This document shows positions 1 to 64,000 of a DNA stretch of 64,000 nt, piece by piece. The notes beneath the pieces were generated by a model that worked only from the letters and a program-made list of their open reading frames with translations, had not been told where the DNA came from and searched no databases. Each line of letters opens with the position of its first letter. Position 1 is the stretch's first letter. A program made the translations under genes and the position numbers. The DNA is taken from NCBI RefSeq assembly GCF_004634385.1, contig NZ_CP037895.1, positions 1,339,245 to 1,403,244 of the forward strand. Direction: 5' to 3'. Origin of the DNA: Thermaerobacter sp. FW80. Its GTDB lineage: Bacteria; Bacillota; Sulfobacillia; Thermaerobacterales; Thermaerobacteraceae.

Positions 1-260
1 TGGCCGGGACGGGCTATTTCGCCTACTACTCCCATCTGGACCGCTACGCTCCCGAGGTCCGGGTGGGACAGCGGGTGCGAGCGGGACAGGTCCTGGGGTA
101 CGTGGGCAACACGGGCTACGGCCCACCGGGGACCCGGGGCAAGTTCTGGCCCCACCTGCACTTCGAGTTGCGCCGGCAGGGCAGGCAGCCGGGGCCGGTC
201 AACCCGTACCCTTATCTCCGGTACTGGGAGGCCCTGGAGGCCGCGGAAGGGGACGGCTGA
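1..260 (+). CDS. M23-family metallopeptidase, C-terminal fragment
   Basis: The gene enters from the left edge; the first full codon is at position 3 and 85 residues are visible. The frame shows the C-terminal half of a lysostaphin-like (LytM/M23) peptidase fold: YYSHLD near the start, then VGQRVRAGQVLGYVGNTG, and the zinc-binding H-x-H signature PHLHFEL at about 150-170. In the family this domain cuts glycyl or D-amino bonds in peptidoglycan outside the membrane. The N-terminal part, where a signal peptide and possible LysM or coiled-coil regions would be, lies outside the window. A strong hairpin terminator follows the stop codon. The domain call is firm; substrate and role (division, sporulation or lysis) cannot be told. 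Confidence 0.9.
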   Translation, partial: AGTGYFAYYSHLDRYAPEVRVGQRVRAGQVLGYVGNTGYGPPGTRGKFWPHLHFELRRQGRQPGPVNPYPYLRYWEALEAAEGDG

Positions 261-297
261 TCCCGGACCGGCCGGTCACGGTCAAGAGCTGAAGGAA

Positions 298-327
298 AAG
301 GGGCCGGGCGAGGTGGCCCGGCCCCTT
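298..327. terminator. Bidirectional hairpin terminator
   Basis: A perfect 12-bp inverted repeat (298-309 with 316-327, loop of 6) lies between two convergent genes. It is preceded by AAAA and followed within a few bases by TTTT, so it could stop transcription from both the M23 gene (+) and the glycosyltransferase gene (-). Confidence 0.75.
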
Positions 328-394
328 GCGCGTTTTCCCTCGCCGGTTTCCATCGGCGCCCCTCCTTCGTTCCTGTTGGGCCTGCTCCGGTGCT

Positions 395-1516
395 TCATCC
401 CGCGCCGGTGGCCGGCCGACCCCCGTTGCCTGACGGCCCGCCTCCCTCGGCGCCCGGAGCCTCAGGTCCAGCCCCGGAAGGACCCGGGCCTGGCCCCGCT
501 CCCGGCGCCCCCGCGCCTGCCGCCCTGTAGACCGCCACCGTCGCCTCGACCATCGCGTCGAGCCCGAGGTGGGCCTCCGCGTAGCGCCGGCCAAAGGCCA
601 TCAGCTCCGCCAGCCACCTCCGGTCCCGGTAGAGCCGCAAGAGGTCCTGGAGGATGGCCGCCGGATCCGGCGGTCCCAGGCCGCGGCCGGTGCCGCTGAA
701 GTCGGGGAAGTCCATTCGTTCCACCAGGTCCGGGGTCACCGGGCCGTGGTACTCCCGCCCCAGGATCAGGCAGGCGGCGCCCGAGGCCAGCCCCTCGCGG
801 ATGACCCGGCCCGTGCCAGCGACTACGTGCACCCGTCCCATCAACCGCTCCAGTTCGGAAACCCAGCCCAGGTTCTGGATTCGCCCCCCTCCCAGGCGGC
901 GGGTGCTGGCCGCCCACACCTGGGCGTCCCGAGGAAGTCCCTGTACCGCTCGCCGGAACGCGGCCAGGGCGGGGCGCTTCCCGCGATCCACCCGACCGGC
1001 GTACAGGAGGGTCCAGCGCGGCTCGCGAATACCGGGGCGAAACCGTTCCAGATCCACGCCGTTGCCCACCACGGCGATCTTCGACCGGTAGGCTCCCAGG
1101 TCACCGGCTACGCGGGGGCCCACGCAGATGAGCCGGCTGGCCGCTGCCAGGGCGCGCCGGTAGGCCGGCTGGTCGAGCCCGAGACCGTGGCAGGTCAGCA
1201 CCAGGGGAACGCCCAGCATCTCGGCAAGGCGGCGGCCCAGCTCGAAGGACCAGGACGACTGGGCGTGCACCACGTCGTACCGCTCGACCGGCAGACCGGC
1301 CCGCTCGCCCACCACAGGGGCGGGAAGGAAACGCACCACCACCCCCGCCTCTTCCAGGGCGGCCACCGTACCGGCGTGGGCTTGGCCACCGCCGCGGGAG
1401 TGGGTGACCCACAGGTCCACCCGGTGGCCCCGCCGCACCAGCCCCCGGGCCAGGTCCAGGACGTGGGCCGTCTGTCCGGACGGGAAGAATGCCGCCGTGA
1501 GCATCAGGACATGCAA
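395..1516 (-). CDS. GT4-family glycosyltransferase
   Basis: 373 residues, starting at the ATG at 1516. The N-terminus (MHVLMLTAAFFPSGQTAHV) is the first strand and glycine-rich turn of a GT-B fold, followed by LARGLVRRGHRVDLW. The C-terminal Rossmann domain shows VVGNGVDLERFRP and LLYAGRVDRGKRP, typical of GT4 nucleotide-sugar enzymes. The usual E-x7-E donor site is only partly recognisable (REGLASGAACLI). The last 45 residues or so are Gly/Ala/Pro-rich and probably disordered. It should act in the cytoplasm or at the inner membrane face on a lipid or polysaccharide acceptor, but no neighbour names the substrate. It stands alone, convergent with the M23 gene and divergent from the sigma factor gene. 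Confidence 0.8.
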   Translation of the reverse strand: MHVLMLTAAFFPSGQTAHVLDLARGLVRRGHRVDLWVTHSRGGGQAHAGTVAALEEAGVVVRFLPAPVVGERAGLPVERYDVVHAQSSWSFELGRRLAEMLGVPLVLTCHGLGLDQPAYRRALAAASRLICVGPRVAGDLGAYRSKIAVVGNGVDLERFRPGIREPRWTLLYAGRVDRGKRPALAAFRRAVQGLPRDAQVWAASTRRLGGGRIQNLGWVSELERLMGRVHVVAGTGRVIREGLASGAACLILGREYHGPVTPDLVERMDFPDFSGTGRGLGPPDPAAILQDLLRLYRDRRWLAELMAFGRRYAEAHLGLDAMVEATVAVYRAAGAGAPGAGPGPGPSGAGPEAPGAEGGGPSGNGGRPATGAG

Positions 1517-1625
1517 GGTGCCATCCCTCCCATTGCCTGGTACCTATGCGCTGGCGTTGGTGTCGGTCCCCAGGAACCGGCGCCGGGATCCTGGCGTCCA
1601 AGGCGGTGCAGAGAGGAGGACGGCG

Positions 1626-2633
1626 ATGCACCTCGGCGAGGGCGGGCGGCTGGCTTCTGGGCCTGCGGCCGCAGGGACCCCGCCCGGCGGCGAGGCCGTC
1701 GACCCCCCGGTTCCGGCCGGCGACCCGGTCTCTGACGAGGACCTGGTCCAGCGGGCCTGCCAGGGGGACCACGAGGCCTTTGCGGAACTGGTCCGACGGC
1801 ACCACGGGCTGGTCTACAACCTCTGTCTCAGGCTGGTGGGGCAGCCGGCGGACGCGGCCGACGCCACGCAGGAGGTCTTTCTCCGGGTGTTCACCCGGTT
1901 GGCCCGCTTCCGCGGCCAGGCCCGGTTCCGGACGTGGCTCTACCGGATCGCCGTCAACACCTGCCAGGACGAGCTGCGCCGGCGCCGACGGCGACCCTGG
2001 CCGTGGGGCGACCTCCACGGCGACCTTCACCCGGCTTCCACCCGCAGGAGGGGTGCAGCCCTGGGGTCCGCTCCGGATCCCGCCGGTGGGTCCGGTGCCG
2101 GGCTCTCCGCAGGCGGGGTCGGGGACGAACCCGGCCCGGCCGGCGAACCCGACCGGCCGCCCACCGGCGAGGGGGGAACCGCCGCACCGGCCGGAGCCGG
2201 CGGCACCGGCGACGGCGCCGGTGCCGCGGCAGCCGGGACCGCGGTGGCCGGGGCCACGCCGGATCCTGGCGGCGGGGGCACCCGCACCGGTACCAGCGCC
2301 CTCCGGGGCGGGAGCGGGAGCCGCGCGGCAGGTGCGGCGCGACCCCCTGTCCGGTTGCCCGATCCCTTCGCGCCGGGATCCAGTCCGGAAGCGGCGGTGC
2401 TGGCGGGGGAGATCCGCCAGGCCGTTGCCGCCGCCCTGGCCGGCTTGCCCGAGCCGTTCCGGGTGGCGGTCGTCCTCCGTGACCTGCACGACCTGTCCTA
2501 TGAGGAGATCGGCGCCGTCCTGGGTTTGCGCCCGGGAACGGTGCGGTCCCGGATTCACCGCGGCCGCCTGCTGCTGCGGGACGCCTTGATCCGCGCCGGC
2601 TGGGCGCCGGGAACCGGAGGCGAGACGTCATGA
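1626..2633 (+). CDS. ECF-type RNA polymerase sigma factor with long linker
   Basis: 335 residues. The start at 1626 is chosen for the GAGGAGGA ribosome binding site just upstream; the frame stays open further upstream but without a good site. Sigma region 2 lies at about residues 37-120 (DEDLVQRACQGDHEAFAELV, DATQEVFLRVFTRL, FRTWLYRIAVNTCQDELR). Region 4 lies at about 262-325 (LPEPFRVAVVLRDLHDLSY, IGAVLGLRPGTVRSRIHRGR). ECF factors normally have a short linker of 20-50 residues; here about 135 residues rich in Gly, Ala, Pro and Arg separate the two domains. The stop codon overlaps the start of the next gene by 4 bases, which marks a sigma/anti-sigma pair. Targets are not visible. Confidence 0.9.
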   Translation: MHLGEGGRLASGPAAAGTPPGGEAVDPPVPAGDPVSDEDLVQRACQGDHEAFAELVRRHHGLVYNLCLRLVGQPADAADATQEVFLRVFTRLARFRGQARFRTWLYRIAVNTCQDELRRRRRRPWPWGDLHGDLHPASTRRRGAALGSAPDPAGGSGAGLSAGGVGDEPGPAGEPDRPPTGEGGTAAPAGAGGTGDGAGAAAAGTAVAGATPDPGGGGTRTGTSALRGGSGSRAAGAARPPVRLPDPFAPGSSPEAAVLAGEIRQAVAAALAGLPEPFRVAVVLRDLHDLSYEEIGAVLGLRPGTVRSRIHRGRLLLRDALIRAGWAPGTGGETS

Positions 2634-4141
2634 GATGGTCCTGGATCGACTTCCTGGCCGGTTTCCCGGGCCCGGGACTCCACCCGTCCCGCTGGCTTGA
2701 CGGCGACGCTCGGGCCCAGCTGCCGCCGCAGCGGCGGCAGGCCATCGAGCGCCACCTGGCCCGCTGCCCTCGGTGCCGGACCCTGGCGGAAGCCGAAGCC
2801 CAGGCTCGCATGGCCCTGGCGGCCCTGGAGACGGTGGAGCCGCCGCCCGGCCTGATGGAGGCCATCCTGGCCCGGACCGGGATCCCGGCCGGCGTCCCCT
2901 CCCCCGCGGCCGCGTCCGCACCAGCAGACCGGCCGGAAGCGGGACGGCCGGCGGTGGGGCCCGCACCCGGGGAAAGGGCCGAACCGGCGGCAAGGCCCGG
3001 CCCGGAGCAAGGGGACCGCCACGGGGGCCGCCACGGCCCAGGGCGCCGCCGGGTTCCGGGGCGCGGGCCGGGGCGCAGGCCCCTGCCGGCGGTGCTGGCG
3101 GCCGCGGCGATGGTGGCCTTGGTCCTCCTGGCCGGCCGGTTCGGCGGCACCGGTGACGGCCCGGCCGGCTCGCAAAGCACCCCTCCGGGCCGGCAGGGCC
3201 TGCCCGCCTTGGAAACGGCGGGCACTCCCGCCGGCGGTCCTCCGGTGGCCACCGATCGCGACGAGGTCCGGGAAGGCGGGACCGTGGCGGCGAACCGGGC
3301 GGGCGCGGGGGAGGCCGCAGAGGCCGGAGCGGAGGGATTCGGGGACGGGCCGGGAGCGGCTGAAGGAGCCGGGCCCGCGGACCCCGCCGGCGTGCCGGCT
3401 CCCGGACCCCGGGGCGGTGACGCCGCCGCAGCCGGCCTCCTGGCTACGAGTCCGGGTCGGGACCGGCAGGGCCCGTGGCTGATCCGCTCCGGCCGCCTGG
3501 AGCTGGCCGTGCCGGACGTGGAGCCCGCCTTCCGGGAGGCACAGGCCGTGGCCCGGCGCCTGGGAGGCTTCACCGAGCAGGCGCAGCTGGAGGGCGGGGG
3601 ACCGGCCCGCTTCGCCTACCTGGTGCTCCGCGTGCCCGACCAGCGGCTGGAGGAGGCCATGGACCGCCTAGCGGCCCTGGCCGGTGACGGCCGGGTCGAC
3701 CTGAGGGCCCTGAGTGCCGAAGACATCTCGCAGCAGTGGGTGGATACCCAGGCCCGCCTGGCCAACCTCCGGGCGCAGGAGGAACGGTTGCGGCAGCTGG
3801 CCGGGCGTTCGGGCAGTGTGGAGGAGCTGCTCAAGGTGGAACAGGAGCTCTGGCGGGTGCGCGGGGAGATCGAGCAGCTGGAGGGCCAGGTCCGCTACTG
3901 GGAACAGGCCATGCGCCTGGCCCGGATCGAGCTGGCCATCGAGGCCTTGGCGCCCCAGCCTGCCCCTCCCGCCGGCGACCTGTTCACCCGCGTCCGCCTG
4001 GCCTGGCAGGCCTCGCTGCGGTCCCTGGCCACCCTGGCCACCCTGGCCCTGGTCGGGGCGGCGATCGTGCTGCCGTATGCCGCCCTGGCCGGCGCCGTCG
4101 TGCTGGCCTGGCGCATCGGGCGCCGGTGGCGAGGACGCTGA
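2630..4141 (+). CDS. Anti-sigma factor-like protein, zinc-finger plus DUF4349
   Basis: 503 residues, coupled to the sigma factor gene by an ATGA overlap. The N-terminus contains IERHLARCPRCR, an H-x3-C-x2-C motif like that of zf-HC2 (ZAS) anti-sigma domains. One transmembrane helix at about residues 150-165 (VLAAAAMVALVLLAGRF) would leave the N-terminus in the cytoplasm. A disordered Ala/Gly/Pro stretch follows, then a DUF4349-type domain from about residue 280: VRSxRLEL-like strands, LRVPDQRLEEAMDRL, ISQQWVDTQARLANLRAQEE and a coiled coil (VEQELWRVRGEIEQLEGQV). A second hydrophobic segment near the C-terminus (LATLALVGAAIVLPYAALAG) makes it at least bitopic. Inference: a membrane anti-sigma factor with an external sensing domain. 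Well supported by context; the signal is unknown. Confidence 0.82.
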   Translation: MRWSWIDFLAGFPGPGLHPSRWLDGDARAQLPPQRRQAIERHLARCPRCRTLAEAEAQARMALAALETVEPPPGLMEAILARTGIPAGVPSPAAASAPADRPEAGRPAVGPAPGERAEPAARPGPEQGDRHGGRHGPGRRRVPGRGPGRRPLPAVLAAAAMVALVLLAGRFGGTGDGPAGSQSTPPGRQGLPALETAGTPAGGPPVATDRDEVREGGTVAANRAGAGEAAEAGAEGFGDGPGAAEGAGPADPAGVPAPGPRGGDAAAAGLLATSPGRDRQGPWLIRSGRLELAVPDVEPAFREAQAVARRLGGFTEQAQLEGGGPARFAYLVLRVPDQRLEEAMDRLAALAGDGRVDLRALSAEDISQQWVDTQARLANLRAQEERLRQLAGRSGSVEELLKVEQELWRVRGEIEQLEGQVRYWEQAMRLARIELAIEALAPQPAPPAGDLFTRVRLAWQASLRSLATLATLALVGAAIVLPYAALAGAVVLAWRIGRRWRGR

Positions 4142-4284
4142 CAGGCCGAGCCCTTGGGCGCCGGCAGAACCCAAGGCTTGCGAAGCGGGACCTGAGACCT
4201 GCGAAGTTGGGCTTGCGGCACTGAGGCGACCGGGGAACCACCTCGTATATGGTATCCCCAGATCCTGCAAGGAGGGGATGCGTT

Positions 4285-5060
4285 ATGGGTGCGTGGCGCC
4301 GGGATTCCGTACCCACAGGGTTTGGTCCGGAGCGCCCGTCCTGGCGGTGCCGCGTTGCCGCCTGCGTGGTCGCCGGGGGCATCCGCATCGGCAACATGTC
4401 CCTGGGGGCCGCCGGCTGCTCCGACGGTACCGACTCGCTGTCGACGGCGGTGAACAATGCCGTGACCGCGGGGATCGTCATGATGGTGGCGGCGGGCAAC
4501 GAGGGGCCCAACCGCTGCACCATCGGGGCCCCGGGGGCGGCGGCCAGCGCCGTCACCGTGGGGGCCGTGTACGACCCCGGCGAGCGGGGCTGGGTGCTGG
4601 CCGAGTTCTCCAGCCGCGGGCCGACGGCCGACGGTCGCATCAAGCCCGACGTGACCGCCCCGGGCCGCAACATCACCGCGGCGAAGGCCGGTTCGACCAG
4701 GGGGTACGTGACCTACAGCGGAACGTCCATGGCAACGCCCTTCATCGCCGGCACGGCGGCTCTGATGCTGGACGCCAACTACGGGCTCACGCCGTCCCAG
4801 GTGAAGAGCCTGCTCACCGCCTCGGGCAACGTGAAGGATTTCGGCCCGGGCGGCAAGGACATCGACTGGGGCGCCGGCATCAGCATCGCCTACAACGCGG
4901 TCAAGGCCGCAGGTGGGTACAGCGGCAGCTTCAGCGACGGCCTGCAGCACGCCTACTGGGCGGGGTCCCTGTCGGGCAGCGGTGACAGCGACGTCTACAG
5001 CGTGACCGTCACCGACGCCAGCCGGCCCCTGGGCCTGACGATGAACATGGCCTCCAACCG
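4285..5060 (+). pseudogene. Subtilisin-like serine protease, 5' part, truncated and interrupted
   Basis: The start at 4285 follows an AAGGAGGGG ribosome binding site. After a short leader (MGAWRRDSVPTGFG) the frame jumps into the middle of an S8 peptidase: IGNMSLGAAGCSDG, the oxyanion-hole region VAAGNEGP, SRGPTADGRIKPDVTAPG, and the active-site serine in YSGTSMATPF. The segments that carry the catalytic Asp and His, and most of a signal/pro region, are missing, so even without the transposon the product would be inactive. The frame is then cut at 5060 by the IS607-type element and runs into it to a stop at 5209-5211. The remaining C-terminal piece is at 7006-7222. Two independent lesions (internal deletion and insertion) show the gene is decaying. 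Confidence 0.85.
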
Positions 5061-5250
5061 TTACCTGAAACATCGTCATCTGTTTCAGGCAGCCGATCCT
5101 CACGGATCGGCAGTGCCGGTCTTACCCGACCATGTGCCGGTGCCGGCTTCCCGCTTCCTCCGGGACCGCCTGCCAGGTGGCAGGTCTTCCATCCCGTCCA
5201 CGGGCGTTTAACGTCTCCGGGCCACTCCCGGCGACGGCGGCCACGAGGGC
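5061..5250 (-). ncRNA. Candidate omega RNA (TnpB guide RNA) at element end
   Basis: In IS200/605 and IS607 elements TnpB uses a guide RNA made from the 3' part of tnpB and the element end, with the guide taken from the flank. Here the end downstream of tnpB holds two perfect hairpins: 5064-5072 with 5081-5089 (9 bp, loop 8) and 5092-5099 with 5104-5111 (8 bp, loop 4). Transcription leftward would add CGGTTGGAGGCCATGTTCAT (complement of 5041-5060), protease-gene sequence, as guide. The upstream limit given is a guess; the structure is seen, the function inferred from the family. Confidence 0.4.
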
Positions 5251-6390
5251 CGCGAGATTCCGGGCCGCGTTTTCGTCCCGGTCGAGCACGAGCCCGCATT
5301 CCTCGCAGCGGAAGGTGCGCTGCGAAAGCGGCAGCGACGGCTTGATCGCGCCGCACTGGGAACAACGCTTGCTGCTCGGGTAGAACGGCGGCGCTTCGAT
5401 CAGCTTCGCTCCGTACCATGAGCACTTGTAGCTGAGCTGACGGCGGATCTCCGCCAGGGACGCATCGGCTAGCGCCCGGGCCAGCCGACGGTTCCTCAAC
5501 ATGCCCGCCACATGCAGCTGTTCAACCACCACCACGCCATATCTGGTCGCCAGCTGGTGCGTCAGCTTGTGAAGGGCATCCTGGCGGATGTTCCGGGCCC
5601 GCGCATGGAGCCGGGCCAGCCGGCGGCGGGCCTGTTGCCACCCCCGGCTGCCCTCCTGGCGGCGGGCTAGGGCGCGGTTCCACCGGGCGATCTTCTTCAG
5701 CGCTTTCTCAAGCGCCCGGGGATTCGGCCACACCTCGCCGGTCGAAAGGACCGCCAGGTGCCGCACACCGGCATCCACGCCCACCACCTTGTCTGGGAAC
5801 CGGGGGCGGCCCGGCGGCCGCTCCACCTCGCAGGTGAAGCTGACAAACCACCGGCTGCCTTCGCGCGAGACGGTGGCCGAAAGGATGCGGGCCGTCCCCG
5901 CCTGGACTCGCTCCAGCAGGGCCGTCGTCGGTTCGTGGGTCTTCACCCGCCCGATCCGAGGCAGGACAACGTGGCTCTTGTCGTCCACCCGGATCGCGCC
6001 GGTGGTGAACCGCACGGACTCACGACCCCGCCCCTTCTTCCGAAAGCGCGGGAATCCAACCCGGCGGCCCTTACGTTCACCCTGGCGGCTCTTCGACCAG
6101 TTCTGCAGGGCCCGGGCGAGTCCGTCCAGACCGGAGGAGTAGGCCTCCTTCGAGTTCTCCCGCCACCAGGGGGCGACGAGGTGCTTTTGCCGGTTCCACT
6201 CCCGCCGCAAGGCCGGAAGCGTCCACGGCACCTCCACATCCTCACCCCGGGCACGGGCTTCCAGGCGCTCTTTCACCAGGGCCAGGCCCCAGTTGAATGC
6301 GAAGCGACGGGCGCCCACGTGGGAGGCCAGCGCCCGTTCCTGGCGGGGTGTGGGGTCCAGGGCGAAGCGGTACGCTTGAAGAACCTTCAT
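5122..6390 (-). CDS. tnpB: TnpB, RuvC-like RNA-guided nuclease of IS607 element
   Basis: 422 residues, a normal length for TnpB. The N-terminal OrfB HTH domain begins MKVLQAYRFALDPTPRQE. The three RuvC acidic residues are in VVGVDAGVRHLA (Asp), VVVEQLHVAGM (Glu) and LDRDENAARNLAAL (Asp). A zinc ribbon is formed by SKRCSQCG and CEECG. In this family TnpB cuts DNA at an omega-RNA-matched site next to a transposon-adjacent motif, which favours retention of the element. The start codon overlaps the stop of tnpA (ATGA). All catalytic and zinc residues are present, so the nuclease is probably active. A decayed relative lies at about 17540-17690. Confidence 0.93.
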   Translation of the reverse strand: MKVLQAYRFALDPTPRQERALASHVGARRFAFNWGLALVKERLEARARGEDVEVPWTLPALRREWNRQKHLVAPWWRENSKEAYSSGLDGLARALQNWSKSRQGERKGRRVGFPRFRKKGRGRESVRFTTGAIRVDDKSHVVLPRIGRVKTHEPTTALLERVQAGTARILSATVSREGSRWFVSFTCEVERPPGRPRFPDKVVGVDAGVRHLAVLSTGEVWPNPRALEKALKKIARWNRALARRQEGSRGWQQARRRLARLHARARNIRQDALHKLTHQLATRYGVVVVEQLHVAGMLRNRRLARALADASLAEIRRQLSYKCSWYGAKLIEAPPFYPSSKRCSQCGAIKPSLPLSQRTFRCEECGLVLDRDENAARNLAALVAAVAGSGPETLNARGRDGRPATWQAVPEEAGSRHRHMVG

Positions 6391-6959
6391 TCGACATCGC
6401 CCCTACGGGCTGCCGCCAGGGCTCGCAGGGCCCGATTGCGCGCCCCCCTCCGGCCATACAATCGAGCGCAGAAGGAGGTCAACACTTCAATCATGTCGCG
6501 CACAAGGTCATCCGTTGATTCGCTCGGATCCACGACCACGATCCGCCGTCCCTGGGCTGCGAGAGCGGCTTCCAGGTACTCCACCCCAAAGCGGGCCAAC
6601 CGATCACGGTGTTCCACCACAATCGTTGCAACCGATGCGTCGGCCAGAAGTCGGCGAAACTTCGCCCGTTTCCCATTCAGCCCGGACCCGATTTCCGTGA
6701 CCACCTGGCCCACATGAAACCCGTGCTCCGTCGCCCATGCCGTGACCCGGGCAACTTGACGGTCGAGATCGCTCTTCTGGTCGTGAGAGGAAACGCGGGC
6801 GTACACCACCGTCTTCCCTTTTGCCGGAGCTGGCAGGTCCACGAGAATGGTCCCGGATGGGGTCTGCCGGGCAGGGACGGGCAGCCGGCCCGCCTTCCAC
6901 CAACGCCAGGCGGTGATGTAACTGATTCCTTCACGCTTGGCCCACTCGGAGAGCTTCAT
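6387..6959 (-). CDS. tnpA: IS607-type serine recombinase transposase TnpA
   Basis: 190 residues from the ATG at 6959, chosen because IS607 transposases typically begin MKLSEWAKxxGISY; the frame also contains an ATG at 6977, which lacks a ribosome site. Residues 1-50 form the MerR-like HTH (ISYITAWRWWKAGRLPVP). The small serine-resolvase domain follows: VVYARVSSHDQKSDLDRQVA with the catalytic serine in RVSS, then VVEHRDRLARFGVEYLE with the conserved arginines. In this family the DNA-binding domain precedes the catalytic domain, opposite to classical resolvases. It should catalyse integration and excision without target duplication. Three 10-bp-spaced repeats beside its start are possible binding sites. 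Confidence 0.92.
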   Translation of the reverse strand: MKLSEWAKREGISYITAWRWWKAGRLPVPARQTPSGTILVDLPAPAKGKTVVYARVSSHDQKSDLDRQVARVTAWATEHGFHVGQVVTEIGSGLNGKRAKFRRLLADASVATIVVEHRDRLARFGVEYLEAALAAQGRRIVVVDPSESTDDLVRDMIEVLTSFCARLYGRRGARNRALRALAAARRGDVE

Positions 6960-6976
6960 ACCTGAAATATAGCACA

Positions 6977-7001
6977 TATGTTTGCCTATGTCTGACTATG
7001 T
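6977..7001 (+). repeat. Three TATGT repeats at 10-bp spacing, transposase-side end
   Basis: TATGTTTGCC, TATGTCTGAC and TATGTTTCGG start at 6977, 6987 and 6997. One-helical-turn spacing at the element tip suggests cooperative TnpA binding sites, as described for IS607 ends; the binding itself is inferred. Confidence 0.6.
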
Positions 7002-7005
7002 TTCG

Positions 7006-7222
7006 GCAAGCTGTTCACGACCCCAGCTGCGGCATCTGGAGCTGCAGCCCGGACTTCGACCTCTACCTGTACGATCCGGCCGGGCGCCTGGTGGCGCGGT
7101 CGGAGGGGACGGCCCGGGAGGAGCGGATCCTCTACCAGCCGACGGCCACGGGCACCTACCTTGTGGAGGTCTACAGCTACGCCGGCTCGGGAAGCTACCA
7201 CCTCGACGCCAGCTACCGGTGA
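7006..7222 (+). pseudogene. Subtilisin-like protease, 3' part (PPC-like C-terminal domain)
   Basis: The frame continues the interrupted protease gene. It encodes SCSPDFDLYLYDPAGRLVA and ATGTYLVEVYSYAGSGSYHL, the pattern of a bacterial pre-peptidase C-terminal (PPC) beta-sandwich found at the end of secreted proteases. Joining at CGG (5059-5060 plus 7006) gives a continuous protein of which these are the last residues. It has no ribosome binding site of its own; an ATG inside the transposon tip (6998) is fortuitous. Confidence 0.8.
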
Positions 7223-7557
7223 CGCCGGTGGCGGATACGGGTGGCGGATGCCTGTAAGCGTGGGGTGGCGCATGCCGGTGCCGGATGCCGGTCACCGTGG
7301 TCGCGGATGGCAGCTTAAGGGCCCGGCCGCGGGGCCGGCCCGGTTTGTCTACAGACCCGCCAAGGGGGCGGTGCCATGGGCCCTCCGGCCAGACGGCCGG
7401 GGGGCCCGGCTCTTCGTGGAGGCTGTGGCGGGACCGGTGCGGCGGTGGCCGATGCTACAATGAACGGGACAAATCCCGTCACCCCATGGGGGCGCGACGG
7501 GCACGGAGGCATGGGAGCCGCCCGGCGCGGTTGTCGCGGGGAGGGGGCAGCACGTCG
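7223..7557 (+). other. 335-bp intergenic stretch with terminator-like hairpins
   Basis: No gene seen. A 13-bp hairpin with a GACA-type loop (7378-7390 with 7395-7407, one G-T pair) and a GC-rich imperfect hairpin just upstream (about 7318-7342, followed by TTTGTC) could end transcription of the protease locus. A candidate polA promoter follows at 7453. Confidence 0.45.
7453..7460 (+). promoter_or_regulatory. Candidate extended -10 promoter for polA
   Basis: TGCTACAAT (TG at 7452-7453, TACAAT at 7455-7460) is an extended -10 element about 100 bases before the polA start. No convincing -35 box is seen. Confidence 0.35.
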
Positions 7558-10500
7558 ATGGACGCCGATCGCCAGCAACAGGTAGCCGGGTCGCCGGGCG
7601 CGACTTGGTCAGGAGGAACCTGGCCCCGGCCGGTGGCCGGGGGGTCGAAGACCCCGCCGGCGGGGCAGGAGGGCAGTACGGCCGGCGGGCGTCGGGGAGG
7701 GACGGGGCGCTCCCAGGGACGGGGTAGCGGTGTCCCATCCCGCCCCCAGGACCTGCTGGCGCCCGACCCGGAGCATCTCGAAGACAAACTGGTCCTGATC
7801 GACGGCCACAGCCTGATGTACCGGGCCTTCTTCGCCCTGCCACCCCTGGCCACGGCCGACGGCCTGCCGACCAACGCGGTGTACGGCTTCCTCACCATGC
7901 TGCTGCGCCTGCTGGAGGAGGAGCGACCCCGCTACCTGGCCGTCGCCTTCGACCGCGGCCTGCCGACCTTCCGCGTGGAGCGGTACCCCGACTACAAGGG
8001 ACACCGCCCGGAGACGCCGGACGACCTGCGGAGCCAGTTCCCGATCCTCAAGGACGTGCTGGCCGCCATGGGCGTCCCCATGGTGGAGCACGACGGCTTC
8101 GAGGCCGACGACCTGCTGGGCACCCTGGCCCGTCGGGCCCGGGCGGCCGGGGTACCCAGGGTGTTGCTGGTCACCGGCGACCGGGACGTGCTGCAGCTGC
8201 TGGACGAGGGTATCGAGGTGCTGCTGACCCGGCGGGGGATCAGCGACGTCCAGCGCTACGACCGCCGGCGCATCCGCCAGGAGATGGGGATCGAGCCCGC
8301 CCAGTACCTGGACGTCAAGGCGCTGATGGGCGACGCCTCGGACAACATCCCCGGGGTGCCGGGGATCGGCGAGAAGACGGCGCTCAAGCTGATCCAGCGC
8401 CTGGGCGACCTGGAGTCCGTGCTGGCCAACCCCGAGGAGGCGGGCGGCAAGAAGCTGCCGGCTGCCTTGCGCGAATACGCCGATCAGGCGCGCATGAGCC
8501 GGGAGCTGGCCCGCATCCGCACCGACGCCCCGGTGGACTTCGACCCCGAGCGCTGGATCCGCCGGCCGGCCGATCCCGGCGTGCTGCGCCCGCTGCTCAT
8601 GCGGCTGGAGTTCCGCAGCCTGGTGGAGCGGCTGGGGCTGACGGCGCCGGCGGCCGGCGGAATCCAGGGCGCCCCGCGCCACCAGGCCGGGGGACCGCCC
8701 AGGGGGGCACCCCGCGACGGGGATCGGGCCGGCCCGTCCGGGGCCAGGGCCGGTGCGGACCCGCGCCGTGCAGGCGACGACGGGGCGAGAGGCGGACGGG
8801 GTGCGACGGACGAACCGGCTTCCGCCCGCGGCCCCGAGGCGGGGACGCCCACCGGGCTCGCCGGAGCCGACGGGCTCGCCCCCGGCACCGCGGACGCGGG
8901 CGCCGGCTGGCCGGGCGCGGTGGAGGAGCTGACCGCGGAGGCGGTGGCGTCCTGGCTGGACGCGGCGGCGGGGGCCGATGCCGGCGCGGCGCCCGAGGAC
9001 GCCGACCCGGCAACCGAGCCGGTTGCGCCGGCGGTGGGGCAGCGGTTCGCCGTCGCCGTCGTGGCGTCGTGGGAGGGGGAGGGGGACGAGCCCCGGGGTG
9101 GAGCCGGGGCCGTCCTGGCCGGCCTCGGCCTGGCGGCGGGGGGGCGGGCCGCGGCGTGGACGGCTGGGTCCACCGCAGGTGATGGCGCGGGCGCCCGGCC
9201 TGGTGCGGCGGGCCGGACCGCTCCGCCGGGGGCCGGCGCCGGCTCCGCGGACGATCCCTCCCCCGCGGCGGCAGGCGTCCGCGGCGACGCGGGAGGCGCC
9301 GGGACCGCCGGTCCCGGCGTGCAGGCGGTGCTGCGCGCCCTGCGCGGCCGGCCGCTGGCCGGGTTCGACCTCAAGCCGCTGTACCGGCTTCTGCTGCGCC
9401 AGGCGACCGGGGAGCGAGCCCCCGCGCCCTCGGGAGCGGCCAGGGGCGACGGCGCGGGATCGGCCTCGGGCCAGGCGCTCCTGCCGCCGCCGGTGGCCGA
9501 CCTCAAGCTGGCTGCGTACCTGCTCGACCCGGTGCGCAACCGTTACCACCTCGTGGACACCGCCCGGCAGTTCTTCGGCTGGGACCTGGAGGAGGGGCCC
9601 GCCGACCGTCCCGCCGACCCGGCCTGCCGCACCGTGGCGCTCTTGGGACGCGACGCCGCCCTCTGCGCCCGGCTGCGCCCCGCGGTGGAGGCGGAGATCG
9701 CCGCCCGCGGCCTGGAGCGGGTGTATCGCGAGATCGAGCTGCCGCTGGTGCCGGTGTTGGCCGCCATGGAGGAGGCCGGCATCGCGGTGGACCGCCGCCA
9801 GCTGGAGGAGCTGGGCCGGCTCTTCACCCGGCGCAGCCAGGAGCTGGCCGAGCAGATCTACGAGCTGGCGGGCGAGCGCTTCAACATCAACTCCACCCAG
9901 CAGCTGGGGCAGATCCTGTTCGAACGCCTGGGCCTGCCGGTGGTGAAGAAGACCAAGACCGGCTTCTCCACCGACGCCGAGGTGCTCGAGACCCTGGCGG
10001 CCAAGCACCCCATCGCCGAGCTGGTGCTGGAGTACCGGTCCCTGGTCAAGCTGCAGGGCACCTACGTGGACGGGCTGGCGGAGCACATCGGCCCCGACGG
10101 TCGCATCCACACCACCTTCCAGCAGACGGTGGCGGCGACGGGCCGGCTCTCCAGCACCCAGCCCAATCTGCAGAACATCCCGATCCGGGACGAACCCGGC
10201 CGCTCCCTGCGGCGCGCCTTCGTGGCGCCGCCGGGCCACCGCCTGGTGGCGGCCGACTACTCGCAGATCGAGCTGCGGGTGCTGGCCCACTACAGCGGCG
10301 ACCCCGGGCTGCTGGAGGCCTTCGCCCGCGGGCAGGACGTCCACGCCCGCACGGCCAGCGAGATCTTCGGCGTACCCCTGGAGCGGGTCACGCCCGAGCA
10401 GCGGCGGGTGGCCAAGGCGGTGAACTTCGGCCTGGCCTACGGGCAGACGGACTTCGGCCTGGCCCGCGCCCTGCGCATCGACCGGGCCGACGCCCGGCGC

Positions 10501-10947
10501 TTCATCGATCGCTACTTCGAGCGCTACCCCGGGGTCAAGCGCTACATGGAGGAGACCGTCCGACGCGCCCGCCAGGAGGGCGAGGTGAGCACCCTGCTGG
10601 GCCGGCGCCGACCGGTGCCGGAGATCCGCCACCGCGTCTACCACATCCGCCAGAACGCCGAGCGGGTGGCGATCAACACGCCGATCCAGGGGACCGCCGC
10701 CGACATCATGAAGCTGGCGATGATCCGGGTGTACCGGGCGCTGGCCGAGGAGGGGCTGCGGGCACGGATCGTCCTGCAGGTCCACGACGAGCTCCTGCTC
10801 GAGGCGCCGGAGGACGAGGTGCCCGCCGTGGCCGCCCTGCTGCGGCGGGAGATGGAGGGTGCCTTCACCCTGGCGGTGCCGCTGGTGGTGGAGGTCAAGG
10901 CCGGCGCCAACTGGTACGAGATGGAGGCCGTCGACGCCGGTGCCTGA
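7558..10947 (+). CDS. polA: DNA polymerase I
   Basis: 1129 residues; the ATG at 7558 follows GGAGGGGG. The first 70 residues are an unusual disordered Gly/Arg-rich extension. The 5'-3' nuclease domain begins at about residue 78 (LVLIDGHSLMYRAF) and includes FEADDLLGTLA and GVPGIGEKTALKLI. Residues about 363-580 are a Gly/Ala-rich insertion in the region where proofreading exonuclease would begin; the exonuclease acidic residues are not recognisable, so proofreading is probably absent, as in Taq-type enzymes. The polymerase domain (about 720-1129) has motif A DYSQIELRVLAHYSGD, motif B RRVAKAVNFGLAYGQT and motif C VHDELLLE. The family length is 850-900 residues, so the excess is all in low-complexity inserts. 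It acts in Okazaki processing and repair. mutM overlaps its end by 8 bases. Confidence 0.97.
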   Translation: MDADRQQQVAGSPGATWSGGTWPRPVAGGSKTPPAGQEGSTAGGRRGGTGRSQGRGSGVPSRPQDLLAPDPEHLEDKLVLIDGHSLMYRAFFALPPLATADGLPTNAVYGFLTMLLRLLEEERPRYLAVAFDRGLPTFRVERYPDYKGHRPETPDDLRSQFPILKDVLAAMGVPMVEHDGFEADDLLGTLARRARAAGVPRVLLVTGDRDVLQLLDEGIEVLLTRRGISDVQRYDRRRIRQEMGIEPAQYLDVKALMGDASDNIPGVPGIGEKTALKLIQRLGDLESVLANPEEAGGKKLPAALREYADQARMSRELARIRTDAPVDFDPERWIRRPADPGVLRPLLMRLEFRSLVERLGLTAPAAGGIQGAPRHQAGGPPRGAPRDGDRAGPSGARAGADPRRAGDDGARGGRGATDEPASARGPEAGTPTGLAGADGLAPGTADAGAGWPGAVEELTAEAVASWLDAAAGADAGAAPEDADPATEPVAPAVGQRFAVAVVASWEGEGDEPRGGAGAVLAGLGLAAGGRAAAWTAGSTAGDGAGARPGAAGRTAPPGAGAGSADDPSPAAAGVRGDAGGAGTAGPGVQAVLRALRGRPLAGFDLKPLYRLLLRQATGERAPAPSGAARGDGAGSASGQALLPPPVADLKLAAYLLDPVRNRYHLVDTARQFFGWDLEEGPADRPADPACRTVALLGRDAALCARLRPAVEAEIAARGLERVYREIELPLVPVLAAMEEAGIAVDRRQLEELGRLFTRRSQELAEQIYELAGERFNINSTQQLGQILFERLGLPVVKKTKTGFSTDAEVLETLAAKHPIAELVLEYRSLVKLQGTYVDGLAEHIGPDGRIHTTFQQTVAATGRLSSTQPNLQNIPIRDEPGRSLRRAFVAPPGHRLVAADYSQIELRVLAHYSGDPGLLEAFARGQDVHARTASEIFGVPLERVTPEQRRVAKAVNFGLAYGQTDFGLARALRIDRADARRFIDRYFERYPGVKRYMEETVRRARQEGEVSTLLGRRRPVPEIRHRVYHIRQNAERVAINTPIQGTAADIMKLAMIRVYRALAEEGLRARIVLQVHDELLLEAPEDEVPAVAALLRREMEGAFTLAVPLVVEVKAGANWYEMEAVDAGA

Positions 10948-12250
10948 GCTGCCCGAGGTGGAGACCATCCGCCGCGATCTGGAGCGCCACCTGCGGGGGG
11001 CGCGGGTCGCGGGGGTGCGGGTCCTGCGCCCCGAGGTGGTGGTGGGGGCGTCGCCGGCGGAGTTCGACCGCCTCCTCCGCGGGGGCCGGTTCCTCCGGTT
11101 CGCGCGCCGCGGCAAGTACCTGCTCTTCGAGGTGGAGGTCCCCGACGAAGCGGCCGCCGCGGCGCTCCGCCGGGGCCGAGGGGCCCGCCAGGGCCGAGCG
11201 GGCTCAGGGGCGGCGGACGCCGCCCTGCACGGCACGCCCTCGGTTGCGTCCGCGAAGGGATGCGTTCCCGGGGGGCGCGAGCCGGCGGCATCGGCTCCCC
11301 TCGGCGCGGCGCGGCGGCCGCGGCGGCGGTGGCTGGCGATCCACCTGCGCATGACCGGCCGGCTCACCCTGGCGCGCCGCCACGAGCCCCTGCCGCCCCA
11401 CACCCACGTGGTGTGGGAGCTGGCCGACGCCGGGCCGTGGGAGGAGCTGCGCCTCTCCGACCCGCGGCGCTTCGGCCGGGTGTACCTGCTGGGGCGGAGC
11501 CCCCTGGGCCGGGGGCCCGGGCTGAGGCCCGGCGACGGCGCCCGCCGTCAGCGCGATGCCGGGATGCCGCCGACGGCTCGCAGCGCGGGTGCCGGCGCCC
11601 GCAGCCTCCAGGCTGCGGGCGGCGACCCGGGCCGGCCGGACCCCACGCCGCCGGAGCGGCGCGGCGACCCGGACCAGCCGGGCCCCAGGCCGCCGGAGTG
11701 GCGCGGCGACCCCGGCCGACCGGACCCCATACCACCGGGGCTGCGCAGCCTGGGGCCCGAACCCCTGGGCCGCCGCTTCACGGCCTCGGAGCTGGCCCGG
11801 CGGCTGGCCGGGCGGCGGGCGCCCATCAAGGCCGTGCTCCTGGACCAGCGGGTGGTGGCCGGCCTCGGGAACATCTACGCCGACGAGGCCCTCTTCCGCG
11901 CCCGTCTGCACCCGGCCCATCCCGCGGGGAGCCTGTCGCCGACCGCCTTGCGCCGGCTGGTGCGGGCGGTCCGCCGCGTCCTCCGCGAGGCCCTGGCCGC
12001 CGGCGGCACGACCTTCTCCGACTACCGCGACGGCCTTGGGCGCCGCGGGCGCTTCGCTGAGCGCCTGGCCGTCTACGGCCGCGCGGGCGAGCCCTGTCCC
12101 CGGTGCGGCACGCCGATCGCCGCCCTGCCCCTGGCCGGGCGCACCGCTCACTTCTGCCCCCGTTGCCAACCCCCGCCCGACGCCGCCGGCGGCGAGGTCG
12201 GCCGGGGCGCGGCCTGCCCTCGCCGGGGTGCCGGCCCTCTCGCCCGCTAG
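10940..12250 (+). CDS. mutM: Formamidopyrimidine-DNA glycosylase (Fpg/MutM)
   Basis: 436 residues against the usual 270-290. The GTG at 10940 is the start because the mature enzyme needs proline as its second residue (PELPEVETIRRDL), the catalytic nucleophile, with the glutamates that follow. It overlaps polA by 8 bases, so the two are co-translated. The helix-two-turn-helix is at about residues 292-318 (IKAVLLDQRVVAGLGNIYADE) in slightly divergent form, and the zinc finger at the end is CPRC-x16-CPRC. Two low-complexity insertions, at about 74-130 and 192-268, explain the extra length; the second contains a 14-residue tandem repeat. The product removes 8-oxoguanine and cuts the abasic site. 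All catalytic landmarks are present. Confidence 0.95.
   Translation: MPELPEVETIRRDLERHLRGARVAGVRVLRPEVVVGASPAEFDRLLRGGRFLRFARRGKYLLFEVEVPDEAAAAALRRGRGARQGRAGSGAADAALHGTPSVASAKGCVPGGREPAASAPLGAARRPRRRWLAIHLRMTGRLTLARRHEPLPPHTHVVWELADAGPWEELRLSDPRRFGRVYLLGRSPLGRGPGLRPGDGARRQRDAGMPPTARSAGAGARSLQAAGGDPGRPDPTPPERRGDPDQPGPRPPEWRGDPGRPDPIPPGLRSLGPEPLGRRFTASELARRLAGRRAPIKAVLLDQRVVAGLGNIYADEALFRARLHPAHPAGSLSPTALRRLVRAVRRVLREALAAGGTTFSDYRDGLGRRGRFAERLAVYGRAGEPCPRCGTPIAALPLAGRTAHFCPRCQPPPDAAGGEVGRGAACPRRGAGPLAR
11621..11746 (+). repeat. 42-bp tandem repeat inside mutM, three copies
   Basis: Copies start at 11621, 11663 and 11705, each opening with GGCGACCC. They encode a 14-residue Pro/Arg/Asp-rich unit (GDPGRPDPTPPERR-like) in frame, so copy changes would keep mutM open. 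Confidence 0.8.
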
Positions 12251-12663
12251 GCGTCGTCTTCGCGGCGATCCCGCGGGCGCCGGCTGGGGCCGGGACGCGT
12301 CGGCGAGGCGGCGCCGCCGGGGGACGGGGCGGCGGGACCGCCCGCCCCGGGGGCGGGCCGCGTGGCCTGCGGGGCCCCGTAGGCCGTGGCGTCGGGTTCC
12401 GGACCGCCGATGTCCGCCGTCACCCGCAGTCCGGGGACCTCGAATTCCACCTGGGGACGCACGCCGATGGCCCGGGCCTGGGCGTCGGCCAGTTCCTCCA
12501 GCTCGTCGATCCAGCGGTCGTCGTCGGTGAAGGAGGACGGGGCGCCGGAGGTCACGGGTCGATCGGGCGCCGGGGCGCCGGGTTCGGGACGAACCCGGCC
12601 CCTGACCGGCGGCCTCCCGGTCCCCTCCTCGGTCGCGTCAGGTCGCCCATCGCGCGGCGACAT
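12247..12663 (-). CDS. Hypothetical small acidic-core protein
   Basis: 138 residues from the ATG at 12663, which has GAGGAG 8 bases upstream; a longer frame upstream has no ribosome site. Its 3' end overlaps the mutM stop region by 4 bases, convergently. The middle looks like real protein: SSFTDDDRWIDELEELADAQ, then IGVRPQVEFEVPGLRVTAD, flanked by disordered Pro/Arg/Gly-rich ends. No signal peptide, membrane segment or family is recognised. Confidence 0.5.
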   Translation of the reverse strand: MSPRDGRPDATEEGTGRPPVRGRVRPEPGAPAPDRPVTSGAPSSFTDDDRWIDELEELADAQARAIGVRPQVEFEVPGLRVTADIGGPEPDATAYGAPQATRPAPGAGGPAAPSPGGAASPTRPGPSRRPRDRREDDA

Positions 12664-12750
12664 GGCCCTCGCTCCTCTGCCGGGCCCGGAGTGGGCGGAA
12701 GGACCCGGCTCCTGTAGCGTGGCCACCCCGGCGGCCGAGCAACCGTGGAC

Positions 12751-12788
12751 GCGAGGGGGCGGGGAGCCGCAGCTCCCCGCCCCCTCGC
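12751..12788. terminator. 17-bp perfect hairpin without U-tract
   Basis: 12751-12767 pairs with 12772-12788 around a CGCA tetraloop. No T-run follows on either strand, so it may be a Rho-type or U-less terminator, or another structured element. Confidence 0.4.
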
Positions 12789-12994
12789 GGGCAGCACCCG
12801 ATGCCGTGGCCCGGCGGCGGCCGATGCCATGGCCGGCGCGGCGCCGACGGCGCGCCGCGCACCCCATCCCAAGCCGTGCGCCCCATCGCGGGCCGTTCCC
12901 AGCGCCCCCGGCCGCATCCCGGCCGTCCCAGGGCCGGCGGCCATCATGCCGGGGCGACGCCCGGCGGCCGGCCCGTCATGCGCCGTGGGGCAAG

Positions 12995-13027
12995 GGCGAT
13001 CCGCCGGCAGCGCGCCGGCGGATCGCC
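12995..13027 (-). terminator. 14-bp hairpin downstream of sleB copy 1
   Basis: 12995-13008 pairs perfectly with 13014-13027 (loop of 5). It lies about 110 bases past the stop of the minus-strand sleB-like gene; no U-tract is present. Confidence 0.4.
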
Positions 13028-13137
13028 TCACCCCTCACCGCAGCGGGGCACCGCCGCAGGCGGCGCCGGGGACCGCCCGCTCCGCGGCGCCGGGCCCTCG
13101 CGCCCACCCCGCGCCGCACCGGGGTCCCGCCGCCGGC

Positions 13138-14001
13138 TCAGTAGGCGAACCGGTGGTTGCCGATCCAGCCCGCGCTGGGCCGGCTCTCCAAGAAGGGCTG
13201 GTAGCCGGACTTCATCGGGTTCCAGAAGTAGAGGGCGCCGCCGGTCGGATCCCAGCCGTTGACGGCGTCGATGGCCGCCTGCCACGACTCGGCGCTGGGT
13301 TCCTGCCAGAAGGTCCCGTTGAGCACGGGTTCGAACTGATAGGGCTCGAAGAGCACCCCGGCCACCGTGTCCGGGAACAGGGGGCTCTTGACGCGGTTGA
13401 GGATCACGGCGGCGACGGCCACCTTGCCCACGTACGGCTCGCCGGCCGCCTCGGCCTCGACCATCTGGGCCAGGAGGCGCAGCTCGTAGTCGCTGACGTG
13501 CACCCCGGACCCGGTGCGACCGCCCCGCTCCGGCGCGGCCGGCGCGGCCGGGCGTCCCGAGTCGCCGCTCCCCGATCCGCCGCTCCAGCCGCCGAGGGGC
13601 ACGATCAGGCGCTGGCCGGGCACGATCTCGTCGGTCCCCAGGGCATTGGCCCGCTGCAGGGCCGCCGCCGTCAGCCCGTACTTGCGGGCGATCTTGAAGA
13701 GCGTGTCCCCGGGTCGCACGGTGTAGATGTCATACCGCTCCACCTTGGGGATCGCCAGATACGTGCCGGCCCACACCACGTCGGCCGACGGCAGCCGGTT
13801 CAGCTCGACGATGTCGGCCATCGGCACCCCGTAGCGCTGGCTGATCTTCCAGATGGTCTCGCCCCAGCGCACGTAGTGGGTGACGAAGGCCGGACCGCCG
13901 TGGGCGGCCGCCGGGGCCGCGGTACCCAGCAGGGTCAGGCCGGCCAGGCCGAACCCCGCCACGAGGCTTGCCAGCGTCCGCTGCCAACGCCGCTGCACCA
14001 T
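13138..14001 (-). CDS. Spore cortex-lytic / cell wall hydrolase, SleB type, with two LysM
   Basis: 287 residues; the ATG at 14001 follows GGGAGGGA by 5 bases. A signal peptide (residues 1-35, ending near TAAPAAAHG) is followed by two LysM repeats (VRWGETIWKISQRYG at about 43, VRPGDTLFKIARKYG at about 91) and a Hydrolase_2 domain from about 165: LRLLAQMVEAEAAGEPYVGK with the catalytic glutamate, AAVILNRVKSPLFPDTV and PTGGALYFWNP. SleB-type enzymes are lytic transglycosylases that act on cortex peptidoglycan during germination; LysM instead of the classical SleB N-domain gives wall binding. A paralogue follows upstream on the same strand (14213-15043) with an almost identical end (SAGWIGNHRFAY). 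An AT-rich promoter region precedes it. Confidence 0.9.
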   Translation of the reverse strand: MVQRRWQRTLASLVAGFGLAGLTLLGTAAPAAAHGGPAFVTHYVRWGETIWKISQRYGVPMADIVELNRLPSADVVWAGTYLAIPKVERYDIYTVRPGDTLFKIARKYGLTAAALQRANALGTDEIVPGQRLIVPLGGWSGGSGSGDSGRPAAPAAPERGGRTGSGVHVSDYELRLLAQMVEAEAAGEPYVGKVAVAAVILNRVKSPLFPDTVAGVLFEPYQFEPVLNGTFWQEPSAESWQAAIDAVNGWDPTGGALYFWNPMKSGYQPFLESRPSAGWIGNHRFAY

Positions 14002-14047
14002 CGCGTCCCTCCCCGGGTGAAATGGTGATGTAACATTGACGCAATGA

Positions 14048-14053
14048 ATTATA
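14048..14053 (-). promoter_or_regulatory. Candidate -10 box for sleB copy 1
   Basis: TATAAT on the minus strand, about 47 bases before the start codon, inside an AT-rich island (14030-14100) that is rare in this genome. No clear -35 or sporulation-sigma pattern could be confirmed by eye. Confidence 0.35.
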
Positions 14054-14212
14054 GGGACGCGCAACAATTGCGATCATTAGCAAAATGTTTCCTGTTCGGG
14101 TGGGGAGAGACGCGTCAACAGGTGAGACGGGACTCGATGGAAGCGCGCTTGGCAGCTGCAATCCGCGAGGTGTGCAACCGGCGGGCGCCGGCGGCCGCCC
14201 GCCGGTCCGCCC

Positions 14213-15043
14213 TCAGTACGCGAAGCGGTGGTTGCCGATCCACCCCGCACTGGGCCGCGCCTCCAGATGGGGCTGATGGCCGCTCTCGGCCGGGTTCCAG
14301 AAGTAGAGGGCCCCGCCCGTGGGATCCTCGCCGCGGGCGGCATCCCGGGCGGCCCGCCAGGACGCGGGGCTCGGCTCGCGCCAGAACCAGCCGTTCAGGA
14401 TGGGTTCGAACTGCCAGGGCTGGAAGATCACCGCTTCCACGGTGTCCGGGAAGAGGGGGCTGCGCACCCGGTTGAGGATCACCGCCCCTACGGCCACCTT
14501 GCCCGCGTACGGCTCGGCGCCCGCCTCGGCCTCGATCATCTGGGCCAGGAGGCGCAGCTCCCAGGGGCTCAGGGCCATGGGCGGGTGCCGACGCTGGGGC
14601 CCACGGGCGGCTGGGCGACCCTCGCGCTCGGCTGGGCGACCCTCTCTCCCGCCGCGGAGATGCCGATGCCCTACGTCCGATCCGCCCTTGTGGGGTCCGG
14701 TGGGTGCGTCCCGACGCCATCCGGTGGCACCGTCCGCGCGCAGCGTGGCGGCCCCGGGCCGGGGCGCGCCCTGGGTCGCGATCCCGTCCGCGTCCTGGAT
14801 GCCCCGGCCGGATGAGCCGCCCGGACCGCCTTCGTCGGCGTCGTGGGCGCGGGCCAGGACGGGGGCACCGCCCGTCAGCCCGGGGTGCGCCTCGCCGGCC
14901 ACGGCCGCCACCGGCCCCGCGAGGACGAAGGCCAGGGCCAGGGCGACGGCCAGGATCGGCCCGCCGGGCGACGCGCCTCCAGCCGACCGGCCGGGCGGCT
15001 GCGGGCTGGCCGGGGTGACCTGCTCCTTGGCAGCAGCCTGCAT
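14213..15043 (-). CDS. SleB-type cell wall hydrolase, second copy
   Basis: 276 residues from the ATG at 15043, with GGAGGGG upstream. One hydrophobic segment (ILAVALALAFVLAGPVAAVAG, about 30-50) acts as signal or anchor. A disordered Gly/Arg-rich region of about 100 residues replaces the LysM repeats of its neighbour. The Hydrolase_2 domain starts near residue 160 (ELRLLAQMIEAEAGAEPYAG, VGAVILNRVRSPLFPD, PTGGALYFWNPAESGH) and ends SAGWIGNHRFAY exactly as in copy 1, so the pair arose by tandem duplication with divergence of the N-terminal half. Likely role: cortex or wall peptidoglycan cleavage in spore germination or sporulation. Confidence 0.88.
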   Translation of the reverse strand: MQAAAKEQVTPASPQPPGRSAGGASPGGPILAVALALAFVLAGPVAAVAGEAHPGLTGGAPVLARAHDADEGGPGGSSGRGIQDADGIATQGAPRPGAATLRADGATGWRRDAPTGPHKGGSDVGHRHLRGGREGRPAEREGRPAARGPQRRHPPMALSPWELRLLAQMIEAEAGAEPYAGKVAVGAVILNRVRSPLFPDTVEAVIFQPWQFEPILNGWFWREPSPASWRAARDAARGEDPTGGALYFWNPAESGHQPHLEARPSAGWIGNHRFAY

Positions 15044-15127
15044 GGGAGCCCCTCCTCCAACCGTATGTCGTGAACCGTCGTCCGCCGTGGCGTCCCCGCC
15101 GCACGGCGTTCGCCACGTTTGTGTATG

Positions 15128-15142
15128 GAAATAGGCTATTTC
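15128..15142. promoter_or_regulatory. 15-bp palindrome, operator candidate
   Basis: GAAATAG-G-CTATTTC is a perfect 7+1+7 palindrome. It lies 10-30 bases downstream of the minus-strand -10 box at 15159-15164, a position fit for a repressor. The regulator is unknown. Confidence 0.35.
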
Positions 15143-15158
15143 AACTTTTTACGCGTAA

Positions 15159-15164
15159 ATTATA
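15159..15164 (-). promoter_or_regulatory. Candidate -10 box for sleB copy 2
   Basis: Consensus TATAAT on the minus strand in an AT-rich block; leader of roughly 110 bases to the start at 15043. The -35 is not convincing. Confidence 0.35.
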
Positions 15165-15315
15165 AGAAGTCGTAGATTTCTCGACATCGTTCAATCCATG
15201 GTCATGAGGACGGAGATCGACAGAACAGGAAATCGCCGGTTCCGGCGGGCGGTGGCCCGGCCGACGCGCCGTCCGGCCGACAGCGCCTGTCATCGCGAGG
15301 GCCCCGGGCGCGCGG

Positions 15316-15321
15316 TATAAT
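15316..15321 (+). promoter_or_regulatory. Candidate -10 box for the small-ORF/coaE operon
   Basis: Consensus TATAAT in otherwise GC-rich DNA, 100 bases before the first start codon. No good -35 is seen. Confidence 0.35.
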
Positions 15322-15420
15322 CGCGACGGCTGCGGTCCGAACGGGAGGCGGGACGCGGTCGCAGCGCCGGACCGGTGGCGCAGCGGCGTCGTCGGCAGGG
15401 TTTGAGGGGGTCGGTCCGAC

Positions 15421-15621
15421 ATGATGGTGGTGGCGTTGGAGTTCGACGACCCGAAGAAGCTGGAGGCGGCGGTCCAGCGCCTGCGCAAGAACCTGGGCGT
15501 GACCGGCGAGCTGGCCATCAAGCCCCTGGAGGGAGGCCGCTGGCGGCTGACCATCACCTCCGAGAAGACGCTGCGGGAGGCGTCCCTGGAGCGGTTGGGC
15601 GGCCAGCGGGTCGACCTGTGA
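15421..15621 (+). CDS. Small conserved-looking hypothetical protein
   Basis: 66 residues (MMVVALEFDDPKKLEAAVQR at the start, VTGELAIKPLEGGRWRL, ending LGGQRVDL). Composition is balanced with no low-complexity tract. The pattern beta-alpha-beta-beta-alpha is plausible for a small ferredoxin-like or ACT-like fold, but no family is recognised. The start may be 15421 or 15424; a GAGGGGG site lies upstream. Its stop overlaps the GTG start of coaE by 4 bases, so it is the first gene of a coupled set of three. Confidence 0.65.
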   Translation: MMVVALEFDDPKKLEAAVQRLRKNLGVTGELAIKPLEGGRWRLTITSEKTLREASLERLGGQRVDL

Positions 15622-16352
15622 GGCCGGCTGACGGCCCCCTGCCGCCGGGCCGCGGCGACGCGGGCGACCCGGGGACCGGCGGGGAGGGGGCGCGGCCGGC
15701 CTCCGCGCGGGTCCGCCCCTTGCTGATCGGCCTCACCGGCGGCATCGGCAGCGGCAAGAGCGTCGTCGCGCGCATGCTGGAGGCCCTGGGCGCGGCCGTC
15801 GTCGACGCCGACGCCATCGCCCGCGAGGTGGTGCGGCCGGGCGAGCCCGCCCTGGACCGGGTGGTCCAGGTCTTCGGACCGGCGGTGCTCACCCCCGCCG
15901 GCGAGCTCGACCGGCGCGCCCTGGGTCGCATCGTCTTCCAAGACGAGCGGGCGCGCCAGGAGCTGGAGCGCATCCTGCACCCGGCCATCCACCGGCGGAC
16001 GAGGGAGCGCATCGGCGCCCTGCTGGCCGGCGGGCGCCATCCTGCGGTGGTCTGGGACGTGCCCCTCCTCTTCGAGGTCGGCGCGGAGCACCGGGTGGAC
16101 CAGATCTGGGTGGTCACCGCACCGCGGGAGGTGCGGCTGGCGCGGCTTCGGCGCCGGGATCCCGACCTCTCCGCCGAGGAGCTGGCGCGTCGGATGGCCG
16201 CGCAGTGGCCCCTGGAGGAGAAGGCAGCCCGCGCCCACGTGGTGATCGACAACGGCGGCAAGCTGGAGGCGACCCGCCGGCAGGTGGAGGCGGCGTGGCG
16301 TCGGCACGTGCTGCGGGGCGCGGCGCCGGACGGGGAGGGCGACGGCGCGTGA
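15618..16352 (+). CDS. coaE: Dephospho-CoA kinase
   Basis: 244 residues from the GTG at 15618 (GTGA overlap with the preceding stop). After about 34 disordered residues the kinase starts PLLIGLTGGIGSGKSVVARM, the P-loop; then VVDADAIAREVV, ERILHPAIHRRTRERI and WDVPLLFEVGAEHRVD, all typical of CoaE, and a C-terminal RRRDPDLSAEELARRMAAQW. It phosphorylates the 3' hydroxyl of dephospho-CoA, the last step of coenzyme A synthesis, in the cytoplasm. The next gene again starts within its stop codon. Only the N-terminal extension is unusual. Confidence 0.96.
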   Translation: MRPADGPLPPGRGDAGDPGTGGEGARPASARVRPLLIGLTGGIGSGKSVVARMLEALGAAVVDADAIAREVVRPGEPALDRVVQVFGPAVLTPAGELDRRALGRIVFQDERARQELERILHPAIHRRTRERIGALLAGGRHPAVVWDVPLLFEVGAEHRVDQIWVVTAPREVRLARLRRRDPDLSAEELARRMAAQWPLEEKAARAHVVIDNGGKLEATRRQVEAAWRRHVLRGAAPDGEGDGA

Positions 16353-17131
16353 GCCGCCGGCTGGGCGCGGGGGTGCGGCGCCCCGCCGGGCGGGCGGAGC
16401 CGCCCGCCGTCGGGGATCCCGTCCTGCCGGAGCGGAGTCCCAGCCTCGTGCGGCTGGGCGCGGCCGGCAGCGGAGCGGGCGCAGCGGTGGAGACCGGCGG
16501 GCGATGGGGTCCGCCTGTCGTCCGCCGCGGACGCTGGCTGCCCTGGGGAGCCGCGGGGCTGCTCGGGCTCCTCGCCGTCCTGGCGGCCCTGTATGCCGCC
16601 TATCCCATCCCGATGGCCGACCTCGTCCACCGGGAGGCGGCCGCGTGCGGGCTCGACCCGTTGCTGGTCGCGGCGGTGGTCCGGCGGGAGAGTGGATTCG
16701 AGCCCCGCGCCGTCTCGGAGCGGGGCGCCCGGGGGCTGATGCAGGTCATGCCGGAGACCGGGGCCTGGGTGGCGGGGCGCTTGGGGCTCAGGGGGTATCA
16801 TCCGGACCGGCTCTTCGAGCCGGCGTACAACCTTCGGTTGGGGTGCGCGTACCTCGCCTACCTGCTCGAGCGCTTCGGGGGCGATGCCGTGGCGGCCCTG
16901 GCGGCCTACAACGGCGGGGAGGGGACGGTGGACGACTGGATCGCCCGGGGTCGCTGGCACCCCCGGCGCGGCGCCGAGGCCATCCCCTACCCAGAGACGC
17001 GCCGGTTCGTCACCGGAGTGTTGCGCGACTATCGGGTGTACGTATGGCTGTACCGGCGCCTGCCGGCGCTGTGGCACGCGGTGCGCCAGGCCGGCGCGGC
17101 CGCCGGCCGCGGGCTTGGCGCCGCGGGGTGA
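16349..17131 (+). CDS. Membrane-anchored lytic transglycosylase (Slt type)
   Basis: 260 residues from the GTG at 16349, overlapping coaE by 4 bases. An N-terminal arm of about 65 disordered residues precedes one transmembrane helix (WGAAGLLGLLAVLAALYAAY). The SLT domain begins about residue 95: VAAVVRRESGFEPRAVS with the catalytic glutamate, GARGLMQVMPET, YNLRLGCAYLAYLLERF and VAALAAYNGGEGTVDDWI. The enzyme cleaves glycan strands to 1,6-anhydro ends outside the membrane. The coaE plus transglycosylase order recurs in clostridial-type Firmicutes, to my knowledge. All SLT signature residues are present. Confidence 0.93.
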   Translation: MSRRLGAGVRRPAGRAEPPAVGDPVLPERSPSLVRLGAAGSGAGAAVETGGRWGPPVVRRGRWLPWGAAGLLGLLAVLAALYAAYPIPMADLVHREAAACGLDPLLVAAVVRRESGFEPRAVSERGARGLMQVMPETGAWVAGRLGLRGYHPDRLFEPAYNLRLGCAYLAYLLERFGGDAVAALAAYNGGEGTVDDWIARGRWHPRRGAEAIPYPETRRFVTGVLRDYRVYVWLYRRLPALWHAVRQAGAAAGRGLGAAG

Positions 17132-17146
17132 GGACCCGAAGACGGC

Positions 17147-17175
17147 TTGCGCGCCGCCGGGCAGGGTGCTATATT
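17147..17175 (+). promoter_or_regulatory. Promoter of the tRNA-Leu pair
   Basis: TTGCGC (17147-17152), a 17-base spacer, and an extended -10 TGCTATATT (TATATT at 17170-17175). The predicted start is about 30 bases before the first tRNA. This is the best -35/-10 pair seen in the window. Confidence 0.65.
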
Positions 17176-17212
17176 ACCAGTGCGCGGCCGATCCGAGCGG
17201 CAGCGCATCCAT

Positions 17213-17296
17213 GCCGAAGTGGTGGAACTGGCAGACACGCGGTGTTCAGGGCGCCGTGGGCGTAAGCCCGTGTGGGTTCGAATCCCACCTTCGGCA
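17213..17296 (+). tRNA. tRNA-Leu (anticodon CAG)
   Basis: Acceptor GCCGAAG (17213-17219) pairs with CTTCGGC (17289-17295). The anticodon stem CGGTG/CGCCG encloses TTCAGGG, giving anticodon CAG. A long variable arm (CGTGGGCGTAAGCCCGTG region) marks a class II tRNA, and the T arm is GGGTTCGAATCCC. The 3' CCA is not encoded (ACCG follows). CTG is the most used Leu codon here, fitting this tRNA. Confidence 0.95.
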
Positions 17297-17298
17297 CC

Positions 17299-17331
17299 GG
17301 CGGACAGGGCGTGACGTTCCTGTCCGCCTTT
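17299..17331 (+). terminator. Terminator between the two tRNA genes
   Basis: GGCGGACAGG (17299-17308) pairs with CCTGTCCGCC (17319-17328), followed by TTT. The short T-run suggests partial termination or a processing stem. Confidence 0.55.
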
Positions 17332-17363
17332 CCCGTCCCGCCCCGTCCGTGCGGGCGCGACGT

Positions 17364-17446
17364 GCGAGGGTGCTGGAATTGGCAGACAGGCACGTTTGAG
17401 GGGCGTGTGGGTTTATCCCGTGCGGGTTCGAGTCCCGCCCCTCGCA
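17364..17446 (+). tRNA. tRNA-Leu (anticodon GAG)
   Basis: Acceptor GCGAGGG (17364-17370) pairs with CCCTCGC. The anticodon stem CACGT/GCGTG encloses TTGAGGG, giving anticodon GAG (reads CTC and CTT). A long variable arm and the T arm GGGTTCGAGTCCC are present. The CCA end is not encoded. Confidence 0.94.
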
Positions 17447-17454
17447 CCGGTTCG

Positions 17455-17497
17455 CCGGGCGGCGTGGCCCCGGGCCACGCCGCCCGGCCCGTTTTTT
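17455..17497 (+). terminator. Strong intrinsic terminator after tRNA-Leu
   Basis: CCGGGCGGCGTGGCCC (17455-17470) pairs with 17472-17487, then GGCCCG and six T (17492-17497). A textbook intrinsic terminator. Confidence 0.85.
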
Positions 17498-17539
17498 CAC
17501 GCCGCGGAGCCGATCGCTGGCGGACCCGCCCCGCGCAAG

Positions 17540-17690
17540 GAGCTGCACGCGCCGGGCATGGGGAACCTCCCCCTGGGAGGAATGCGGGCTCGTGCTCGAC
17601 CGGGGCGAGAACGCGGCCCGGGATCTCGCGGCCTTGGTGGCCGCCGTCGCCGGGAGTGGCTCGAGACGACGTGTCAGGCAACGGTAGGCA
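17540..17690 (+). pseudogene. TnpB relic beside the tRNA genes
   Basis: Two pieces of TnpB are readable. At 17540 ELHAPGM resembles the RuvC Glu region of the intact TnpB (EQLHVAGM). From 17577 EECGLVLDRGENAARDLAAL matches its C-terminus (CEECGLVLDRDENAARNLAAL) and continues VAAVAGSGS. The pieces are in different frames, the section between them is deleted, and the third RuvC Asp is Gly. DNA identity to 5225-5310 (reverse) is high over about 80 bases, so both come from the same element family. The insertion is probably old, next to a tRNA gene. Confidence 0.7.
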
Positions 17691-17786
17691 ACCCCTCCCG
17701 GGCAAGGATAAGATCGAGCCGGGGTGCGCTGGAAACGTCGACCAGCACACCCACCGGCAATCCGGATGAGGGCAGGTGAACCCCTG

Positions 17787-18545
17787 GTGCAGCAGCTCTA
17801 CCCCGAGGCGCGCCCCTGGCCCGATCCCCTGACCATCTACGACGACCTGGATCTGCCCGAGGGGCCGCCCCATCGCCCCTACGTGCTGGTGAACATGGTC
17901 ACCACGGTGGACGGCAAGGTGACCATGGGGCGCGGCGCCATCAAGGAGGCCATCGGCAGCAAGGTGGACCACGCCCTGATGGCCCGGCTGCGGGCGCCCG
18001 TCGACGCCGTGCTGCGGGGGGCGGGCACGGTGCGCGCCTACGACGTACCCCCCCGGGTGCCCGACGAGTACGCCGAACGGCGCCAGGCCCGCGGCCTCCC
18101 CGCCCAGCCGCTGCCGGTGGTGATCACCGGCTCGTGCGACCTGCCCCTGGACGCCCGGTTCTTCCGGGACGCTCCGCGCCGTCCCCTGGTCATCACCCGC
18201 CGGGCCGCGCCCGGCGAGCGGATCGAGGCCGTCCGCCGCGTCGCCGACGTGGCCTTCGCGGGGGAGGACCGGGTGCAGATGCGGGCGGCCCTGGCCCTGT
18301 TGCGGGAGCGCTACGGGATCCGGCGCCTCCTCAGCGAGGGCGGTCCGACGGTGAACTTCGCCATGCTGGAGGCCGGCGTGGTGGACGAGCTCTTCTGGAC
18401 CGTGGCGCCGAAGATCGTCGGCTATGCGGAGGACAAGACCATGGTCATGGGGTCCCGGCCCCTGGAGCCGCGGGTCCGCCTGCGCCTGGTCAGCGCCTTC
18501 TTCCACGAGGGCGAGCTCTTCCTCCGCTACCACGTGCTGGACTGA
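17787..18545 (+). CDS. RibD C-terminal domain-type reductase
   Basis: 252 residues. The GTG at 17787 is preferred because AGGTGA lies 7 bases upstream; an ATG at 17766 is in frame. The fold is that of dihydrofolate reductase/RibD-C: RPYVLVNMVTTVDGKVTMGR at the start, LRAPVDAVLRGAGTVRAYD, then the NADPH loop LLSEGGPTVNFAMLEAGVVD and ELFWTVAPKIVG. RibD-C proteins reduce the ribosyl side chain of 5-amino-6-ribosylaminouracil phosphate in riboflavin synthesis, but stand-alone members have many roles. No deaminase domain and no rib genes are nearby, so pathway membership is uncertain. It is convergent with folP. Confidence 0.88.
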   Translation: MQQLYPEARPWPDPLTIYDDLDLPEGPPHRPYVLVNMVTTVDGKVTMGRGAIKEAIGSKVDHALMARLRAPVDAVLRGAGTVRAYDVPPRVPDEYAERRQARGLPAQPLPVVITGSCDLPLDARFFRDAPRRPLVITRRAAPGERIEAVRRVADVAFAGEDRVQMRAALALLRERYGIRRLLSEGGPTVNFAMLEAGVVDELFWTVAPKIVGYAEDKTMVMGSRPLEPRVRLRLVSAFFHEGELFLRYHVLD

Positions 18546-18604
18546 CGCGAGCCCCCGGGGCGGCGGCCGCCGCCGCCCTCGGCGGTGCCAAGGCGGCCCC
18601 GCCT

Positions 18605-20572
18605 TCACGGGGATCCGTGGGGACGTTCCGGCCCCGCCTGCGGTGCCGGGGTCTGACGGCCGGCGGCCCCGTGGGGGTTGGCCGCGTCCGGGTCGGCCGC
18701 CGGCGGGACGGGAAGGCGACCCAGCTCCCGCAGGGGGCGGCGCTGTCGCCCCGTGACGGCGTCGAAGGGCCAGCCGTCCGCCGGCTCGTCCCACCCGCGG
18801 ACTAGGGCGTCGGCCATGCGCGCGGCCCGCGCGTTGGCCCGCACGTCGTGGACCCGCACCATGTCGGCACCGTGGACCACCGCCAGGACGGTGGTGGCCA
18901 GGGTGCCCTCCAGCCGCTGGTGGACGGGCGTCTCGAGGACGTTGCCGATCACGGACGTCCGCGAGGCCCCCAGGAGCACCGGGTAGCCCAGGCTGCGGAA
19001 GGCGCCCAGGTGCTCAAGGATCTCCAGGTTGTGGCGGGTGCGCTTGCCCACGCCGATGCCGGGGTCGACCACGATGGCCTCGGGTCGCACCCCCGCCGCC
19101 AGGGCGCGGTCCACGCCCTCCTGCAGGTAGCGGGCGATGTCCAGCACCACGTCGTCGTACCGCGGCTGCCGCGCCAGGTTGCGGGGGTGTCCCTGCAGGT
19201 GCATGACGACGACCCCTGCCCCGTACCGCGCGCAGACGGCGGCCAGCTCGGGGTCCGCGTGCAGGCCGCTGATGTCGTTGATGATGTGGGCGCCGGCCTG
19301 GAGGGCGGCCTCGGCCACCGGCGCCTTGTAGGTGTCGATGGAGATGGGCACGTCCAGCTCCCGCACCAGGCGCTCGACCACGGGCATCAGCCGGGCCAGC
19401 TCCTCCTCGAGCTCCGGCTTGGAGGCGGCGATGTTGGCGCTCTCGGCGCCCACGTCGATGAGGTCGGCCCCCTCGGCCACCATCTCCAGCGCGCGCCGCA
19501 CCGCCCGATCGGGCGCGTCGTAGCGGCCGCCGTCGGAGAAGGAGTCGGGGGTGACGTTGAGCACGCCCATGATCAGGGTGCGCCGCCCGAACACCAAGCT
19601 GCGCCCGCGGAAGTCGACCCGTCGCGGGACGCGGGCCAGGGGCACCTCGCCGGCCGCCCGCAGGGCGGCGGCCACCGCCGCGGACCAACCGGCGCCGTCG
19701 CGGCGGCCCGTGGGCCCGGCGAGCCCTTCCGGGGGAGGCGCCGGCGACGCGAAGGGCAGGGCACGAAGAGCCCGCGCCAGGGCGCGACCGGCTCCCTCCG
19801 CCCCGGAGGGCGGAGGCGGGCCGTCGGCGCGGCCGTCGCCGGCACCCCCGGCCGGCAGCTCGCCCGTCGGGCGGGACGAACCGGCCTGCAGGGGCCGGCT
19901 GGGCGGAGACCCCGCCAGGACCCAGCGACCGGCCAGCTCCCACAGCGCGGCGACGGCACCGGCCACCAGCAGGCTCGTCGCGCCGGCGTAGGGCCGCCAG
20001 GTGGCGAAGCCCGTCCGCGCCGCCGCGTCGTGGGCCAGGCGGCGGGCCAGGTCCGGCGGCAAGGGGGCGATCTCGAAGACGTGGTGCCAGCGGCCGTGGA
20101 GGGCGACGGCACCGGGCCAGCCGACCCGCACGAGGCGGGCGGCGACGTCGCCCGCGTGCCACGGTCCGCGGTGGACGGCCACGACGGGGGTCGAGCGGGG
20201 AGAGGACGGCATGGTCGGAACGCCTCCTCGCGCACAGGGGCGCCGCGGGACGACGCCCTGCTCCCGGTCCACCGGGAGGGGGGCCGCGCCGTGCCCCAGG
20301 GTCGCCGGCGCCAGCTCCGCCCACGCCCGTTCCGCCAGGGGTCCCCACAGGTCGTAGTGCGGGATGCGACCGTGGCGGCAGATGCCCCGGGCCGGCAGGC
20401 CGAAGCGGGTTCCCCACGCGGCCAGCCGGCGTTCGTCGGCGCAGAGGACCTTGACCAGGTAGGGCGCCACCTGGCCGCCGGGCACCGGACGGTGCCAGGG
20501 CTGGCGCAGCACCGCCAGCTGGCCGCGACGGGCCCGCTCCAGGGCGCGACGCCACTGTTCGACCAGGCGCAC
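18605..20572 (-). CDS. folP: Dihydropteroate synthase with long N-terminal extension
   Basis: 655 residues if the GTG at 20572 (GGAG upstream) is used. An in-frame ATG at 20212 with GAGGAGG would give 535 residues. The C-terminal third is DHPS: RTLIMGVLNVTPDSFSDGGR, VAEGADLIDVGAESA, VPISIDTYKAPVAEAALQAG, IINDISGLHAD, VVVMHLQGHPRN, VVDPGIGVGKRTRHNLEIL and MVRVHDVRANARAARMADAL. The enzyme joins p-aminobenzoate to the pterin diphosphate in folate synthesis. Upstream are an accessory domain seen in many clostridial DHPS, a Gly/Ala/Pro-rich linker, and a first domain of about 110 residues (LVKVLCADERRLAAWG, GRIPHYDLWGPLAERA) that resembles DUF4031-type proteins. The asserted start decides whether that domain is part of the enzyme. 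Confidence 0.9.
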   Translation of the reverse strand: MRLVEQWRRALERARRGQLAVLRQPWHRPVPGGQVAPYLVKVLCADERRLAAWGTRFGLPARGICRHGRIPHYDLWGPLAERAWAELAPATLGHGAAPLPVDREQGVVPRRPCARGGVPTMPSSPRSTPVVAVHRGPWHAGDVAARLVRVGWPGAVALHGRWHHVFEIAPLPPDLARRLAHDAAARTGFATWRPYAGATSLLVAGAVAALWELAGRWVLAGSPPSRPLQAGSSRPTGELPAGGAGDGRADGPPPPSGAEGAGRALARALRALPFASPAPPPEGLAGPTGRRDGAGWSAAVAAALRAAGEVPLARVPRRVDFRGRSLVFGRRTLIMGVLNVTPDSFSDGGRYDAPDRAVRRALEMVAEGADLIDVGAESANIAASKPELEEELARLMPVVERLVRELDVPISIDTYKAPVAEAALQAGAHIINDISGLHADPELAAVCARYGAGVVVMHLQGHPRNLARQPRYDDVVLDIARYLQEGVDRALAAGVRPEAIVVDPGIGVGKRTRHNLEILEHLGAFRSLGYPVLLGASRTSVIGNVLETPVHQRLEGTLATTVLAVVHGADMVRVHDVRANARAARMADALVRGWDEPADGWPFDAVTGRQRRPLRELGRLPVPPAADPDAANPHGAAGRQTPAPQAGPERPHGSP

Positions 20573-20695
20573 GGGCGATGCTCCTCGGACGAACCGGCCG
20601 GGCGCTGACCCGTCCGGCCGGCGGTGGGGCCCACCGGCATGGGCAGGGACCTCGCCGGTGGCGCTCGCCCCCATCATAGCAAGGAGGTGACCTCC

Positions 20696-21439
20696 ATGCG
20701 GCTCCAGGACGAGGTGGCCGTGGTGACGGGCGCCGGCCGCGGCATCGGCTGTGCGGTGGCGCTGCGCCTGGCCGCGGAGGGAGCGGCCGTCGGCGTGCTG
20801 GACGTCGACGCCGCGGCCGCCGAGGCGACGACGGCGGCCATCCGCCGGCAGGGAGGCCGGGCGGTGGCGCTGGCGGCCGACGTGGCCGACAGCCCGGCCG
20901 TGGCCCGGGCCATGGCCCGGGTGGCCGAGGAGCTCGGCCCGCCGACCATCCTGATCAACAACGCGGGCATCGGCGGGTTCGTCCCCCTGGATCACCCGGA
21001 GGCCGAGGCCACCTGGCACCGCGTGCTGGCGGTCGACCTCACCGGGGCCTATCTCTGCGCGCGCCATGCGGTGCCCTACATGAAGCGGGCCGGCCGGGGC
21101 GCCATCGTCCAGATCGCCTCGACGCGGGCGCTAATGTCCGAGCCCGACGGCGAGCCGTACGCCGCCGCCAAGGGCGGGCTGCTGGCGCTCACCCATGCCC
21201 TGGCCATCAGCCTGGGACGCTACGGGATCCGCGTCAACGCCGTCAGCCCGGGGTGGATCGACACCGGTCACGAGCCCGTGACCGAGGCGGACCACGCCCA
21301 GCACCCGGTCGGCCGGGTCGGCCGCCCCGAGGACGTGGCCGCAGCCTGCGCCTTCCTGGTCTCGCCCGAAGCCGGGTTCATCACCGGCCAGAACCTGGTG
21401 GTCGACGGCGGCATGACCGTCAAGATGATCTACGCGTGA
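20696..21439 (+). CDS. Short-chain dehydrogenase/reductase (SDR)
   Basis: 247 residues. The ATG at 20696 follows an ideal AAGGAGGTGA site, the best in the window. Classical SDR features: VVTGAGRGIGCAVALRLA for cofactor binding, DVADSPAVARAM, INNAGIGGFVPL, the catalytic Ser in IASTRALMSE, the YAAAKGG (Tyr-x3-Lys) pair, IRVNAVSPGWIDTG and FITGQNLVVDGGMT. Asp at the end of strand 2 (VGVLDVDAAAAE) suggests NAD preference. Glucose or 3-hydroxy-substrate dehydrogenases look like this, and the substrate cannot be decided. It is divergent from folP and convergent with the GH18 gene. Confidence 0.93.
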   Translation: MRLQDEVAVVTGAGRGIGCAVALRLAAEGAAVGVLDVDAAAAEATTAAIRRQGGRAVALAADVADSPAVARAMARVAEELGPPTILINNAGIGGFVPLDHPEAEATWHRVLAVDLTGAYLCARHAVPYMKRAGRGAIVQIASTRALMSEPDGEPYAAAKGGLLALTHALAISLGRYGIRVNAVSPGWIDTGHEPVTEADHAQHPVGRVGRPEDVAAACAFLVSPEAGFITGQNLVVDGGMTVKMIYA

Positions 21440-21499
21440 GCCCCGGTCCGTCGCGGCGGCCGCCGGACGCGGCGGGGCCCCGGGGAGCGGCCGGCGGCC

Positions 21500-22714
21500 T
21501 CAACTCAGGCGGCGTGCGATCTCGCGCCAGCCGGCGGGGTCTTCCATGCCCAGCCGCCAGATGGCGACGCCCCGGACCCGGTGCCGGCGGACCAGATCCA
21601 GCTTCTCCGCCCAGCTGCGGCCGTTCTCGAAGTAGACCGCGTGGCTCGAGCCGTCGTCGCCGGTGTAGGTGAAGAAGGGCACGCGGGCGCGGTCGTCCCA
21701 CCGCACCTCGACGCCGCGCTCGCGGGCGAGCCGCACCGCCTGGGCGTGGTCGAGGTAGCGGGGCAGTCCGTCCCCACCCCAGTCGAACCCGAAGGCGCCC
21801 AGCCCCACGATCACCTTCTCTCGGGGTACGTGGCGCAGGGCGTAGCGGACCATGCGGTCGACGTAGTCCAGGGACGCCAGGGGGCCCGGCGGCGTGTCGG
21901 CGCGGTGCTCGGAGTAGGTCATCAGGATGAAGAAGTCCACGGCGCGGCCGAGGGCGGCGTAGTCGTAGGCGCCGGCGTTGGGATCGGTGGGGTCGTCCCG
22001 GTCCCGGGGGAAGACGGCGATGCTCAGCAGCTTCCCCTCCGGCAGCGCCTCCCGCACCTTGCGCACGAAGGCCGTCAGTCGGGGGCGCTCTTCGGGCGGC
22101 ACGGTCTCCAGGTCCAGGTGGACGCCGTCGTAGCCCTCCTGCCGCATCAGGTCCAGCATGCCGCGGATGGCCCGGTCCTGGGCCCGGGGATCGCGGAGGA
22201 ACCGGCGTGCGGTGGCGGCGCTGCGGTCGCCCGAGCCGTAGAGCAGGTTGTGGAGGATGAGCTCGACCTTGAGCCCGCGCCGGTGGGCGTCGGCGATCAC
22301 CTGGCGGCGCCGCGGGGGCGGGGGCGCCCCGTAGGCCTCGATGGTGCCGTCGCCGGACTCCGCCAGTCGGAACCAGAAGGGTACGACGACGTCCAGGTCC
22401 CGGGCGTGACGGACCATGGTCGCGAAGGAGCCCGGCAGCCCGGCCTCCGGCTCGGGCTCGGTGTAGAAGCCGTACACCACCGGGTCGTTGCCGACGATGC
22501 CGGCGGCCCGGTTGGACGGCGGGCTGGGGCGCTGGCCGTCGCCCGGCTTGGCCGGGGGGCGGGCGGCGGGCCCGCCGGCGCAGGCGCCGAGGAAGAGGGC
22601 CGCGCCGAGGGCGAGGGCGACGAGCCGGATGACCGACGGCCGCCTCCGGGCCCGGCGGCCGCGTCCCGGGCGGCAAGAGGGGCGTTCGGGGCACTGCGGG
22701 GGCAGGGTGGTCAC
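21500..22714 (-). CDS. Glycoside hydrolase family 18-like lipoprotein
   Basis: 404 residues, GTG start at 22714 with GGAGGG 7 bases upstream. The signal peptide ends in a lipobox (LFLGACAGG), so the protein should be lipid-anchored outside the membrane. The barrel contains VVYGFYTEPEPEAGLPG, LKVELILHNLLYGSGD, and the GH18 active-site strand GYDGVHLDLETV (D-x-x-D-x-D-x-E type with catalytic Glu), DFFILMTYSEHR, KVIVGLGAFGFDW and a final VRGVAIWRLGMED. Such YaaH/CotE-like enzymes act on N-acetylglucosaminyl bonds of the spore cortex or wall. Its start lies 23 bases past the stop of the amidase gene, so the two form a wall-hydrolase operon. Confidence 0.9.
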   Translation of the reverse strand: MTTLPPQCPERPSCRPGRGRRARRRPSVIRLVALALGAALFLGACAGGPAARPPAKPGDGQRPSPPSNRAAGIVGNDPVVYGFYTEPEPEAGLPGSFATMVRHARDLDVVVPFWFRLAESGDGTIEAYGAPPPPRRRQVIADAHRRGLKVELILHNLLYGSGDRSAATARRFLRDPRAQDRAIRGMLDLMRQEGYDGVHLDLETVPPEERPRLTAFVRKVREALPEGKLLSIAVFPRDRDDPTDPNAGAYDYAALGRAVDFFILMTYSEHRADTPPGPLASLDYVDRMVRYALRHVPREKVIVGLGAFGFDWGGDGLPRYLDHAQAVRLARERGVEVRWDDRARVPFFTYTGDDGSSHAVYFENGRSWAEKLDLVRRHRVRGVAIWRLGMEDPAGWREIARRLS

Positions 22715-22737
22715 GGTTCATCCCTCCGCCCGCAGTG

Positions 22738-23655
22738 TCACCGACGGCATCGGCGACCATGCGCCCGCCCGTCCGGCGGCGCCGGAGGGGGCCGGCGGGG
22801 CGCGGGGCCCGGTGCCGGGCCGCCCGGGGCGGTGCGAGCCCGGGCCGGAGGCAGACCGGTGCCGCCGGGGGTGCTACGACCGCGGATGCCCAGCTCCGCC
22901 AGGCCGCGGACCAGGCCGTCGACGGCCGCGGCGGCCAGCGCCCGGCGGCCCTCCGGGCTCGTGAGCACGGCGCGGTCCGCCGGGTTGGTCAGGAACCCGA
23001 ACTCCACCAGGATCGCCGGGCGCCCGGCCCGCGCGAGCAGGAAGAAGTCCGCGGGCAGCGCTTCGTTGCGGGCGGCCGGCGGGAAGGCGGCGTTGAGCCG
23101 CGCCTGCACGGCCCGGGCCAGGCGACGGCTGGGTTCGTCCCCCACCTGGTAGAACACGATGGGGCCGCGCAAGCGCGGGTCCCGGGCGGCGTTGACGTGC
23201 AGGCTCACCAGCGCGGCCGCCTGGGCGTCGCGGGCGATGCGCAGGCGTTCCTGCAGGTCGCGGCGCACGCTGGCGTCGTCGTCACCGGGGGCCAGGGCGT
23301 AGTCGCCGGTGCGGGTCAGCACCGTCCGGAACCCCGAGGCCTCGAGGAGGGGCGTCATCGCCCGCGCGAGCTCCAGGGTCAGGTGCTTCTCCAGGATGCG
23401 GCCGTCCAGGTGGGTGCCGCCGTCGATCCCGCCGTGGCCCGGATCGAGGACGATGACCGGCGCCCCCCTCGGGCCCTGGGAGGGGGGCGGCGTCTGGGCC
23501 CGCTGGCTCGACGCGATCAGGACCAGGGCCACCGCCGCCACCAGCAGGGCGAGTCGTCCCCCGGCGGCCGATCCTGGCGAGGCGTTCCCCGGCACCGCTC
23601 TCCCCCCGCGGGCGACGCGCCTGCCCGGCGATCCCGCCATCGACGATCCCGCCAT
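22738..23655 (-). CDS. N-acetylmuramoyl-L-alanine amidase (Amidase_3, CwlD-like)
   Basis: 305 residues from the ATG at 23655; in-frame ATGs at 23700 and 23640 are alternatives and none has a clear ribosome site. A hydrophobic segment (LALLVAAVALVLIAS) forms a signal anchor. The catalytic domain shows VIVLDPGHGGIDGG (zinc His), LEKHLTLELARAM (zinc Glu), AAALVSLHVNAARDP (zinc His) and ILVEFGFLTNPADRAVL (catalytic Glu). It should cleave the muramoyl-alanine bond; CwlD proteins of this size prepare cortex muramic lactam. The C-terminal 50 residues are Pro/Arg-rich. It is upstream of, and probably co-transcribed with, the GH18 lipoprotein. Confidence 0.92.
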   Translation of the reverse strand: MAGSSMAGSPGRRVARGGRAVPGNASPGSAAGGRLALLVAAVALVLIASSQRAQTPPPSQGPRGAPVIVLDPGHGGIDGGTHLDGRILEKHLTLELARAMTPLLEASGFRTVLTRTGDYALAPGDDDASVRRDLQERLRIARDAQAAALVSLHVNAARDPRLRGPIVFYQVGDEPSRRLARAVQARLNAAFPPAARNEALPADFFLLARAGRPAILVEFGFLTNPADRAVLTSPEGRRALAAAAVDGLVRGLAELGIRGRSTPGGTGLPPARARTAPGGPAPGPAPRRPPPAPPDGRAHGRRCRR

Positions 23656-23883
23656 CGATGTATGCCGCGGCGGGTTGGGTCTTGTCGCGCTGGTCGGCAT
23701 TCCCGCGCCGCGGTGGCAGGAGGAACGCCGGGGCCGCAGCGGGAAGTCGATGTGGGATGCGCGACCGCGAGCCCAGGGGCCGTTTCGGGCCGCCAACCCA
23801 GGGGCCCAGCGGCCGCCGGGGGCGGCCAACCCAGGGGCCGCGGCACCGTCGCCCGGCCAGGGGTCCGGGAAGGGGTGGGACGG

Positions 23884-24819
23884 GTGGAGCGGGGGCAGGA
23901 CCAGCCGGCGGCGCCACACCCGCCGGGACGCGGAGGAGGCCGCCCAGGAGGGTCCGCGGGGGGCGAGGTCGCCGGCGGGGATGCAGCGGGCCGGCCGGAG
24001 GGGGAGCTGCTCCTGATCGGCCCGGGTCCGCGGTGGGCGGAGGGGGCCGCACCGCCGGGAGCGCCGTCCGGCGGGTCGCGGGCCCGCGATGGCGCCGCCC
24101 CAGGGGCGGGGCGGCGCCGGCGTCCGCCGTGGCGCGGTGGATCCCGCCGGCGGCGCCGGATCCCGGCCGGACCGGGGCAGGGCGAGGCCGGCTCCGCTGG
24201 GGGTCCCGAGGGGGCTGGGCCCGCCGGCGGTGCCGGGCGACCCGCGGCGCGAGAGGGGGGCGGGGAGCCGGCGCCGCGGACCGCCGCCGGGCACCGGGCC
24301 GGCGGGACGAGCGGTGGCCCGCTGCCGCCGCCGGCGGATCCGGCGCCGCTGGGCTGGTTCCTGGTGGCCCTGGCCTACGCCTTCACCGCGGTGTACAGCG
24401 CTGTTCCGGCGGAGGGGAGCACCCTCTTCGGGGCCGGTCCGGCCGGGGCGGCCAGGATGGCCGTGGCCCTGGCGGTGGTGCCCTACCTGGTCGCGGGCCT
24501 CTATACGGGGTTGACCGATGGGGGCCGCGGATGGGTCTACCCGCTGACCTTCGCCGTCTGCCCGCTGGTCCTGGAGCGCCTGGCCCTCTACCTCTACGGG
24601 GTGGGCGGGCAGTGGATGCTGGCCGGCTTCCCCGCGGCATGGCGACAGGCGCTGTCCGTGGAGGGGGCCTTGGCCTTCACCCGCGAGACGCTGGCGCCGT
24701 ATGCGAGCCCGGCCTACGTGCTCGGGGGCACGGGGAGCCTGGCGCTGACCGTGGGCGTGCACGCGGCGGTGGGCTTCGTGGTCCGCCGCGTGGGCCGCGG
24801 GCGCGCCCGCCGGCAGTGA
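23884..24819 (+). CDS. Four-helix membrane protein with disordered N-terminus
   Basis: 311 residues if the GTG at 23884 (GGAAGGGG upstream) is the start; the true start is uncertain. Residues 1-155 or so are Gly/Pro/Arg-rich. Four hydrophobic segments follow: LGWFLVALAYAFTAVYSAV, MAVALAVVPYLVAGLYTGL, WVYPLTFAVCPLVLERLALY and LALTVGVHAAVGFVVRR. No family is recognised. Its stop overlaps the apparent GTG start of the MFS gene by 4 bases. Because that MFS protein lacks its first helix, the junction may be the scar of a deletion that removed the end of this gene, the start of the next, or both. Upstream (23770-23840) the sequence CCCAGGGGCC occurs three times. Confidence 0.5.
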   Translation: MERGQDQPAAPHPPGRGGGRPGGSAGGEVAGGDAAGRPEGELLLIGPGPRWAEGAAPPGAPSGGSRARDGAAPGAGRRRRPPWRGGSRRRRRIPAGPGQGEAGSAGGPEGAGPAGGAGRPAAREGGGEPAPRTAAGHRAGGTSGGPLPPPADPAPLGWFLVALAYAFTAVYSAVPAEGSTLFGAGPAGAARMAVALAVVPYLVAGLYTGLTDGGRGWVYPLTFAVCPLVLERLALYLYGVGGQWMLAGFPAAWRQALSVEGALAFTRETLAPYASPAYVLGGTGSLALTVGVHAAVGFVVRRVGRGRARRQ

Positions 24820-25994
24820 TCGGTCTGCTCAACACCCTGGCCGTCTTCGCCACGGGCTTCCTGGTGCGGCCCTTCGGCGCCCTGGTGTTCGGCCGCCTCG
24901 GGGACCTGATCGGGCGGAAGTATGCCTTCCTGATGACCCTGCTGATCATGGGCGGCGCCACCACGGCCATCGGGCTGGTCCCCACCTACGAGCAGATCGG
25001 CATCCTGGCGCCGCTCATCGTGCTGGTGCTGCGCCTGCTGCAGGGGCTGGCGCTGGGCGGCGAGTACGGCGGCGCGGCGACCTACGTGGCCGAGCACGCC
25101 CCCGACGGCCGCCGTGGCTTCTACACCTCCTTCATCCAGACCACGGCGACGCTGGGGCTTTTCGTGTCCCTGGCCGTGATCCTGGCCGTGCGCCTGTCCA
25201 TGAGCCCCGAGGCCTTCAATGCCTGGGGCTGGCGCATCCCGTTCCTGCTCTCCTCCGTCCTGCTGGTGCTGTCGGCGTGGATGCGCGTCCGGCTCCAGGA
25301 GTCGCCGCTGTTCCAGCAGCTGAAGGCCCAGGGGAAGACCTCCCAGGCCCCCATCCGGGAGACGCTGCGCAACTGGAAGCTGGTGCTCCTGGCGCTGCTG
25401 GGCGCCACGGCCGGCCAGGCCGTGGTCTGGTACACCGGCCAGTTCTACTCCCTGGTGTACTTGCAGAACACCCTCAAGGTCGACTTCGTCACCGCCAACA
25501 CCATCGTGGCCGTCGCCCTGGCCCTGGGCACGCCCTTCTTCATCGTGTTCGGCCACCTGTCCGACCGCATCGGCCGCAAGCCCATCATGATGGCCGGCAA
25601 CCTGATCGCGGCCCTGACCTACTACCCGCTCTACCAGCTGATGCACCAGTACGCGGCGAACCCGGCGATGCTCACGTTCCTGGTGTGGATCCAGGTCATC
25701 TACGTCACCATGGTCTACGGACCCATCGCGGCCTTCCTGGTGGAGACCTTCCCGGGGAAGATCCGCTATACCGCCCTGTCGTTGCCCTACCACCTGGGGA
25801 ACGGGTGGTTCGGCGGGCTGACGCCCTACATCTCCGCAAGCGTGGTGGCCAGCACGGGCAACATCTACGCGGGGGTCTGGTACCCGACCGCGGTGGCGCT
25901 GATCACCTTCCTGGTGGGGACCTTCTTCCTCAAGGAGACCAACGTGATCTCCATCTGGCAGGAGACCCACCCCGGCGAGGTCACGGCGGACTGA
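24816..25994 (+). CDS. MFS metabolite:H+ symporter (MHS family), N-terminally truncated
   Basis: 392 residues from a GTG at 24816 that has no ribosome site. The frame opens directly in transmembrane helix 2 ([20 protein letters not shown]) and runs through the MFS loop 2-3 motif [50 protein letters not shown] and the last helix. MHS carriers (ProP/KgtP-like, 430-450 residues) normally begin with a helix containing a conserved FEWYDF motif about 40-60 residues earlier, which is absent from all frames just upstream. The rest is well preserved, so the loss looks recent or the start lies in a fused product. The next gene is acetyl-CoA synthetase, which suggests a monocarboxylate substrate. Confidence 0.8.
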
Positions 25995-26538
25995 CCGTCG
26001 ACGGATGGCGGCCCTGCCGGTGCCGCGCGGCGGCCGGCGGGGCCGTCGTCGTGCCTTCCCTCCTGCGGTGGGGGCGGCGTGGGAGGCTGCGCCTCGCCGC
26101 GCCGTGCGGGGCGCGTCGTGGGGCTGGGGTTCTCGAGCAGGCCGCGGTGCCGCCGGACCGAGGGATGGGCGTCGCAGGATCTGGCCGTGTTCCGCTCTAA
26201 ATACAGCAATGGGGAGCGGATTCCGTCGTCGGGCGGTGCAGCTGGGCGCTTCCCGCACGGCGGAGGCATGGCGCCCGGGCGGCCCGCCGGCGCCCTGCGC
26301 AGCGGCGCATGCGGCGCCGACGCGTCGGGGGCCGGCGGCGGGCGTTCCCCGCAGACCGCGGGGCCGGCGGCGGGCATTCCTCGGGGGGGCCAGGTGGGCC
26401 GGTGCGTCCCGCCGGTTCGTCCCGGCCGGAGTCGGCGGTGGCCCTTGCCGGCCGGCGCAGGTGCCGCGGTCCGAGGAGCCGGCCGAAGCGGTGCCCGTCG
26501 GAGGAGGACGTCCAACGCCCGTTGAGGGAGGGGAGATC
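25995..26538 (+). other. 544-bp leader/intergenic stretch before acsA
   Basis: No gene is supported, although the GC bias leaves frames open. A direct repeat of GGCCGGCGGCGGGCRTTCC (about 26330 and 26361) and an AT-poor-to-AT-rich step near 26195-26210 (CTCTAAATACAGCAATG) are seen. No riboswitch or clear promoter is recognised. Confidence 0.5.
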
Positions 26539-28503
26539 ATGGCGGCCGACGGTGGACGGCCCATCGACGCCTTGCTCAAGGAAGAGCGGCGGTTCGCACC
26601 GCCGGAGGCCTTCCGCGCCCGCGCCCACGTGAAGGACGAGTCGGTGTACGAGGAGGCCGAGCGGGATCCCGAGGCGTACTGGGCGCGGTGGGCGGAGGAG
26701 CTCGAGTGGTTCCGCAAGTGGGACAAGGTGCTGGAGTGGAACCCGCCCCATGCCAAGTGGTTCCTGGGCGGCAAGCTGAATGCCAGCGTCAACTGCGTCG
26801 ATCGGCACATCCGCGGGCCGCGGCGGAACAAGGCGGCCATCATCTGGGAGGGCGAGCCGGGCGACACGCGCACGTTGACCTACTTCGACCTCTACCGGGA
26901 GGTCAACAAGTTCGCCAACGTCCTGAAGAGCCTGGGGGTGAAGAAGGGCGATCGGGTGACCCTCTACCTGCCGATGATCCCGGAGCTGCCCATCGCCATG
27001 CTGGCCTGCGCCCGCATCGGCGCGCCGCACTCGGTGGTCTTCGCCGGCTTCAGCCCGCAGGCCCTGGCCTCGCGCATGGAGGACGCCGGCTCGCGGTTCC
27101 TCGTCACGTGTGACGGGTACTACCGCCGGGGTAAGGTGGTGCCCCTCAAGGCCCAGGCCGACGAGGCCCTGCGGCTGCTGGCGGGCAAGCAGGACGTGGA
27201 GGCCGTGGTGGTGGTGCGCCGCACGGGGGACGAGGTGCCCTTCACCCCGGGCCGGGACCGCTGGTGGCACGAGCTGATGGACCAGGCCGAGCGGCTGTGC
27301 CCGCCCGAGGTCATGGACGCCGAGGACATGCTCTTCATGATGTACACCTCCGGGACCACCGGCCGGCCCAAGGGCATCGTCCACACCACGGGCGGGTACC
27401 TGACCGGCGTGTACGCCACCACCAAGTGGGTCTTCGACCTGCACGAGGACGACGTCTACTGGTGCATGGCCGACATCGGCTGGATCACCGGCCACTCCTA
27501 CATCGTGTACGGCCCGCTGGCCAACGGCGCCACAGTGGTGATGTACGAGGGGGCGCCCGATTGGCCGGACAAGGACCGGCCCTGGGTGATCGTCGAGAAG
27601 TACGGCGTGACCATCTTCTACACGGCGCCCACAGCGATCCGCGCCTTCGCCGCCGACGGCCCCGAGTACCCCCGGCGGCACGACCTCTCCAGCCTGCGCC
27701 TGCTGGGCAGCGTGGGCGAGCCCATCAACCCCGAGGCGTGGATGTGGTATCACGAGCACATCGGCGGTGGCCGCTGCCCCATCGTGGACACCTGGTGGCA
27801 GACGGAGACGGGCGCCATCATGATCACGCCGCTGCCCGGCGTGACGGTCACCAAGCCCGGCAGCGCCACCCGGCCCTTCCCGGGGATCAAGGCGGCGGTG
27901 CTGGACGACCAGGGCAACCCGGTGCCGCCGGGGCAGGGCGGCGGCTACCTGGCCATCCTGCGGCCGTGGCCGTCCATGCTGCGGGGCATCTGGGGCGACG
28001 AGGAGCGCTACGTGAACACGTACTGGTCCAAGTGGGGTCGCGACATCTACTACCCGGGGGACGGCGCCAAGGTCGACGAGGACGGCTACTTCTGGGTCCT
28101 GGGCCGCGTGGACGACGTGATGAACGTCGCCGGTCACCGGCTCAGCACGATGGAGATCGAGAGCGCCCTGGTCTCCCACCCCGCGGTGGCCGAGGCGGCG
28201 GTGATCGCCGCGCCCCACGAGCTCAAGGGCCAGGTGCCGGTGGCGTTCGTGATCCTGGAGGCGGGCCGCCAGGGGAGCCCCGAGCTCGAGGCGGAGCTCA
28301 AGGAGCACGTGGCCAAGGTGATCAGCCCCATCGCCCGCCCCGACCGGGTGCTCTTCGTGCCCGACCTGCCCAGGACCCGCAGCGGCAAGATCATGCGGCG
28401 CCTCTTGCGGGACATCGTGGAGGGTCGGGAGCTGGGCGACACCACCACCCTGCGCGATCCCGAGGTGCCCGAGCAGCTGCGGCGGATGTACGCGGCCCGT
28501 TAG
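26539..28503 (+). CDS. acsA: Acetyl-CoA synthetase (AMP-forming)
   Basis: 654 residues; the ATG at 26539 follows GAGGGAGGGGAG. The sequence runs through the family landmarks: [18 protein letters not shown], the ATP loop [74 protein letters not shown], and the C-terminal ERSGKIMRR-type motif [12 protein letters not shown], whose lysine is the usual acetylation switch. It activates acetate to acetyl-CoA through acetyl-AMP in the cytoplasm. The preceding MFS gene may move acetate or another small acid. A U-less GC-rich hairpin at 28634 probably ends the transcript. Length and motifs are complete. Confidence 0.97.
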
Positions 28504-28633
28504 GGAGAGCCGGCCGGCGGCCCGCGGCTCCCGCTCAGGGATGGCCCGCGACTGGCGGTACCCCTGGGGGTGGACGGCGATCGCGGTCGCGGAGCGGCCC
28601 GCCGGCGCCCGTTGGCCAAGGTGGTCCTGGAAG

Positions 28634-28662
28634 CGCGGCAGGGGCCCGAGGCCCCTGCCGCG
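28634..28662 (+). terminator. 13-bp hairpin after acsA
   Basis: 28634-28646 pairs perfectly with 28650-28662 around a CGA loop. No clear U-tract follows. It lies 130 bases after the acsA stop. Confidence 0.5.
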
Positions 28663-28896
28663 TGCCTTCGATGCCCGCGGGCCGGAGCCAGGGCGGACGG
28701 GCGCCCGGCGCGGAGGAGCGAAGCGGGGGCGGTCGAGGCGGGGACGGTGTCGCACGCCTTTGCGGTGACGTAACGCGAACGTGCCGCGTTCGCGATGGGG
28801 GGAGGCTGCGGTGTCACCCGCCATCGTCGGTGTGACGGCGTGTGCCATGGCGCACGGTGGAGCGGATCACCCTGGTGGAAAACGTCAAAGACGGTT

Positions 28897-28902
28897 TACA
28901 AT
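28897..28902 (+). promoter_or_regulatory. Candidate -10 box before the composite regulator gene
   Basis: TACAAT in an AT-rich stretch, 170 bases before the start codon; the -35 hexamer is not clear. Confidence 0.3.
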
Positions 28903-28945
28903 CGAATGCGATTGATTGACGCGATCCTGCCCGGTTTCGCCAACG

Positions 28946-28975
28946 TTCGACAAGTCTGCCAAGACTCTTGTCGAA
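28946..28975 (+). repeat. Inverted repeat in regulator leader
   Basis: TTCGACAAG (28946-28954) pairs with CTTGTCGAA (28967-28975), and inner TCT/AGA extends the stem across a 2-base bulge with a GCCA loop. It can be a protein-binding palindrome or an RNA hairpin between promoter and start. Confidence 0.55.
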
Positions 28976-29070
28976 ATTCGGGTGCGACCGGGCCGACCAC
29001 CCAGGCACCGACCCGGGTTGGCACCTCCCTCCCGCGCCATCGGGTCGGGACCCATTGCGGAGGGGAGAGG

Positions 29071-32000
29071 ATGGAACGGTCCCCCGAGGCATCGGCCCCG
29101 GCGTCGTCCCCCGCGGCGAGGGGCGGCGGGTCGCCGGAGGCGGCTGCGGAGGCTGCGGCCGCGAGCCCTGGGGCGGCCCCCGAGGCCGGCGGTCCGACGA
29201 TCCCCGCGCTAGAGCTCGCGGATGCCGCTGCGGCCGAGTCCCCGAACCGCGCCGGCGTGGCGGCGCGGCCCGCGGACGCGGCGACCTCCCGTTCCGCCGA
29301 CGGCGGTGCGGGGCGCGACGCCGGCTCCGCCGCGGGGGGCGGTCCCGACCGAGCGCGCATGGCCGCTCCCCCCGTCTGCACCTCCTTGGCCGCCATCCCG
29401 CTGAGCCTGCTCGAGATCCCGCCCCGCGTCCGCGCGGCCCTGCAGCAGCGGGGCTACGAGACGGTGGGGGACCTGGCGGATCGGGCGGACCCCCGTCTGG
29501 TGGCCGCCCGGGGGATGGGGACCCGGGGGCTGCTGGCGCTGGCCACGGAGCTGGCGCGGGTGATGGCCGACCCGGCCTATCAGCGGCAGCTCCTGGCCCG
29601 GGTGGGTCGTTATGACCCGGAGCGGTTCCCGGAGGCGGCGCGCCGCCGGTCCATCGAGGATCTGGGCCTCAGCCAGCGGGCCTACCGGGCCCTGCGTCGG
29701 TCCGGCATCCAGACCATCGGCCAGCTGCTGGAGCTGGGCGAGGCGGGGCTGCGCCGGCTCCGGGGCCTCGGCCCCCGTTCCCTGGCCGAGATCTGCCAGC
29801 GCCTCGACGCCCTGCAGTCCGGCCGTCCGCTGCCACCCCCGGGGGGTGCCGGGGATCCACTGGCCCCGGACCTGATGGACGATCCGGCCCCCCTCGCCGT
29901 CCTGCTGCTGCCGCGGCGGGTGGCGACCGCCTTGCAGCGCGCCGGTCTGGACACCGTTGGCGCCGTGGCCGGCTTCTCCCAGGAGGGGCTGCGGCGCCTG
30001 CGGGGGCTGGGGGAGAGCGGGGTGACCGCGATCCTGGAGGCCCTGGGCCGGTACCGGGAGGAGTGCAGCCGGGGGGAGGCGGGTCCCCGGGCGCTGGAGG
30101 ACTGGCTGCGCGAGCTGGTGGAGCCGCTGGCCGACCGGGAGCGGGAGGTCCTGGTGCTGCGCTATGGCCTCCTGGGGGCCGAACCCCACGACCTGAGTGC
30201 CATCGCCGCCCGCTGGCAGACCACGCGGCAATGGGTCAGCGTCGTGCAGGGGCGTGCCCTGCGCCGGCTGCGGGCCCGCGCCCGGCTGGAGCGGTTCCGG
30301 CCGCTGGTGACGGCGGTGCGGGCGGCCGCCGCGCGCTGCGGGGCGGCGGGCACGGCGGAGCTGGTCGAGGCCCTGCGGCGGGGCGGTGCGGTGACGCTGC
30401 CCGCGGCCGGCGAGCAGGCGGTGCGCCTGGTGAGCCTCACGGTGCAGGTCGTGCCCGGACTCCGGCGCACCGCCCGGTCCACGTGGACGACGGTGGAGAT
30501 CGCCCAGCGTCTGCCCGAGGCGGCCAGGGTGCTGGAGGCATACCTGGAGGAGCGGGGACGGCCGGCCAGCCTGGCGGATCTGGCCGCCCACCTGGCCGAG
30601 CGGATGGACGACCTGCCCGCCGATGCGGAGGCCATGGCCAAGGCGGTGGTCACGACGCAGGAGGCGTTCATCCGCTATCCCGGGGGCCTCTACGGGCTGG
30701 CCGCGTGGCGGGGAGGGCGGCGGGTCCGGGCGCGGGACTACCTGGTTCGCGCCCTGGAGCGTCACGGCCGGCCGCTGCACTACACCGAGCTGACCCGGCT
30801 CGTCAACGACCTCCTGCCGGAAGGGCGCAAGATGCCGCCGACCCACGTGTTGACCATCCTCTCCTCAGGCGAGCCCTTCCGGCGCTTCGACCGGGGGATC
30901 TACGGCCTGAGCCATTGGCAGCGACAGCCCGAGCACGGCGTGACCCAGCTCTGCCGCGATGCGCTGGCCGCCTGCGGCGAGCCGGTCACGCTGGACCAGG
31001 TGGTCGAAGCCGTGCAGCGGCGGCACCGCTTTCCGCGGCGCACCGTGGCCCGCGTCCTGAACGAAGACCCGGCCGTGGTGCGATACGGCCGCGACCGCTT
31101 CGGCCTTGGGGCCTGGCTGGCCGTCGATCCTCGCGCCGCCGGCACCGTCCGCGCCCCCCTCTTCGGCCCGCGGCCGACCAACCTGGCCGCAGTGCGGGGC
31201 CTGCTGGCGGAACTGCTGGCGGGCCACGTCTACGACACGGCCCAGCTGACGGCGTACCTGGGGCGCTGGCGGCAGCGATCCCAGGCCCGGTCGACCATCG
31301 CCTACCTGGAGGCGATGGGCTGGCTGACGGGCGTGGATGACACCTGGACGGCCACGCCCCTCAACGACGTGTGGGTGCGGGCCGGGACCGAGGCGGCGCA
31401 GCTGACGGCGCTGGCCCTGGCCGATCCCGGCTTCGCCCACGCGCTGGTGCTCCACGAAGCCTTCCGTCGCCTGGCGGAGGGCCAGCCGGACGGCGGTGCG
31501 GGGGGCGGGCTCCCGGCGGCGGGGCAGGGCGGCGGGACGCCCATCCTGACGGCCGAACTGGCGACGCGCTGGTTGGCCGAGCGCGTGCGCCGGGCCGCGG
31601 CGGCTCGGGGCGAGACCGAGGGGCCCGCGTTCCTCCTGCGCCTGCGGCGGCAGTGGCTGGTGACCGGCTGGTTCGACCCGTGGCTGGCGCCGCTGCTGGC
31701 CGGACGGGCAGACGCCGCTGGAGCCGACGCCGTGGCCGACCCGGGGCCGGCCGAGGGGGCGGCGACCGGCGACGGCGCCGCCTCGGGACGGGATGCCCTC
31801 CCGGTTGCGGGTGCCGGGACGACCGCCTCGGCACCCGCGGGCGAGGCGCCCGGCGCCGAGCCGCCCGGGGCTGCGGAGGGGGGTGCCGGCACGACGACGG
31901 CTCCGGCTGGGGGGACCCCGGACGCCGGCGCTGCCACCGGGGACGAACCGGCCGCCCGCACCGGCCCCACCCGGGTGCGCAGCAGCACGGCCCGCCAGCG

Positions 32001-32502
32001 CCTCTGGGACCTGGCGGCCCGGCACCTCTGGCCCTGGCAGCCGGTGCACGTCCCGGCGGCCTGGCTCCCCTCCCCGGCGACGGCGTGGGCGGTGCTGGCC
32101 GACGCCGTCGCGTCGGGACGGGGAAGGGCGGTGGACCTCGAGGCGCTGCTGGAATGGTGCCGCTCCCAGGACCTCGCGGCCGACGCGGCGAAGGTGGAGG
32201 GAGAGCTCTTCGGGTTGGGGCTGTGGCCCGCGCTGGAGGGGACTCGCCTGCGCCTCTACATGCCGTACCGGCTCGTGGTGCCGCCGGCGGGCCTGCGCCT
32301 GCCGGGCCTCCCGGATGGCGAGGAGCCCCTGGCGGCGGCCGCGGCGATCCTGGAGCGGGCCGGCGTGTTCACCGCCCTGCCCGCCCGATGGCCTTCGCCG
32401 CCGGTGGCCGCGGTGTACAGGGTGCCGCCCCTGGGCGGGGCAGGAGGCGCGGAGGCGGCCGCCCACGGCGAGGGTGGCAGACTCGGAACGGGCGCCCGCT
32501 GA
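29071..32502 (+). CDS. Large composite transcription-type protein: alpha-CTD-like, sigma4-like and HARE-HTH-like repeats
   Basis: 1143 residues; ATG at 29071 after GGAGGGGAG. Residues 1-100 are disordered. Three helix-hairpin-helix units like the RNA polymerase alpha C-terminal domain follow: about 106-168 (YETVGDLADRADPRLVAARG), 194-250 (IEDLGLSQRAYRALRRSGIQ then LRRLRGLGPRSLAEI) and 271-330 (LDTVGAVAGFSQEGLRRLRG). At about 350-405 is a sigma region-4-like HTH (LADREREVLVLRYGLLG, IAARWQTTRQWVSVVQGRAL). Next come three HARE-HTH-like winged helices, about 474-550, 554-620 (RHGRPLHYTELTRLVNDLLP, FRRFDRGIYGLSHW) and 625-690 (YGRDRFGLGAWL), the fold of the polymerase delta subunit. The C-terminal 450 residues are helical with Ala/Gly-rich linkers and unassigned. 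Probably cytoplasmic, binding DNA or RNA polymerase. No restriction or other partner is adjacent. Function unknown. Confidence 0.85.
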   Translation: MERSPEASAPASSPAARGGGSPEAAAEAAAASPGAAPEAGGPTIPALELADAAAAESPNRAGVAARPADAATSRSADGGAGRDAGSAAGGGPDRARMAAPPVCTSLAAIPLSLLEIPPRVRAALQQRGYETVGDLADRADPRLVAARGMGTRGLLALATELARVMADPAYQRQLLARVGRYDPERFPEAARRRSIEDLGLSQRAYRALRRSGIQTIGQLLELGEAGLRRLRGLGPRSLAEICQRLDALQSGRPLPPPGGAGDPLAPDLMDDPAPLAVLLLPRRVATALQRAGLDTVGAVAGFSQEGLRRLRGLGESGVTAILEALGRYREECSRGEAGPRALEDWLRELVEPLADREREVLVLRYGLLGAEPHDLSAIAARWQTTRQWVSVVQGRALRRLRARARLERFRPLVTAVRAAAARCGAAGTAELVEALRRGGAVTLPAAGEQAVRLVSLTVQVVPGLRRTARSTWTTVEIAQRLPEAARVLEAYLEERGRPASLADLAAHLAERMDDLPADAEAMAKAVVTTQEAFIRYPGGLYGLAAWRGGRRVRARDYLVRALERHGRPLHYTELTRLVNDLLPEGRKMPPTHVLTILSSGEPFRRFDRGIYGLSHWQRQPEHGVTQLCRDALAACGEPVTLDQVVEAVQRRHRFPRRTVARVLNEDPAVVRYGRDRFGLGAWLAVDPRAAGTVRAPLFGPRPTNLAAVRGLLAELLAGHVYDTAQLTAYLGRWRQRSQARSTIAYLEAMGWLTGVDDTWTATPLNDVWVRAGTEAAQLTALALADPGFAHALVLHEAFRRLAEGQPDGGAGGGLPAAGQGGGTPILTAELATRWLAERVRRAAAARGETEGPAFLLRLRRQWLVTGWFDPWLAPLLAGRADAAGADAVADPGPAEGAATGDGAASGRDALPVAGAGTTASAPAGEAPGAEPPGAAEGGAGTTTAPAGGTPDAGAATGDEPAARTGPTRVRSSTARQRLWDLAARHLWPWQPVHVPAAWLPSPATAWAVLADAVASGRGRAVDLEALLEWCRSQDLAADAAKVEGELFGLGLWPALEGTRLRLYMPYRLVVPPAGLRLPGLPDGEEPLAAAAAILERAGVFTALPARWPSPPVAAVYRVPPLGGAGGAEAAAHGEGGRLGTGAR

Positions 32503-32541
32503 GGTGCGGGTCGACACCAACGAGGGAGGGCCAAGGCAGCG

Positions 32542-33699
32542 ATGGACATCCGGGACGGGCGAGCCGGCGGGCTGCCGGCGCCCGGAGCGGACGACGAGGG
32601 CATCGGCGCGGCAGCCGACGGGGCGACGCTGCGCCGGCATGACCCGGCGGGGATGCTGGGCGTGGTCGCCGCCTTCCCCCACCAGTTGGAAGAGGCCTAC
32701 CGCCTGGGCCGCGAGGCGGCCAACCTGCCGCGACTTCTGGCGGAGCCGCCCCGGGCCGTGGTCGTCGCAGGACTGGGCGGCTCCGCCATCGGCGGCGACT
32801 TCGTGGCGGCCGTGGTGGAGCCCCAGGCCACGGTGCCGGTGGTGGTCCACCGCGACTACGGTCTTCCCGGCTGGGTCGGCGCGCGCGACCTGGTGTTCAC
32901 CGTCAGCTACTCCGGGGCGACGGAGGAGACGCTGAGCGCCTACGCGGAGGCGCGCCGGCGAGGGGCGGCGGTGGTGGCCGTCGCCAGCGGCGGGCCCCTC
33001 CTGGAGCGGGCGGCGGCCGACGAGGCCGCCGGCGCTCCGGTACGGCGCGTCGTCGTGCCCGGGGGGCTGGCGCCGCGGGCGGCGCTGGGGTACCTGATGC
33101 TGCCCGTGCTGTATCTGACGTGCGCGTGGACCGGCCTCGATGATCCGTCCGCCCAGGTGGAGGAGGCCATCGCCGTCCTGCGCAGCCAGGCGCGGGAGGT
33201 CGAGCCCAACGGCCCCGGCGGGCCGGTCCAGGCGCTGGCCCGGGCGTTGTTGGACCGCCCCGTGTTCGTCTACGGGGCCGGCCGCCTCGGCCAGGCCGCC
33301 GCCTACCGGTGGCAGTGCCAGCTCAACGAGAACGCCAAGCTCCTCGCCCACAGCCATGCCTTCCCCGAGCTGGACCACAACGAGGTCATGGGCTGGGAAG
33401 GCGCGGCCGAAGGGGGTCGCCGGCCGCTGGTGGTCCTGCTCCAGGCGGCGGCCGATCACCCGCGGAACCGGGCGCGGATGGACATCACCGCCGATCTGAT
33501 CGGCGATCGGGCCGAGTGGGTGACGGTCGCGTCGCGGGGACAGGGGCGCTTGGCGCAGCTGCTCAGCCTGGCCTACGTCGGCGACGCGGTGTCCGTGTAC
33601 GCGGCCTTGCTGCGGGGCCTGGACCCGTCGGCCATCGCCAGCATCCAGCGGCTGAAGGAGCGGCTGGCGGCCCTGCCCGCCCCGGGGATGGAACGCTAG
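32542..33699 (+). CDS. SIS-domain bifunctional phosphoglucose/phosphomannose isomerase
   Basis: 385 residues, 39 bases after the previous gene, with GAGGGAGGG upstream. The double SIS fold shows VVVAGLGGSAIGGDFVAAV, VFTVSYSGATEETLSAYAEA, YGAGRLGQAAAYRWQCQLNE, then ENAKLLAHSHAFPELDHNEVMGW read in two parts (NENAKLLAHSHAFPE, LDHNEVMGWEG), which is the signature of the crenarchaeal-type PGI/PMI family also found in Firmicutes and Actinobacteria. It interconverts glucose-6-P and fructose-6-P, and mannose-6-P with fructose-6-P. It would connect glycolysis with the aldolase and GlpX encoded at 56-58 kb. Family membership is firm; substrate breadth is inferred. Confidence 0.9.
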   Translation: MDIRDGRAGGLPAPGADDEGIGAAADGATLRRHDPAGMLGVVAAFPHQLEEAYRLGREAANLPRLLAEPPRAVVVAGLGGSAIGGDFVAAVVEPQATVPVVVHRDYGLPGWVGARDLVFTVSYSGATEETLSAYAEARRRGAAVVAVASGGPLLERAAADEAAGAPVRRVVVPGGLAPRAALGYLMLPVLYLTCAWTGLDDPSAQVEEAIAVLRSQAREVEPNGPGGPVQALARALLDRPVFVYGAGRLGQAAAYRWQCQLNENAKLLAHSHAFPELDHNEVMGWEGAAEGGRRPLVVLLQAAADHPRNRARMDITADLIGDRAEWVTVASRGQGRLAQLLSLAYVGDAVSVYAALLRGLDPSAIASIQRLKERLAALPAPGMER

Positions 33700-33760
33700 C
33701 CGCCGACGCCGGGGCGAAGGGGCGGCCGGCCGCGGCACGACGCCGCGGGTACTCCACAGC

Positions 33761-33935
33761 CGCCGTGGGCGGCGGACGGGCGCTGGCTGCGATGATGAGC
33801 CCGCCCCCCGACGGGCGGGATGCAAACGCGCGCCCGCCGTGGGCGGCGGGCGAACGCTGCCTGGGATGACGCGCCCCTCGACGGGCGGGAGCAAGCCCGA
33901 GCCCGACGGGGCGGGTGGACGGGCGCTGCCTGCGG
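33761..33935 (+). repeat. Imperfect tandem repeat, 74/69-bp units
   Basis: Units start at 33761 (CGCCGTGGGCGGCGG), 33835 (same) and, partial, 33904. Each includes CGACGGGCGGGA. This fills the 338-bp gap between the isomerase gene and the next gene (33700-34037), in which no other feature is seen. Each unit can fold (GCCGCCGTGGGCGGC, CCCGCC/GGGCGGG). Confidence 0.65.
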
Positions 33936-34037
33936 CCGGCCGCCCCGCTGCGGGTCGCCTCCTTGCGGCGGTGCCGCCCACCCCCCAGGACCGGGCATAC
34001 CCGCCCGCGGGCGGAATAGCCATGGGCACCGGGGGCG

Positions 34038-35042
34038 ATGCCGGTGCCGTGGCGTGCCGGCCCGCTGCGGCGGGCGCCCGTCGTGGCCACCCTCGTCGGA
34101 CTGCTGGCGGCCGCCCTGTGGGCGGGGGTCGTCTCGAGCGGACGGCCCCTCCCGTCGGCCGGCTCCGCCCGCGACCCGGCGGGCTGGGCGTTCCGTGACG
34201 ACCTCGGCCAGCGGGTCCGCCTGCCGGCGCCACCCCGGCGCATCGCCTGTAGCGGCCAGGACTTGTGCGACCTGGCCCGGGCGCTGCTGGGGGAGGGGGC
34301 GGTGACGGAGCTGCCGGCGGGGATGGAGGAGCAGCACCTACGGCGGCGTGCGGCCGATCTGGTGCTGCTGCCCGCCGTCACCCGGCAGCCGGGGTTGGCC
34401 CGGCGGCTGCGGGCCCGGGGCTGGCCGGCGGCGACCCTGGTCTGGACGGACGTGGAGGGACTCCCTGCGGCCGCCCTCCGGCTGGCCGGCTGGGTCAACC
34501 GGCGGGACCGCGGCCAGGAGCTGGCTGCGACCTACGCCCGGCGGCTGGCGCGGATCGAGGCCGCGTTGGCGACCGTGCCGTCGTCCCAGCGGCCGCCGGT
34601 GCTGGTCCTGGCGTGGGATCGTCCTCCCGTCTGGGCGGGCCCGGGCAGCCCGCCGGCGACGCTGCTCGAACGCGCCGGCGGACGGACGGCGTCCGGTCAC
34701 GGGCGCGACCCAACCCCTGCGCGATCCCGCGGCGGCTGGGTCCACCTCCTGCGACGAGGGACCGGGCTCGCCGGCCCCGGGGCGTGGCTGGCTGGCGAGG
34801 AGCGCTGGCGCCGCAGTCACTGGCCGGCATCGACGCGGGTGGTGACGCCCCTGCTCCGCCCCATGGTGCCACCGGGGGGACCGCCGGCGGCGACCGCCCT
34901 CTACCTTCCCCCGGATCAGCTGCTGGGTGCCGGTCCACAGGCGCTCGACGGCCTGGAGCGCCTCGCGGCCTGGCTGCACCCCGACCGCGTGGACGCCGGT
35001 GACGCGCCGCTGCGCATGGTGCCGCTGTCGGTGATGGACTGA
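34038..35042 (+). CDS. Periplasmic-binding-like protein (BtuF/FhuD fold), signal-anchored
   Basis: 334 residues. A signal anchor (VVATLVGLLAAALWAGVVS) is followed by WAFRDDLGQRVRLPAPPRRI, the typical opening of class III ABC substrate-binding proteins for cobalamin, haem and siderophores. The rest keeps the pattern (ADLVLLPAVTRQPGLA, RDRGQELAATYARRLARI, PPVLVLAWDRPPVWAGPGSP) but with few conserved side chains. No permease or ATPase gene is nearby, so it may be an orphan binding protein, or a diverged one with another role. The start at 34038 has a modest GGGGGC site. Convergent with thiN, 7 bases apart. Confidence 0.7.
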   Translation: MPVPWRAGPLRRAPVVATLVGLLAAALWAGVVSSGRPLPSAGSARDPAGWAFRDDLGQRVRLPAPPRRIACSGQDLCDLARALLGEGAVTELPAGMEEQHLRRRAADLVLLPAVTRQPGLARRLRARGWPAATLVWTDVEGLPAAALRLAGWVNRRDRGQELAATYARRLARIEAALATVPSSQRPPVLVLAWDRPPVWAGPGSPPATLLERAGGRTASGHGRDPTPARSRGGWVHLLRRGTGLAGPGAWLAGEERWRRSHWPASTRVVTPLLRPMVPPGGPPAATALYLPPDQLLGAGPQALDGLERLAAWLHPDRVDAGDAPLRMVPLSVMD

Positions 35043-35049
35043 GGCGGCG

Positions 35050-35769
35050 TCACGGGCGCCGCTGCAGCACCACCAGCCCGATCCCGGTGCGGGCGCGGAA
35101 GGCGCCCTCCGTGCCGACCAGGGCGTTGCTGACCGTGTAGGCGGTGCCCCACGCCAGGGTGGCATCGGCCAACGGATAGGCCAGTCCCTCGGTCGCCACG
35201 CCGGTCATCCGCGGCGTCAGGGGGACCAGGGAGACCGTCTGGCCCGGGGCGCCCCGGAAGCGGACCTCCCCCGGCGCCACCAGCGGTCGGACGTGGGCCG
35301 GGCCGCTCAAGACGGTCAGCCGGCGGCCCTCGGTTCCCCAGCGAGCGGTCAGCAAGAGGTTCGCCAGGGTGTGGTCGACCCGATCCCCCACCCCGCCCAC
35401 CAGGTAGAGCGGTGCCCCGCCCAGCCGTCGACGGGCCGCGTCGAGGGCGATCTCGGCGTCGGTGAGGTCCTTGGCCGCCGGGAAGGTCTGCACCTCGACG
35501 CCTGCGGCCCGGGCCGCCTCCACCTCCGCGGCGGTCAGGGTGTCGAAGTCGCCGACCAGGACGTGGGGCCACAGGCCGACGGCCCGGAGGAGCCGCAGGC
35601 CGCCGTCGGCAGCCACGCAGAGGCTGGCGTCGCGGGCGAGGCGCGCCACCTCCCGGGCCAGGGCCGGTTCGTCCAGGTCGCCGCCCGCGACCACCACCCC
35701 GTAGGGAGGGGTGGGGTCGGGGAGGAAGCCGAAGGGGCTCGTCGGCCCAGCCGCCCCAGCCATGGGCAT
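35050..35769 (-). CDS. thiN: Thiamine pyrophosphokinase
   Basis: 239 residues, ATG at 35769 after AAGGAGGACGG. Family landmarks: YGVVVAGGDLDE, LCVAADGGLRLL, HVLVGDFDTLTAAEV, FPAAKDLTDAEIALDAA (the KDxTDxE metal/ATP motif) and YLVGGVGDRVDHTLANLLL. The C-terminal beta domain ends RTGIGLVVLQ. It moves diphosphate from ATP to thiamine to make TPP in the cytoplasm. No TPP riboswitch was recognised in the 243-bp divergent region upstream. Complete length. Confidence 0.94.
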   Translation of the reverse strand: MPMAGAAGPTSPFGFLPDPTPPYGVVVAGGDLDEPALAREVARLARDASLCVAADGGLRLLRAVGLWPHVLVGDFDTLTAAEVEAARAAGVEVQTFPAAKDLTDAEIALDAARRRLGGAPLYLVGGVGDRVDHTLANLLLTARWGTEGRRLTVLSGPAHVRPLVAPGEVRFRGAPGQTVSLVPLTPRMTGVATEGLAYPLADATLAWGTAYTVSNALVGTEGAFRARTGIGLVVLQRRP

Positions 35770-36012
35770 GGCCGTCCTCCTTCTCCTCCTTTCCAGGACC
35801 GGCTCCCGTCAGGACCGGCTTCCGCCGCCCGCTGAGGCCGCCCGCCCCGCCTCCTCCACCTCCCGCCGGGAATGCCCCGATCGGGCTCCCGCCCCCGCCC
35901 CGCCCGTCCCGGGCCGACCCGGGCGCTGTCTGCCTGTGCCTGCATGTCCGGCGGGGCCCGCGCATAGGGTCATACCGGTTCCGATCACCCGGCAGGGGAA
36001 GGGGGAGAAGCG

Positions 36013-36402
36013 GTGTCCCGCATCGCCGAGCTGGCGGCCGAGCTCCGGGAGCAGGAGCGGCCGCTGCTGGAACGGTACCGGCAGTTGGTCGATGCCGCCG
36101 TCACCGACACGGAGCGTCGGCTGGCCCAGATGATGTACAACTACCAGCGCTTCCAGCTCCAGAGCCTGGAGCTGTTCGAAGACCGGGTACCCGAGCGCTT
36201 CCACTGCTTCGGCGTGATCACCCACGACGACGTCAACGTCCGCCAGCGCCCCAGCGGGAAGTCGGAAGCCCTGACCAAGGTGGGACGGGGGACGCCCGTC
36301 ATCGTCATGGCCTTCGAGGGCTTCTGGGCCGAGGTCCAGCTGGTGGGTGGGGAGACGGGATACGTCTTCAAGGATTACGTGCGTTGCGAGGCGGGCGGCT
36401 AG
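36013..36402 (+). CDS. Small SH3b-domain protein with helical N-terminus
   Basis: 129 residues, GTG start at 36013 after GGGAAGGGGGAGAAG. Residues 1-55 form a charged helix, probably a coiled coil (LREQERPLLERYRQLVDAAV, MMYNYQRFQLQSLELFED). Residues 65-125 are a bacterial SH3 domain: VNVRQRPSGKSEALTKVGRG, VIVMAFEGFWAEVQL, GETGYVFKDYV. There is no signal peptide, which is unusual since SH3b domains mostly bind peptidoglycan outside; it may work inside or be exported otherwise. Upstream it is divergent from thiN. Confidence 0.85.
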   Translation: MSRIAELAAELREQERPLLERYRQLVDAAVTDTERRLAQMMYNYQRFQLQSLELFEDRVPERFHCFGVITHDDVNVRQRPSGKSEALTKVGRGTPVIVMAFEGFWAEVQLVGGETGYVFKDYVRCEAGG

Positions 36403-36471
36403 AACCCGCCGCCCCGGCCTCGGGTGCGGTCGCGCCGAGGGGCGGCGATGGCCTCGCGGGGCCGGCCGGCC

Positions 36472-37035
36472 TCAGGCGGCTCCGCCCCGCAGGGGCGCCG
36501 CCGGATCGTCCCCCTGGGTCGCGGCGCCGTCGGCGTCGCCGGCCGTCGCGCGGCCCGTCCCGGCCTGGCCGTGGCCGGGCGCGGCCGACCGACGGTCCTC
36601 CCCCTCCTCAGGGGAGTGCAGCGCCGCGTGCAGCTGGTCCATCCAGGCGGGGTTGGCGCGGGCGAAGGCGACGAACCGCTCGATGCGCTCGAGGGTCTGG
36701 CGGCTGACGTGGTGCTCGATGCCTTCCACGTCCTGCTGGACCACGGCCTCGTCGCGGACGCCCAGCAGCCGCAGGAAGGTGGCCAGCGTCTCATGGCGCT
36801 GGCGCATGGCGCGCCCGATGGCCTCGCCCCGCTCGGTGAGCACCAGCCCGCGGTAGCGCTCGTAGGTCACGTAGTTCTGCTCGTCCAGCCGCTGCACCAT
36901 GCGCGTCACCGACGACGGCTGCAGGTTCAAGGCCAGGGCGATGTCGCTCACCCGCGCGTACCCCTTGCTGCGGATGAGCTCGTAGATCGTCTCGAGGTAG
37001 TCCTCCATGCTGGGCGTGGGCCGCAACCGCGTCAC
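36472..37035 (-). CDS. mntR: DtxR/MntR-family metal-dependent repressor
   Basis: 187 residues from the GTG at 37035, which places the protein start just before TPSMEDYLETIYELI, as in MntR; the frame stays open further upstream. The winged HTH is VSDIALALNLQPSSVTRMVQ. Metal ligands of MntR can be matched: Asp in MEDYLE, His in MRQRHETLATFLRLLG, and Glu, Glu, His in VEGIEHHVS. The C-terminal 50 residues are low-complexity. MntR senses manganese and represses uptake genes; no mntH or mntABC is in the window, so its targets lie elsewhere. No MntR box was recognised upstream by eye. Confidence 0.88.
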   Translation of the reverse strand: MTRLRPTPSMEDYLETIYELIRSKGYARVSDIALALNLQPSSVTRMVQRLDEQNYVTYERYRGLVLTERGEAIGRAMRQRHETLATFLRLLGVRDEAVVQQDVEGIEHHVSRQTLERIERFVAFARANPAWMDQLHAALHSPEEGEDRRSAAPGHGQAGTGRATAGDADGAATQGDDPAAPLRGGAA

Positions 37036-37440
37036 CTCGTTTCCGCTGCCGACCGTCCTCCGCCAGATCCGTCCGGGCGACGGCATCCCCGGTGCCGTCC
37101 ACCCCATCGCGTCAACGCCATCAGGATCCCGCCAACAATATAACGTACGCGGGCAGGGGGCCGCCGCCGCACCCCGGGGCCCAGGCCCGCCGTCCCCGCG
37201 GGTCCGGGCGGTCGCCCGCCTCCGCGGTGGGAACGGCCAGCCGGGACATGCCAGGATGGAGGCGCGAAGGGGTCGCGAGCAGTGGGGCGGGGCGTCGGCG
37301 CAATGCGGCGCCGTGCGCGTGCCGTCGGCGCAAAAAGGGGAGGCGGTCTCTCGGACCGCCTCTCGAGCTTGCGGGGTGATGATCCGCGCATCACGCGCGT
37401 CGCGTCCGCAGGTCAGGCGGTGGGACCGCGCCCACGGCCG
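37036..37440 (-). other. 405-bp intergenic stretch between mntR and cupredoxin gene
   Basis: No gene seen. A short AT-rich patch (CAACAATATAACG, 37132-37144) reads GTTATATTG on the minus strand and could hold the mntR -10 box. The cupredoxin terminator is at 37332-37362. Confidence 0.45.
37332..37362 (-). terminator. Intrinsic terminator of the cupredoxin gene
   Basis: On the minus strand GAGGCGGTC (37362-37354) pairs with GACCGCCTC (37348-37340) around 5 bases, followed by CCC and five T (37336-37332). Confidence 0.75.
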
Positions 37441-37851
37441 TCACTCCGTGACGTGGATCGTGCCATTCATGGTCGCGGCGTGGCCGGGCACCGTGCAGAT
37501 GAACTCGAAGTCGCCGGTCTGCTGCGGCGTGAACTCCACCGAGTTGCCCTTCCCCGGATCCGTCAGGCCGATCTCCAGGCCCAGCTCCTCCGACACCAGG
37601 TCGTGCTGCACCGAGTCGTTGTTCACCAGCTCGATGGTGTAGGTCTGGCCCTTCTTCAGGTTGATCTCCGTCTTGTCGAAGCGGATGTTCTGGGCCGTCA
37701 CCGTGATCTTGTTGCCCCCACCGGCGGCCTGGTCGCCGTTGCCCCCGTTGCCGCCGCCCTCGCCGCCACCGCCGCCGCAAGCGGCCAGCACGGGCAGCGC
37801 CAGCAGCATCAGCGCGACCAGCACCAGCAGGGACCGACGTACGCGCTTCAT
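37441..37851 (-). CDS. Cupredoxin-domain lipoprotein (blue copper type)
   Basis: 136 residues. A signal peptide with lipobox (LALPVLAACGG) anchors it outside the membrane. A linker of Gly, Glu and Asn (about residues 25-45) leads to a plastocyanin-like domain: ITVTAQNIRFDKTEINLKKG, IELVNNDSVQHDLV and FEFICTVPGHAATMNGTI. The type 1 copper ligands His, Cys, His, Met are all visible in order. It probably passes electrons to a terminal oxidase or nitrogen-oxide reductase, or stores copper. No partner oxidase gene is in the window. Its own terminator and a TATAAA upstream suggest a single-gene unit. Confidence 0.92.
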   Translation of the reverse strand: MKRVRRSLLVLVALMLLALPVLAACGGGGGEGGGNGGNGDQAAGGGNKITVTAQNIRFDKTEINLKKGQTYTIELVNNDSVQHDLVSEELGLEIGLTDPGKGNSVEFTPQQTGDFEFICTVPGHAATMNGTIHVTE

Positions 37852-37892
37852 GCCCGCATGCTCCCTCCTCGTGGGATCGCGTCCACCGTTCC

Positions 37893-37898
37893 TTTATA
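37893..37898 (-). promoter_or_regulatory. Candidate -10 box for the cupredoxin gene
   Basis: TATAAA on the minus strand, 42 bases before the ATG. No convincing -35. The rest of the 396-bp gap (37852-38247) shows only the hairpin at 38189. Confidence 0.3.
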
Positions 37899-38188
37899 CC
37901 CGATCTCCAGCGGACCCGCACTCGGATGACGAACCGATTCTGTCGCGGACCCTCCGGCATCGCCCCGGGGACGGGGCGCGGCTGCGCCCCCGGTTGGCGC
38001 CGCGTGCGCCGGGGCTCCGGGGTCGGCCCGGCGATGCGGCCCTTCGCCCTGGGTCCGCCGTGGACAGCGCCAGCGAACGCGCGTTGTGCGCCGGGAGGCG
38101 ATCGCCGGCGCGGGCGCCCCCACCCCCGGAGGGGATCCGCGGTCGCCGCGGCCCGGCCGGTTCGCCGAAGGGCCGACACGGGTAGCAT

Positions 38189-38214
38189 GCCCGCCGGCCG
38201 TTTCGCCGGCGGGC
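38189..38214 (-). terminator. Hairpin downstream of the M28 peptidase gene
   Basis: GCCCGCCGGC (38189-38198) pairs with GCCGGCGGGC (38205-38214), loop of 6, 33 bases past the stop at 38248. It is flanked on both sides by GACACGGGT. No U-tract. Confidence 0.5.
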
Positions 38215-38247
38215 TGACACGGGTTGTGCGCCCGGTTCGGGAGGGGA

Positions 38248-39765
38248 TCAGCGGCGGCCCGCGGCCCGATCCGCCGCCGTGGCCAGTTGCGCCAGATACC
38301 GCCACAGCAGGTCGGCCACGCCGGCCAGATGCCCGCGGTCCACGTGTTCCAGCCGGTCGGTGTGCCAGTGGTAGTGGGGGATGCGGCCGCCGGGCCCGGT
38401 GGCGAGGAAGGTGATGGCCGGGATCCCGCGGGCCGCCGCGACCAGCGCGTCGGTGGGCAGCAGCGGCCGTGGGCCCGGGGTGAGCAGGCCCGCCGGCAGC
38501 TCCTCCGCCAGCCTCCGCGCCTGGGCGACCAGCCAGGGATCGTAGCGCACGGGCAGCAGCATCCCCTCGGCGGTCAGGTAGTGCAGGCGGCCGGCGCCCA
38601 CGTTGTCCACGTTGACCACGGCGACGCCGCCGGGCGCGGTCCGCGGGAACCAGGGGTGCTCCAGCAGCGCGGCCATGCCGCGCATGCCCGTCTCCTCCGC
38701 CCCGGTGAAGGCCAGGAGCAGCTCGATCCCGGGCAACGGCTGCCGGGCCCAGCGCCGGGCCAGCGCCAGCGCGACGGCGACCCCCGAGCCGTTGTCGTTG
38801 GCCCCGTTGACCGGGCGGCCTCCCAGCCAACTGATCAGGAGGAACGCGGCCACGGCCGCCGACGCCGCGGCGGCCACCGCCAGGGGGGTGGAGCCGGCGA
38901 GGCCCACGGCACGGGCCACCAGGAGCAGCGGCACGGCGAGGAAGGCGGCGTAGCCGACGACGAAGAACGCCTGGAGGCCGGGCAGGATGCGGGGCGCGAA
39001 GAGCCAGCTGCCCCACTGGGTGTCGTAGTGGGCCGTGACCACCACGTGCAGCGGCCAAGGCGGTCCGGCCGGGGGCCGGGCGGCGCCGGGCTCCACAGCA
39101 TCGGCCGGGGGCCGGGCGGCCGCGGCTCCCGCAGCATCGGCCGGCGGCCGGGTGACGTTGGGTCCCGCAGCAGCGGCCGGGGGCCGGGTGGCGCTGGGAT
39201 CCGCAACATCGGCTGGCGGCCGGGCGGCCGGCTCCCGCACCGGGCGGGGCGCCGGGTGGGGTGCGCCGCCGCCGACGGCACCCCGGGCCGCCCCCGCTGC
39301 CGGACCGCCCCTGCGGGGCAGGCGGGCCACCACATTCTGCGAGGCGCCCCGGGGCACGAGCAGGGCGAGGCTCAGGCGCGAACCCCTGGGCCAGAGCACC
39401 AGCTCCCCCAACAGGGGGAGGAGGACCAGGGCTGCGGCCGCCGCCAGCAGGCCCAGGGCCCAGGCCGGGCCCTGCCACCGGGCACCCCCGATCCCCAGGG
39501 CGGCGAGAGCGACGCCGATGAACCCGGGGCCCAGATAGAGGGTGTGGCGTGGCGCGGTGAAGGGCTGGACGTCCACCTGGTAGCCCATCTCCGCCAGGCG
39601 AGCCGCCAGCCACCGGGCGGCCCGGCCCTCCTCGGCGGTGGCCGTGCCGCGATGGGGCAGCCGGCAGAGGGCTACCAGGTCGTCCCACGGGTCGGGGACG
39701 TCGCTGTGGCCGCGGTCCCACGGGCCGGGCTGGCCGCTGTCGCCGCCGGCGCGCGGCGCCCTCAT
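38248..39765 (-). CDS. M28-family aminopeptidase with membrane segments
   Basis: 505 residues; ATG at 39765 with GGAGGT upstream, overlapping the stop of the dioxygenase-esterase gene by 4 bases, so the two are translationally coupled. The zinc peptidase residues are visible: VVVTAHYDTQ (His, Asp), GANDNGSG (bridging Asp), AFTGAEETGMRG (catalytic Glu plus ligand Glu), NVDNVGAG (Asp) and YHWHTDRLEHVD (His). Inserted are two hydrophobic helices near residues 85-135 and three near 280-340, so the active site is probably membrane-tethered. Residues about 170-235 form a 12-residue tandem repeat. Family members are aminopeptidases or glutaminyl cyclase-like; the substrate is unknown. Confidence 0.88.
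   Translation of the reverse strand: MRAPRAGGDSGQPGPWDRGHSDVPDPWDDLVALCRLPHRGTATAEEGRAARWLAARLAEMGYQVDVQPFTAPRHTLYLGPGFIGVALAALGIGGARWQGPAWALGLLAAAAALVLLPLLGELVLWPRGSRLSLALLVPRGASQNVVARLPRRGGPAAGAARGAVGGGAPHPAPRPVREPAARPPADVADPSATRPPAAAAGPNVTRPPADAAGAAAARPPADAVEPGAARPPAGPPWPLHVVVTAHYDTQWGSWLFAPRILPGLQAFFVVGYAAFLAVPLLLVARAVGLAGSTPLAVAAAASAAVAAFLLISWLGGRPVNGANDNGSGVAVALALARRWARQPLPGIELLLAFTGAEETGMRGMAALLEHPWFPRTAPGGVAVVNVDNVGAGRLHYLTAEGMLLPVRYDPWLVAQARRLAEELPAGLLTPGPRPLLPTDALVAAARGIPAITFLATGPGGRIPHYHWHTDRLEHVDRGHLAGVADLLWRYLAQLATAADRAAGRR
39062..39240 (-). repeat. 36-bp in-frame minisatellite inside the M28 peptidase gene
   Basis: About 4.5 units; the GCATCGGCCGG-like anchors fall at 39098, 39134, 39170 and 39206, exactly 36 bases apart. 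Each unit encodes a 12-residue Ala/Pro/Arg motif (RPPADAxxPxAA-like) in the linker between the membrane part and the catalytic part, so the copy number can vary without breaking the gene. Confidence 0.85.
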
Positions 39766-41462
39766 CGCCGTCCGACCTCCTCGAGCCACCGGCGCGCGGC
39801 CTCGAGCTCCCCCTGGTCCAGCTCATGGCCGGTCGGCGCCCAGTGCAGGGTGACCCGCGCCCCCGCTGCCTCCAGCCGCTGGGCCAGGGACCGGGTCTGT
39901 TCCGCCGGCACCACCGGATCCTGACGCCCGGCGGCGACGAAGACCGGGGTGCCCGCCAGCGCCCCCGGCGGCGGGTCGTCGAGGGGCAGGTCCATGGGCC
40001 GGAGGAGCACCGCCCCCTGGAGCAGGCCGGGGCGAGCCATGAGCAGGGCCGCGGCCAGGTTGGCGCCGTTGGAGTAGCCCACCGCCACCAGTCCGCGGGG
40101 GTCGAACCCGTACCGTCGTGCGGCCGCGGCCACGAAGCCGGCCATCTGCTCCGCCCGGGCGAGCAGGTCGTCGCGGTCCAGGACCCCCGGTGCCCACCGG
40201 CGGAAGAAGCGGGGCATCCCGTCCTCCAGCACCCGGCCGCGCGGGCTCAGCAGCGCGGCCCGGGGCGCCAGGTAGCGGCCGAGGGGCAGCAGGTCGTGCT
40301 CGTCGCCGCCCGTGCCGTGGAGCAGGAGCAGGACGGGGGGCCGCGACCCGCGGCCGTCGGACGCGGCGTCGGCCGGTTCGTCCGGCGCGGGCACGAAGCG
40401 GTGGATGAAGCCGAGGGTCGCGAAGTCGGAAGGCGGCCGCAGCGGCGGCAGCGACCGCTCCAGGCTGGGGCGCGCCGGCTCGTACCACGGCGGGAGGCGC
40501 AGGGCGGTGCCCAGGGTGCGGGGGTCCTCGTCCACGAGGAACCCCGGCGGGTCCGTGGCGATCTCGAAGAGCACCCCGCCCGGCTCGCGGAAGTAGATGG
40601 ACCGGAAGTAGCGGCGGTCCTGGACCGGCGTCACCGCCAGGCCGAGCAGGTCCAGGCGCCGTCGCCAGCGTCGCTGGTGCTCGTCGGTCGGCGTGCGGAA
40701 GGCGACGTGGTGGACCGTGCCGGCACCCAGGGTGCCGCGGGGCGCCGCGGGGTCGGCGATCACCGCGAGCCATCGGCTGGCCCCGCCCTCCCCCACCGTC
40801 CAGAGGGTGCGGGGGCGGCCGCCGGCGGGGGGCGCAGGCGGATCCGTCCGCCGGCCGGCCGACCCGGCGGGATCCGCTTCGTGGCCGGCCTGGGCGGTGG
40901 CCGCCGCGGCCGCGGCGGCGGGCCGGTAGCCCAGGGCGCGCAGCACCCGGCTGGTGGGCTCCGCCTCGCGCACCGTCAGCGTGACGCCCGCCACGGCCCG
41001 GATGGCGTGCTCGCCCGGGACAGGGCCGTCGGCCCACCCGGGCCAGGCCACCGCCGACGGATCTTCCACCAGGGCCAGGGGCAGCCCGTCGGGGTCGGTG
41101 AAGGCCAGGGCCGGTTGCCCGACGGGGCTCGTCGTGCGCCGGCACGCCACCCCGAAGCCGTGCAGCCGATCCTGCCAGAAGGCTAGGGCGCCGGGCGGCA
41201 CGGCCAGGGCGACCCCCGTCACCTGGCCCGCGCCGTGGCGGCCGCGGGCGGCGTTGGGGATCGGGAAGAAGGTCAGCAGGGTGCCCGGCCGTCCGGTCCC
41301 ATCGCCGAAGTAGAGGTGGTACGTGCCGGGATCGTCGAAGTTGACGGTCCGCTTCACCAGGCGCATGCCCAGGACGCCGGCGTAGAAGTCGGCGTTGGCC
41401 TGGGGGTCGCCGGCGATCATCGTGACGTGGTGGATGCCCGTCACCTGCAGGTCGCTCTCCAT
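39762..41462 (-). CDS. Fused ring-cleaving dioxygenase (MhqE-like) and carboxylesterase (MhqD-like)
   Basis: 566 residues; ATG at 41462 after GAGGAGG. The N-terminal half has two glyoxalase/vicinal-oxygen-chelate modules: VTGIHHVTMIAGDPQANADF, TYHLYFGDGTGRPG, TVHHVAFRTPTDEHQ and GGVLFEIATDPPGF, giving the His, His, Glu iron ligands. The C-terminal 210 residues are an alpha/beta hydrolase of the phospholipase/carboxylesterase type: LLLLHGTGGDEHDLLPLGRY, nucleophile in VAVGYSNGANLAAALL, Asp in GRQDPVVPAEQ and His in TGHELDQGELE. In Bacillus subtilis mhqE and mhqD are adjacent separate genes for detoxifying quinones; here they are one protein in the same order. M28 peptidase is coupled downstream. 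Confidence 0.92.
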   Translation of the reverse strand: MESDLQVTGIHHVTMIAGDPQANADFYAGVLGMRLVKRTVNFDDPGTYHLYFGDGTGRPGTLLTFFPIPNAARGRHGAGQVTGVALAVPPGALAFWQDRLHGFGVACRRTTSPVGQPALAFTDPDGLPLALVEDPSAVAWPGWADGPVPGEHAIRAVAGVTLTVREAEPTSRVLRALGYRPAAAAAAATAQAGHEADPAGSAGRRTDPPAPPAGGRPRTLWTVGEGGASRWLAVIADPAAPRGTLGAGTVHHVAFRTPTDEHQRRWRRRLDLLGLAVTPVQDRRYFRSIYFREPGGVLFEIATDPPGFLVDEDPRTLGTALRLPPWYEPARPSLERSLPPLRPPSDFATLGFIHRFVPAPDEPADAASDGRGSRPPVLLLLHGTGGDEHDLLPLGRYLAPRAALLSPRGRVLEDGMPRFFRRWAPGVLDRDDLLARAEQMAGFVAAAARRYGFDPRGLVAVGYSNGANLAAALLMARPGLLQGAVLLRPMDLPLDDPPPGALAGTPVFVAAGRQDPVVPAEQTRSLAQRLEAAGARVTLHWAPTGHELDQGELEAARRWLEEVGRR

Positions 41463-41635
41463 GGCCGGCCTCCTCACCCCTAGCGTATCACGGGCGGCGC
41501 CCGCTGCCGCCGATGCAGGTGCCGCCCGCTCCGCCCCGCGGGGCCGGCCGCCGGCCCGTCGCCCCGACGGCCGCGCCGGTGCCCGCCTGCGCACGGTCCC
41601 TGCCGACTGTCGGGGCCACGCGGAATCACGCCAGC

Positions 41636-42787
41636 TCACGCCAGCTGCTGGCCCTCGTCCGCCGCGGGGAGCCGGGCGCGCAGGGCGTCGGCCTCGGCCA
41701 GGATCTGCCGGGCGTACGCCTCCACCTGGGTCCTGAGCTCCGGCGTGGCGTAGGCCTGCTCCAGCTCCTGGTGGGCCATCAGGGCCCGGCGCAGGTACCA
41801 GATGCCCTGGTCGAAGGCCTGGCCGAACAGGGCCTGGGCCACCTCCATCTCTTCCCGATACCGCTCCAGGGACTCGACGTCGACGAAGGCGGCGGTGTCG
41901 ATCACCAGGTCGCCGGCCTTGGGCTCGTACGTGTGGGGATAGGCGTTGTGGACCACCGCCGCCCCCAGCGTCGGGATGATCACGTGGTCCAGGCGCCGGC
42001 CGTCGAGCCCGCAGGTGTACGCCTCGATGTCGTAGCCGCGGCGCAGGGCCGCCGCGGCGATCCGCTCGACCAGGACGGCGCAGCCGGTGCCGGGATTGCC
42101 GCGGACGAACACCCGCCTGGGGAGCGGGTCCAGCAGGCTGTCGAGGAAGTGGCGCGGACCCTCGGGGGTGACGGCGCTGGCGAACAACCGCCGCACGCGG
42201 CCGCGGCGTCCGGGCCGCCGCAGGCGGTGGTGGCCGTCGAAGATCGCCGCCTCGATCTCGTGGGCGGCCTGCTCCAGCGCCGCCTGGTCCAACGCCCCCG
42301 CGTGCTCATAGAAGTCCTCGTAGAGGCCCAGCGCGTCCCGGGCCAGCGCGAGGTAGCGGTGGGCCAACTGGAACCGCTGACGAACCAGCCGGCCGGTGGC
42401 GGCGATGCGTTCCCGGCGTGCCGCCAGGAGGTCGCGGTCGGCCGTGGCCTCCAGGCTGAGCAGGCGCCCCACGAGCCCGGGCAGCGGCGGCTCCACGGCA
42501 TGGGGTGGGGTGCCGTCGAGCACCGCCAGCCCGAGGTCGGGCGCGTTGACGGCGTCGAGGGATGCGGGGTCCGACGGGCAGTGGAAGAGCTCCACCGCCA
42601 CGCCGCGCTCCATGAGGCCCTCGGCCACCAGGCGGATCACCGCCGACTTGCCCGTCCCCGGCCCACCCTTGAGCACGAACACCCGGCGCGGCTCCGGCCA
42701 CGGGATCCCATCGAAGTAGGAACGGAACCCGCGGCCGGTGTTGCCGCTGGCGAACAGACGACGCACCCGTGCATACCGCGACGACAT
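41636..42787 (-). CDS. Two-domain P-loop protein (PRK06851 type)
   Basis: 383 residues from the ATG at 42787 (an ATG at 42802 is also in frame). It is an internal duplication: each half begins with an RRLFASxxTxxG box (VRRLFASGNTGRGFRSYFD; VRRLFASAVTPEGPRHFLD) followed by a nucleotide loop. The first loop is complete (VFVLKGGPGTGKSAVIRLVA); the second, GNPGTGCAVL, has Cys in place of the essential Lys, so only the first half should bind ATP. Such proteins occur in spore-forming Firmicutes and are largely uncharacterised. No close operon partner; the 173-bp gap upstream of the dioxygenase gene shows nothing notable. Confidence 0.85.
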   Translation of the reverse strand: MSSRYARVRRLFASGNTGRGFRSYFDGIPWPEPRRVFVLKGGPGTGKSAVIRLVAEGLMERGVAVELFHCPSDPASLDAVNAPDLGLAVLDGTPPHAVEPPLPGLVGRLLSLEATADRDLLAARRERIAATGRLVRQRFQLAHRYLALARDALGLYEDFYEHAGALDQAALEQAAHEIEAAIFDGHHRLRRPGRRGRVRRLFASAVTPEGPRHFLDSLLDPLPRRVFVRGNPGTGCAVLVERIAAAALRRGYDIEAYTCGLDGRRLDHVIIPTLGAAVVHNAYPHTYEPKAGDLVIDTAAFVDVESLERYREEMEVAQALFGQAFDQGIWYLRRALMAHQELEQAYATPELRTQVEAYARQILAEADALRARLPAADEGQQLA

Positions 42788-43288
42788 GCCGATGCCCCCC
42801 ATGGCACCGGCCCGGACGCCGGTCGACGGCGTGACATGGGCGTCCCGGGTCGGCCACCGATTCGCGACGCTACACGCTATGGGGCCCGGAGGGGTGGGGG
42901 TGCCAGTCCGGGGATGGGCCGACGTCCCGCCGTGTCAGGGAACCTGACGCGGCCCAAGGCGAGGGCCCGGGACGCGTCCCCCGGCGGCGGACGAGGGGAC
43001 GGCGCGACCGCCGGCCGCGGGACGGCCGCCCCGGCTCTGCACGGTACCGTCGGTCCCCGGCGCCGGCAGGGGGCCGCGCCCTGGGGACGTGGCGGGCTCC
43101 AGCCCGACCGCCGGCGGAGCCGGATGCGGGGGTCCCCCGCCGGAGGTCCCCCGCGCCGCAGGGGTCCGCGGGGCACGAGGACGCTCCCCGGCGCTTGGGG
43201 GTACGGGGGATCGCAGCCGGCGACGGGGCACACCGGCGCCGCTCCGCCATATGTATGAAGGAGCCCACGGCAACGGGAGGGGGCTGGC
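42788..43288. other. 501-bp divergent intergenic stretch
   Basis: No supported gene between the P-loop gene (-) and the MerR-type gene (+). A weak AT-rich spot (CCATATGTATGAAGG, 43246-43260) may hold the -10 region of the MerR gene. No GlnR-type operator (TGTNAN7TNACA) was recognised. Confidence 0.45.
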
Positions 43289-44137
43289 GTGTCCCGGCAC
43301 CGCAACCTGCCCCTCTATTCCATCGGCGCCGTGTCGAACCTGACGGGTCTGAGCGAGCGCCGCATCCGCTACTACGAGAAGGCGGGGCTGATCCGGCCGG
43401 CGCGGACGGCGGGCAATCAGCGGCGCTACAGCCAGGCGGACGTCGATCGGCTGCTGGAGATCAAGGGGCTCCTGCAGCAGGGGCTGCATCTGGACGACAT
43501 CCGCCGGCGCCTCCTGGACCGGCGCGGCCGGGAGGAGACCATGGGGCCGCCGGATCTGCCCGCCGCCCTGGCCGCCGCCGAGCCCTGGTCGCTTCCCGTG
43601 CCGGTGGCCGCGACGGTGCGCCGTGCGGCCGGCAGGCGCGCCGTGACGGCGCGGGCCGCCCCCCCGACGGGATGCGGATCCCGTGGCCACGGGGAGGTCG
43701 CCGCCGCGGGCGCCGTCGCGGGCGGCGGGAGGGCGGCCGGAGCCGGGCGACCGGGCGAGGCCACGGCCTCCCCGCCCCGCGCGGCGGCTGCCGTCCCGCC
43801 GCACGCCCGTACGGACTCCGATGCGGGCCCCGAATCGGGGCTGGGTCGCATCGACCGGCTGTTCCGGGGTCCGGCGCCTGCGGTCCCCGGGGTCGGCACG
43901 GCGCGCTGCCTGTACCCGGCCTTGGATCCGGCCGTGCTCTACCAGGCCCGTCGCCGGCAGCGGCGCGGGCCCGGTCAAGCCGGGCAGCCGGCATGGCCCT
44001 CCGGCGAGCCCTCCGGCGGTGGGGGCAGCCTGCGGGAGGTCCGCATGCCGGGCGATGCGCTCAGCCCGGCGCCGCTCGGCGCCGGGCTGAGCGCGGGCGC
44101 ACAGGAGGTACCGCGCGATGCGCCGGCCGCCGGCTGA
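43289..44137 (+). CDS. MerR/GlnR-like regulator
   Basis: 282 residues, GTG start at 43289 after GGGAGGGGG. Residues 8-80 are a MerR winged HTH: YSIGAVSNLTGLSERRIRYY, EKAGLIRPARTAGNQRRYSQ, ADVDRLLEIKGLLQQGLHLD. The spacing and the RRIRYYEKxGLIxPxRTxGNQRxYS sequence resemble GlnR, the Firmicute nitrogen repressor, which also sits just before glnA. GlnR is about 130 residues; here a further 190 residues are Ala/Gly/Pro-rich with no recognisable feedback-inhibition tail. The stop lies inside the next gene (20-base overlap), and a 17-bp inverted repeat is located in its last codons. Nitrogen control is inferred from context. Confidence 0.85.
   Translation: MSRHRNLPLYSIGAVSNLTGLSERRIRYYEKAGLIRPARTAGNQRRYSQADVDRLLEIKGLLQQGLHLDDIRRRLLDRRGREETMGPPDLPAALAAAEPWSLPVPVAATVRRAAGRRAVTARAAPPTGCGSRGHGEVAAAGAVAGGGRAAGAGRPGEATASPPRAAAAVPPHARTDSDAGPESGLGRIDRLFRGPAPAVPGVGTARCLYPALDPAVLYQARRRQRRGPGQAGQPAWPSGEPSGGGGSLREVRMPGDALSPAPLGAGLSAGAQEVPRDAPAAG
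44057..44094 (+). repeat. 17-bp perfect inverted repeat at the regulator-glutamine synthetase junction
   Basis: 44057-44073 pairs with 44078-44094 around GCTC. It ends 11 bases before the AGGAGGT ribosome site of the glutamine synthetase gene (start 44118) and is translated as part of the regulator. It could act as an attenuator or in translational control. Confidence 0.7.
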
Positions 44138-45437
44138 GCCGGTTCCTCCGGACGAACCGGCGCGGCGCCTCCAGGCCCAGGGGGTGCAGCTCGTCCAGCT
44201 GGTCTACGCCGACGTGTTGGGCGTGCACAAGGGGCTGACCCTCCCCGTCCTCCAGGCGGCGGCCGCGTGGGGCGACGGCGTCCGCGTCGACGGCGCCTCC
44301 CTGGAGGGGTTCATGCGGATCGAGGAGCGGGAGATGCGCCTGCGGGCGGGCGGGGAGGCGGTGTTCGTCCTCCCGTGGACGCCGGCGGACGAACGGGTGG
44401 CGGCGGTGCCGGCGGCCATCTACACCCGGGAGGGGCAGCCCTTCGAGGGCTGCCCCCGGGAGCGCCTGCGGCGGGCGGTGGGGCGCCTGGACGGCCTCGG
44501 GGTGGCGGTGGAGTTCGCCTTCGAGATGGAGTTCTACCTGCTGCGGCGGCACCGCGGCCGGCCGGAGGTGCGGGTGCCGGACCGGGCCGGGTACCTGGAC
44601 CTATCCGTGCGGGATGCGGGGGAGCCGGTGCGCCAGGCCGTCGCCCTGGCGCTGGAGCGGATGGGCGTCGTGGTGGAGTCCGTCCACCACGCCGTGGCGC
44701 CCGCCCAGCACGAGATCGACCTGGGCTGGCAGCCGCCCCTGACCGCCGCCGACCACCTCCTGGTCGCCAAGCGGACGGTCTACGCCGTGGCCGAGCGCCA
44801 CGGGATGCACGCCACCTTCCTGCCGAAGCCGCGGACGGGTAGCCACGGCTCCGGGCTGCACGTGCGGATGCGGCTGCGACCCCTGCCGGGGGCGCCGTGG
44901 AGCCGCGCCGCGCTGACCCGCCACTGGTTGGCCGGGCTGCTGCAGCACGCCCGGCCGCTCTGCGCCATCACCAACCCGCTGGTGAACTCGTACAAGCGCC
45001 TGGTGCCGGGGTTCGAGGCCCCGGTGTACGTGGTCTGGGGCCAGGAGACCCACGCCCCGCTGGCACGGCTGGTGGCGGGGTGGGAGGCGGGCGAGCTGGA
45101 GTGGCGCGCCCCCGACCCGTGTTGCCACCCGTACCTGGCGCTGGCCGTCCTGCTGCGGGCCGGCGCCGACGGCCTGGAGCGCCGGCTGGAGCCGCCCCCG
45201 CCGCTGGAGGAGAACGTCTTCGAGCTGGACCCGGCGGAGATCGGCGCCCGGGGGATCGAGCCGCTGCCGGGCAGCCTGGGCGAGGCCCTGGACGACATGC
45301 GCGTCAGCGCCGTGGTGCGGGACGCCTTGGGCGAGTACCTCTTCACCCGCTACCTCGAGGCGAAGCGGATGGAGTGGGACATCTACCGGGTCCAGGTCCA
45401 CCAATGGGAGCTGGACCAGTACCTGCCGGTATTCTGA
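44118..45437 (+). CDS. glnA: Glutamine synthetase, type I, divergent short form
   Basis: 439 residues, ATG at 44118 with AGGAGGT 6 bases upstream. Landmarks: QLVYADVLGVHKGLTLP, VDGASLEGFMRIEEREM, FAFEMEFYLL (metal Glu residues), AQHEIDLGW, HATFLPKPRTGSHGSGLHV, the ATP loop NSYKRLVPGFEAPVYVVWG and APDPCCHPYLALAVLL. The length matches GSI-alpha enzymes of Firmicutes, which lack the adenylylation loop. Differences from typical GlnA: the conserved R-(I/V)-E-x-R near residue 330 reads GELEWR, and the metal-His segment GxHxH reads SGLHVRM. It may be a true glutamine synthetase or a paralogue for another amine. Neighbouring GlnR-like gene supports a role in nitrogen assimilation. Confidence 0.88.
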   Translation: MRRPPAEPVPPDEPARRLQAQGVQLVQLVYADVLGVHKGLTLPVLQAAAAWGDGVRVDGASLEGFMRIEEREMRLRAGGEAVFVLPWTPADERVAAVPAAIYTREGQPFEGCPRERLRRAVGRLDGLGVAVEFAFEMEFYLLRRHRGRPEVRVPDRAGYLDLSVRDAGEPVRQAVALALERMGVVVESVHHAVAPAQHEIDLGWQPPLTAADHLLVAKRTVYAVAERHGMHATFLPKPRTGSHGSGLHVRMRLRPLPGAPWSRAALTRHWLAGLLQHARPLCAITNPLVNSYKRLVPGFEAPVYVVWGQETHAPLARLVAGWEAGELEWRAPDPCCHPYLALAVLLRAGADGLERRLEPPPPLEENVFELDPAEIGARGIEPLPGSLGEALDDMRVSAVVRDALGEYLFTRYLEAKRMEWDIYRVQVHQWELDQYLPVF

Positions 45438-45958
45438 CCCGGCCTGGTCCCCGCAGGCGGGTGCAGGCGCAAGGATCCCCGCAGGCCGGTGCGCGCGCTG
45501 GGGCCCGGCCGGGGGTCGACGGCGCCGGTACGCCGGCGATGCGGTGCGGGCGCGGGGGCCGCGAAGGGCGTTGCCGGGTGCAGGCGGTGCGGGCGGGGGG
45601 CCCCACAGGGCGTGGCCGGTTCCGCGCGGGGCGGGCGCAGGGGCCTCGAAGGCCGTTGCCGGGTCCAAGGGGCGCAGAGGCCCCGCAGGGTGTCGCCGGC
45701 TGGCTCCGGGCGGTGCGGGCGCGGGCGCAGCGATCCCCGAAGGCGGTCGGCGGCGCCGGGCGGCGCGGGCCGGCACGACGGGGCGGGAGCCGGATCGGCG
45801 GCGGCGATGGCGGTGGGCGTACCGCGGATTCGGTCCAGCCGGGTCCTCCCGCGCAGGGTAGGGGTCCGGGACGGCCAGGGGATCCGGCCAGGGGATCAGG
45901 GCCTTCGGCCCCGATCCCCTGGCCGCCCTGGGGAGCGCGGTGGGCTTGGGGACCTCGG
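45438..45958 (+). repeat. 521-bp gene-free stretch of degenerate GC-rich repeats
   Basis: From about 45455 to 45760 the words GTTGCCGGGT, GGTGCGGGCG and CCCCGCAGG recur at about 40-55-base intervals (for instance GGATCCCCGCAGG at 45474 and similar at 45447). Decayed tandem duplication is likely. No gene is supported in it. Confidence 0.5.
45886..45924 (-). terminator. Hairpin downstream of the selenoprotein gene
   Basis: GGCCAGGGGATC (45886-45897) pairs with GATCCCCTGGCC (45913-45924); an inner GGGCC/GGCCC extends the stem. It begins 34 bases past the stop of the minus-strand glutaredoxin gene. No U-tract. Confidence 0.5.
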
Positions 45959-46243
45959 TCAACGGCTCCCGGCGCCGGCCCCTTGCCCCTTCGCGCTGGC
46001 TCCGTCCTCGAGCGTCCGCTCGATGGCCTCGCGGTTGCGGCCGAAGCCGCGGAACACCTCGCCGTCGATGACCACCGTGGCCGTGACGCGGCTCTGGTAC
46101 CGGTTGACCAGGCGCTCGTAGGCCTCGGGGTCCTTCCGCACGTCGTAGAGGGTGAAGTCGACACCCCGCTGGCGGAGGAACTCCTCCGCTTGGCGGCAGT
46201 CGGCTCACCCGGGTTGGACGTAGAGCTCGACCCGCTTGGGCAT
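45959..46243 (-). CDS. Glutaredoxin-like protein with in-frame UGA, probable selenoprotein
   Basis: 94 residues if the UGA at 46207-46205 is read as selenocysteine (U). ATG at 46243 follows GGGAGGCG. The sequence is MPKRVELYVQPG-U-ADCRQA then EEFLRQRGVDFTLYDVRKDP, RVTATVVIDGEVFRGFGRN. In glutaredoxins this position is the first cysteine of the CxxC active site (YTTPGCPYC); here it reads U-A-D-C. The frame before and after the UGA is the same, both sides are clearly glutaredoxin, and a hairpin with GU in its apical loop lies 16-33 bases after the UGA. Uxx-type glutaredoxin-like selenoproteins are, to my recollection, a recognised family. Alternatives: a sequencing error for TGC, or a dead gene. 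Role: thiol-selenol redox chemistry in the cytoplasm. Confidence 0.8.
46166..46196 (-). promoter_or_regulatory. SECIS-like hairpin after the UGA codon
   Basis: Counting from the UGA, bases 16-22 (GCGGAGG) pair with 27-33 (CCTCCGC) around AGTT, which puts GU at +24/+25. A lower helix (bases 9-12 with 36-39) closes below a CAA/CA internal loop. Bacterial SECIS elements have a short stem with an exposed GU about 16-30 bases past the UGA. Confidence 0.65.
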
Positions 46244-46750
46244 GGTCTCGCCTCCCTTCGGGGTGGCGCGCGGCCCCCAGCCCCCGCCCCTGTCCACCGG
46301 GGGCTCCAGGCCCAGGATGGGCCTTGCCTTAGGATGGGCCTCGCCGCCCGTTCTCCCCTCCGCCGGTCTGGCGGCTCCTTCTCCCTCACGGAAGGGACTT
46401 CCTTCCCGGGCCGCATCATCCCGCGGACCGGCGCATAGGGTTGTCCCCGCGGGGCCCCGCGGGGGCGGCCCCCGGTCGACCCGAGGGCATCCGGGCCCGT
46501 GAGCCAGCGGGTCGCATCCCCGGCGGCCCGCTCCCCGGGGCCCGGCGACGGTCTTCCCGCGGCCGGGGAGGAGCGGGCCCCGGGGCGCTCCGGCGGCGCG
46601 GCGGCCCGGGCAGGCCGCCGCGCACCGCGCCGCGCCGCCGCCCAGCTGGGTGCACGGGCCCCGACCCAGCCGGGTGCGCGGGCCCCCACCCAGCCGCATG
46701 CACGGGCCCCGACAGCCGCACGCACGGGTCCCCCCAGGGAGGTGTTGGCC
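46244..46750 (+). other. 507-bp leader before the GH2-like gene, with 24-bp repeats
   Basis: No separate gene is supported. At 46643-46735 a 24-bp unit (CAGCCGGGTGCGCGGGCCCC-GACC) is repeated about four times; in the GH2 frame it reads as an 8-residue repeat (GARAPTQP-like), so a longer protein start cannot be excluded. A near repeat of GGATGGGCCTTGCC/GGATGGGCCTCGCC lies at 46315-46345. Confidence 0.55.
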
Positions 46751-49027
46751 GTGGAACCGACGATTCGCGCGCGCCGCGACGCCCCCGGTGGACCGCTTCC
46801 CGGCGCCCGGGCCGAGCGGCGAGGAGCCGTGGGGCAGCGGGTGATCGAATTGGCCGGTCTCTGGGAGGTCGCGCGGCCCGACACGGCGGCACGCCCCCAG
46901 ACCCTCTGGGTCCCGCGGGACCCGCCGTCGCCCCCGGGGACGCCGCCGTCCCCCGTGGTGGTCTACCGGCGCACCGTCCAGGTGGACCCGGCATGGACCG
47001 GCATGGCGGCGCGCCTCGAGTTGGACGGCGCACTGGGACGGGTCCGCGTCCGGCTCAACGACCGCGAGTTCCCGGTCCCCGCGGCGGGGCAGGTGCCGAC
47101 CGCGGTGGACGTGACCGACGCCGTGCGACCGGGGACGAACCAGCTGGAGATCGAGGTCGCGGGGACTGAGAGCCCCGTCGGCTGGGGAGCCTGGGCGCGG
47201 CCCGAGGCCGTCCCGCCGGGTTACCTCCCGCCCGGCTTGACGGGACCGGTGCGGCTTCGGTTCTTCCGCGGCGTCGTGCTGACCGGCCTGTCCTGGTTCC
47301 TGCGCCCGGAGGACGGGACCGTCGCCGCCAGGCCGGAGGCCGCCGCGACCCTGCCGGTGGTGCACGGCTGCGCCCGTATCCGCTACTGGGCGACGGAGCC
47401 GGTGCGCGGCCGCTGCTGGCTGGACCTGACGCCGGAGGGCTTCGCGGCGCCCGGTGTCCGGGTGGCCTGGGAGGTGGAGGCCGCGCCCCCGGGCGGGGCG
47501 TGGGAGGTCTGGTTCTCCCTGCCCTCGCCGCGCCTCTGGACCGTGTGGGAGCGAGGTCGTCCCTGCCTGTATCGCCTGCGTGCGTGGTTCGAACCGGCGC
47601 TCGCGCCGGGATCCGGGGAGGGTTCGCCGGGCGGCGGCCAAGCCCCTTGGGGACTGGCGGCGGAGAGGGCGGGGGTGCCGCCGCGGGCCGTCGCCGAGGA
47701 CGGGCGTCCATGGCCCGAGCTGGAGGCGCTGGTCGGCATCCGCTTCGTCACCCGCGACCCCGAGGCTTGGTTCCTCAACGGGGAGCCCCTGGCGTTCCGC
47801 GGCGCGTGCGTCCTCCCCCTCGCGCCCTGGCCGGGGGCCGTGACCCCACGCCGCGCCCGCGCCTGGGTCCGGCGGGCGCGGGCCCTGGGGCTGAATGCCC
47901 TCCGGGTCTACGCCCATGCCGCCCACCCGGCCCTCTACGAGGCCGCCAGTCGCCTGGGCATCGCCGTGTGGCAGGACCTCCCGCTGGTCGAACCGGTGAC
48001 GCGGGAGGCGACGGCCACGCTGGCCGCCCAGTTGGACGGGTGGGTCGATGCCGTCGGACGGTGGCCGGCGGTCATCGCCTGGGCGGTGGCCCAGGAGCCC
48101 GCCGTGCCGCCGGCGGCGCTGCCGGGGACGCCGACCGGCCGCTCGCGGAGGCGGGTGCCACCGGTGCGACGACCCGAGTGGCCCTGGTCCGCCGAGGGCC
48201 GACGGGTGGGGGAGCTGGCGGGACGGCTGCGCGCCCTGGACCCCGGGCGGCCCGTGCTGGCGCGGGTCGGCGTCCCCTCCTGGACCCGCAGCGGCGGGGA
48301 TGCGCGCCTCTTCCTGCCTGCTGGCACGCCACCCGACCCCGTGGCCATCGAGCGGCGCCTGCGCCTGGTGCCCCACGCGGCCGTGGTCTCGTCGATGGGG
48401 GCGCCCGCGTTCGACCAAACCCGCCAGGCAACATTCGTAAGGTATGCCATGGAGATCCTCCGCCGGCGTCCCCATCCGGCCAGGGGAGGGTTCGTGTACG
48501 CGTTGAACGATGCCCCCGGGGGACCGGCCTTCGGCCTCTACACGGCGGATGGACGGCCGCGCGAGGCCGCCCGGGCCTACCGGCAGGCGTGCTGGCCGGT
48601 GCGCCTCGTGCTGGGCGCCTGGCCGCGGCGCGGCCGGCCCGGTGCGGCGTTGCGTCTGCCGGTGTGGCTCGTGAACGACAGCGGCGAGGCCGTGGCCGGT
48701 CGATGGACGTGGCAACTGGTGGCGGGGTCGCAGGTCCTGGCGGCCGCGACGCGGTCGTGCCAGGCGGGGCCGCTGGAGCGCGTCCCCGTCGGGTGGGTGG
48801 CCGCCCGCTGGCCGCTCGAGGCGGTGCCGCGGCGGGCGGCGGGAGCCGAGGCCGCCGAGGGCGGCGGAGGGGAGGATCCCCTGATCCTGCGGCTCGAGCT
48901 CGACGCCGACCGGTGCCGGTTGCGGGTGGACTACCCTCTGCCCATGGCCCTGCGCAGCCGGGAACCGACGCACGGCCCGGTTCGTCCGAAAGATGGGGAG
49001 GAGGTTCGCCCATCCCTGGGGCCGTGA
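46751..49027 (+). CDS. Glycoside hydrolase family 2-like protein
   Basis: 758 residues from the GTG at 46751 (AGGGAGGT upstream). The domain order of GH2 is visible: a jelly-roll sugar-binding domain (GLWEVARPDTAARPQTLWVP, VVYRRTVQVDPAWTG, ARLELDGALGRVRVRLNDRE, DAVRPGTNQLEIEVAGT), an Ig-like domain, then a TIM barrel (FLNGEPLAFRGACVLPLAPW, ALGLNALRVYAHAAHPALYE, ASRLGIAVWQDLPLVEP, PAVIAWAVAQEPAVPP). In GH2 enzymes the acid/base is the Glu in an NE pair; here the equivalent reads AQE, so activity is plausible but the Asn is replaced. A barrel-end catalytic nucleophile was not identified. No signal peptide is seen. It precedes the GT2 gene with 148 bases between. Confidence 0.78.
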   Translation: MEPTIRARRDAPGGPLPGARAERRGAVGQRVIELAGLWEVARPDTAARPQTLWVPRDPPSPPGTPPSPVVVYRRTVQVDPAWTGMAARLELDGALGRVRVRLNDREFPVPAAGQVPTAVDVTDAVRPGTNQLEIEVAGTESPVGWGAWARPEAVPPGYLPPGLTGPVRLRFFRGVVLTGLSWFLRPEDGTVAARPEAAATLPVVHGCARIRYWATEPVRGRCWLDLTPEGFAAPGVRVAWEVEAAPPGGAWEVWFSLPSPRLWTVWERGRPCLYRLRAWFEPALAPGSGEGSPGGGQAPWGLAAERAGVPPRAVAEDGRPWPELEALVGIRFVTRDPEAWFLNGEPLAFRGACVLPLAPWPGAVTPRRARAWVRRARALGLNALRVYAHAAHPALYEAASRLGIAVWQDLPLVEPVTREATATLAAQLDGWVDAVGRWPAVIAWAVAQEPAVPPAALPGTPTGRSRRRVPPVRRPEWPWSAEGRRVGELAGRLRALDPGRPVLARVGVPSWTRSGGDARLFLPAGTPPDPVAIERRLRLVPHAAVVSSMGAPAFDQTRQATFVRYAMEILRRRPHPARGGFVYALNDAPGGPAFGLYTADGRPREAARAYRQACWPVRLVLGAWPRRGRPGAALRLPVWLVNDSGEAVAGRWTWQLVAGSQVLAAATRSCQAGPLERVPVGWVAARWPLEAVPRRAAGAEAAEGGGGEDPLILRLELDADRCRLRVDYPLPMALRSREPTHGPVRPKDGEEVRPSLGP

Positions 49028-49175
49028 GGACCCTCGGGCCGCCCCGTTGACGACCGCGGTGGGCGGAGTATGCTGGAATTTCGGGAGAGATCCAGGGATC
49101 GCTCCATTCCCTGGATGGGAGCCCGTGCCGGAGGCGACGGCTCCGGCCATCCCGGCCGGGTGGGGAGGGAGAGCC

Positions 49176-50435
49176 GTGACGTACCTGGATCCGGCGGCCA
49201 CCGTCATCGGGGCGCCGGTCTGGCCGGTGTGGCTCTTGCGTGGCCTCGAGGCGGCCGTGGTCTTCGTGGTGGTCTACAACCTGGCCGTCTACCTCGGCGG
49301 GCTGCGCAACCCGCGTCCGGTTCCCCGCACCGCGCCCCGGATGCGGTTCGCGGTGTTGATCCCCGCCCACAACGAGGAAGCGGTGATCGGCCCGCTGATC
49401 GAGAGCCTGTGGCGGCAGGAGTACCCCCGCCACCTCTATGACGTCTTCGTCATCGCCGACAACTGCAGCGACGGCACCGCCGCGGCCGCCCGGGCGGCGG
49501 GCGCCCACGTGTGGGAGCGCTTCGACACCCGGCGGCGAGGCAAGCAGTACGCCATCGCGTACGCCCTGGAGCGGCTGGCGGGCCTCGGCCGGCACTATGA
49601 CGCGGTGGCGATGTTCGACGCCGACAACCTGGTCGAGCCCAACTTCCTGCAGGTGATGAACGACCGCCTGGCGGCCGGCGAGAAGATCATCCAGGCCTAC
49701 GTGGACGCCAAGAACCCCGACGACAGCTGGGTCGCCGCCGCCTTCGCCTTCAGCTTCTGGATGAGCAACCGCTGGCGCCTGCAGGCGCGGCACAACTGGG
49801 GGCTCTGCGGCGCGCTGGCGGGCACGGGCATGTGCATCGCCTGGGAGGTCCTGGAGCGGGTCGGATGGGACGCCCGCACGCTGACGGAAGACCTCGAGTT
49901 CTCCGCCAAGGCCCTGCTGCACGGCTACGTGACCACCTTCGCCCGCGAGACGCGGATCTACGACGAGAAGGTCACGGGCTTCGTGGCCTCGTGCCGTCAG
50001 CGGCTGCGCTGGGCGCGCGGCAACGTGCAGGTCATGCTGATCCACGCGCCGCGGCTCCTCTGGGCGGGTGTGCGCCAGCTGGATCCGGTGAAGTTCGAGT
50101 TCGTGTTCGACCTGACGCGGCCGCTGCACCTCGTGGTCACCGCGGCGGCTTCGAGTCTGACCGTGCTGGCGGGTGGCGATCTGAGCCGGTGGGGCTGGGT
50201 GCCCTTGCCGGATTGGCCGCTGCGGCTGACGATGCTGTTCGCGGTGATCGGGCCGCTGCTGGTGCTGGTGCTCGACCGCCTGCCCCTGCGGCCCTACCGG
50301 TTCTTGCCCCTGCTGCCGATCTTCCAGTACTCGTGGATCCTGGTGGTCCTGTGGGCGCTGCTCACGCCGCGGAACCGCCAGTGGGTGCCCACCGTCCACA
50401 CGCGGGCGGTGCGGCTCGGGGAGCTGTCGCGGTAG
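49176..50435 (+). CDS. Membrane GT2 glycosyltransferase (processive type)
   Basis: 419 residues from the GTG at 49176 (GGGAGGGAGAG upstream). One N-terminal helix (LLRGLEAAVVFVVVYNLAVYLGG) precedes the GT-A domain: FAVLIPAHNEEAVIGPLIES, VFVIADNCSDGTAAAARAAG, the DxD site in AMFDADNLVEPNFLQVMN, ARTLTEDLEFSAKALLHG and the QxxRW acceptor motif in CRQRLRWARGN. Two to three helices follow (LRLTMLFAVIGPLLVLVL, QYSWILVVLWALL). Members of this type (cellulose/hyaluronan synthase or N-acetylglucosaminyltransferase-like) polymerise sugars across the membrane. The upstream hydrolase-like gene fits a polysaccharide role. Product unknown. Confidence 0.92.
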   Translation: MTYLDPAATVIGAPVWPVWLLRGLEAAVVFVVVYNLAVYLGGLRNPRPVPRTAPRMRFAVLIPAHNEEAVIGPLIESLWRQEYPRHLYDVFVIADNCSDGTAAAARAAGAHVWERFDTRRRGKQYAIAYALERLAGLGRHYDAVAMFDADNLVEPNFLQVMNDRLAAGEKIIQAYVDAKNPDDSWVAAAFAFSFWMSNRWRLQARHNWGLCGALAGTGMCIAWEVLERVGWDARTLTEDLEFSAKALLHGYVTTFARETRIYDEKVTGFVASCRQRLRWARGNVQVMLIHAPRLLWAGVRQLDPVKFEFVFDLTRPLHLVVTAAASSLTVLAGGDLSRWGWVPLPDWPLRLTMLFAVIGPLLVLVLDRLPLRPYRFLPLLPIFQYSWILVVLWALLTPRNRQWVPTVHTRAVRLGELSR

Positions 50436-50606
50436 GCCCGCGCCAGGGCGGAGGGCCGTGCCCGACGCCGGGGCGGACGCCCGCGGCCCCCGCCGGGGCA
50501 TGGCCCGTGGCCGGCGTCGGCCCGTGGCCCGCGTCGGAGTGGAACCAGACGAGGACGGCCGGCCTCGCGTCCGCCGCGGACCGGTCAGCCAGGGGAGTGT
50601 GGGCGC

Positions 50607-51344
50607 ATGGGGCCGTCGCCGGGAGGGGCAGGGTCGCAGCGGACGCGGAAGGGACCCAGGCGCCGGGCCCGGCGGTTGCGGCGAGGTGCCAGGCGCGGGG
50701 CCCGCTGGATCGCCCTCCTCGTGGCGGCCGCCGCGGTGGCCGTCCTGCCCGGATGCGGGCCCATGGAGGAGCCCGTCGCCCCCCACGACACGGAGGGGTG
50801 GCCTCCACGCGACCGGTTCGTCTCCACCGCGACGGTGGCCGATGCGGTGCGCATCCGCGCCACGGTGACGCTGGGAGATGGCCGCACCCGGTCCGCGCCC
50901 GACCCTGCGTGGGCCGCCGCGGGCGAAGCCGGGGTGCCGTGGCGTGAATTGCGCTACGAGATCTGGATCGAGCCGCGGGGCGGACGGGTGCTCCGCGGGG
51001 TGGTCGCCGCGGCCCGACTGAACGAGGCCATGGCGCGGTGGATCCACTCCGGCCGGCTCGACTTCGGGTCGGACGCGGCCCATCCTGTGGACATCGGCCC
51101 CGGGACCGCGAGCCCGCGCGGTCTGGTGGTCGGCCGCCAGACGGCCGTCCCCGACCCGTCGGCGCTGGACCCCGGCGCCGCCCGGGTCCTGGAGGCCGCC
51201 CTCCGGACGCCCATCTGGCTCAAGCTGACCTGGGACGGTGAGGCCCGCTTCATCCGCCTGGAGCCGGGCCAGGGCATCACGTACGTGGGCCTCGCCAGCG
51301 GCCGTCCGGGAGGGGCGCCGGCTCCGGCAGCCGCGGTACAATGA
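50607..51344 (+). CDS. Hypothetical lipoprotein
   Basis: 245 residues. A very basic N-terminal arm (RKGPRRRARRLRRGARRGAR) precedes a hydrophobic segment and lipobox (VAVLPGCGP), so it should be lipid-anchored outside. The mature part looks folded: FVSTATVADAVRIRATVTLG, WRELRYEIWIEPRGGRVLRG, RTPIWLKLTWDGEARFIRLE. No family is recognised. It lies between the GT2 gene and the ABC exporter gene, 171 bases and 7 bases away, which would fit envelope biogenesis. A direct repeat (GGCCCGTGGCC-GGCGTCGG and GGCCCGTGGCC-CGCGTCGG, about 50505-50540) is just upstream. Confidence 0.7.
   Translation: MGPSPGGAGSQRTRKGPRRRARRLRRGARRGARWIALLVAAAAVAVLPGCGPMEEPVAPHDTEGWPPRDRFVSTATVADAVRIRATVTLGDGRTRSAPDPAWAAAGEAGVPWRELRYEIWIEPRGGRVLRGVVAAARLNEAMARWIHSGRLDFGSDAAHPVDIGPGTASPRGLVVGRQTAVPDPSALDPGAARVLEAALRTPIWLKLTWDGEARFIRLEPGQGITYVGLASGRPGGAPAPAAAVQ
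51337..51342 (+). promoter_or_regulatory. Candidate -10 box just before the ABC exporter start
   Basis: GGTACAAT with TACAAT at 51337-51342, overlapping the end of the lipoprotein gene. A transcript would start at about 51349, 3 bases before the ATG, hence leaderless if real. Confidence 0.3.
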
Positions 51345-51351
51345 ATTCGCC

Positions 51352-53526
51352 ATGGTCCCTCGCTGGCGCCCGCGTCCGTCGAGCCCCCGCGCGGCCGGTC
51401 CCCGTCCCGATCGGCCCGGGGGGACGCCGTGCGGGGAAGGAGCGGATGGGCTCCCCGAGCGCGCCGCCGTCCCCAGCGCCTGGGCTGCCTACCGGCGCCT
51501 CCTCCGCCCCCACCGCGCCCAGGCGGCCCTGGCCGTGGTGCTGCTCCTTGGCCGGTCGGGCCTCGACCTGGGGATCCCCCAGATCCTGCGGTGGCTGCTG
51601 GACGTGGTCATCCCGGCCCGCGACCTTGCGCTCCTGGGGTGGGGGGCCTTGATCTCCCTGGCCCTCGTAGCCGGCCGGGCCGGGGTGCACTACGCCGCCG
51701 TCTACGTCTCCTTCGACCTGACCCAACGGGTGGTCCACGACCTGCGGGTGCGGCTGTTCCGCCACATCGCATCCCTACCCCTGGCCTACTTCCACCGCGA
51801 GCGCCAGGGCGCGGTGGTCTCCCGCCTGACCAGCGACGTGGGCGCCATCGAGCGATTCGTCCAGGCGGTGTTCGCGCGGCTGGCCGGCGAGTTCGGCGGC
51901 GTGCTGGCGGTGGTGGCCACGGCCATCGCCTTGCAACCCGCCCTGGGCGTGGGGCTGGCCCTGTTGCTGCCTGCGGCCGGGGCCTGGTTCTACCTGCAGA
52001 CGGTCCGCATCCGGCGCCTGAGCCGGGAGATCCAGGCCCAGGCGGCCCGCCTGGCGGGCCGGGCCACCGAGGTGGTGGGCGCCATCGCCACGGTCAAGGC
52101 CTACGGCGGGGAGCCCTTCGAGGAGGCCCGCTTCGCCGCGGCCAGCCGGCGGTACCAGGCCCTCAACATGGAGCGGCGGCGGTTCATCGGGCGGATGGAG
52201 AGTGGCGCCGACCTCCTGGGGAACCTGGGACTCCTCGTGCTGTTGTTCGTCGGCGGCTACCTGACGATCCGCGGCGCGCTCAGCCCGGGCCGGCTGGCGG
52301 CGCTGGTGCTCTACCTGCGGATGATGCTGGCTCCGGTCCGCAGCCTGGTCAACTTCCACCTGATCTTGCAGGAAGGCCTGGCGGCCATGGAGCGGGTCCA
52401 GGAGATCCTGACCCTGGCTCCCGAGGGCGCCCCGACCCGCGAGGGGGACGGCCTGCGGCCGCGTCCGCGGCGGGCGAACCGGCCGGACCGGGCGGTTGCG
52501 CCGACCGTTACGGCGCAGCCCGCGGATGGCGGGGGGACCCGTTCGGTGCCGGTGGCCCGGGGCCGCGGCGCCACCCCCCAGGGGACTCTCGGCGCTGGGG
52601 ACGCCGCCGGGTGGATGGTCACCCGTGGCGATCGGTCGCGGTCCGGCGCCGGCGGGGTGCGGGTACGAGCCGTCGGGACGCCGGCACCGGGCGGGGCTGG
52701 GGCCGGGCCGGGCGTCGGGGACGGCACCCGACCGGGCCGCGGCGCGTCGCTCGAGTTCGCCGGCGTCTGGTTCCGCTACCGATCCGAGGGTCCGCCCGTC
52801 CTCCAGGGCGTGGACCTGCGGGTCGAACCCGGCGAGCGCATCGCCCTCGTGGGCCCCTCGGGCGCGGGGAAGACGACCCTGCTCCACCTGGTGCCCCGCT
52901 TCTACGATCCCCAGCGGGGCAGGGTGTACCTGGACGGCCGTGACGTCCGGGACTACGACCTGGAGGACCTGCGCCGGCAGGTGGCCTGGGTGATGCAGGA
53001 GCCCGTGCTCTTCGCCGGGACGGTGGCCGAGAACATCGCCTACGGGTGTCCCGGTGCGACGGCGGAGGCGATCCGGCAGGCGGCCGAGCTCGCCGACGCG
53101 GCCGGGTTCATCGAGGCCCTGCCCCGGGGCTACGACACCCCGGTGGGCGAGCGCGGCGTGCAACTCTCGGGTGGTCAGCGACAGCGCATCGCCATCGCCC
53201 GGGCGTTGCTCCGCCGCCCGCGGCTCCTGCTGCTCGACGAGGCCACGTCCTTCCAGGACGCCGCGTCGGAGGAACGGATCCACGCGGCCCTGGACCTGCT
53301 GGCGGCTACCGGCTGCACCACCCTCGTCGTCGCCCACCGGCTCTCCACCGCCCTGCGGGCGGACCGCATCGTGGTCATGGATGGCGGCCGCGTGGTGGAG
53401 ACGGGCACCCACGCCGAGCTCCTGGCCCGGGGCGGGCTCTACGCCCGCCTGTACCGCACCTTCTTCGACCCGCGAGCCCGTTCCGGCCGGCGCTTGTCCG
53501 TGGACGGCACGGCGAGCCCCCGCTAG
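51352..53526 (+). CDS. ABC exporter, fused membrane and ATPase domains
   Basis: 724 residues from the only in-frame ATG (51352), which has no ribosome site. About 50 disordered residues precede the six-helix ABC exporter domain (residues 52-350: AYRRLLRPHRAQAALAVVLL, VVHDLRVRLFRHIASLPLAY, VVGAIATVKAYGGEPFEEAR). A Pro/Gly/Arg-rich linker of about 105 residues, absent from relatives, joins it to the ATPase: Walker A VGPSGAGKTTLLHL, Q-loop VMQEPVLFAGTV, signature VQLSGGQRQRIAIARALL, Walker B LLLLDEATSFQD and switch VVAHRLSTAL. The D-loop SFQD replaces the usual SALD. It exports lipids, drugs or peptides as a homodimer or heterodimer; no partner is present. Confidence 0.94.
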   Translation: MVPRWRPRPSSPRAAGPRPDRPGGTPCGEGADGLPERAAVPSAWAAYRRLLRPHRAQAALAVVLLLGRSGLDLGIPQILRWLLDVVIPARDLALLGWGALISLALVAGRAGVHYAAVYVSFDLTQRVVHDLRVRLFRHIASLPLAYFHRERQGAVVSRLTSDVGAIERFVQAVFARLAGEFGGVLAVVATAIALQPALGVGLALLLPAAGAWFYLQTVRIRRLSREIQAQAARLAGRATEVVGAIATVKAYGGEPFEEARFAAASRRYQALNMERRRFIGRMESGADLLGNLGLLVLLFVGGYLTIRGALSPGRLAALVLYLRMMLAPVRSLVNFHLILQEGLAAMERVQEILTLAPEGAPTREGDGLRPRPRRANRPDRAVAPTVTAQPADGGGTRSVPVARGRGATPQGTLGAGDAAGWMVTRGDRSRSGAGGVRVRAVGTPAPGGAGAGPGVGDGTRPGRGASLEFAGVWFRYRSEGPPVLQGVDLRVEPGERIALVGPSGAGKTTLLHLVPRFYDPQRGRVYLDGRDVRDYDLEDLRRQVAWVMQEPVLFAGTVAENIAYGCPGATAEAIRQAAELADAAGFIEALPRGYDTPVGERGVQLSGGQRQRIAIARALLRRPRLLLLDEATSFQDAASEERIHAALDLLAATGCTTLVVAHRLSTALRADRIVVMDGGRVVETGTHAELLARGGLYARLYRTFFDPRARSGRRLSVDGTASPR

Positions 53527-53774
53527 CAGCCCGGGTTGGTCATCCTCGACCACCCACGTCAGCAGGCTCCGAACCGGCCATGGAAGCGAGGGATCGCGCC
53601 AGGGCGGCGATCGCGGAAGATCAGGGCGCACGGTCTGGAGCGTGGATGCCGACGACGTCCTGGCGGGGGGCCAGGCGTCCAAACCCGAGGACATCGTGTG
53701 AGCGATGCGCAGGTCGACGTGGTGCTGCGCGGGGACGGACCCGTTCCGACTCGAGGGAGGAGGGTGGATGATCG

Positions 53775-53951
53775 GTGCTGGACGCCATCGTACCGGCCGC
53801 AAGCGGTGTGACGTTGCTCGTTGTTGCCGTTTGGGGAGTTCGGCTGGATCGGGCCCGGGGGCGCAAACCGCTTTGGTGGTTCCACGCTCTGAATCTCGTC
53901 CTGGGGATCGCAGCGCTCGTCTGGGCAGTCTCCGAATATCTCTCCGGATGA
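53775..53951 (+). CDS. Small two-helix membrane protein
   Basis: 58 residues from the GTG at 53775, with GGAGGAGGGTGGATGA upstream. Two clear transmembrane helices are separated by a short basic loop: ASGVTLLVVAVWGVRLDRAR and PLWWFHALNLVLGIAALVWA, ending VSEYLSG. Codon use is less GC-biased than in the neighbours. No family is recognised; it sits in a lower-GC patch between the ABC exporter and a minus-strand gene. Flanks 53527-53774 and 53952-54161 show nothing else that is convincing. Confidence 0.55.
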   Translation: MLDAIVPAASGVTLLVVAVWGVRLDRARGRKPLWWFHALNLVLGIAALVWAVSEYLSG

Positions 53952-54161
53952 ATGCGCGACCCCAGGGCCCCTGTGGTCCTGGAGGGAAGGGGCTCGATGA
54001 ACACCGCCTCCGCTCGGGCACAGCCAGCGGATTCACGGCTTCGGCATGCCGAGGCTGGCGTCGACCCGTGCTGTAGTCCGGGTGACCCGGCGGTAATCGC
54101 AACAAGTCTCGGCGCTCGATAAGAAACGCCTTGCCAGCGTCGACGGCGTTCGGGAGAAGCC

Positions 54162-54656
54162 CTATCGAGCTGGCAGCTCCAGGATCGCTTGCCCATTCGC
54201 ATTGGTGATTCGGACCACGATGTCCTCGATAATGGCCTCGAGTTGTTGCTTGGATGTTCCTTCTGTGCGCACATCGACATAGCCCGTGATGCGAATGGTT
54301 TCGCCGGGATTGAGGTCAAGGGGCGTAGGGGAGGATCGCGGATCCGGGTTGGCCCTGTGCTCCTCTCTGATTCGACGCGATTGAAGGGCCGGTGGGATGA
54401 CCACCTCCCATCGCCAGCCGTGAATGGGGGCCTTCCCTGTGTTGGTGAACGAAGCCTCGTAGCTGATTCGCTGACGGCTTGTAGATGGATGTCCCGGACT
54501 GTCACCTGTGGCCACGACCAGATCCCCGGCTAGCCGTGGTCCACCGGCGGGCGCGTTCTGGAAGATGCCGGCGAGCAAGACCACGGTGACCGATGCCAGC
54601 AGTGAGACCATCAGGAGGACAACCCGGCGCCGTTGGCGCGCATTGTTCGCCGTCAA
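54162..54656 (-). CDS. Hypothetical membrane-anchored protein, Ig-like exterior
   Basis: 164 residues if the TTG at 54656 is the start, chosen because GGGAGG lies 8-9 bases upstream; ATGs at 54704 and 54776 are in frame without a ribosome site. After a basic N-terminus, one helix (VVLLMVSLLASVTVVLLAGI) anchors the protein. The exterior part looks like a single beta-sandwich: ISYEASFTNTGKAPIHGWRW, EVVIPPALQSRRIREEH, LDLNPGETIRITGYVDVRTE, IIEDIVVRITNANGQAILEL. Glu and Arg codons are less GC-rich than elsewhere. No family recognised; the NTG-KxP-GW pattern recalls domains that assess protein-protein binding at the surface. Confidence 0.7.
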   Translation of the reverse strand: MTANNARQRRRVVLLMVSLLASVTVVLLAGIFQNAPAGGPRLAGDLVVATGDSPGHPSTSRQRISYEASFTNTGKAPIHGWRWEVVIPPALQSRRIREEHRANPDPRSSPTPLDLNPGETIRITGYVDVRTEGTSKQQLEAIIEDIVVRITNANGQAILELPAR

Positions 54657-55021
54657 ACAACCCGCCTCCCGCCGTACCGTGAGTCGAGAGCGAGCGAGGG
54701 TCATGCTCAACGAGGGGATGAAGGGTCCACGCAGCACTCCTTGGCATGGCCCAAACGATGACCTGGCGGAGGCCACGTCGCACTAGATGTTCCATGCAGA
54801 CCAGTACCAACCCTTCGGCGGTGCTACGTAGCATGGGTGATCCGTGGTCACGTCCGGTGAAGTGGTCGAATCGCGCTCTCCCCTTCAACTTAATCGATGC
54901 CAGAAACCCTGCACCCCTTCCTCCAGGCTGTCACTATCCGTGACGGTCCGGCGCTGGCGCAAGCTTCGCCATCGATCACTGAGGACACTCAAGGTGGTAT
55001 GGTGGAACCGGCGAGGAGGCG
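54657..55021. other. 365-bp gene-free, lower-GC stretch
   Basis: No convincing gene. A short inverted repeat GTCAC-TATCC-GTGAC (54930-54944) is seen. GC content is visibly lower than the surroundings (roughly 60%), as in 53.5-54.7 kb. Confidence 0.45.
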
Positions 55022-55633
55022 ATGGGCTTGGCCAGCTGGACCCTGCGCCTGCGGGTGCGCTACGGCGAGACGGACCGCATGGGCCGGGCGTACTACGCGC
55101 GCTACTTCGACTGGTTCACCGACGGGCGCACCGAGCTGATCCGCTGCATGGGGCTCTCGTATCGCCAGCTGGAGGACCAGGGCGTGTTCCTCCCCGTCCT
55201 GGAGGCGGCGTGCCGCTACCTGCGGCCGGTGGACTACGACGACGAACTCGAGCTGGAGGTGCGGCTGGAGCGCCTGACGCCCACCCGCATGGACTTCGCC
55301 TACCGTCTGCGGCTGGCGGCCACCGGGCAGCCCGTGGCGGAGGGCACGACGCGGCATGCCTTCATCGACCGGCGCGGCAAGCCAGTCAACCTGCGCAAGG
55401 CTCGCCCCGAGGTCTGGCGAAGGCTCGAGCCCCTGCAGGCGGCGACGCCCCTCCCCCGGGAATCGGTTGCCCCCGCGGGATCGTCGGTCGCGCCGCCACC
55501 ATCCCATGGGGACGAACCGGCTCCCCGCGGGACGCGGGCCGCGCCAGCCCGCAGAGCGGCGGATCGGGCCGATCCCGTCGCGACCCCCTCGTCGACGCCG
55601 GAAGCCAGCGAGGGGGACGACCGGCGTTGTTGA
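55022..55633 (+). CDS. Acyl-CoA thioesterase, 4HBT (YbgC-like)
   Basis: 203 residues from the ATG at 55022; because GAGGAGG ends only 2 bases before that ATG, the TTG at 55028 may be the real start. The hotdog fold is clear: RVRYGETDRMGRAYYARYFD with the active-site Asp, FTDGRTELIRCMGLSYRQLE, VFLPVLEAACRYLRPVDYDD, LEVRLERLTPTRMDFAYRLR and AEGTTRHAFIDRRGKPVNL. It hydrolyses short acyl-CoA or aroyl-CoA in the cytoplasm. About 60 disordered residues at the C-terminus are extra. The next gene overlaps its stop codon. Confidence 0.9.
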   Translation: MGLASWTLRLRVRYGETDRMGRAYYARYFDWFTDGRTELIRCMGLSYRQLEDQGVFLPVLEAACRYLRPVDYDDELELEVRLERLTPTRMDFAYRLRLAATGQPVAEGTTRHAFIDRRGKPVNLRKARPEVWRRLEPLQAATPLPRESVAPAGSSVAPPPSHGDEPAPRGTRAAPARRAADRADPVATPSSTPEASEGDDRRC

Positions 55634-56055
55634 GCAGCCGGCGGCGGCTGGTCGCCGACCTCCAGCGCCTGGAGGCCGCCGATCCCTCGCTCGCCGGCCT
55701 CACCGCGCGGCTCGAGCCGCTGCTCGAGCTGCTCGACGCCGTGGATGCCGGCGCGACGCTGGACGTCTGGGTGGAGTTCATGGGCGGTCACGCCGTGGTG
55801 GCCGACGTCGCCTCCAAGTTTCGCGGCCTGGTGCGGGACGCGGCGGGGCCAGGTCTGGGCTTCGAGGGGGACGCAGGGGAGCTGGTGCTGCTGCTCCACC
55901 ACATCGGACCGGTGCGCCGCGAGCACGGGTCGGGCGGCGTCCGCGTCCTCCTCGCCACCGGCGAATCGGCGTGGTTCCGGGCCGTCCGGCCGGGCCACAG
56001 CGGCCTCTCCCGTCCACCCCGTCCGTCCCGTCCCTCGCGCCCCTCCCGCCCCTGA
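55627..56055 (+). CDS. Hypothetical protein coupled to the thioesterase gene
   Basis: 142 residues from a TTG at 55627 (or 55630), overlapping the thioesterase stop; GAGGGGG lies upstream. The protein starts LSSRRRLVADLQRLEAADPS, continues LEPLLELLDAVDAGATLDVW, VEFMGGHAVVADVASKFRGL and SGGVRVLLATGESAWFRAV, and ends in a RPSRPSRP repeat. A helical first half and a beta second half are likely. No signal or membrane segment and no recognised family. Coupling suggests a partner of the thioesterase. The 258-bp gap after it (56056-56313) shows no gene. Confidence 0.65.
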   Translation: MLSSRRRLVADLQRLEAADPSLAGLTARLEPLLELLDAVDAGATLDVWVEFMGGHAVVADVASKFRGLVRDAAGPGLGFEGDAGELVLLLHHIGPVRREHGSGGVRVLLATGESAWFRAVRPGHSGLSRPPRPSRPSRPSRP

Positions 56056-56313
56056 TGCCCGGGCCCGCCCGCCATGGTCTCCCCGAGGAGCAGCGCGCTC
56101 CGGGGGATGGGGCCGCCGGGTGCGGCGCCCGCGGCCGAGGCGGCGAGACGGCACCCGGCGGGCAGGCGCTCGGAGGACGGGGCTGCGGGGAGGGGCCGCG
56201 GGCGACCCGTCGGCGAGGGCGGGGGTGCGTGCTGCCCGCCGTGCTTTCCGCGCTCGGGCCTTTCCTGCTATCGTGGGAGCGGTGTGGACTACCCTCGGTG
56301 AGGTGATCCCCCA

Positions 56314-57171
56314 ATGCCGCTGGTCACCGGCATCGAACTCCTGGACGACGCCCGGAGGCGCGACTATGCCGTGGGCGCCTTCAACGTCAACAACATGGAG
56401 ATCGTGCAGGCCATCATCGCGGCGGCCGAGGAGGAGCGGTCGCCCGTGATCCTCCAGGCGAGCCAGGGCGCCATCAAGTACGCGGGCATCCGCTACATCC
56501 GCGCCCTGGTGACGGCCGCCGCCGAGGAGGCCAAGGTCCCCATCTGCCTCCACCTGGATCACGGTCCCAGCTTCGAGCAGGTCATGGAGTGCCTGCGCTA
56601 CGGCTTCACCTCGGTGATGTTCGACGGCTCCCACCTGCCCTATGAGGAGAACGTGCGCCTGACCGCCAAGGCCGTCGAGGCCGCCCACGCCGTGGGCGTC
56701 TCCGTGGAGGGCGAGCTCGGCAAGATCGGCGGCGTCGAGGAGGAGATCCGGGTCGAGGACTGGGACGTGGTCCTGACCGACCCCGAGGTGGTGCCCGACT
56801 TCGTCGAGCGCACGGGCGTCGACTACCTGGCGGTGGCCATCGGCACCAAGCACGGCTTCTACCAGGGCGAGCCCAAGCTGGACTTCGACCGCCTGGCCCG
56901 CATCCACCAGCTCATGCCCGACCTGCCCCTGGTGCTGCACGGCGGCAGCGGCGTCCCCGAGGAGCACATCCGCCGCGCCATCCCCCTGGGCGTCCGCAAG
57001 ATCAACATCGACACGGAGCTGCGAGCGGCCTTCGTCGGCAAGGCACGGGAGATCATGGCGGCCCGGCCCGACGAGATCGATCCCCGCAAGATTCTGGGAC
57101 CGGCCCGCGAGGCGATGAAGGAGAAGGTCAAGGAGAAGATGCGGCTCTTCGGCTCGGCGGGCAAGGCGTGA
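56314..57171 (+). CDS. fba: Fructose-1,6-bisphosphate aldolase, class II
   Basis: 285 residues, ATG at 56314 with GAGGTGAT upstream. Landmarks: YAVGAFNVNNMEIVQAIIAA, ICLHLDHGPSFEQVMECLRY (zinc His and catalytic Asp), SVMFDGSHLPYEENV, VSVEGELGKIGGVEE, LAVAIGTKHGFYQG (zinc His), VLHGGSGVPEEHI (zinc His) and GVRKINIDTELR. It cleaves or forms fructose-1,6-bisphosphate with zinc or cobalt in the cytoplasm. The next gene is glpX, 121 bases away, which suggests gluconeogenic use. Complete and free of low-complexity inserts, unlike many neighbours. Confidence 0.97.
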   Translation: MPLVTGIELLDDARRRDYAVGAFNVNNMEIVQAIIAAAEEERSPVILQASQGAIKYAGIRYIRALVTAAAEEAKVPICLHLDHGPSFEQVMECLRYGFTSVMFDGSHLPYEENVRLTAKAVEAAHAVGVSVEGELGKIGGVEEEIRVEDWDVVLTDPEVVPDFVERTGVDYLAVAIGTKHGFYQGEPKLDFDRLARIHQLMPDLPLVLHGGSGVPEEHIRRAIPLGVRKINIDTELRAAFVGKAREIMAARPDEIDPRKILGPAREAMKEKVKEKMRLFGSAGKA

Positions 57172-57292
57172 GCCCGCCCGGCGGAGCGGGCGCGGGCCCC
57201 GGCGCCGCGTGCCGGTTCGTCCGGGAAGAACCGGCCGTGCCCGCCCGGCGTAGTGTGGAGGACCGGCCCTGAGGCAGGTTGGAGGAGTCGGC

Positions 57293-58300
57293 ATGGAACG
57301 GGAACTGACCCTGGAGCTGGTGCGGGTGACGGAGGCGGCCGCCCTGGCCGCCGCCCGCTGGATGGGCCGCGGCGACAAGGACGCCGCCGACGGTGCCGCC
57401 GTCGACGCCATGCGGGCCGTGTTCGACACGGTGGACATCCGCGGCACGGTGGTGATCGGCGAGGGGGAGATGGACGAGGCGCCGCGGCTCTACATCGGCG
57501 AGCGGGTGGGCAGCGGCCAGGGGCCCGCCGTGGATGTGGCCGTCGACCCCGTGGAGGGCACGAACCTGGTCGCCAAGGGCCTGCCCGGGGCCATCGCCGT
57601 CCTGGCGGTGGCGCCCCGGGGTTGCCTGCTCCACGCCCCGGACATGTACATGGAGAAGATCGCCGTCGGGCCGGCGGCGGCCGGCGCCATCGACATCCAG
57701 CGGCCCATCGAGGAGAACCTGGAGGCCGTGGCCCGGGCCCTGGGCAAGCGGGTCGAGGACGTGACGGTGATCGTCCTGGACCGGCCGCGCCACGCCGACC
57801 TGGTGGCCCGCATCCGCCGGGCCGGTGCCCGCATCCGCATGATCGCCGACGGCGACGTCTCGGCCGCCATCGCCACCGCCCTGGAGGGAACCGGCATCGA
57901 CCTCATGGTGGGCATCGGCGGCGCCCCCGAGGGCGTGCTGGCGGCGGCCGCCCTGTACTGCCTCGGCGGCGAGCTGCAGGGGCGCCTCTGGCCCGAAGAC
58001 GAGGAGGACCGCGAGCGCATGCGGGCCATGGGGATCGACGAGGCCCGGGTGCTGCGCATCGAGGACCTGGTCCGAGGCGAAGACGTGATCTTCGCCGCCA
58101 CGGGCATCACCAGCGGCGAGATGCTGCGGGGGGTCCAGTTCACCAGCCGCGGCGTGTACACCCACTCGGTGGCCATGCGCTACCGCACCGGGACGGTGCG
58201 CTTCGTCGAGGCCTGGCACCGGCTGGAGCGCAAGCCCGTCATCGGCCCGCTGGTGGGGGGCGCCGAGGAGGCCGGTGCCGCGGCGGGGGGCGCCGGGTAG
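57293..58300 (+). CDS. glpX: Fructose-1,6-bisphosphatase, class II (GlpX)
   Basis: 335 residues, ATG at 57293 after TTGGAGGAG. Landmarks: [40 protein letters not shown] (metal acids), [20 protein letters not shown] (D-P-x-E-G-T), [55 protein letters not shown] and [15 protein letters not shown]. It removes the 1-phosphate from fructose-1,6-bisphosphate in gluconeogenesis. Together with fba it makes a fructose-phosphate pair; acsA at 26.5 kb would feed such a pathway during growth on acetate. All motifs intact. Confidence 0.97.
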
Positions 58301-58475
58301 GCGCTGTCGGTGGGGGGCGCGGCGACCGCGGTGGGGAGCCGCAGGGGGGTTGCGGCGTCTCAGTTGCGGCCTCCCAGGCGATGGCGGAAGGCCGCAGGAG
58401 AGCTGCCGGGACCGGGGCGCCGGCATGGGCGGCGCCCCTGGGGCGCGTGCCGCATGCGGAGGCGAGGTGGTTGCG

Positions 58476-59048
58476 ATGGCGGAGTTCACGCGGGACGAAC
58501 CGGCCGGGGACGCGGGGCCCCAGGGGGGCGTGTCCACCCTCGAGGGGCTGCGGGCCCGCACGCTGGCGTGGTTGCGGGAAGAGGCAGGCCGGGAGACCCG
58601 TTTCCGGGAGCTGGCCCAGGCGGTCTGCTCCCGCCTGTGCAGGGAGTTCCCCCATTACTCCTGGGTGGGCGTCTACATGGTGGAGGGCGATCGCCTCAAG
58701 CTGTGGGCCTGGGACGGGCCGGAGCCCACCCAGCACGTGGAGATCCCCCTGAACGCGGGGCTGTGCGGCTGGGCGGCCTCCACGGGCCAGGTGGCCAACG
58801 TGCCCGATGTGCGCAAGGACCCGCGGTACCTGCAGTGCTTCGTCTCCTGCCAGTCGGAGATCGTCGTGCCCATCGCCCGGGACGGCAAGGTCTACGGCGA
58901 GATCGACATCGACAGCGACCGGCTGGCCGCCTTCGGCGCCGACGACGAGCAGTTCCTGAAGGCGGTCTGCGCCATCCTGGCGGAACGGGCGGCGGCCGAC
59001 GCCGAGGTGCGGGCGGTGGGCGGCCGGACGACCGGGAGGCCGGCCTGA
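58476..59048 (+). CDS. GAF-domain protein, free methionine sulfoxide reductase-like
   Basis: 190 residues, ATG at 58476 after GCGGAGGCGAGGTGG. The GAF domain spans about residues 35-175: YSWVGVYMVEGDRLKLWAWD, IPLNAGLCGWAASTGQVANV, PDVRKDPRYLQCFVSCQSEI, VVPIARDGKVYGEIDIDSDR and FGADDEQFLKAVCAILAE. The cysteines in GLCGWA and LQCFVSCQSEIVVPI match the region where fRMsr (MsrC/YebR) enzymes keep their catalytic cysteines, and the SEIVVPI...DIDS frame is the same. fRMsr reduces free methionine-R-sulfoxide. The activity is an inference; a sensor role is the alternative. Confidence 0.85.
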   Translation: MAEFTRDEPAGDAGPQGGVSTLEGLRARTLAWLREEAGRETRFRELAQAVCSRLCREFPHYSWVGVYMVEGDRLKLWAWDGPEPTQHVEIPLNAGLCGWAASTGQVANVPDVRKDPRYLQCFVSCQSEIVVPIARDGKVYGEIDIDSDRLAAFGADDEQFLKAVCAILAERAAADAEVRAVGGRTTGRPA

Positions 59049-59147
59049 TCGACGCGAGCATGGGGGGCTGGCCGATGGGCCCGTGGCGGGCGGCGGCCCG
59101 TTGATCCCCCCGGTCCCCGGGGGAACGATGGAGGGGGAGGTGGTCCC

Positions 59148-59666
59148 ATGGCGGCCAAGCGCATCGCCATCCTGGTCGACGACCTGTACGAGGACCTCGA
59201 GCTCTGGTACCCGTACTACCGCCTGCTGGAGGCGGGCCACCAGGTGGACCTGATCGGCAGCGAGCGGGATCGCGCCTACACCAGCAAGCACCACTACCCG
59301 GCCAAGGCCGTGAAGTCCATCGCCGAGGTGCGGCCGGAGGACTACGACGGGGTGGTGATCCCCGGCGGCTACGCGCCGGACCGCATGCGGCGCGACGAGC
59401 GGATGGTCCGGTTCGTCCGTCAGATCCACGATCAGGGCAAGCTGGTGGCGGCCATCTGCCACGCCGGCTGGATGCTGGTCTCGGCCGACGTCCTGCGGGG
59501 CCGCCGGGCCACCAGCGTCCGGGCCATCCGCGACGACATGCGCAACGCCGGCTGCGAGTGGGTGGACGAGCCCGTGGTCGTCGACGGGAACCTGGTGACC
59601 TCGCGGACGCCGGACGACCTGCCGGCTTACATGAAGGCGATCCTCGCCAAGCTGGGCGAAGCCTGA
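59148..59666 (+). CDS. DJ-1/PfpI-family protein
   Basis: 172 residues, ATG at 59148 after GGGGGAGGTGG. Landmarks: RIAILVDDLYEDLELWYPYY (the active-site Glu), YDGVVIPGGYAPDRMRRDER, and the nucleophile elbow LVAAICHAGWMLVSADVLRG with the conserved Cys-His. It matches the PfpI/YhbO/class 1 peptidase-like branch, whose members act as glyoxalase III, deglycase-like or stress proteins. It follows the GAF protein gene by 99 bases; together they may form a small oxidative/carbonyl stress set. No signal peptide. Confidence 0.94.
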   Translation: MAAKRIAILVDDLYEDLELWYPYYRLLEAGHQVDLIGSERDRAYTSKHHYPAKAVKSIAEVRPEDYDGVVIPGGYAPDRMRRDERMVRFVRQIHDQGKLVAAICHAGWMLVSADVLRGRRATSVRAIRDDMRNAGCEWVDEPVVVDGNLVTSRTPDDLPAYMKAILAKLGEA

Positions 59667-59750
59667 ACCCCCGCGGTCGCGCCCCCTGCGGACGGAGGGG
59701 GCCCGGGCGGAGCCGACGAGGGATGGCCACGCGGAGCAACCGATGGACGG

Positions 59751-59785
59751 GCGGAGGGCGGTGGCTGGATGCCATCGCCCTCCGC
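59751..59785 (+). terminator. 15-bp hairpin after the DJ-1/PfpI gene
   Basis: 59751-59765 pairs with 59771-59785 (one G-U pair, loop TGGAT). It lies in the 230-bp gap before the GNAT gene. No U-tract; it may be a terminator or part of a structured leader. Confidence 0.45.
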
Positions 59786-59896
59786 GTCTCCGCCACCGGC
59801 CCGCTCCGTCGTCGCCTTCGTGACCGGGCAGCAGGGGATCGGCGAGACAGAGAGTACCCATACCGCAACCACCATCCTCGGGTACGGGGGAAGGCG

Positions 59897-60747
59897 ATGG
59901 GTGAACTGCAGATCCGACCCGTAGAGCGGATGGACGCCTGTCGCGCCTTGGAAGCGCTGCAGGCCCAGGTATGGGGCGACCCGGCGATGGTGGTCCCTGC
60001 CCATCAGCTGTACGTCGTGGCGCGCCACGGCGGGGTGCTGCTGGCGGCCTACGAGGGCGAGCAGCCGGTCGGCTTCGTCTACGGCTTCCCGGCGCGGCAC
60101 GGTGGGCGGTGGGTGTTGCATTCCCACATGCTTGGGGTGCTCCCCGTGTACCGGGATCGCGGCGTCGGGCGCCGGTTGAAGGAAGCCCAGCGGGAGTATG
60201 CGCGGGCGCTCGGCTATCCCACCATCACCTGGACCTTCGACCCGCTGGAATGCCGCAATGCGTACCTCAACCTTCGCCGCCTCCGGGCCAGGGCCCGCAC
60301 GTACCTGCCCGACTTCTACGGATCCATGCAAGACGCCTTGAATCGCGACCTGCCTTCCGACCGCTTGCTGGCGGAATGGGACACGGAGCCCGCGGCCTCT
60401 TCCGTGCCCGCCGACGCCTCGCCAGAGGCGTCCCTGGCCGGAGCGGCGGACCAAGACCAGGACCTGGTCGCCTTCGCGGTGGACGTCCGCGCCGACGGCT
60501 GGCCTGTGCCCGGGGCGGTGCGCCTCCGTCCTCCCGGTGCGGACGAACCCAGCCCCCGCGGGTGCGAGTGCCCGTGCCGGCCCGGATCCAGGACCTGAAA
60601 GGCACCGACCTCGAGCTGGCGCGGGCGTGGCGGATGGCCGTGCGCCACAGCCTCGGAGGGTTCTTGGCAGCGGGTTACACGGCGGTGGACCTCGTGCCGC
60701 CGGTGGACCGCCAGCGGGGCGTCGGGTGGTACGTGCTGGTGCGTTGA
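59897..60747 (+). pseudogene. GNAT N-acyltransferase (COG3375-like), frameshifted near its end
   Basis: The ATG at 59897 follows GGGGGAAGG. The first 215 residues are a GNAT acyltransferase: IRPVERMDACRALEALQAQV, WGDPAMVVPAHQLYVVARHG, VGFVYGFPARHGGRWVLHSH, MLGVLPVYRDRGVGRRLKEA and WTFDPLECRNAYLNLRRL. In this frame translation ends in an unrelated tail at 60598. The expected C-terminus (VRVPVPARIQDLKGTDLELA, AWRMAVRHSLGGFLAAGYTA, RGVGWYVLVR) continues to 60747 in the -1 frame. The switch falls near a run of five C at 60553-60557. Either one base is lost, or ribosomes shift -1. In Geobacillus-type loci this enzyme N-succinylates amino acids for the adjacent racemase. Confidence 0.82.
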
Positions 60748-60829
60748 CCGCGCCGGGGCGTGGCTTGCCTGAATTCCGCAACGATCTCCGGGGATCGCGG
60801 ATGGGTGGCCTGCTGAGGAGGGTGACCGG

Positions 60830-61951
60830 ATGCGTGTCCAGCGGATCGACGTCTTCCACGTGGCGATGACGCTGCGGGCTCCCTTCCGCACCAGTTTTGG
60901 CGTCACCCACGAACGTCACTGCCTTCTCATCCGGTTGGAGGCCGACGGCGTGGAGGGGTGGGGGGAGGTGGTGGCGGATGCGGCTCCGCTCTACAGCGAG
61001 GAGACGGTGGAGACGGCCTGGCACATCTTGCGGGACTTCCTCGTGCCGGCGGTCCTCGGTCGCTCCTTCGACAGCCCCCGCGAATTCCGGGCGTCCTATG
61101 CCCATGTGCGCCGCCACCCCATGGCCAAGGCCGGGCTCGAAGGGGCCTTTTGGGATGCCTGGAGCCGTGCCCGCGGCTTGCCGCTGTGGCGGGCGTTGGG
61201 CGGCACGAAGGACCGCGTCGAAGTCGGCGTCAGCATCGGTATCCAGGAGGATGTGCCCGCGCTGTTGCGGGCCATCGAATCCTTCCAGGCCCAGGGCTAT
61301 CGCCGCTTCAAGATCAAGATCGAGCCGGGATGGGACGTCGACGTCGTCCGGGAGGTCCGCCGGGCCTTGGGTGACATCCCGCTGATGGTCGACGCCAATT
61401 CGGCGTATACCTTGGCGGATGCGTCCCATCTTGCCCAATTGGATCGCTTCGACCTGATGATGATCGAGCAACCCCTCGCCCACGATGACTTGGTGGACCA
61501 CGCCGACCTGCAACGGCAGCTTCGGACGCCCATCTGCCTTGATGAAAGCGTTCACCACGCCGACGACCTGCGCAAGGCGGCGCGGATCGGTGCCTGTCGC
61601 ATCCTCAACGTCAAGGTCGGCCGGGTTGGCGGGCTGACCGAGGTCCAAGCCATCGATCGCCTCGCCCGCCAGCTGGGCATCCCCCTGTGGTGTGGCGGCA
61701 TGCTGGAAACCGGTATCGGCCGGTTGCACAACGTGGCGCTGGCGACGCTGCCGGGTTTCACCCTGCCCGGGGATACGTCCGGGAGCGACCGGTACTGGCT
61801 CGAAGATGTGATTGACCCGCCGGTGACGGTGGATCGTGATGGAACCATCGCCGTACCCCAGCAGCCCGGCATCGGTCACCAGGTGCGGGAGGACCGGATC
61901 CAGCGGGTCACCCGCCGCCGCGCGACGTACCGAGCCAATGGCGCCGCGTGA
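60830..61951 (+). CDS. Enolase-superfamily N-succinylamino acid racemase / o-succinylbenzoate synthase
   Basis: 373 residues, ATG at 60830 after GAGGAGGGTGA. The capping domain contains MTLRAPFRTSFGVTHERHCL, and the barrel has all catalytic positions: KxK in YRRFKIKIEPGW, metal ligands in LMVDANSAYTL, MIEQPLAHDDL and CLDESVHH, and the second Lys in ILNVKVGRVGGLTEVQA; IPLWCGGMLETGIGRLHNVA is typical of NSAR/OSBS. No men genes are nearby, and the preceding gene is a GNAT acyltransferase, the context of N-succinylamino acid racemases rather than of menaquinone synthesis. It would convert D- to L-N-succinylamino acids. Codons are less GC-rich than the rest of the window. Confidence 0.92.
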   Translation: MRVQRIDVFHVAMTLRAPFRTSFGVTHERHCLLIRLEADGVEGWGEVVADAAPLYSEETVETAWHILRDFLVPAVLGRSFDSPREFRASYAHVRRHPMAKAGLEGAFWDAWSRARGLPLWRALGGTKDRVEVGVSIGIQEDVPALLRAIESFQAQGYRRFKIKIEPGWDVDVVREVRRALGDIPLMVDANSAYTLADASHLAQLDRFDLMMIEQPLAHDDLVDHADLQRQLRTPICLDESVHHADDLRKAARIGACRILNVKVGRVGGLTEVQAIDRLARQLGIPLWCGGMLETGIGRLHNVALATLPGFTLPGDTSGSDRYWLEDVIDPPVTVDRDGTIAVPQQPGIGHQVREDRIQRVTRRRATYRANGAA

Positions 61952-62088
61952 CGTCCCGTTCGCAGACGTGCGCGGTCCTAGAGGACAAGGGCATGCGCGG
62001 GCTCGTGTCGGGACGGGCTGCGGGCTGTCGGCCGAAGTATGGTTGTCCAGTTGGGTCGGCTGGCTGTACGAGGGGGTTCTGTGGGGGG

Positions 62089-63285
62089 ATGAACGTCATG
62101 TCGGGTGGGCAAGCAGGCGTCCATGCACCGACGGATCGTCCAGGCGCCGTGGCGCAGCCGGGCTGGTTCAGCCGTCTGATGCTGCCGGCGGCGGTCTTCC
62201 TCTCGGTGTTGACCGGGGGTGGCTACGCCAGCGGGCGTGAGATCGTCGAATATGGGGCCAAATTTGGAGCCTACGGCGTCTGGTCCATCGTGGCGATCTT
62301 CGTGGGGTTCACCGTCATCTCCGCCATCGCCTACGAATTTGCCCGGGTGTTCCATGCGTACGACTACCGGACGTACATGCGCAACCTGATCGGACCGGCG
62401 TGGATCTTGTTCGACGTGTTGTTCATCGTGATGGCCGTGCTGGTGATCGCGATCGTGACGTCGGCAGCGGAAGAGATCGTGGCCACCACCGTCCGGATTC
62501 CCAGCCTCGTGGCGCTCTTGGTCGTCATCGGCATCGTAGGTCTGATCATGTTCTGGGGGCGCCGCTTCCTCGAGGCGTTCAAGTCGGTCGGCTCCCTGCT
62601 GTTGTACGTGGGCTTCATCGCCTTCGCGGCCATGGTGCTCGCCGGTCGCTGGGAGGCCGTTCAGGCGGTCTTCGCCCGCGGCGACACGTCGTACGTGCCG
62701 GGGGCCACGGTCGGCGCGGCGGTGTTCTCAGGCCTTCTCTACGTGGGGTATAACCTGGTCGTCGTACCGGGGGTCTTGTTCGTCCTCGACAACCTGCGCT
62801 CACCCAAGGACTCTGCCGGTGCCGGGGTGCTGACCGGCCTCGTTTCCACTGTCCCCTTCATCCTCACGTACCTCGCTGTCATGGCCTTCTACCCCAGCAG
62901 GGACGTCTTGGACGCCCCCGTGCCGTGGCTGGCCATGCTGGAGCAGGTCGGTGGCGCGGGGCTGGGATGGGTGTACACGCTGGTGGTCTTCTACACTCTG
63001 GTGGATACGAGCACCGGGATGATCCATGCCATCCTGAACCGGCTCGATAGCGCCCTGCAGGAATACGGCCGCCAGGAACTGGGTGGAAGGCACCGCAGCG
63101 CTATCGCCGTCGCGATCCTGATCGCATCGGTGCTCCTATCCCGGTTCGGGATCATCGCGCTCGTGGCGCAGGGGTACACGGCGATGGCGTACGGTTTCCT
63201 CCTCTTGCTGGCCCTACCGCTGGTGACGGTGGGGCTGTACAAGATCGCCAAAGCCCGGTCGCAGCGCGGGGAGGTGACCGCCTGA
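62089..63285 (+). CDS. YkvI-family membrane transporter
   Basis: 398 residues from the ATG at 62089; the ATG at 62098 is equally possible. About 10 transmembrane helices follow a short hydrophilic N-terminus: MLPAAVFLSVLTGGGYASGR with the small-residue break typical of LeuT-fold helix 1, IVEYGAKFGAYGVWSIVAIF, LFDVLFIVMAVLVIAIVTSA, SGLLYVGYNLVVVPGVLFVL and GFLLLLALPLVTVGLYKIAK. YkvI proteins belong to the amino acid-polyamine-organocation branch, with substrate unknown. The gene follows the racemase by 137 bases in the same lower-GC block, so uptake of D- or N-acyl-amino acids is a reasonable guess. Confidence 0.9.
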   Translation: MNVMSGGQAGVHAPTDRPGAVAQPGWFSRLMLPAAVFLSVLTGGGYASGREIVEYGAKFGAYGVWSIVAIFVGFTVISAIAYEFARVFHAYDYRTYMRNLIGPAWILFDVLFIVMAVLVIAIVTSAAEEIVATTVRIPSLVALLVVIGIVGLIMFWGRRFLEAFKSVGSLLLYVGFIAFAAMVLAGRWEAVQAVFARGDTSYVPGATVGAAVFSGLLYVGYNLVVVPGVLFVLDNLRSPKDSAGAGVLTGLVSTVPFILTYLAVMAFYPSRDVLDAPVPWLAMLEQVGGAGLGWVYTLVVFYTLVDTSTGMIHAILNRLDSALQEYGRQELGGRHRSAIAVAILIASVLLSRFGIIALVAQGYTAMAYGFLLLLALPLVTVGLYKIAKARSQRGEVTA

Positions 63286-63591
63286 CCACGGGTCGGCGTG
63301 CGGTCCAAGAACGAGCGGGTCGTCGGTGCTGGCGGGGCCCCGACGGTGCGGCGGTCCCGTCCGGGATCATGGAGGGCGTGGGCGGCCCATAGCCTGCAGG
63401 TGGGCGGGTGGTCTGGGGGGCGGCATCAGCCGGGGTCGCGGCCGTCTGTGCCGTTCGGGGGCCGGCGCCGGGAGGCGATGGCGCTCCACGGGCGCCGACT
63501 CCCAGGCGTCGGCTGCGTCGGAGGGGCGGTGCGGCGAGGACGCGCCGCCCTCCTCCTGGCGTCCGGCTCGCCCGCCCAGGAGGCGGGATCC
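63286..63591 (+). other. 306-bp gene-free stretch before the last gene
   Basis: No supported gene and no clear promoter or terminator. GC content returns to the high level typical of the window after about 63320. Confidence 0.5.
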
Positions 63592-64000
63592 ATGGCAGGC
63601 CCAGGCATCCGGTGGCGGCGAGCCGCGGCGTGGCTCCTCCTGATCGCAGCCGCGACCGCGTTGGGCCGGGCGGGCTGGTCGCCGCTGCGCCTCCTGCCCG
63701 GGATGGGGCGACCGGGCGGGCTCCCCGGCCGGGTCGCCCCCGACGTGTGGGTCGGACCCGTGCCGGTGGGCGGGTGGTCGCGGGAGCGGGTGTCCGAATG
63801 GCTCGAGGAGCTGGCCCACGCGGTGCACATGCCGCCTGAGGATGCGCGCCCCGACCCCGCCCAGCGGGCGGTGATCCCCGGCGTGGCCGGCCTGACCCTG
63901 GACGTCGACGCCAGCCTGCAAGCCATCCTGCGGGCGCCGCCGGGCAGCCGGGTCGACCTCCAGTTCCGCGCCGTCCCACCGCAGAAGGACCTGGACGATT
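63592..64000 (+). CDS. YoaR/VanW-like exported protein, N-terminal part
   Basis: The ATG at 63592 follows AGGAGGCGGGATCC, and the frame is open to the window edge (136 residues). A signal anchor (AAAWLLLIAAATALGRAGW) is followed by VAPDVWVGPVPVGGWSRERV, SEWLEELAHAV and IPGVAGLTLDVDASLQAIL. This GxxxVGG-x5-V-x3-L opening, with a later xPGxxGxxLD repeat, is how the peptidoglycan-binding-like N-domains of YoaR/VanW proteins begin. The VanW or G5 domain would lie outside the window. The family call is tentative. Confidence 0.65.
   Translation, partial: MAGPGIRWRRAAAWLLLIAAATALGRAGWSPLRLLPGMGRPGGLPGRVAPDVWVGPVPVGGWSRERVSEWLEELAHAVHMPPEDARPDPAQRAVIPGVAGLTLDVDASLQAILRAPPGSRVDLQFRAVPPQKDLDD

Follow-up and report, generated by a model that had tools for sequence, protein, structure and literature searches.

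The open reading frame at positions 29071-32502 (+) of the window, a stretch of 64,000 nucleotides from the 3.04-Mb genome of a heat-loving Thermaerobacter species, encodes a protein of 1143 amino acids in which three units resembling the C-terminal domain of the RNA polymerase alpha subunit (alpha-CTD), one sigma region 4-like helix-turn-helix (HTH) and a series of winged helices are combined in a single chain. Collinear homologues of this mosaic protein were found in two other Firmicutes clades, and the domain content suggests a regulator of transcription that would bind promoter-type DNA at several sites, a view of its DNA binding, targets and effect to which we give slightly better than even chances. 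None of the modules is itself new, and PglW, the kinase of BREX type 2, includes the alpha-CTD/sigma4/winged-helix stretch; the family is unnamed in Pfam and NCBIfam, neither of which contained a family spanning the whole protein.

Modular organisation of the protein

The ATG start codon at 29071 and the ribosome-binding site GGAGGGG in front of it (29059..29065, conserved in four genomes) were kept in the genomes of three sister species, and the coordinates and start proposed for this gene in the first-pass annotation were right. All features described here lie on the + strand. The protein begins with a low-complexity tail (residues 1-104, 29071..29382), which evolves fast (22-39% identity within the genus, dN/dS 0.7-0.8). 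The tail is followed by three alpha-CTD units, as had been claimed earlier: the Pfam model RNA_pol_A_CTD matched three stretches with an E-value of 2.2e-25, over its curated cut-off, and an HMM built from the RpoA CTDs of the host's class located unit 1 at residues 112-165 (29404..29565, E 1.1e-5), unit 2 at residues 191-249 (29641..29817, E 6.6e-21, HMM bounds 195-249, also matched by Pfam) and unit 3 at residues 277-328 (29899..30054, E 1.2e-8). The equivalents of R265 and G296 are kept in unit 1. Unit 2 is the best conserved, retaining the equivalents of R265, G296, S299 and E302, with K298 present as arginine, and its predicted structure matched the alpha-CTD structure 1z3e with a Z score of 11.5 and an rmsd of 1.2 over 64 residues. 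In the alpha-CTD of the polymerase, R265 touches the minor groove of the UP element (PMC3828302). In 15 homologues, the alpha-CTD units that are complete retained the R265 and G296 equivalents, and many of them also kept those of N268, K/R298 and S299; in unit 1 of the protein from the same-genus genome G001 the HMM segment begins late, and the R265-type arginine is there in the alignment.

The single sigma region 4-like HTH reported previously (residues 342-412, 30094..30306) was confirmed by Pfam Sigma70_r4, which matched residues 353-402 with 33.1 bits against a cut-off of 24.1 (E 4e-8), and by a gapless phmmer alignment with region 4 of a Thermus sigma factor (3n97_A, E 1.1e-7). The residues of the TRERIRQIE helix of sigma4 are the readers of the -35 element. 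This recognition helix of the Thermus protein is replaced by TRQWVSVVQ, invariant in five Thermaerobacteraceae, whereas it is kept as SRERIRQIE or SRERVRQIE in the homologues of one of the two other clades (f55); in those of the second (f99) it reads TRARIQQI. Judging from these residues, the f55 protein could still read -35-like DNA, and the Thermaerobacter sigma4 module probably reads something other than the -35 element.

Between the sigma4 module and residue 685 we observed four winged helices, rather than the three delta-like ones counted in the first-pass annotation: winged helix 1 at residues 413-474 (30307..30492), the HARE-like winged helix 2 at residues 484-548, ending in YPGGLYGLAAW (30520..30714), winged helix 3 at residues 553-617, running from PLHYTEL to RFDRGIYGLSHW (30727..30921), and winged helix 4 at residues 622-685 (30934..31125). 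Numbers 1, 2 and 4 are collinear with the homologues, and number 3 is the clearest HARE-HTH, although its match (E 0.0036) reached 18.1 bits against a Pfam cut-off of 25.9. The HARE-type identity proposed earlier is supported by collinear homologues with HARE-HTH matches above this cut-off, which the homologues L104, L106, L108 and L111 exceed.

The last 450 or so residues, described before as unassigned, start with a fifth winged helix (residues 703-780, 31177..31410; dN/dS 0.13-0.23 within the genus), which has the predicted element order HHHEE and gave MarR-type matches in the structure search, with Z scores of up to 8.7 for a low-confidence model. A helical segment (781-880) and a poorly conserved Ala/Gly/Pro-rich linker (881-970, pLDDT <50) occupy 31411..31980 and lead to a conserved, winged-helix-like alpha/beta domain at residues 971-1080 (31981..32310; pLDDT mostly 55-91, dN/dS 0.26-0.33 within the genus). 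The predicted fold there is probably that of a sixth winged helix near the C-terminus; the C-terminal tail and stop codon complete the frame (32311..32502). Confidence in the structure models was modest, with mean pLDDT values of 66 and 53, and most of the comparison with the PDB concerned alpha-CTD unit 2 and winged helix 5. No enzyme domain, kinase and nuclease included, was matched in the protein by Pfam at E-values up to 10.

Conservation and collinear homologues

The gene was present in all five genomes of the family, four from the genus Thermaerobacter and one from a sister genus, with protein identities of 70-74% within the genus; the sister-genus protein is 63% identical across residues 109-704. 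Within-genus dN/dS values of 0.13-0.33 over the alpha-CTDs, sigma4, the winged helices and the C-terminal domain indicate purifying selection. A search of 154 genomes of the class, in each of which a few top-ranking candidates were scored, turned up no further full-length copy, and a sample of 398 genomes of the phylum, scored in the same way, yielded relatives of about 540-645 amino acids in the clades f55 and f99; the distribution counts are lower bounds. The gene occurred in five of five genomes of the f55 class and in five of five of family f99, and was absent from the eight other genomes of the f99 class. Two scans of genome contigs for relatives yielded none.

Pfam recognised alpha-CTD and sigma4 above its cut-offs in the homologues of both clades, and in those of f99 it did so for HARE-HTH as well. 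When the Thermaerobacter profile was compared with hhalign, 483 columns were aligned with f55 (99.8%, E 4.1e-28) and 530 with f99 (98.7%, E 1.6e-16), and both alignments ran collinearly through the alpha-CTDs, sigma4 and the winged helices, with winged helices 1-4 also aligned. Thus, the homologue and neighbourhood search that the first-pass annotation had proposed recovered this order of modules in f55 and f99, at housekeeping loci, and the order is not a one-off. The first-pass annotation knew of no characterised protein with this order, and our literature search found no functional study of the family; an earlier mention of the architecture in the HARE-HTH literature is possible. The number of units differs between the groups. 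The Thermaerobacter protein has three alpha-CTDs, sigma4, four winged helices, the fifth winged helix and the C-terminal domain; the f55 protein, of about 580 amino acids, has four alpha-CTDs, sigma4 and three winged helices; and the f99 protein has two alpha-CTDs in front of sigma4 and four winged helices, although G278 has a single alpha-CTD and most f99 proteins carry a further, degenerate unit.

In f55 the gene order is FeoB, NifU, the mosaic gene, a DUF4855 protein and a DNA polymerase III alpha subunit, and in f99 it is QueG, the mosaic gene, a histidine kinase and MarR, with MatE and a glutamate-racemase-type gene nearby. In Thermaerobacter and in both of these clades the gene occupies what look like stable chromosomal, housekeeping loci. 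No full-architecture copy was found in the viral, phage and plasmid collections searched, where the two viral matches were confined to the sigma4 stretch and the one from a plasmid was a partial sigma4-HARE relative; a phage or plasmid origin was rejected on these grounds.

Known systems and candidate functions

Each module has a well-known counterpart, but identity with the corresponding protein was rejected in every case because defining domains are missing. The alpha-CTD units share the fold and the R265/G296 DNA-contact residues of the RNA polymerase alpha C-terminal domain (PF03118), but they stand as three tandem units in a chain in which Pfam matched no alpha-NTD; the NCBIfam RpoA models matched through the CTD only, and the genome has its own RpoA. 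The HTH layout is that of sigma-70 region 4 (PF04545), but region 2, which binds the core and recognises the -10 element, gave no Pfam match at E-values up to 10, and in Thermaerobacteraceae TRQWVSVVQ takes the place of the -35-reading residues. The winged helices carry the LHYxEL...RGIYGLxxW signature of the RNA polymerase delta subunit (HARE-HTH, PF05066); unlike delta, the Thermaerobacter protein has a row of four such modules, all scoring below the Pfam cut-off, and an Ala/Gly/Pro-rich C-terminus in place of the D/E-rich, acidic disordered tail. MzaA, a large defence-linked protein of the MZA anti-phage system, matched at the sigma4 stretch, the only part that this comparison covers.

The module order resembles that of the C-terminal half of PglW, in which a sigma4-like stretch and winged helices likewise come after an alpha-CTD. 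A 2026 BREX survey describes an alpha-CTD and three wHTH domains in PglW, and sigma4 goes unmentioned in the portion of the survey consulted (PMC12839542). The PADLOC and NCBIfam PglW profiles matched the homologues through the alpha-CTD/sigma4 stretch (in L102, residues 234-408 aligned with PglW 805-994 at E 2.6e-14), and the Thermaerobacter protein (E 9.9e-14) was matched only from model position ~790 on. PglW combines a NERD nuclease with tandem kinases and, at its C-terminus, an iSTAND module, whereas the Thermaerobacter protein shows none of the enzyme domains (Pfam matched neither a NERD nuclease nor a Ser/Thr kinase) and has three alpha-CTDs; its genome gave no PglZ match and its neighbours are metabolic, and it was rejected as a BREX component.

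The function that we favour is that of a multi-site, promoter-type DNA-binding regulator. The three alpha-CTD units would grip A/T-type minor grooves via their R265-type arginines, the sigma4 HTH would read an adjacent major-groove site with changed specificity, and the winged helices would add DNA contacts or contact RNA polymerase, although they may instead bind protein and not DNA. Such a protein would most likely regulate transcription initiation through its occupancy of promoter-type DNA, acting as repressor, silencer or architectural factor; a role as a holoenzyme subunit is less likely, because the parts that join the core, alpha-NTD and sigma2, are missing. The domain matches, the kept R265 and G296 equivalents, purifying selection, fixation within the clades and the housekeeping loci count for the regulator, and the Thermaerobacter sigma4 helix without its -35-reading residues and the modest confidence of the models count against it. 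The role at promoters or on polymerase suggested in the first-pass annotation is thus still the best guess, but a mimic reading a normal -35 element is unlikely in this genus because TRERIRQIE is replaced by the invariant TRQWVSVVQ.

The retained contact residues and the lack of matches to catalytic domains led us to prefer the regulator over two other functional readings. According to one, which we consider rather unlikely, the protein is a domesticated or stand-alone sensor-regulator of anti-phage or restriction origin, whose alpha-CTD-sigma4-HARE block would recognise DNA that is foreign or modified, a task that the C-terminal half of PglW may also perform, and then signal to or repress a distant effector. 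Besides the PglW profile matches, this is favoured by the company that relatives keep: L174 (1135 aa, alpha-CTD-sigma4) lies directly upstream of PbeA and PbeC, L109 (1051 aa, sigma4-HARE) stands first in a cluster that also encodes BrxP, SspB, SspC and a PglZ-like protein, L175 is likewise located beside BrxP/SspB/SspC/PglZ, and L071, a plasmid-borne sigma4-HARE protein from Abditibacteriota, is followed by a DrmMI-like methylase. HARE-HTH has also been proposed as a reader of modified DNA (PMC11037411), and, by analogy with these cousins in defence operons, a sensing role is possible. However, no defence gene was found beside the mosaic gene in Thermaerobacter, f55 or f99, PglZ was not found in the five Thermaerobacteraceae (G000-G004) or the five f55 genomes, and the lack of full-architecture copies on mobile elements in the collections searched and the fixation of the gene within its clades also speak against this origin. 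The other reading, an RNA polymerase accessory factor in which sigma4 would dock on the beta flap while the HARE modules would bind the core like delta, so that polymerase is bridged or remodelled at promoters, appears improbable. Sigma4 and the delta-type domain do touch polymerase in known systems, and in the f1, f55 and f99 genomes HARE-HTH matches were either in the mosaic protein or absent, with no separate delta-like protein; however, G138 and G139, which belong to the same order but do not have the mosaic protein, also showed no HARE-HTH match, so the missing delta, and with it the idea that the mosaic protein replaced delta, is uninformative, and the protein has no core-joining domain.

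It is hardly credible that the module resemblance is due to chance or arose artificially from an open frame in GC-rich DNA. The genome is high in GC, with many overlapping spurious ORFs, and the HARE-HTH match alone is under the cut-off in the Thermaerobacter protein; against this, two modules passed curated cut-offs, the start and ribosome-binding site are conserved, dN/dS is well under 1 in the modules, and full-length homologues occur in low-GC genomes, their collinearity already contradicting an artefact.

If the favoured regulator does bind promoter-type DNA, the promoter-reading domains of the polymerase have found a second use in a free-standing regulator. This reuse would tie in with the DNA-binding half of PglW, itself poorly understood, and with the relatives in phosphorothioate-linked defence operons. 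A broader and speculative proposal, which we regard as unlikely, is that the tandem polymerase-derived readers (alpha-CTD array, sigma4 and HARE array) form one cassette of an unrecognised transcription or genome-guarding class, common to fixed chromosomal regulators and anti-phage systems (BREX-2 PglW, Ssp/BREX-4-like and Pbe), with promoter-type DNA recognition as the common sensing principle. The small stand-alone f55 homologues would offer a tractable model for recognition by the cassette.

Upstream region and neighbouring genes

The mosaic gene is preceded, after a gap of about 570 bp, by an acetyl-CoA synthetase gene (26533..28503, start approximate; Pfam AMP-binding 3.2e-96) and is followed 39 bp downstream by a gene for a bacterial phosphoglucose isomerase-type protein (32542..33699; Pfam bact-PGI_C 1e-46), which is possibly co-transcribed with it. 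The alignment of four Thermaerobacter species revealed a conserved, putatively regulatory block at 28868..28975, which is less GC-rich (local GC 48-58%). The block contains a promoter-like TGGAAA-N15-TACAAT (28876-28902), the palindrome CAATCGaatgCGATTG (28899-28914) and the inverted repeat TTCGACA...TGTCGAA (28946-28975); no sigma-70 promoter in the upstream region passed the consensus scan. The palindrome and the inverted repeat each have a single occurrence in the window, and neither turned up in any of 100 shuffles. The conservation of this palindrome-bearing block suggests that the gene for the mosaic protein is itself regulated. The motif TTCGACA-N5-TGTCGAA was also present upstream of the sister-genus gene, and TGTCGAA is what we take to be the Spo0A box. 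The repeat is thus a putative link to Spo0A, offered only as a lead; spore formation has been reported for Thermaerobacter composti (PMC11008173).

Upstream region of the 1143-aa protein gene

The gene at 29071-32502 is preceded by a conserved, comparatively AT-rich block (28868-28975), which contains the palindrome CAATCGn4CGATTG and an inverted repeat, TTCGACA/TGTCGAA, that is also found in the sister genus and resembles inverted Spo0A boxes. Across the window, TGTCGAA occurs nine times (at 6390, 28946, 28969, 35541, 37674, 43332, 49521, 57422 and 61067) in comparison to 1.83 expected from dinucleotide shuffles, none of 100 of which reached nine. A regulon or a codon-usage effect could possibly account for this excess.

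Relatives in defence-linked and plasmid loci

In locus L174, an alpha-CTD-sigma4 protein of 1135 aa (9638-13045, minus strand) is directly followed downstream by PbeA and PbeC. Since none of the PADLOC Pbe models matches this protein, it may be an unlisted component. A 1051-aa sigma4-HARE protein heads the BrxP/SspB/SspC/PglZ cluster in loci L109 (1930-5085) and L175. On an Abditibacteriota plasmid (L071, 26-5092), the gene annotated rpoD encodes a sigma4-HARE protein in which Pfam found no region 2, and a DrmMI-like/type IIG methylase gene follows; the rpoD label looks wrong.

Proteins with partial or weak similarity

The same-class 437-aa protein in locus L176 (267-1580, minus strand) has three alpha-CTD units and matches the PglW profile (2.8e-15); neither sigma4 nor HARE was matched. 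The winged-helix array similarity of a 638-aa protein in locus L166 (178-2094, minus strand) is weak, and its C-terminal half is long and coiled-coil-like.

Follow-up and report, generated by a model that had tools for sequence, protein, structure and literature searches.

Glutaredoxins use a CxxC active site, and the locus considered here raises the question of how a glutaredoxin gene with an in-frame TGA at the first of these cysteines should be read: as a selenoprotein gene, or as a gene that is broken or misreported. The locus lies in a window of 64,000 nucleotides, the whole stretch of Thermaerobacter sp. FW80 DNA that was analysed, and its features are collected in Table 1. With TGA taken as selenocysteine (Sec, U), the frame translates as MPKRVELYVQPG-U-ADCRQAEEFL...GAGSR, followed by a terminal TGA. 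A sequence-only reading had claimed one continuous glutaredoxin frame through the internal TGA, and this is confirmed by a PF00462 match that spans residues 5–63 and crosses the TGA with 46.8 bits (Pfam gathering threshold, 22.9); its placement of the TGA at the first Cys of the CxxC motif is likewise upheld by the alignment of homologues (U13-A-D-C16). The GC content at codon positions 1/2/3 is similar on either side of the TGA (0.75/0.33/0.92 before and 0.74/0.48/0.94 after) and resembles that of adjacent genes. The sequence-only reading had further expected that gene calling would miss the gene or cut it to 61 residues. The truncated call is borne out, at close to the stated length: the standard-code (table 11) list of open reading frames holds just a 60-aa fragment after the TGA, starting at an internal GTG. 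The gene is probably missing from the annotation produced by standard pipelines.

Table 1. Features of the selenoglutaredoxin locus, in window coordinates.
Feature	Position	Strand	Details
Glutamine-synthetase-family gene, convergent; syntenic neighbour	44118..45437	+	PF00120, 316 bits
Predicted selenoglutaredoxin gene	45959..46243	-	94 residues, Sec13 and Cys16 (UxxC), ATG start
Ala55 codon, at the usual thioredoxin-fold cis-proline position	46079..46081	-	alignment A3
SECIS-like hairpin, 7 bp and AGUU loop	46172..46189	-	+16 to +33 after UGA; dG -12.8 kcal/mol
In-frame UGA, putative selenocysteine codon (Sec13)	46205..46207	-	TGA also in G001 and G002 (same genus), TGC in G004 (another genus of the family)
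Shine-Dalgarno-like AAGGGAGG	46251..46258	-	7 nt upstream of ATG, read from sequence
Divergent neighbour, weakly glycosyl hydrolase family 2 (GH2)-like	46499..49027	+	PF02837, 27.1 bits (cut-off 28)

A search of the genome (3.04 Mb, 98.8% complete) for selA, selB, selD and tRNA-Sec, which the sequence-only reading had put forward as a check, recovered all four. SelB is a full frame of 730 aa (363 bits with TIGR00475, whose cut-off is 242) with a C-terminal winged helix (E 4e-20), SelA and SelD match TIGR00474 (538 bits) and TIGR00476 (397 bits), respectively, and the tRNA-Sec, with anticodon UCA, scores 83.9 bits in Rfam and is also called by ARAGORN. The SelD gene has an in-frame TGA of its own at the active site (GKGG-U-GCK), and a SelD with a single in-frame TGA is also encoded in G001, G002, G003, G004 and G006. 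Given the established knowledge of this pathway, the presence of SelA, SelB, a TGA-bearing SelD and tRNA-Sec implies that the organism decodes UGA as Sec. A search for FdhA as a further selenoprotein came up empty, since the top formate dehydrogenase-like match scores below the cut-off and contains no in-frame stop; the Sec trait may therefore rest here on SelD, the glutaredoxin and other unlisted selenoproteins. The sole formate dehydrogenase-like match of the genome is locus L052 (G000:C1:2631698-2633569). Elsewhere in the window, the Rfam Transposase-2 RNA family (RF03015) matches positions 5088-5157 of the minus strand with 70.8 bits, and ARAGORN calls a third tRNA-Leu (gag) at 34483-34574 of the plus strand, a call that is absent from the Rfam tRNA matches at the gathering score and is probably spurious.

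The sequence-only reading had also pointed to a hairpin 16–33 bases after the TGA with GU exposed in the loop. Such a hairpin is present (GCGGAGG-AGUU-CCUCCGC). Published rules for bacterial SECIS elements call for an apical loop of 3–9 nt, a stem of 4–16 bp, a G in loop positions 1–2, a loop 16–37 nt from the UGA and a minimum free energy of -7.5 kcal/mol or below (PMC13188914), and the hairpin lies within every one of these limits, with 22 nt between UGA and loop. Taken alone, nevertheless, it is marginally above chance expectation for GC-rich DNA: an equally stable 18-nt hairpin arises in 3.6% of synonymous shuffles (p about 0.04), and rule-permitted 7-bp stems are seen at ~19% of codons when neighbouring genes are scanned, and 38% of the synonymous shuffles also contain one. 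The hairpin was accordingly rejected as sole proof of Sec, long stems being common in such DNA and only its stability unusual.

Comparison across genomes is more informative about the hairpin. An identical one is found in G001 and G002, that is, in all three members of the genus with the Sec form, and most Sec homologues of the class carry an equivalent. By the same hairpin rule, equivalents were recovered in five distant Sec forms, namely G054 (GCGAAGG-AGUU-CCUUCGC) and G007, G048, G029 and G060 (GCGAARGA-GUU-UCUUUCGC), where both arms are altered and pairing is preserved; this rule yielded no convincing simple hairpin in four other distant U forms (G013, G038, G037 and G012). Comparable hairpins were not found in the Cys forms, except for a near-threshold one in G022 (-7.6), and in the TGC-bearing orthologue of G004 the long stem is gone. 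Median stability is -8.5 kcal/mol in U forms versus -2.2 kcal/mol in C forms (Mann-Whitney p 0.002, from phylogenetically related sequences and hence not independent observations). The SECIS-like hairpin, together with the dedicated Sec machinery that includes tRNA-Sec UCA, argues against readthrough of the UGA as Cys or another amino acid. A shortened protein made by restarting within the gene would find its start at the downstream GTG that opens the 60-aa frame, but the structural model predicts that this product would include neither the first strand nor the active site. Neither non-Sec readthrough nor a restart is thus at all probable.

The UGA is shared with close relatives. The orthologues in G001 (69% identity) and G002 (72% identity) carry TGA at the same codon, whereas the syntenic orthologue in G004 (retrieved as L045, MAG ZC4RG37) has TGC. 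In all three genomes the same glutamine-synthetase-like gene adjoins the glutaredoxin and the same glycosyltransferase lies near it; the GH2-like gene is also nearby in G001 and G004, and its homologue occupies the same place in G001, G003 and G004. G004 retains SelA and SelB; loss of the Sec trait therefore does not explain its Cys form. In G003, another member of the genus (L057, G003:C1:478800-486500), the neighbours are intact but the glutaredoxin is gone, and inspection of this locus revealed no obvious remnant of it, a pattern that we read as a clean loss of the gene; SelA, SelB and the TGA-bearing SelD are kept despite this absence. Replacement of a genuine TGC or TGT by a sequencing or assembly error would require just one base change, and Cys is indeed what G004 encodes. 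Such an error is nonetheless very unlikely, to the point of being negligible, since G001 and G002 independently have TGA at this codon; TGA also recurs in the class.

Both forms of the protein are intermixed over the class, and with the TGC of the syntenic G004 orthologue this is the alternation of U and C among homologues that had been predicted from the sequence. Counting the present genome, 14 genomes of the class have TGA in the glutaredoxin column, and SelB is encoded in 14/14; 16 other class genomes have a match, and all five of those without SelB carry Cys. The association between SelB and the TGA or Cys state has a Fisher p of 0.045, which is indicative only, the class genomes being related. 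The further class loci with TGA in this column are L031, L033, L038, L040, L042, L043, L020, L021, L028, L035 and L039, and the motifs of further TGA-bearing glutaredoxins vary (UGSC, UPYC, UHAC, UHEC, UPHC, UQAC and UGAC).

This distribution bears on the possibility that the gene is a pseudogene, its TGA being a plain nonsense mutation that leaves a protein of just 12 residues, as a literal table 11 reading of the frame would have it. A nonsense mutation does not account for a TGA that three genomes of the genus share at the identical codon, precisely at the catalytic Cys, or for its recurrence in the same column in other class members, all of which have SelB. Moreover, the frame after the TGA is open, and with pairwise dN/dS of about 0.25-0.56 downstream of the TGA it is under purifying selection; the nine codons preceding the TGA offer very few sites for such an estimate. 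We therefore consider a pseudogene highly improbable.

Selenocysteine-containing glutaredoxins are a known class, to which the window protein, as predicted, adds a member. The UxxC glutaredoxin (PF00462) is a listed selenoprotein family (PMC13188914), and by 2006 Sec glutaredoxins were known from Geobacter, Alkaliphilus and Moorella (PMC1794560); a limited literature search returned no paper on a Sec glutaredoxin in the present lineage and none usefully linking Thermaerobacter with selenoproteins. In Clostridium (Alkaliphilus) oremlandii, Grx1 carries U13 and C16, and a U13C/C16S mutant of it has been described (PMC4479559); it is reported to be the reductant of a selenoprotein MsrA, a methionine sulfoxide reductase (Kim 2011, via PMC4479559). 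The window protein shares with this Grx1 the small glutaredoxin fold and a UxxC motif at the identical residue numbers. The AlphaFold2 model (mean pLDDT 87.7) shows the element order of a glutaredoxin, with the active site predicted at the start of helix 1 as in the Trx/Grx fold, and its best Foldseek matches are Trx/Grx-like proteins, cGrx1 among them. The latter structure (7c10, 'Dithiol cGrx1'), which we take from the name in its title to be C. oremlandii Grx1, superimposes on the model with TMt 0.92 and rmsd 1.1 at 32% identity. The closest solved structure is Bacillus thioredoxin-like BC3987 (3zij; 43% identity, TMt 0.93, rmsd 0.8), which, however, is titled as an ordinary thioredoxin-like protein and bears no selenoprotein label.

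Assignment to a narrower family is not supported by profile scores. The Uxx-star glutaredoxin-like family (NF041212) is likewise glutaredoxin-like with Sec at the first active-site position, but the window protein scores 45.4 bits against its cut-off of 66, and 24-29 bits against UXX-star families 1-3, far below their cut-offs. The best NCBIfam match, nearly full length, is YruB (TIGR02196), yet its 67 bits fall under the curated cut-off of 88.55. Usual YruB-family members carry Cys and cis-proline. Because the Uxx-star and YruB cut-offs are not reached, the protein is classed, on its profile matches, as a Sec glutaredoxin in PF00462 and in no narrower family.

The lineage differs from C. oremlandii Grx1 and from its own class homologues at one conspicuous position. 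Alignment A3 has Ala at position 55 in four family members and Pro in 17/17 other class homologues; VTATVVI precedes the third strand in the four, and the cis-proline expected before this strand is thus missing from the window glutaredoxin. Cis-proline is frequent in the thioredoxin fold (PMC2757866) and is not a required criterion. The replacement is common to the U and C forms of the family and is, therefore, independent of Sec. Some thioredoxin-fold proteins can bind Fe-S clusters once the cis-proline is lost, according to passages that cite Su (2007) in PMC2757866 and PMC8161271, and for this reason one may conceive of a family-specific selenoglutaredoxin in which Sec13 and Cys16 would coordinate a metal or an Fe-S centre or, alternatively, serve a specialised substrate, rather than general disulfide reduction. 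By analogy with those proteins such a role is conceivable, but we regard it as unlikely.

The explanation that we favour, with a probability of roughly 95%, is that the product of the gene is a glutaredoxin/YruB-like selenoprotein of 94 residues, whose UGA would be decoded as Sec through SelB and the hairpin to form a U13-x-x-C16 redox pair; the active-site UGA is almost certainly read as selenocysteine. The sequence-only reading is thus upheld in what it observed and supported in how it interpreted it. The case is built on sequence: the frame with the UGA at its active site, the complete Sec machinery, the hairpin, the U/C pair and the conservation of the UGA among orthologues. As we infer the insertion of Sec into the window glutaredoxin, SelB with Sec-tRNA-Sec would decode the UGA, guided by the hairpin. 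For its redox activity and substrate, Sec13 is the presumed attacking residue in the reduction of disulfides or related oxidised thiols, and the selenylsulfide would be resolved by Cys16; its electron donor would likewise be a matter of inference, and a thioredoxin reductase is encoded in the genome.

Collectively, these observations describe a clear Sec/Cys pair in which sister genera differ although each retains the Sec machinery. At a single syntenic locus, three genomes have TGA, one has TGC and one has lost the gene, which makes this locus a small natural experiment on Sec/Cys exchange, and the absence of the cis-proline is a testable biochemical oddity of these glutaredoxins.

Follow-up and report, generated by a model that had tools for sequence, protein, structure and literature searches.

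Does the hairpin that follows an in-frame UGA in a small gene of Thermaerobacter sp. FW80 serve as a SECIS element, or is it a by-product of the GC-rich codons that it overlaps? The gene lies on the minus strand of the window, i.e. the whole 64,000-nt stretch of DNA that was analysed, and coordinates below are those of the window (Table 1). Read across the UGA, the translation is MPKRVELYVQPG-U-ADCRQAEEFLRQ..., in which U13-A-D-C16 would form the active-site UxxC motif of a glutaredoxin. Judging from sequence comparisons, we give a probability of about 0.93 that the hairpin is an ordinary bacterial SECIS in a UxxC glutaredoxin mRNA, lying inside the coding region after the UGA.

Table 1. Positions of the glutaredoxin gene, its predicted SECIS element and RNA features elsewhere in the window
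Feature	Positions	Strand	Details
Sec-containing glutaredoxin-like gene (predicted)	45959..46243	minus	94 codons; ATG 46243-46241; stop TGA 45961-45959
In-frame UGA, read as selenocysteine	46205..46207	minus	codon 13; motif PG-U-ADC (UxxC)
Likely ribosome-binding site AGGGAGG, 5' of ATG	46251..46257	minus	inferred, read from the sequence
Putative SECIS upper stem-loop GCGGAGG-AGUU-CCUCCGC	46172..46189	minus	fold; arms identical in 3/3 UGA orthologues; GCGGAGG 46189-46183, loop AGUU 46182-46179, CCUCCGC 46178-46172
Whole element including lower helix CCGC/GCGG	46166..46196	minus	fold; lower helix not conserved; CCGC 46196-46193 pairs with GCGG 46169-46166; internal loop of 3 and 2 nt
tRNA-Leu(gag)	34483-34574	plus	ARAGORN; possibly false, with no Rfam listing at the gathering score
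Another tRNA-Leu(gag)	17364-17448		
Transposase-2 RNA (Rfam RF03015)	5088-5157	minus	70.8 bits

The product scores 46.8 bits with the Pfam Glutaredoxin profile PF00462 (cut-off 22.9, E 3.4e-12), and the gene is the sole match to that profile at E 0.001 in the genome; the evidence on the hairpin supports its reading as a selenoprotein. Annotation that is unaware of Sec may end the gene at the UGA, and the standard code would indeed make that codon a true stop; alternatively it could be a sequencing error, and either way the downstream frame would be decayed or the gene truncated. We consider this extremely improbable. Homology to relatives runs on past the UGA on both sides, two congeneric species carry the same UGA (loci L019 and L021, 69-72% identity), the aligned codon is TGC (Cys) in the relatives L020 and L070, and the genome carries Sec machinery. 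The UGA gene is thus very probably a UxxC selenoprotein glutaredoxin, a known kind of selenoprotein: the available text of the Sargasso Sea survey reports such Sec-glutaredoxins (PMC1088965), and that of PMC1794560 lists them in Geobacter sulfurreducens, Alkaliphilus and Moorella.

The genome encodes all of the host machinery expected with a bacterial SECIS: tRNA-Sec (anticodon TCA), SelA, SelB with the winged-helix domains wing_2 and wing_3, and SelD, whose own gene has an in-frame UGA at GKGG-U-GCK (L094, UGA at locus base 1531). A candidate SECIS is present downstream of that selD UGA, with a 7-bp stem, GGCGCAG-GUG-CUGCGCC. As a further selenoprotein comparator we sought formate dehydrogenase alpha, finding one match below cut-off, without an internal stop. 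By analogy with what is known of the mechanism in bacteria, SelB loaded with GTP and Sec-tRNA(Sec) would bind the upper stem and AGUU loop through its C-terminal winged helices as the ribosome meets the UGA, selenocysteine would be inserted at residue 13 in place of termination, and the ribosome would then unwind the hairpin and read its bases as the codons for AEEFLR; a redox function of the product is likewise inferred from what is known of other bacteria.

The structure itself agrees with the earlier description of a 7-bp GC-rich stem capped by an AGUU loop: folding returns it at the same positions, with bases that also read as the codons AEEFLR, and the element does begin 9 bases past the UGA, in that pairing of the lower helix starts at the ninth nucleotide after it. 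In a fold of 51 nt, counted from the last UGA base onward and including it, both helices form, at -27.5 kcal/mol (z -2.81; 3/200 dinucleotide shuffles are equally stable). The bacterial SECIS model, as given in the available text of PMC13188914, has a stem of 4-16 bp, a loop of 3-9 nt with G in at least one of its first two positions, 16-37 nt from the UGA to the apical loop, and a minimum free energy of -7.5 kcal/mol or lower. Our upper stem-loop has 7 bp and 4 nt, with GU at loop positions 2 and 3, a spacing of 22 nt between UGA and apical loop, and -20.8 kcal/mol in a constrained fold; the UGA that it accompanies aligns with TGC in L020 and L070. The 4-bp lower helix, also part of the earlier description, forms in this gene, but among the four orthologues this gene alone has all four of its pairs.

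How unusual is such a hairpin here? The segment is coding and GC-rich, so we took synonymous recodings as the null, with codons drawn for the same peptide at the frequencies of three neighbouring ORFs. The complete 7-bp stem arises in 878/20,000 recodings (4.4%; P about 0.04), and an equally stable 48-nt fold in 219/5,000. The same three ORFs, which are high in GC, contain 1,695 codon positions; 19% of these are followed by a stem of 7 bp or more when the whole permitted space of the model is allowed, along with G-U pairs, and 5/1,695 have a 7-bp stem at the exact geometry. Taken alone, the hairpin is mildly unusual and constitutes modest to weak evidence. These rates lend something to the view that GC-rich A-E-E-F-L-R codons throw up the hairpin by themselves and that Sec insertion depends on something else, as does the fact that, in the Cys orthologue too, the peptide favours pairing (null mean 3.5 bp). 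It is comparison that makes the case for a SECIS, and the comparisons below leave the by-product explanation very improbable: the Cys orthologue breaks 2/7 pairs with the same peptide, UGA genes exceed their synonymous nulls while Cys genes do not, and double changes are in excess among UGA rows.

Of 154 genomes in a search of the class, 58 had a match (E 1e-6 or better). Besides the UGA orthologues L019 and L021, the genus contributes one more species, G137, which has only a 34%-identical match, L068, with Cys at the site. The sister-genus orthologue L020 carries TGC, though SelA is present in its genome. Both stem arms are letter-for-letter identical in the three UGA orthologues, this gene included. 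L020 encodes the same residues, AEEFLR, but its synonymous GCA and CGG codons are the ones that break the two pairs; this Cys relative has lost part of the hairpin. L070 (Cys, 59% identity) has no stem, but it says little because its peptide differs there (AEQFLK). A scan of named genomes with the glutaredoxin alignment, using one pattern with C at the Sec site and another downstream of the site, found two loci, both Cys, and no UGA form, with records near the window possibly omitted; one of them, L054, shows no difference from L020 in the stretch compared. Viral contigs yielded no relative, and the class around G452 yielded only G452 itself (1/72 genomes, 1e-10).

The overlap of coding and structure had been expected to reduce synonymous change. 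Among the three UGA orthologues, the conserved degenerate codons are identical in 6/6 cases within the stem and in 31/48 outside it, so that none of the six stem codons varies against 17/48 elsewhere; the direction is as predicted, but the contrast is small and not significant (Fisher P 0.09). Pairwise synonymous differences among the UGA genes are 0/9, 0/8 and 0/9 in the 31-nt segment and 9/53, 15/49 and 14/51 elsewhere. Comparison of each UGA gene with the Cys gene gives 3/9, 2/9 and 2/8 in the segment and 17/50, 17/49 and 15/45 elsewhere.

For a broader view we assembled a panel of 70 loci from part of the search hits, made up of the best 30 per search and 14 picked stretches, 12 of these picked because the hit table showed a TGA. 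A first pass aligned 61/70 at codon 13 and a more sensitive search added the other 9; dropping L054 as a duplicate of L020 left 37 UGA rows, 31 Cys rows and one Asp row. A stem was called when at least 5 bp, G-U pairs included, formed near the offset in any of four registers around a loop of 3-5 nt that has G in its first two bases. Such a stem is found in 25/37 UGA and 3/31 Cys homologues (Fisher P 1.2e-6, an optimistic value, as are the other P values, because the homologues share history and are not independent); the Asp row has a 4-bp stem. The smaller first-pass panel gave 20/31 UGA and 3/28 Cys rows. Mean stem length is 5.3 bp in UGA rows against 2.2 bp under the synonymous null, and 1.9 against 1.8 bp in Cys rows, with an individual P of 0.05 or less in 20/37 UGA and 2/31 Cys rows. 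The commonest form among the relatives approximates GAAAGA-GUU-UCUUUC, read as (K)EFL or EYL and then a serine codon, with the pairing one base out of step with ours. A looser screen, for a model-fitting hairpin of -7.5 kcal/mol or better at any offset, gives a weaker UGA contrast than does the count of stems at the offset (22/31 UGA, 11/30 non-UGA). Two Cys loci with TGT, L030 and L034, have a stem of 6 bp at the offset of the SECIS that resembles that of the UGA relative L047. It may have been left over from a Sec ancestor; the available text of PMC1794560 describes SECIS-like remnants in Cys genes that descend from selenoproteins.

Compensatory change, which the earlier note had proposed as a check, is absent among the four close orthologues and appears only at greater distance, in the register, one base away from ours, that most relatives use. 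We first considered 15 rows selected for having the stem, out of 20 such rows then known (L059 and four rows with a 4-nt loop were excluded): 5/8 pairs are changed on both sides, with 10 double-change cells against 1.6 when shuffled (0/500 shuffles as high). In all 37 UGA rows, unselected, the relatives' register has 30 double-change cells against 14.2 shuffled and 66.9% of cells paired against 59.1% (0/500 as high in each case), while double changes touch an unexceptional number of pairs, 7 against 5.9 (121/500). When scored in our own hairpin's register, the 37 UGA rows show no excess (7 double-change cells, 9.8 when shuffled). The 31 Cys rows have 17 against 17.0 in the relatives' register and 24 against 18.8 (44/500) in that of our own hairpin. 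The suggestion that this was a SECIS-like stem thus gains from several sides: the machinery in the genome, the fit to the model, the upper stem kept in all UGA orthologues and damaged in the Cys orthologue, and, among the wider homologues, the UGA-versus-Cys contrast and the compensatory changes.

The earlier note had named, as what would count against its proposal, UGA homologues with no stem-loop at this offset. Such homologues exist, all of them distant: 12/37 have at most 3 bp there (L037, L038, L058, L022, L060, L061, L057, L064, L027, L028, L033 and L043), while the close UGA orthologues all have the stem. We searched for SelA and SelB in 11 of the genomes with stemless genes, leaving out the twelfth, G115 (L043). 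SelA is found in 10/11 (not in G089). All 11 have a SelB match, of which 7 reach model position 575-579 of 581; in G090, G089, G054 and G087 the piece listed ends at 345-369, within open frames of 630-727 aa. A truncated SelB as the companion of stemless UGA genes finds no support, given that every genome searched has SelB and that its C-terminal end is seen in 7. A model-fitting hairpin (-7.5 kcal/mol or better) lies elsewhere in 5/11 stemless genes, L028, L033, L061, L057 and L064. Compared with synonymous shuffles, the fold energies of the 11 stemless genes do not stand out (P 0.14-0.72), by a test that is insensitive, since L047, which has the stem, gives no signal either (P 0.80 and 0.35); L019, likewise stem-bearing, gives 0.10 and 0.08. 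From the SelA and SelB findings, the hairpins elsewhere and the absence of any shuffle standout, we take it as probable that the stemless homologues remain Sec genes and use a different signal, perhaps a SECIS placed at another offset or one of another class. A bolder proposal is that (A/V)-(E/K)-E-F-L codons double as the SECIS apical stem-loop throughout the phylum while some of the stemless minority rely on a SECIS that the published model does not cover; we think this unlikely, and its odds are lowered because 5/11 stemless genes have a model-fitting hairpin elsewhere. The present gene is an ordinary member of the set whose codons double as a stem-loop.

Among known systems, the nearest NCBIfam model to the product is the YruB-family glutaredoxin TIGR02196, yet the score of 67 bits is under the cut-off of 88.55, and the protein of this genus is therefore a divergent relative. 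The Uxx-star selenoprotein NF041212 is likewise a small glutaredoxin-like (seleno)protein, and the product scores 45.4 bits with it, under the curated cut-off of 66; to our knowledge Uxx-star proteins are without a second Cys, which the present protein has. Compared with the candidate selD SECIS of the same genome, the glutaredoxin hairpin shares a 7-bp stem after the UGA. The selD loop begins GU and lies 33 nt from its UGA, versus 22 in the glutaredoxin gene, and there another hairpin precedes it. With the Sec-containing glutaredoxins the product shares the glutaredoxin domain (PF00462) and the UxxC motif, and Cys homologues of these exist, according to the available texts of PMC1088965 and PMC13188914. 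Finally, set against the bSECIS consensus as far as the available text of PMC13188914 gives it, the upper stem-loop falls within the model in position after the UGA, stem, loop, G-U, spacing and stability, with no difference; the extra, non-conserved lower helix is a feature of this gene.
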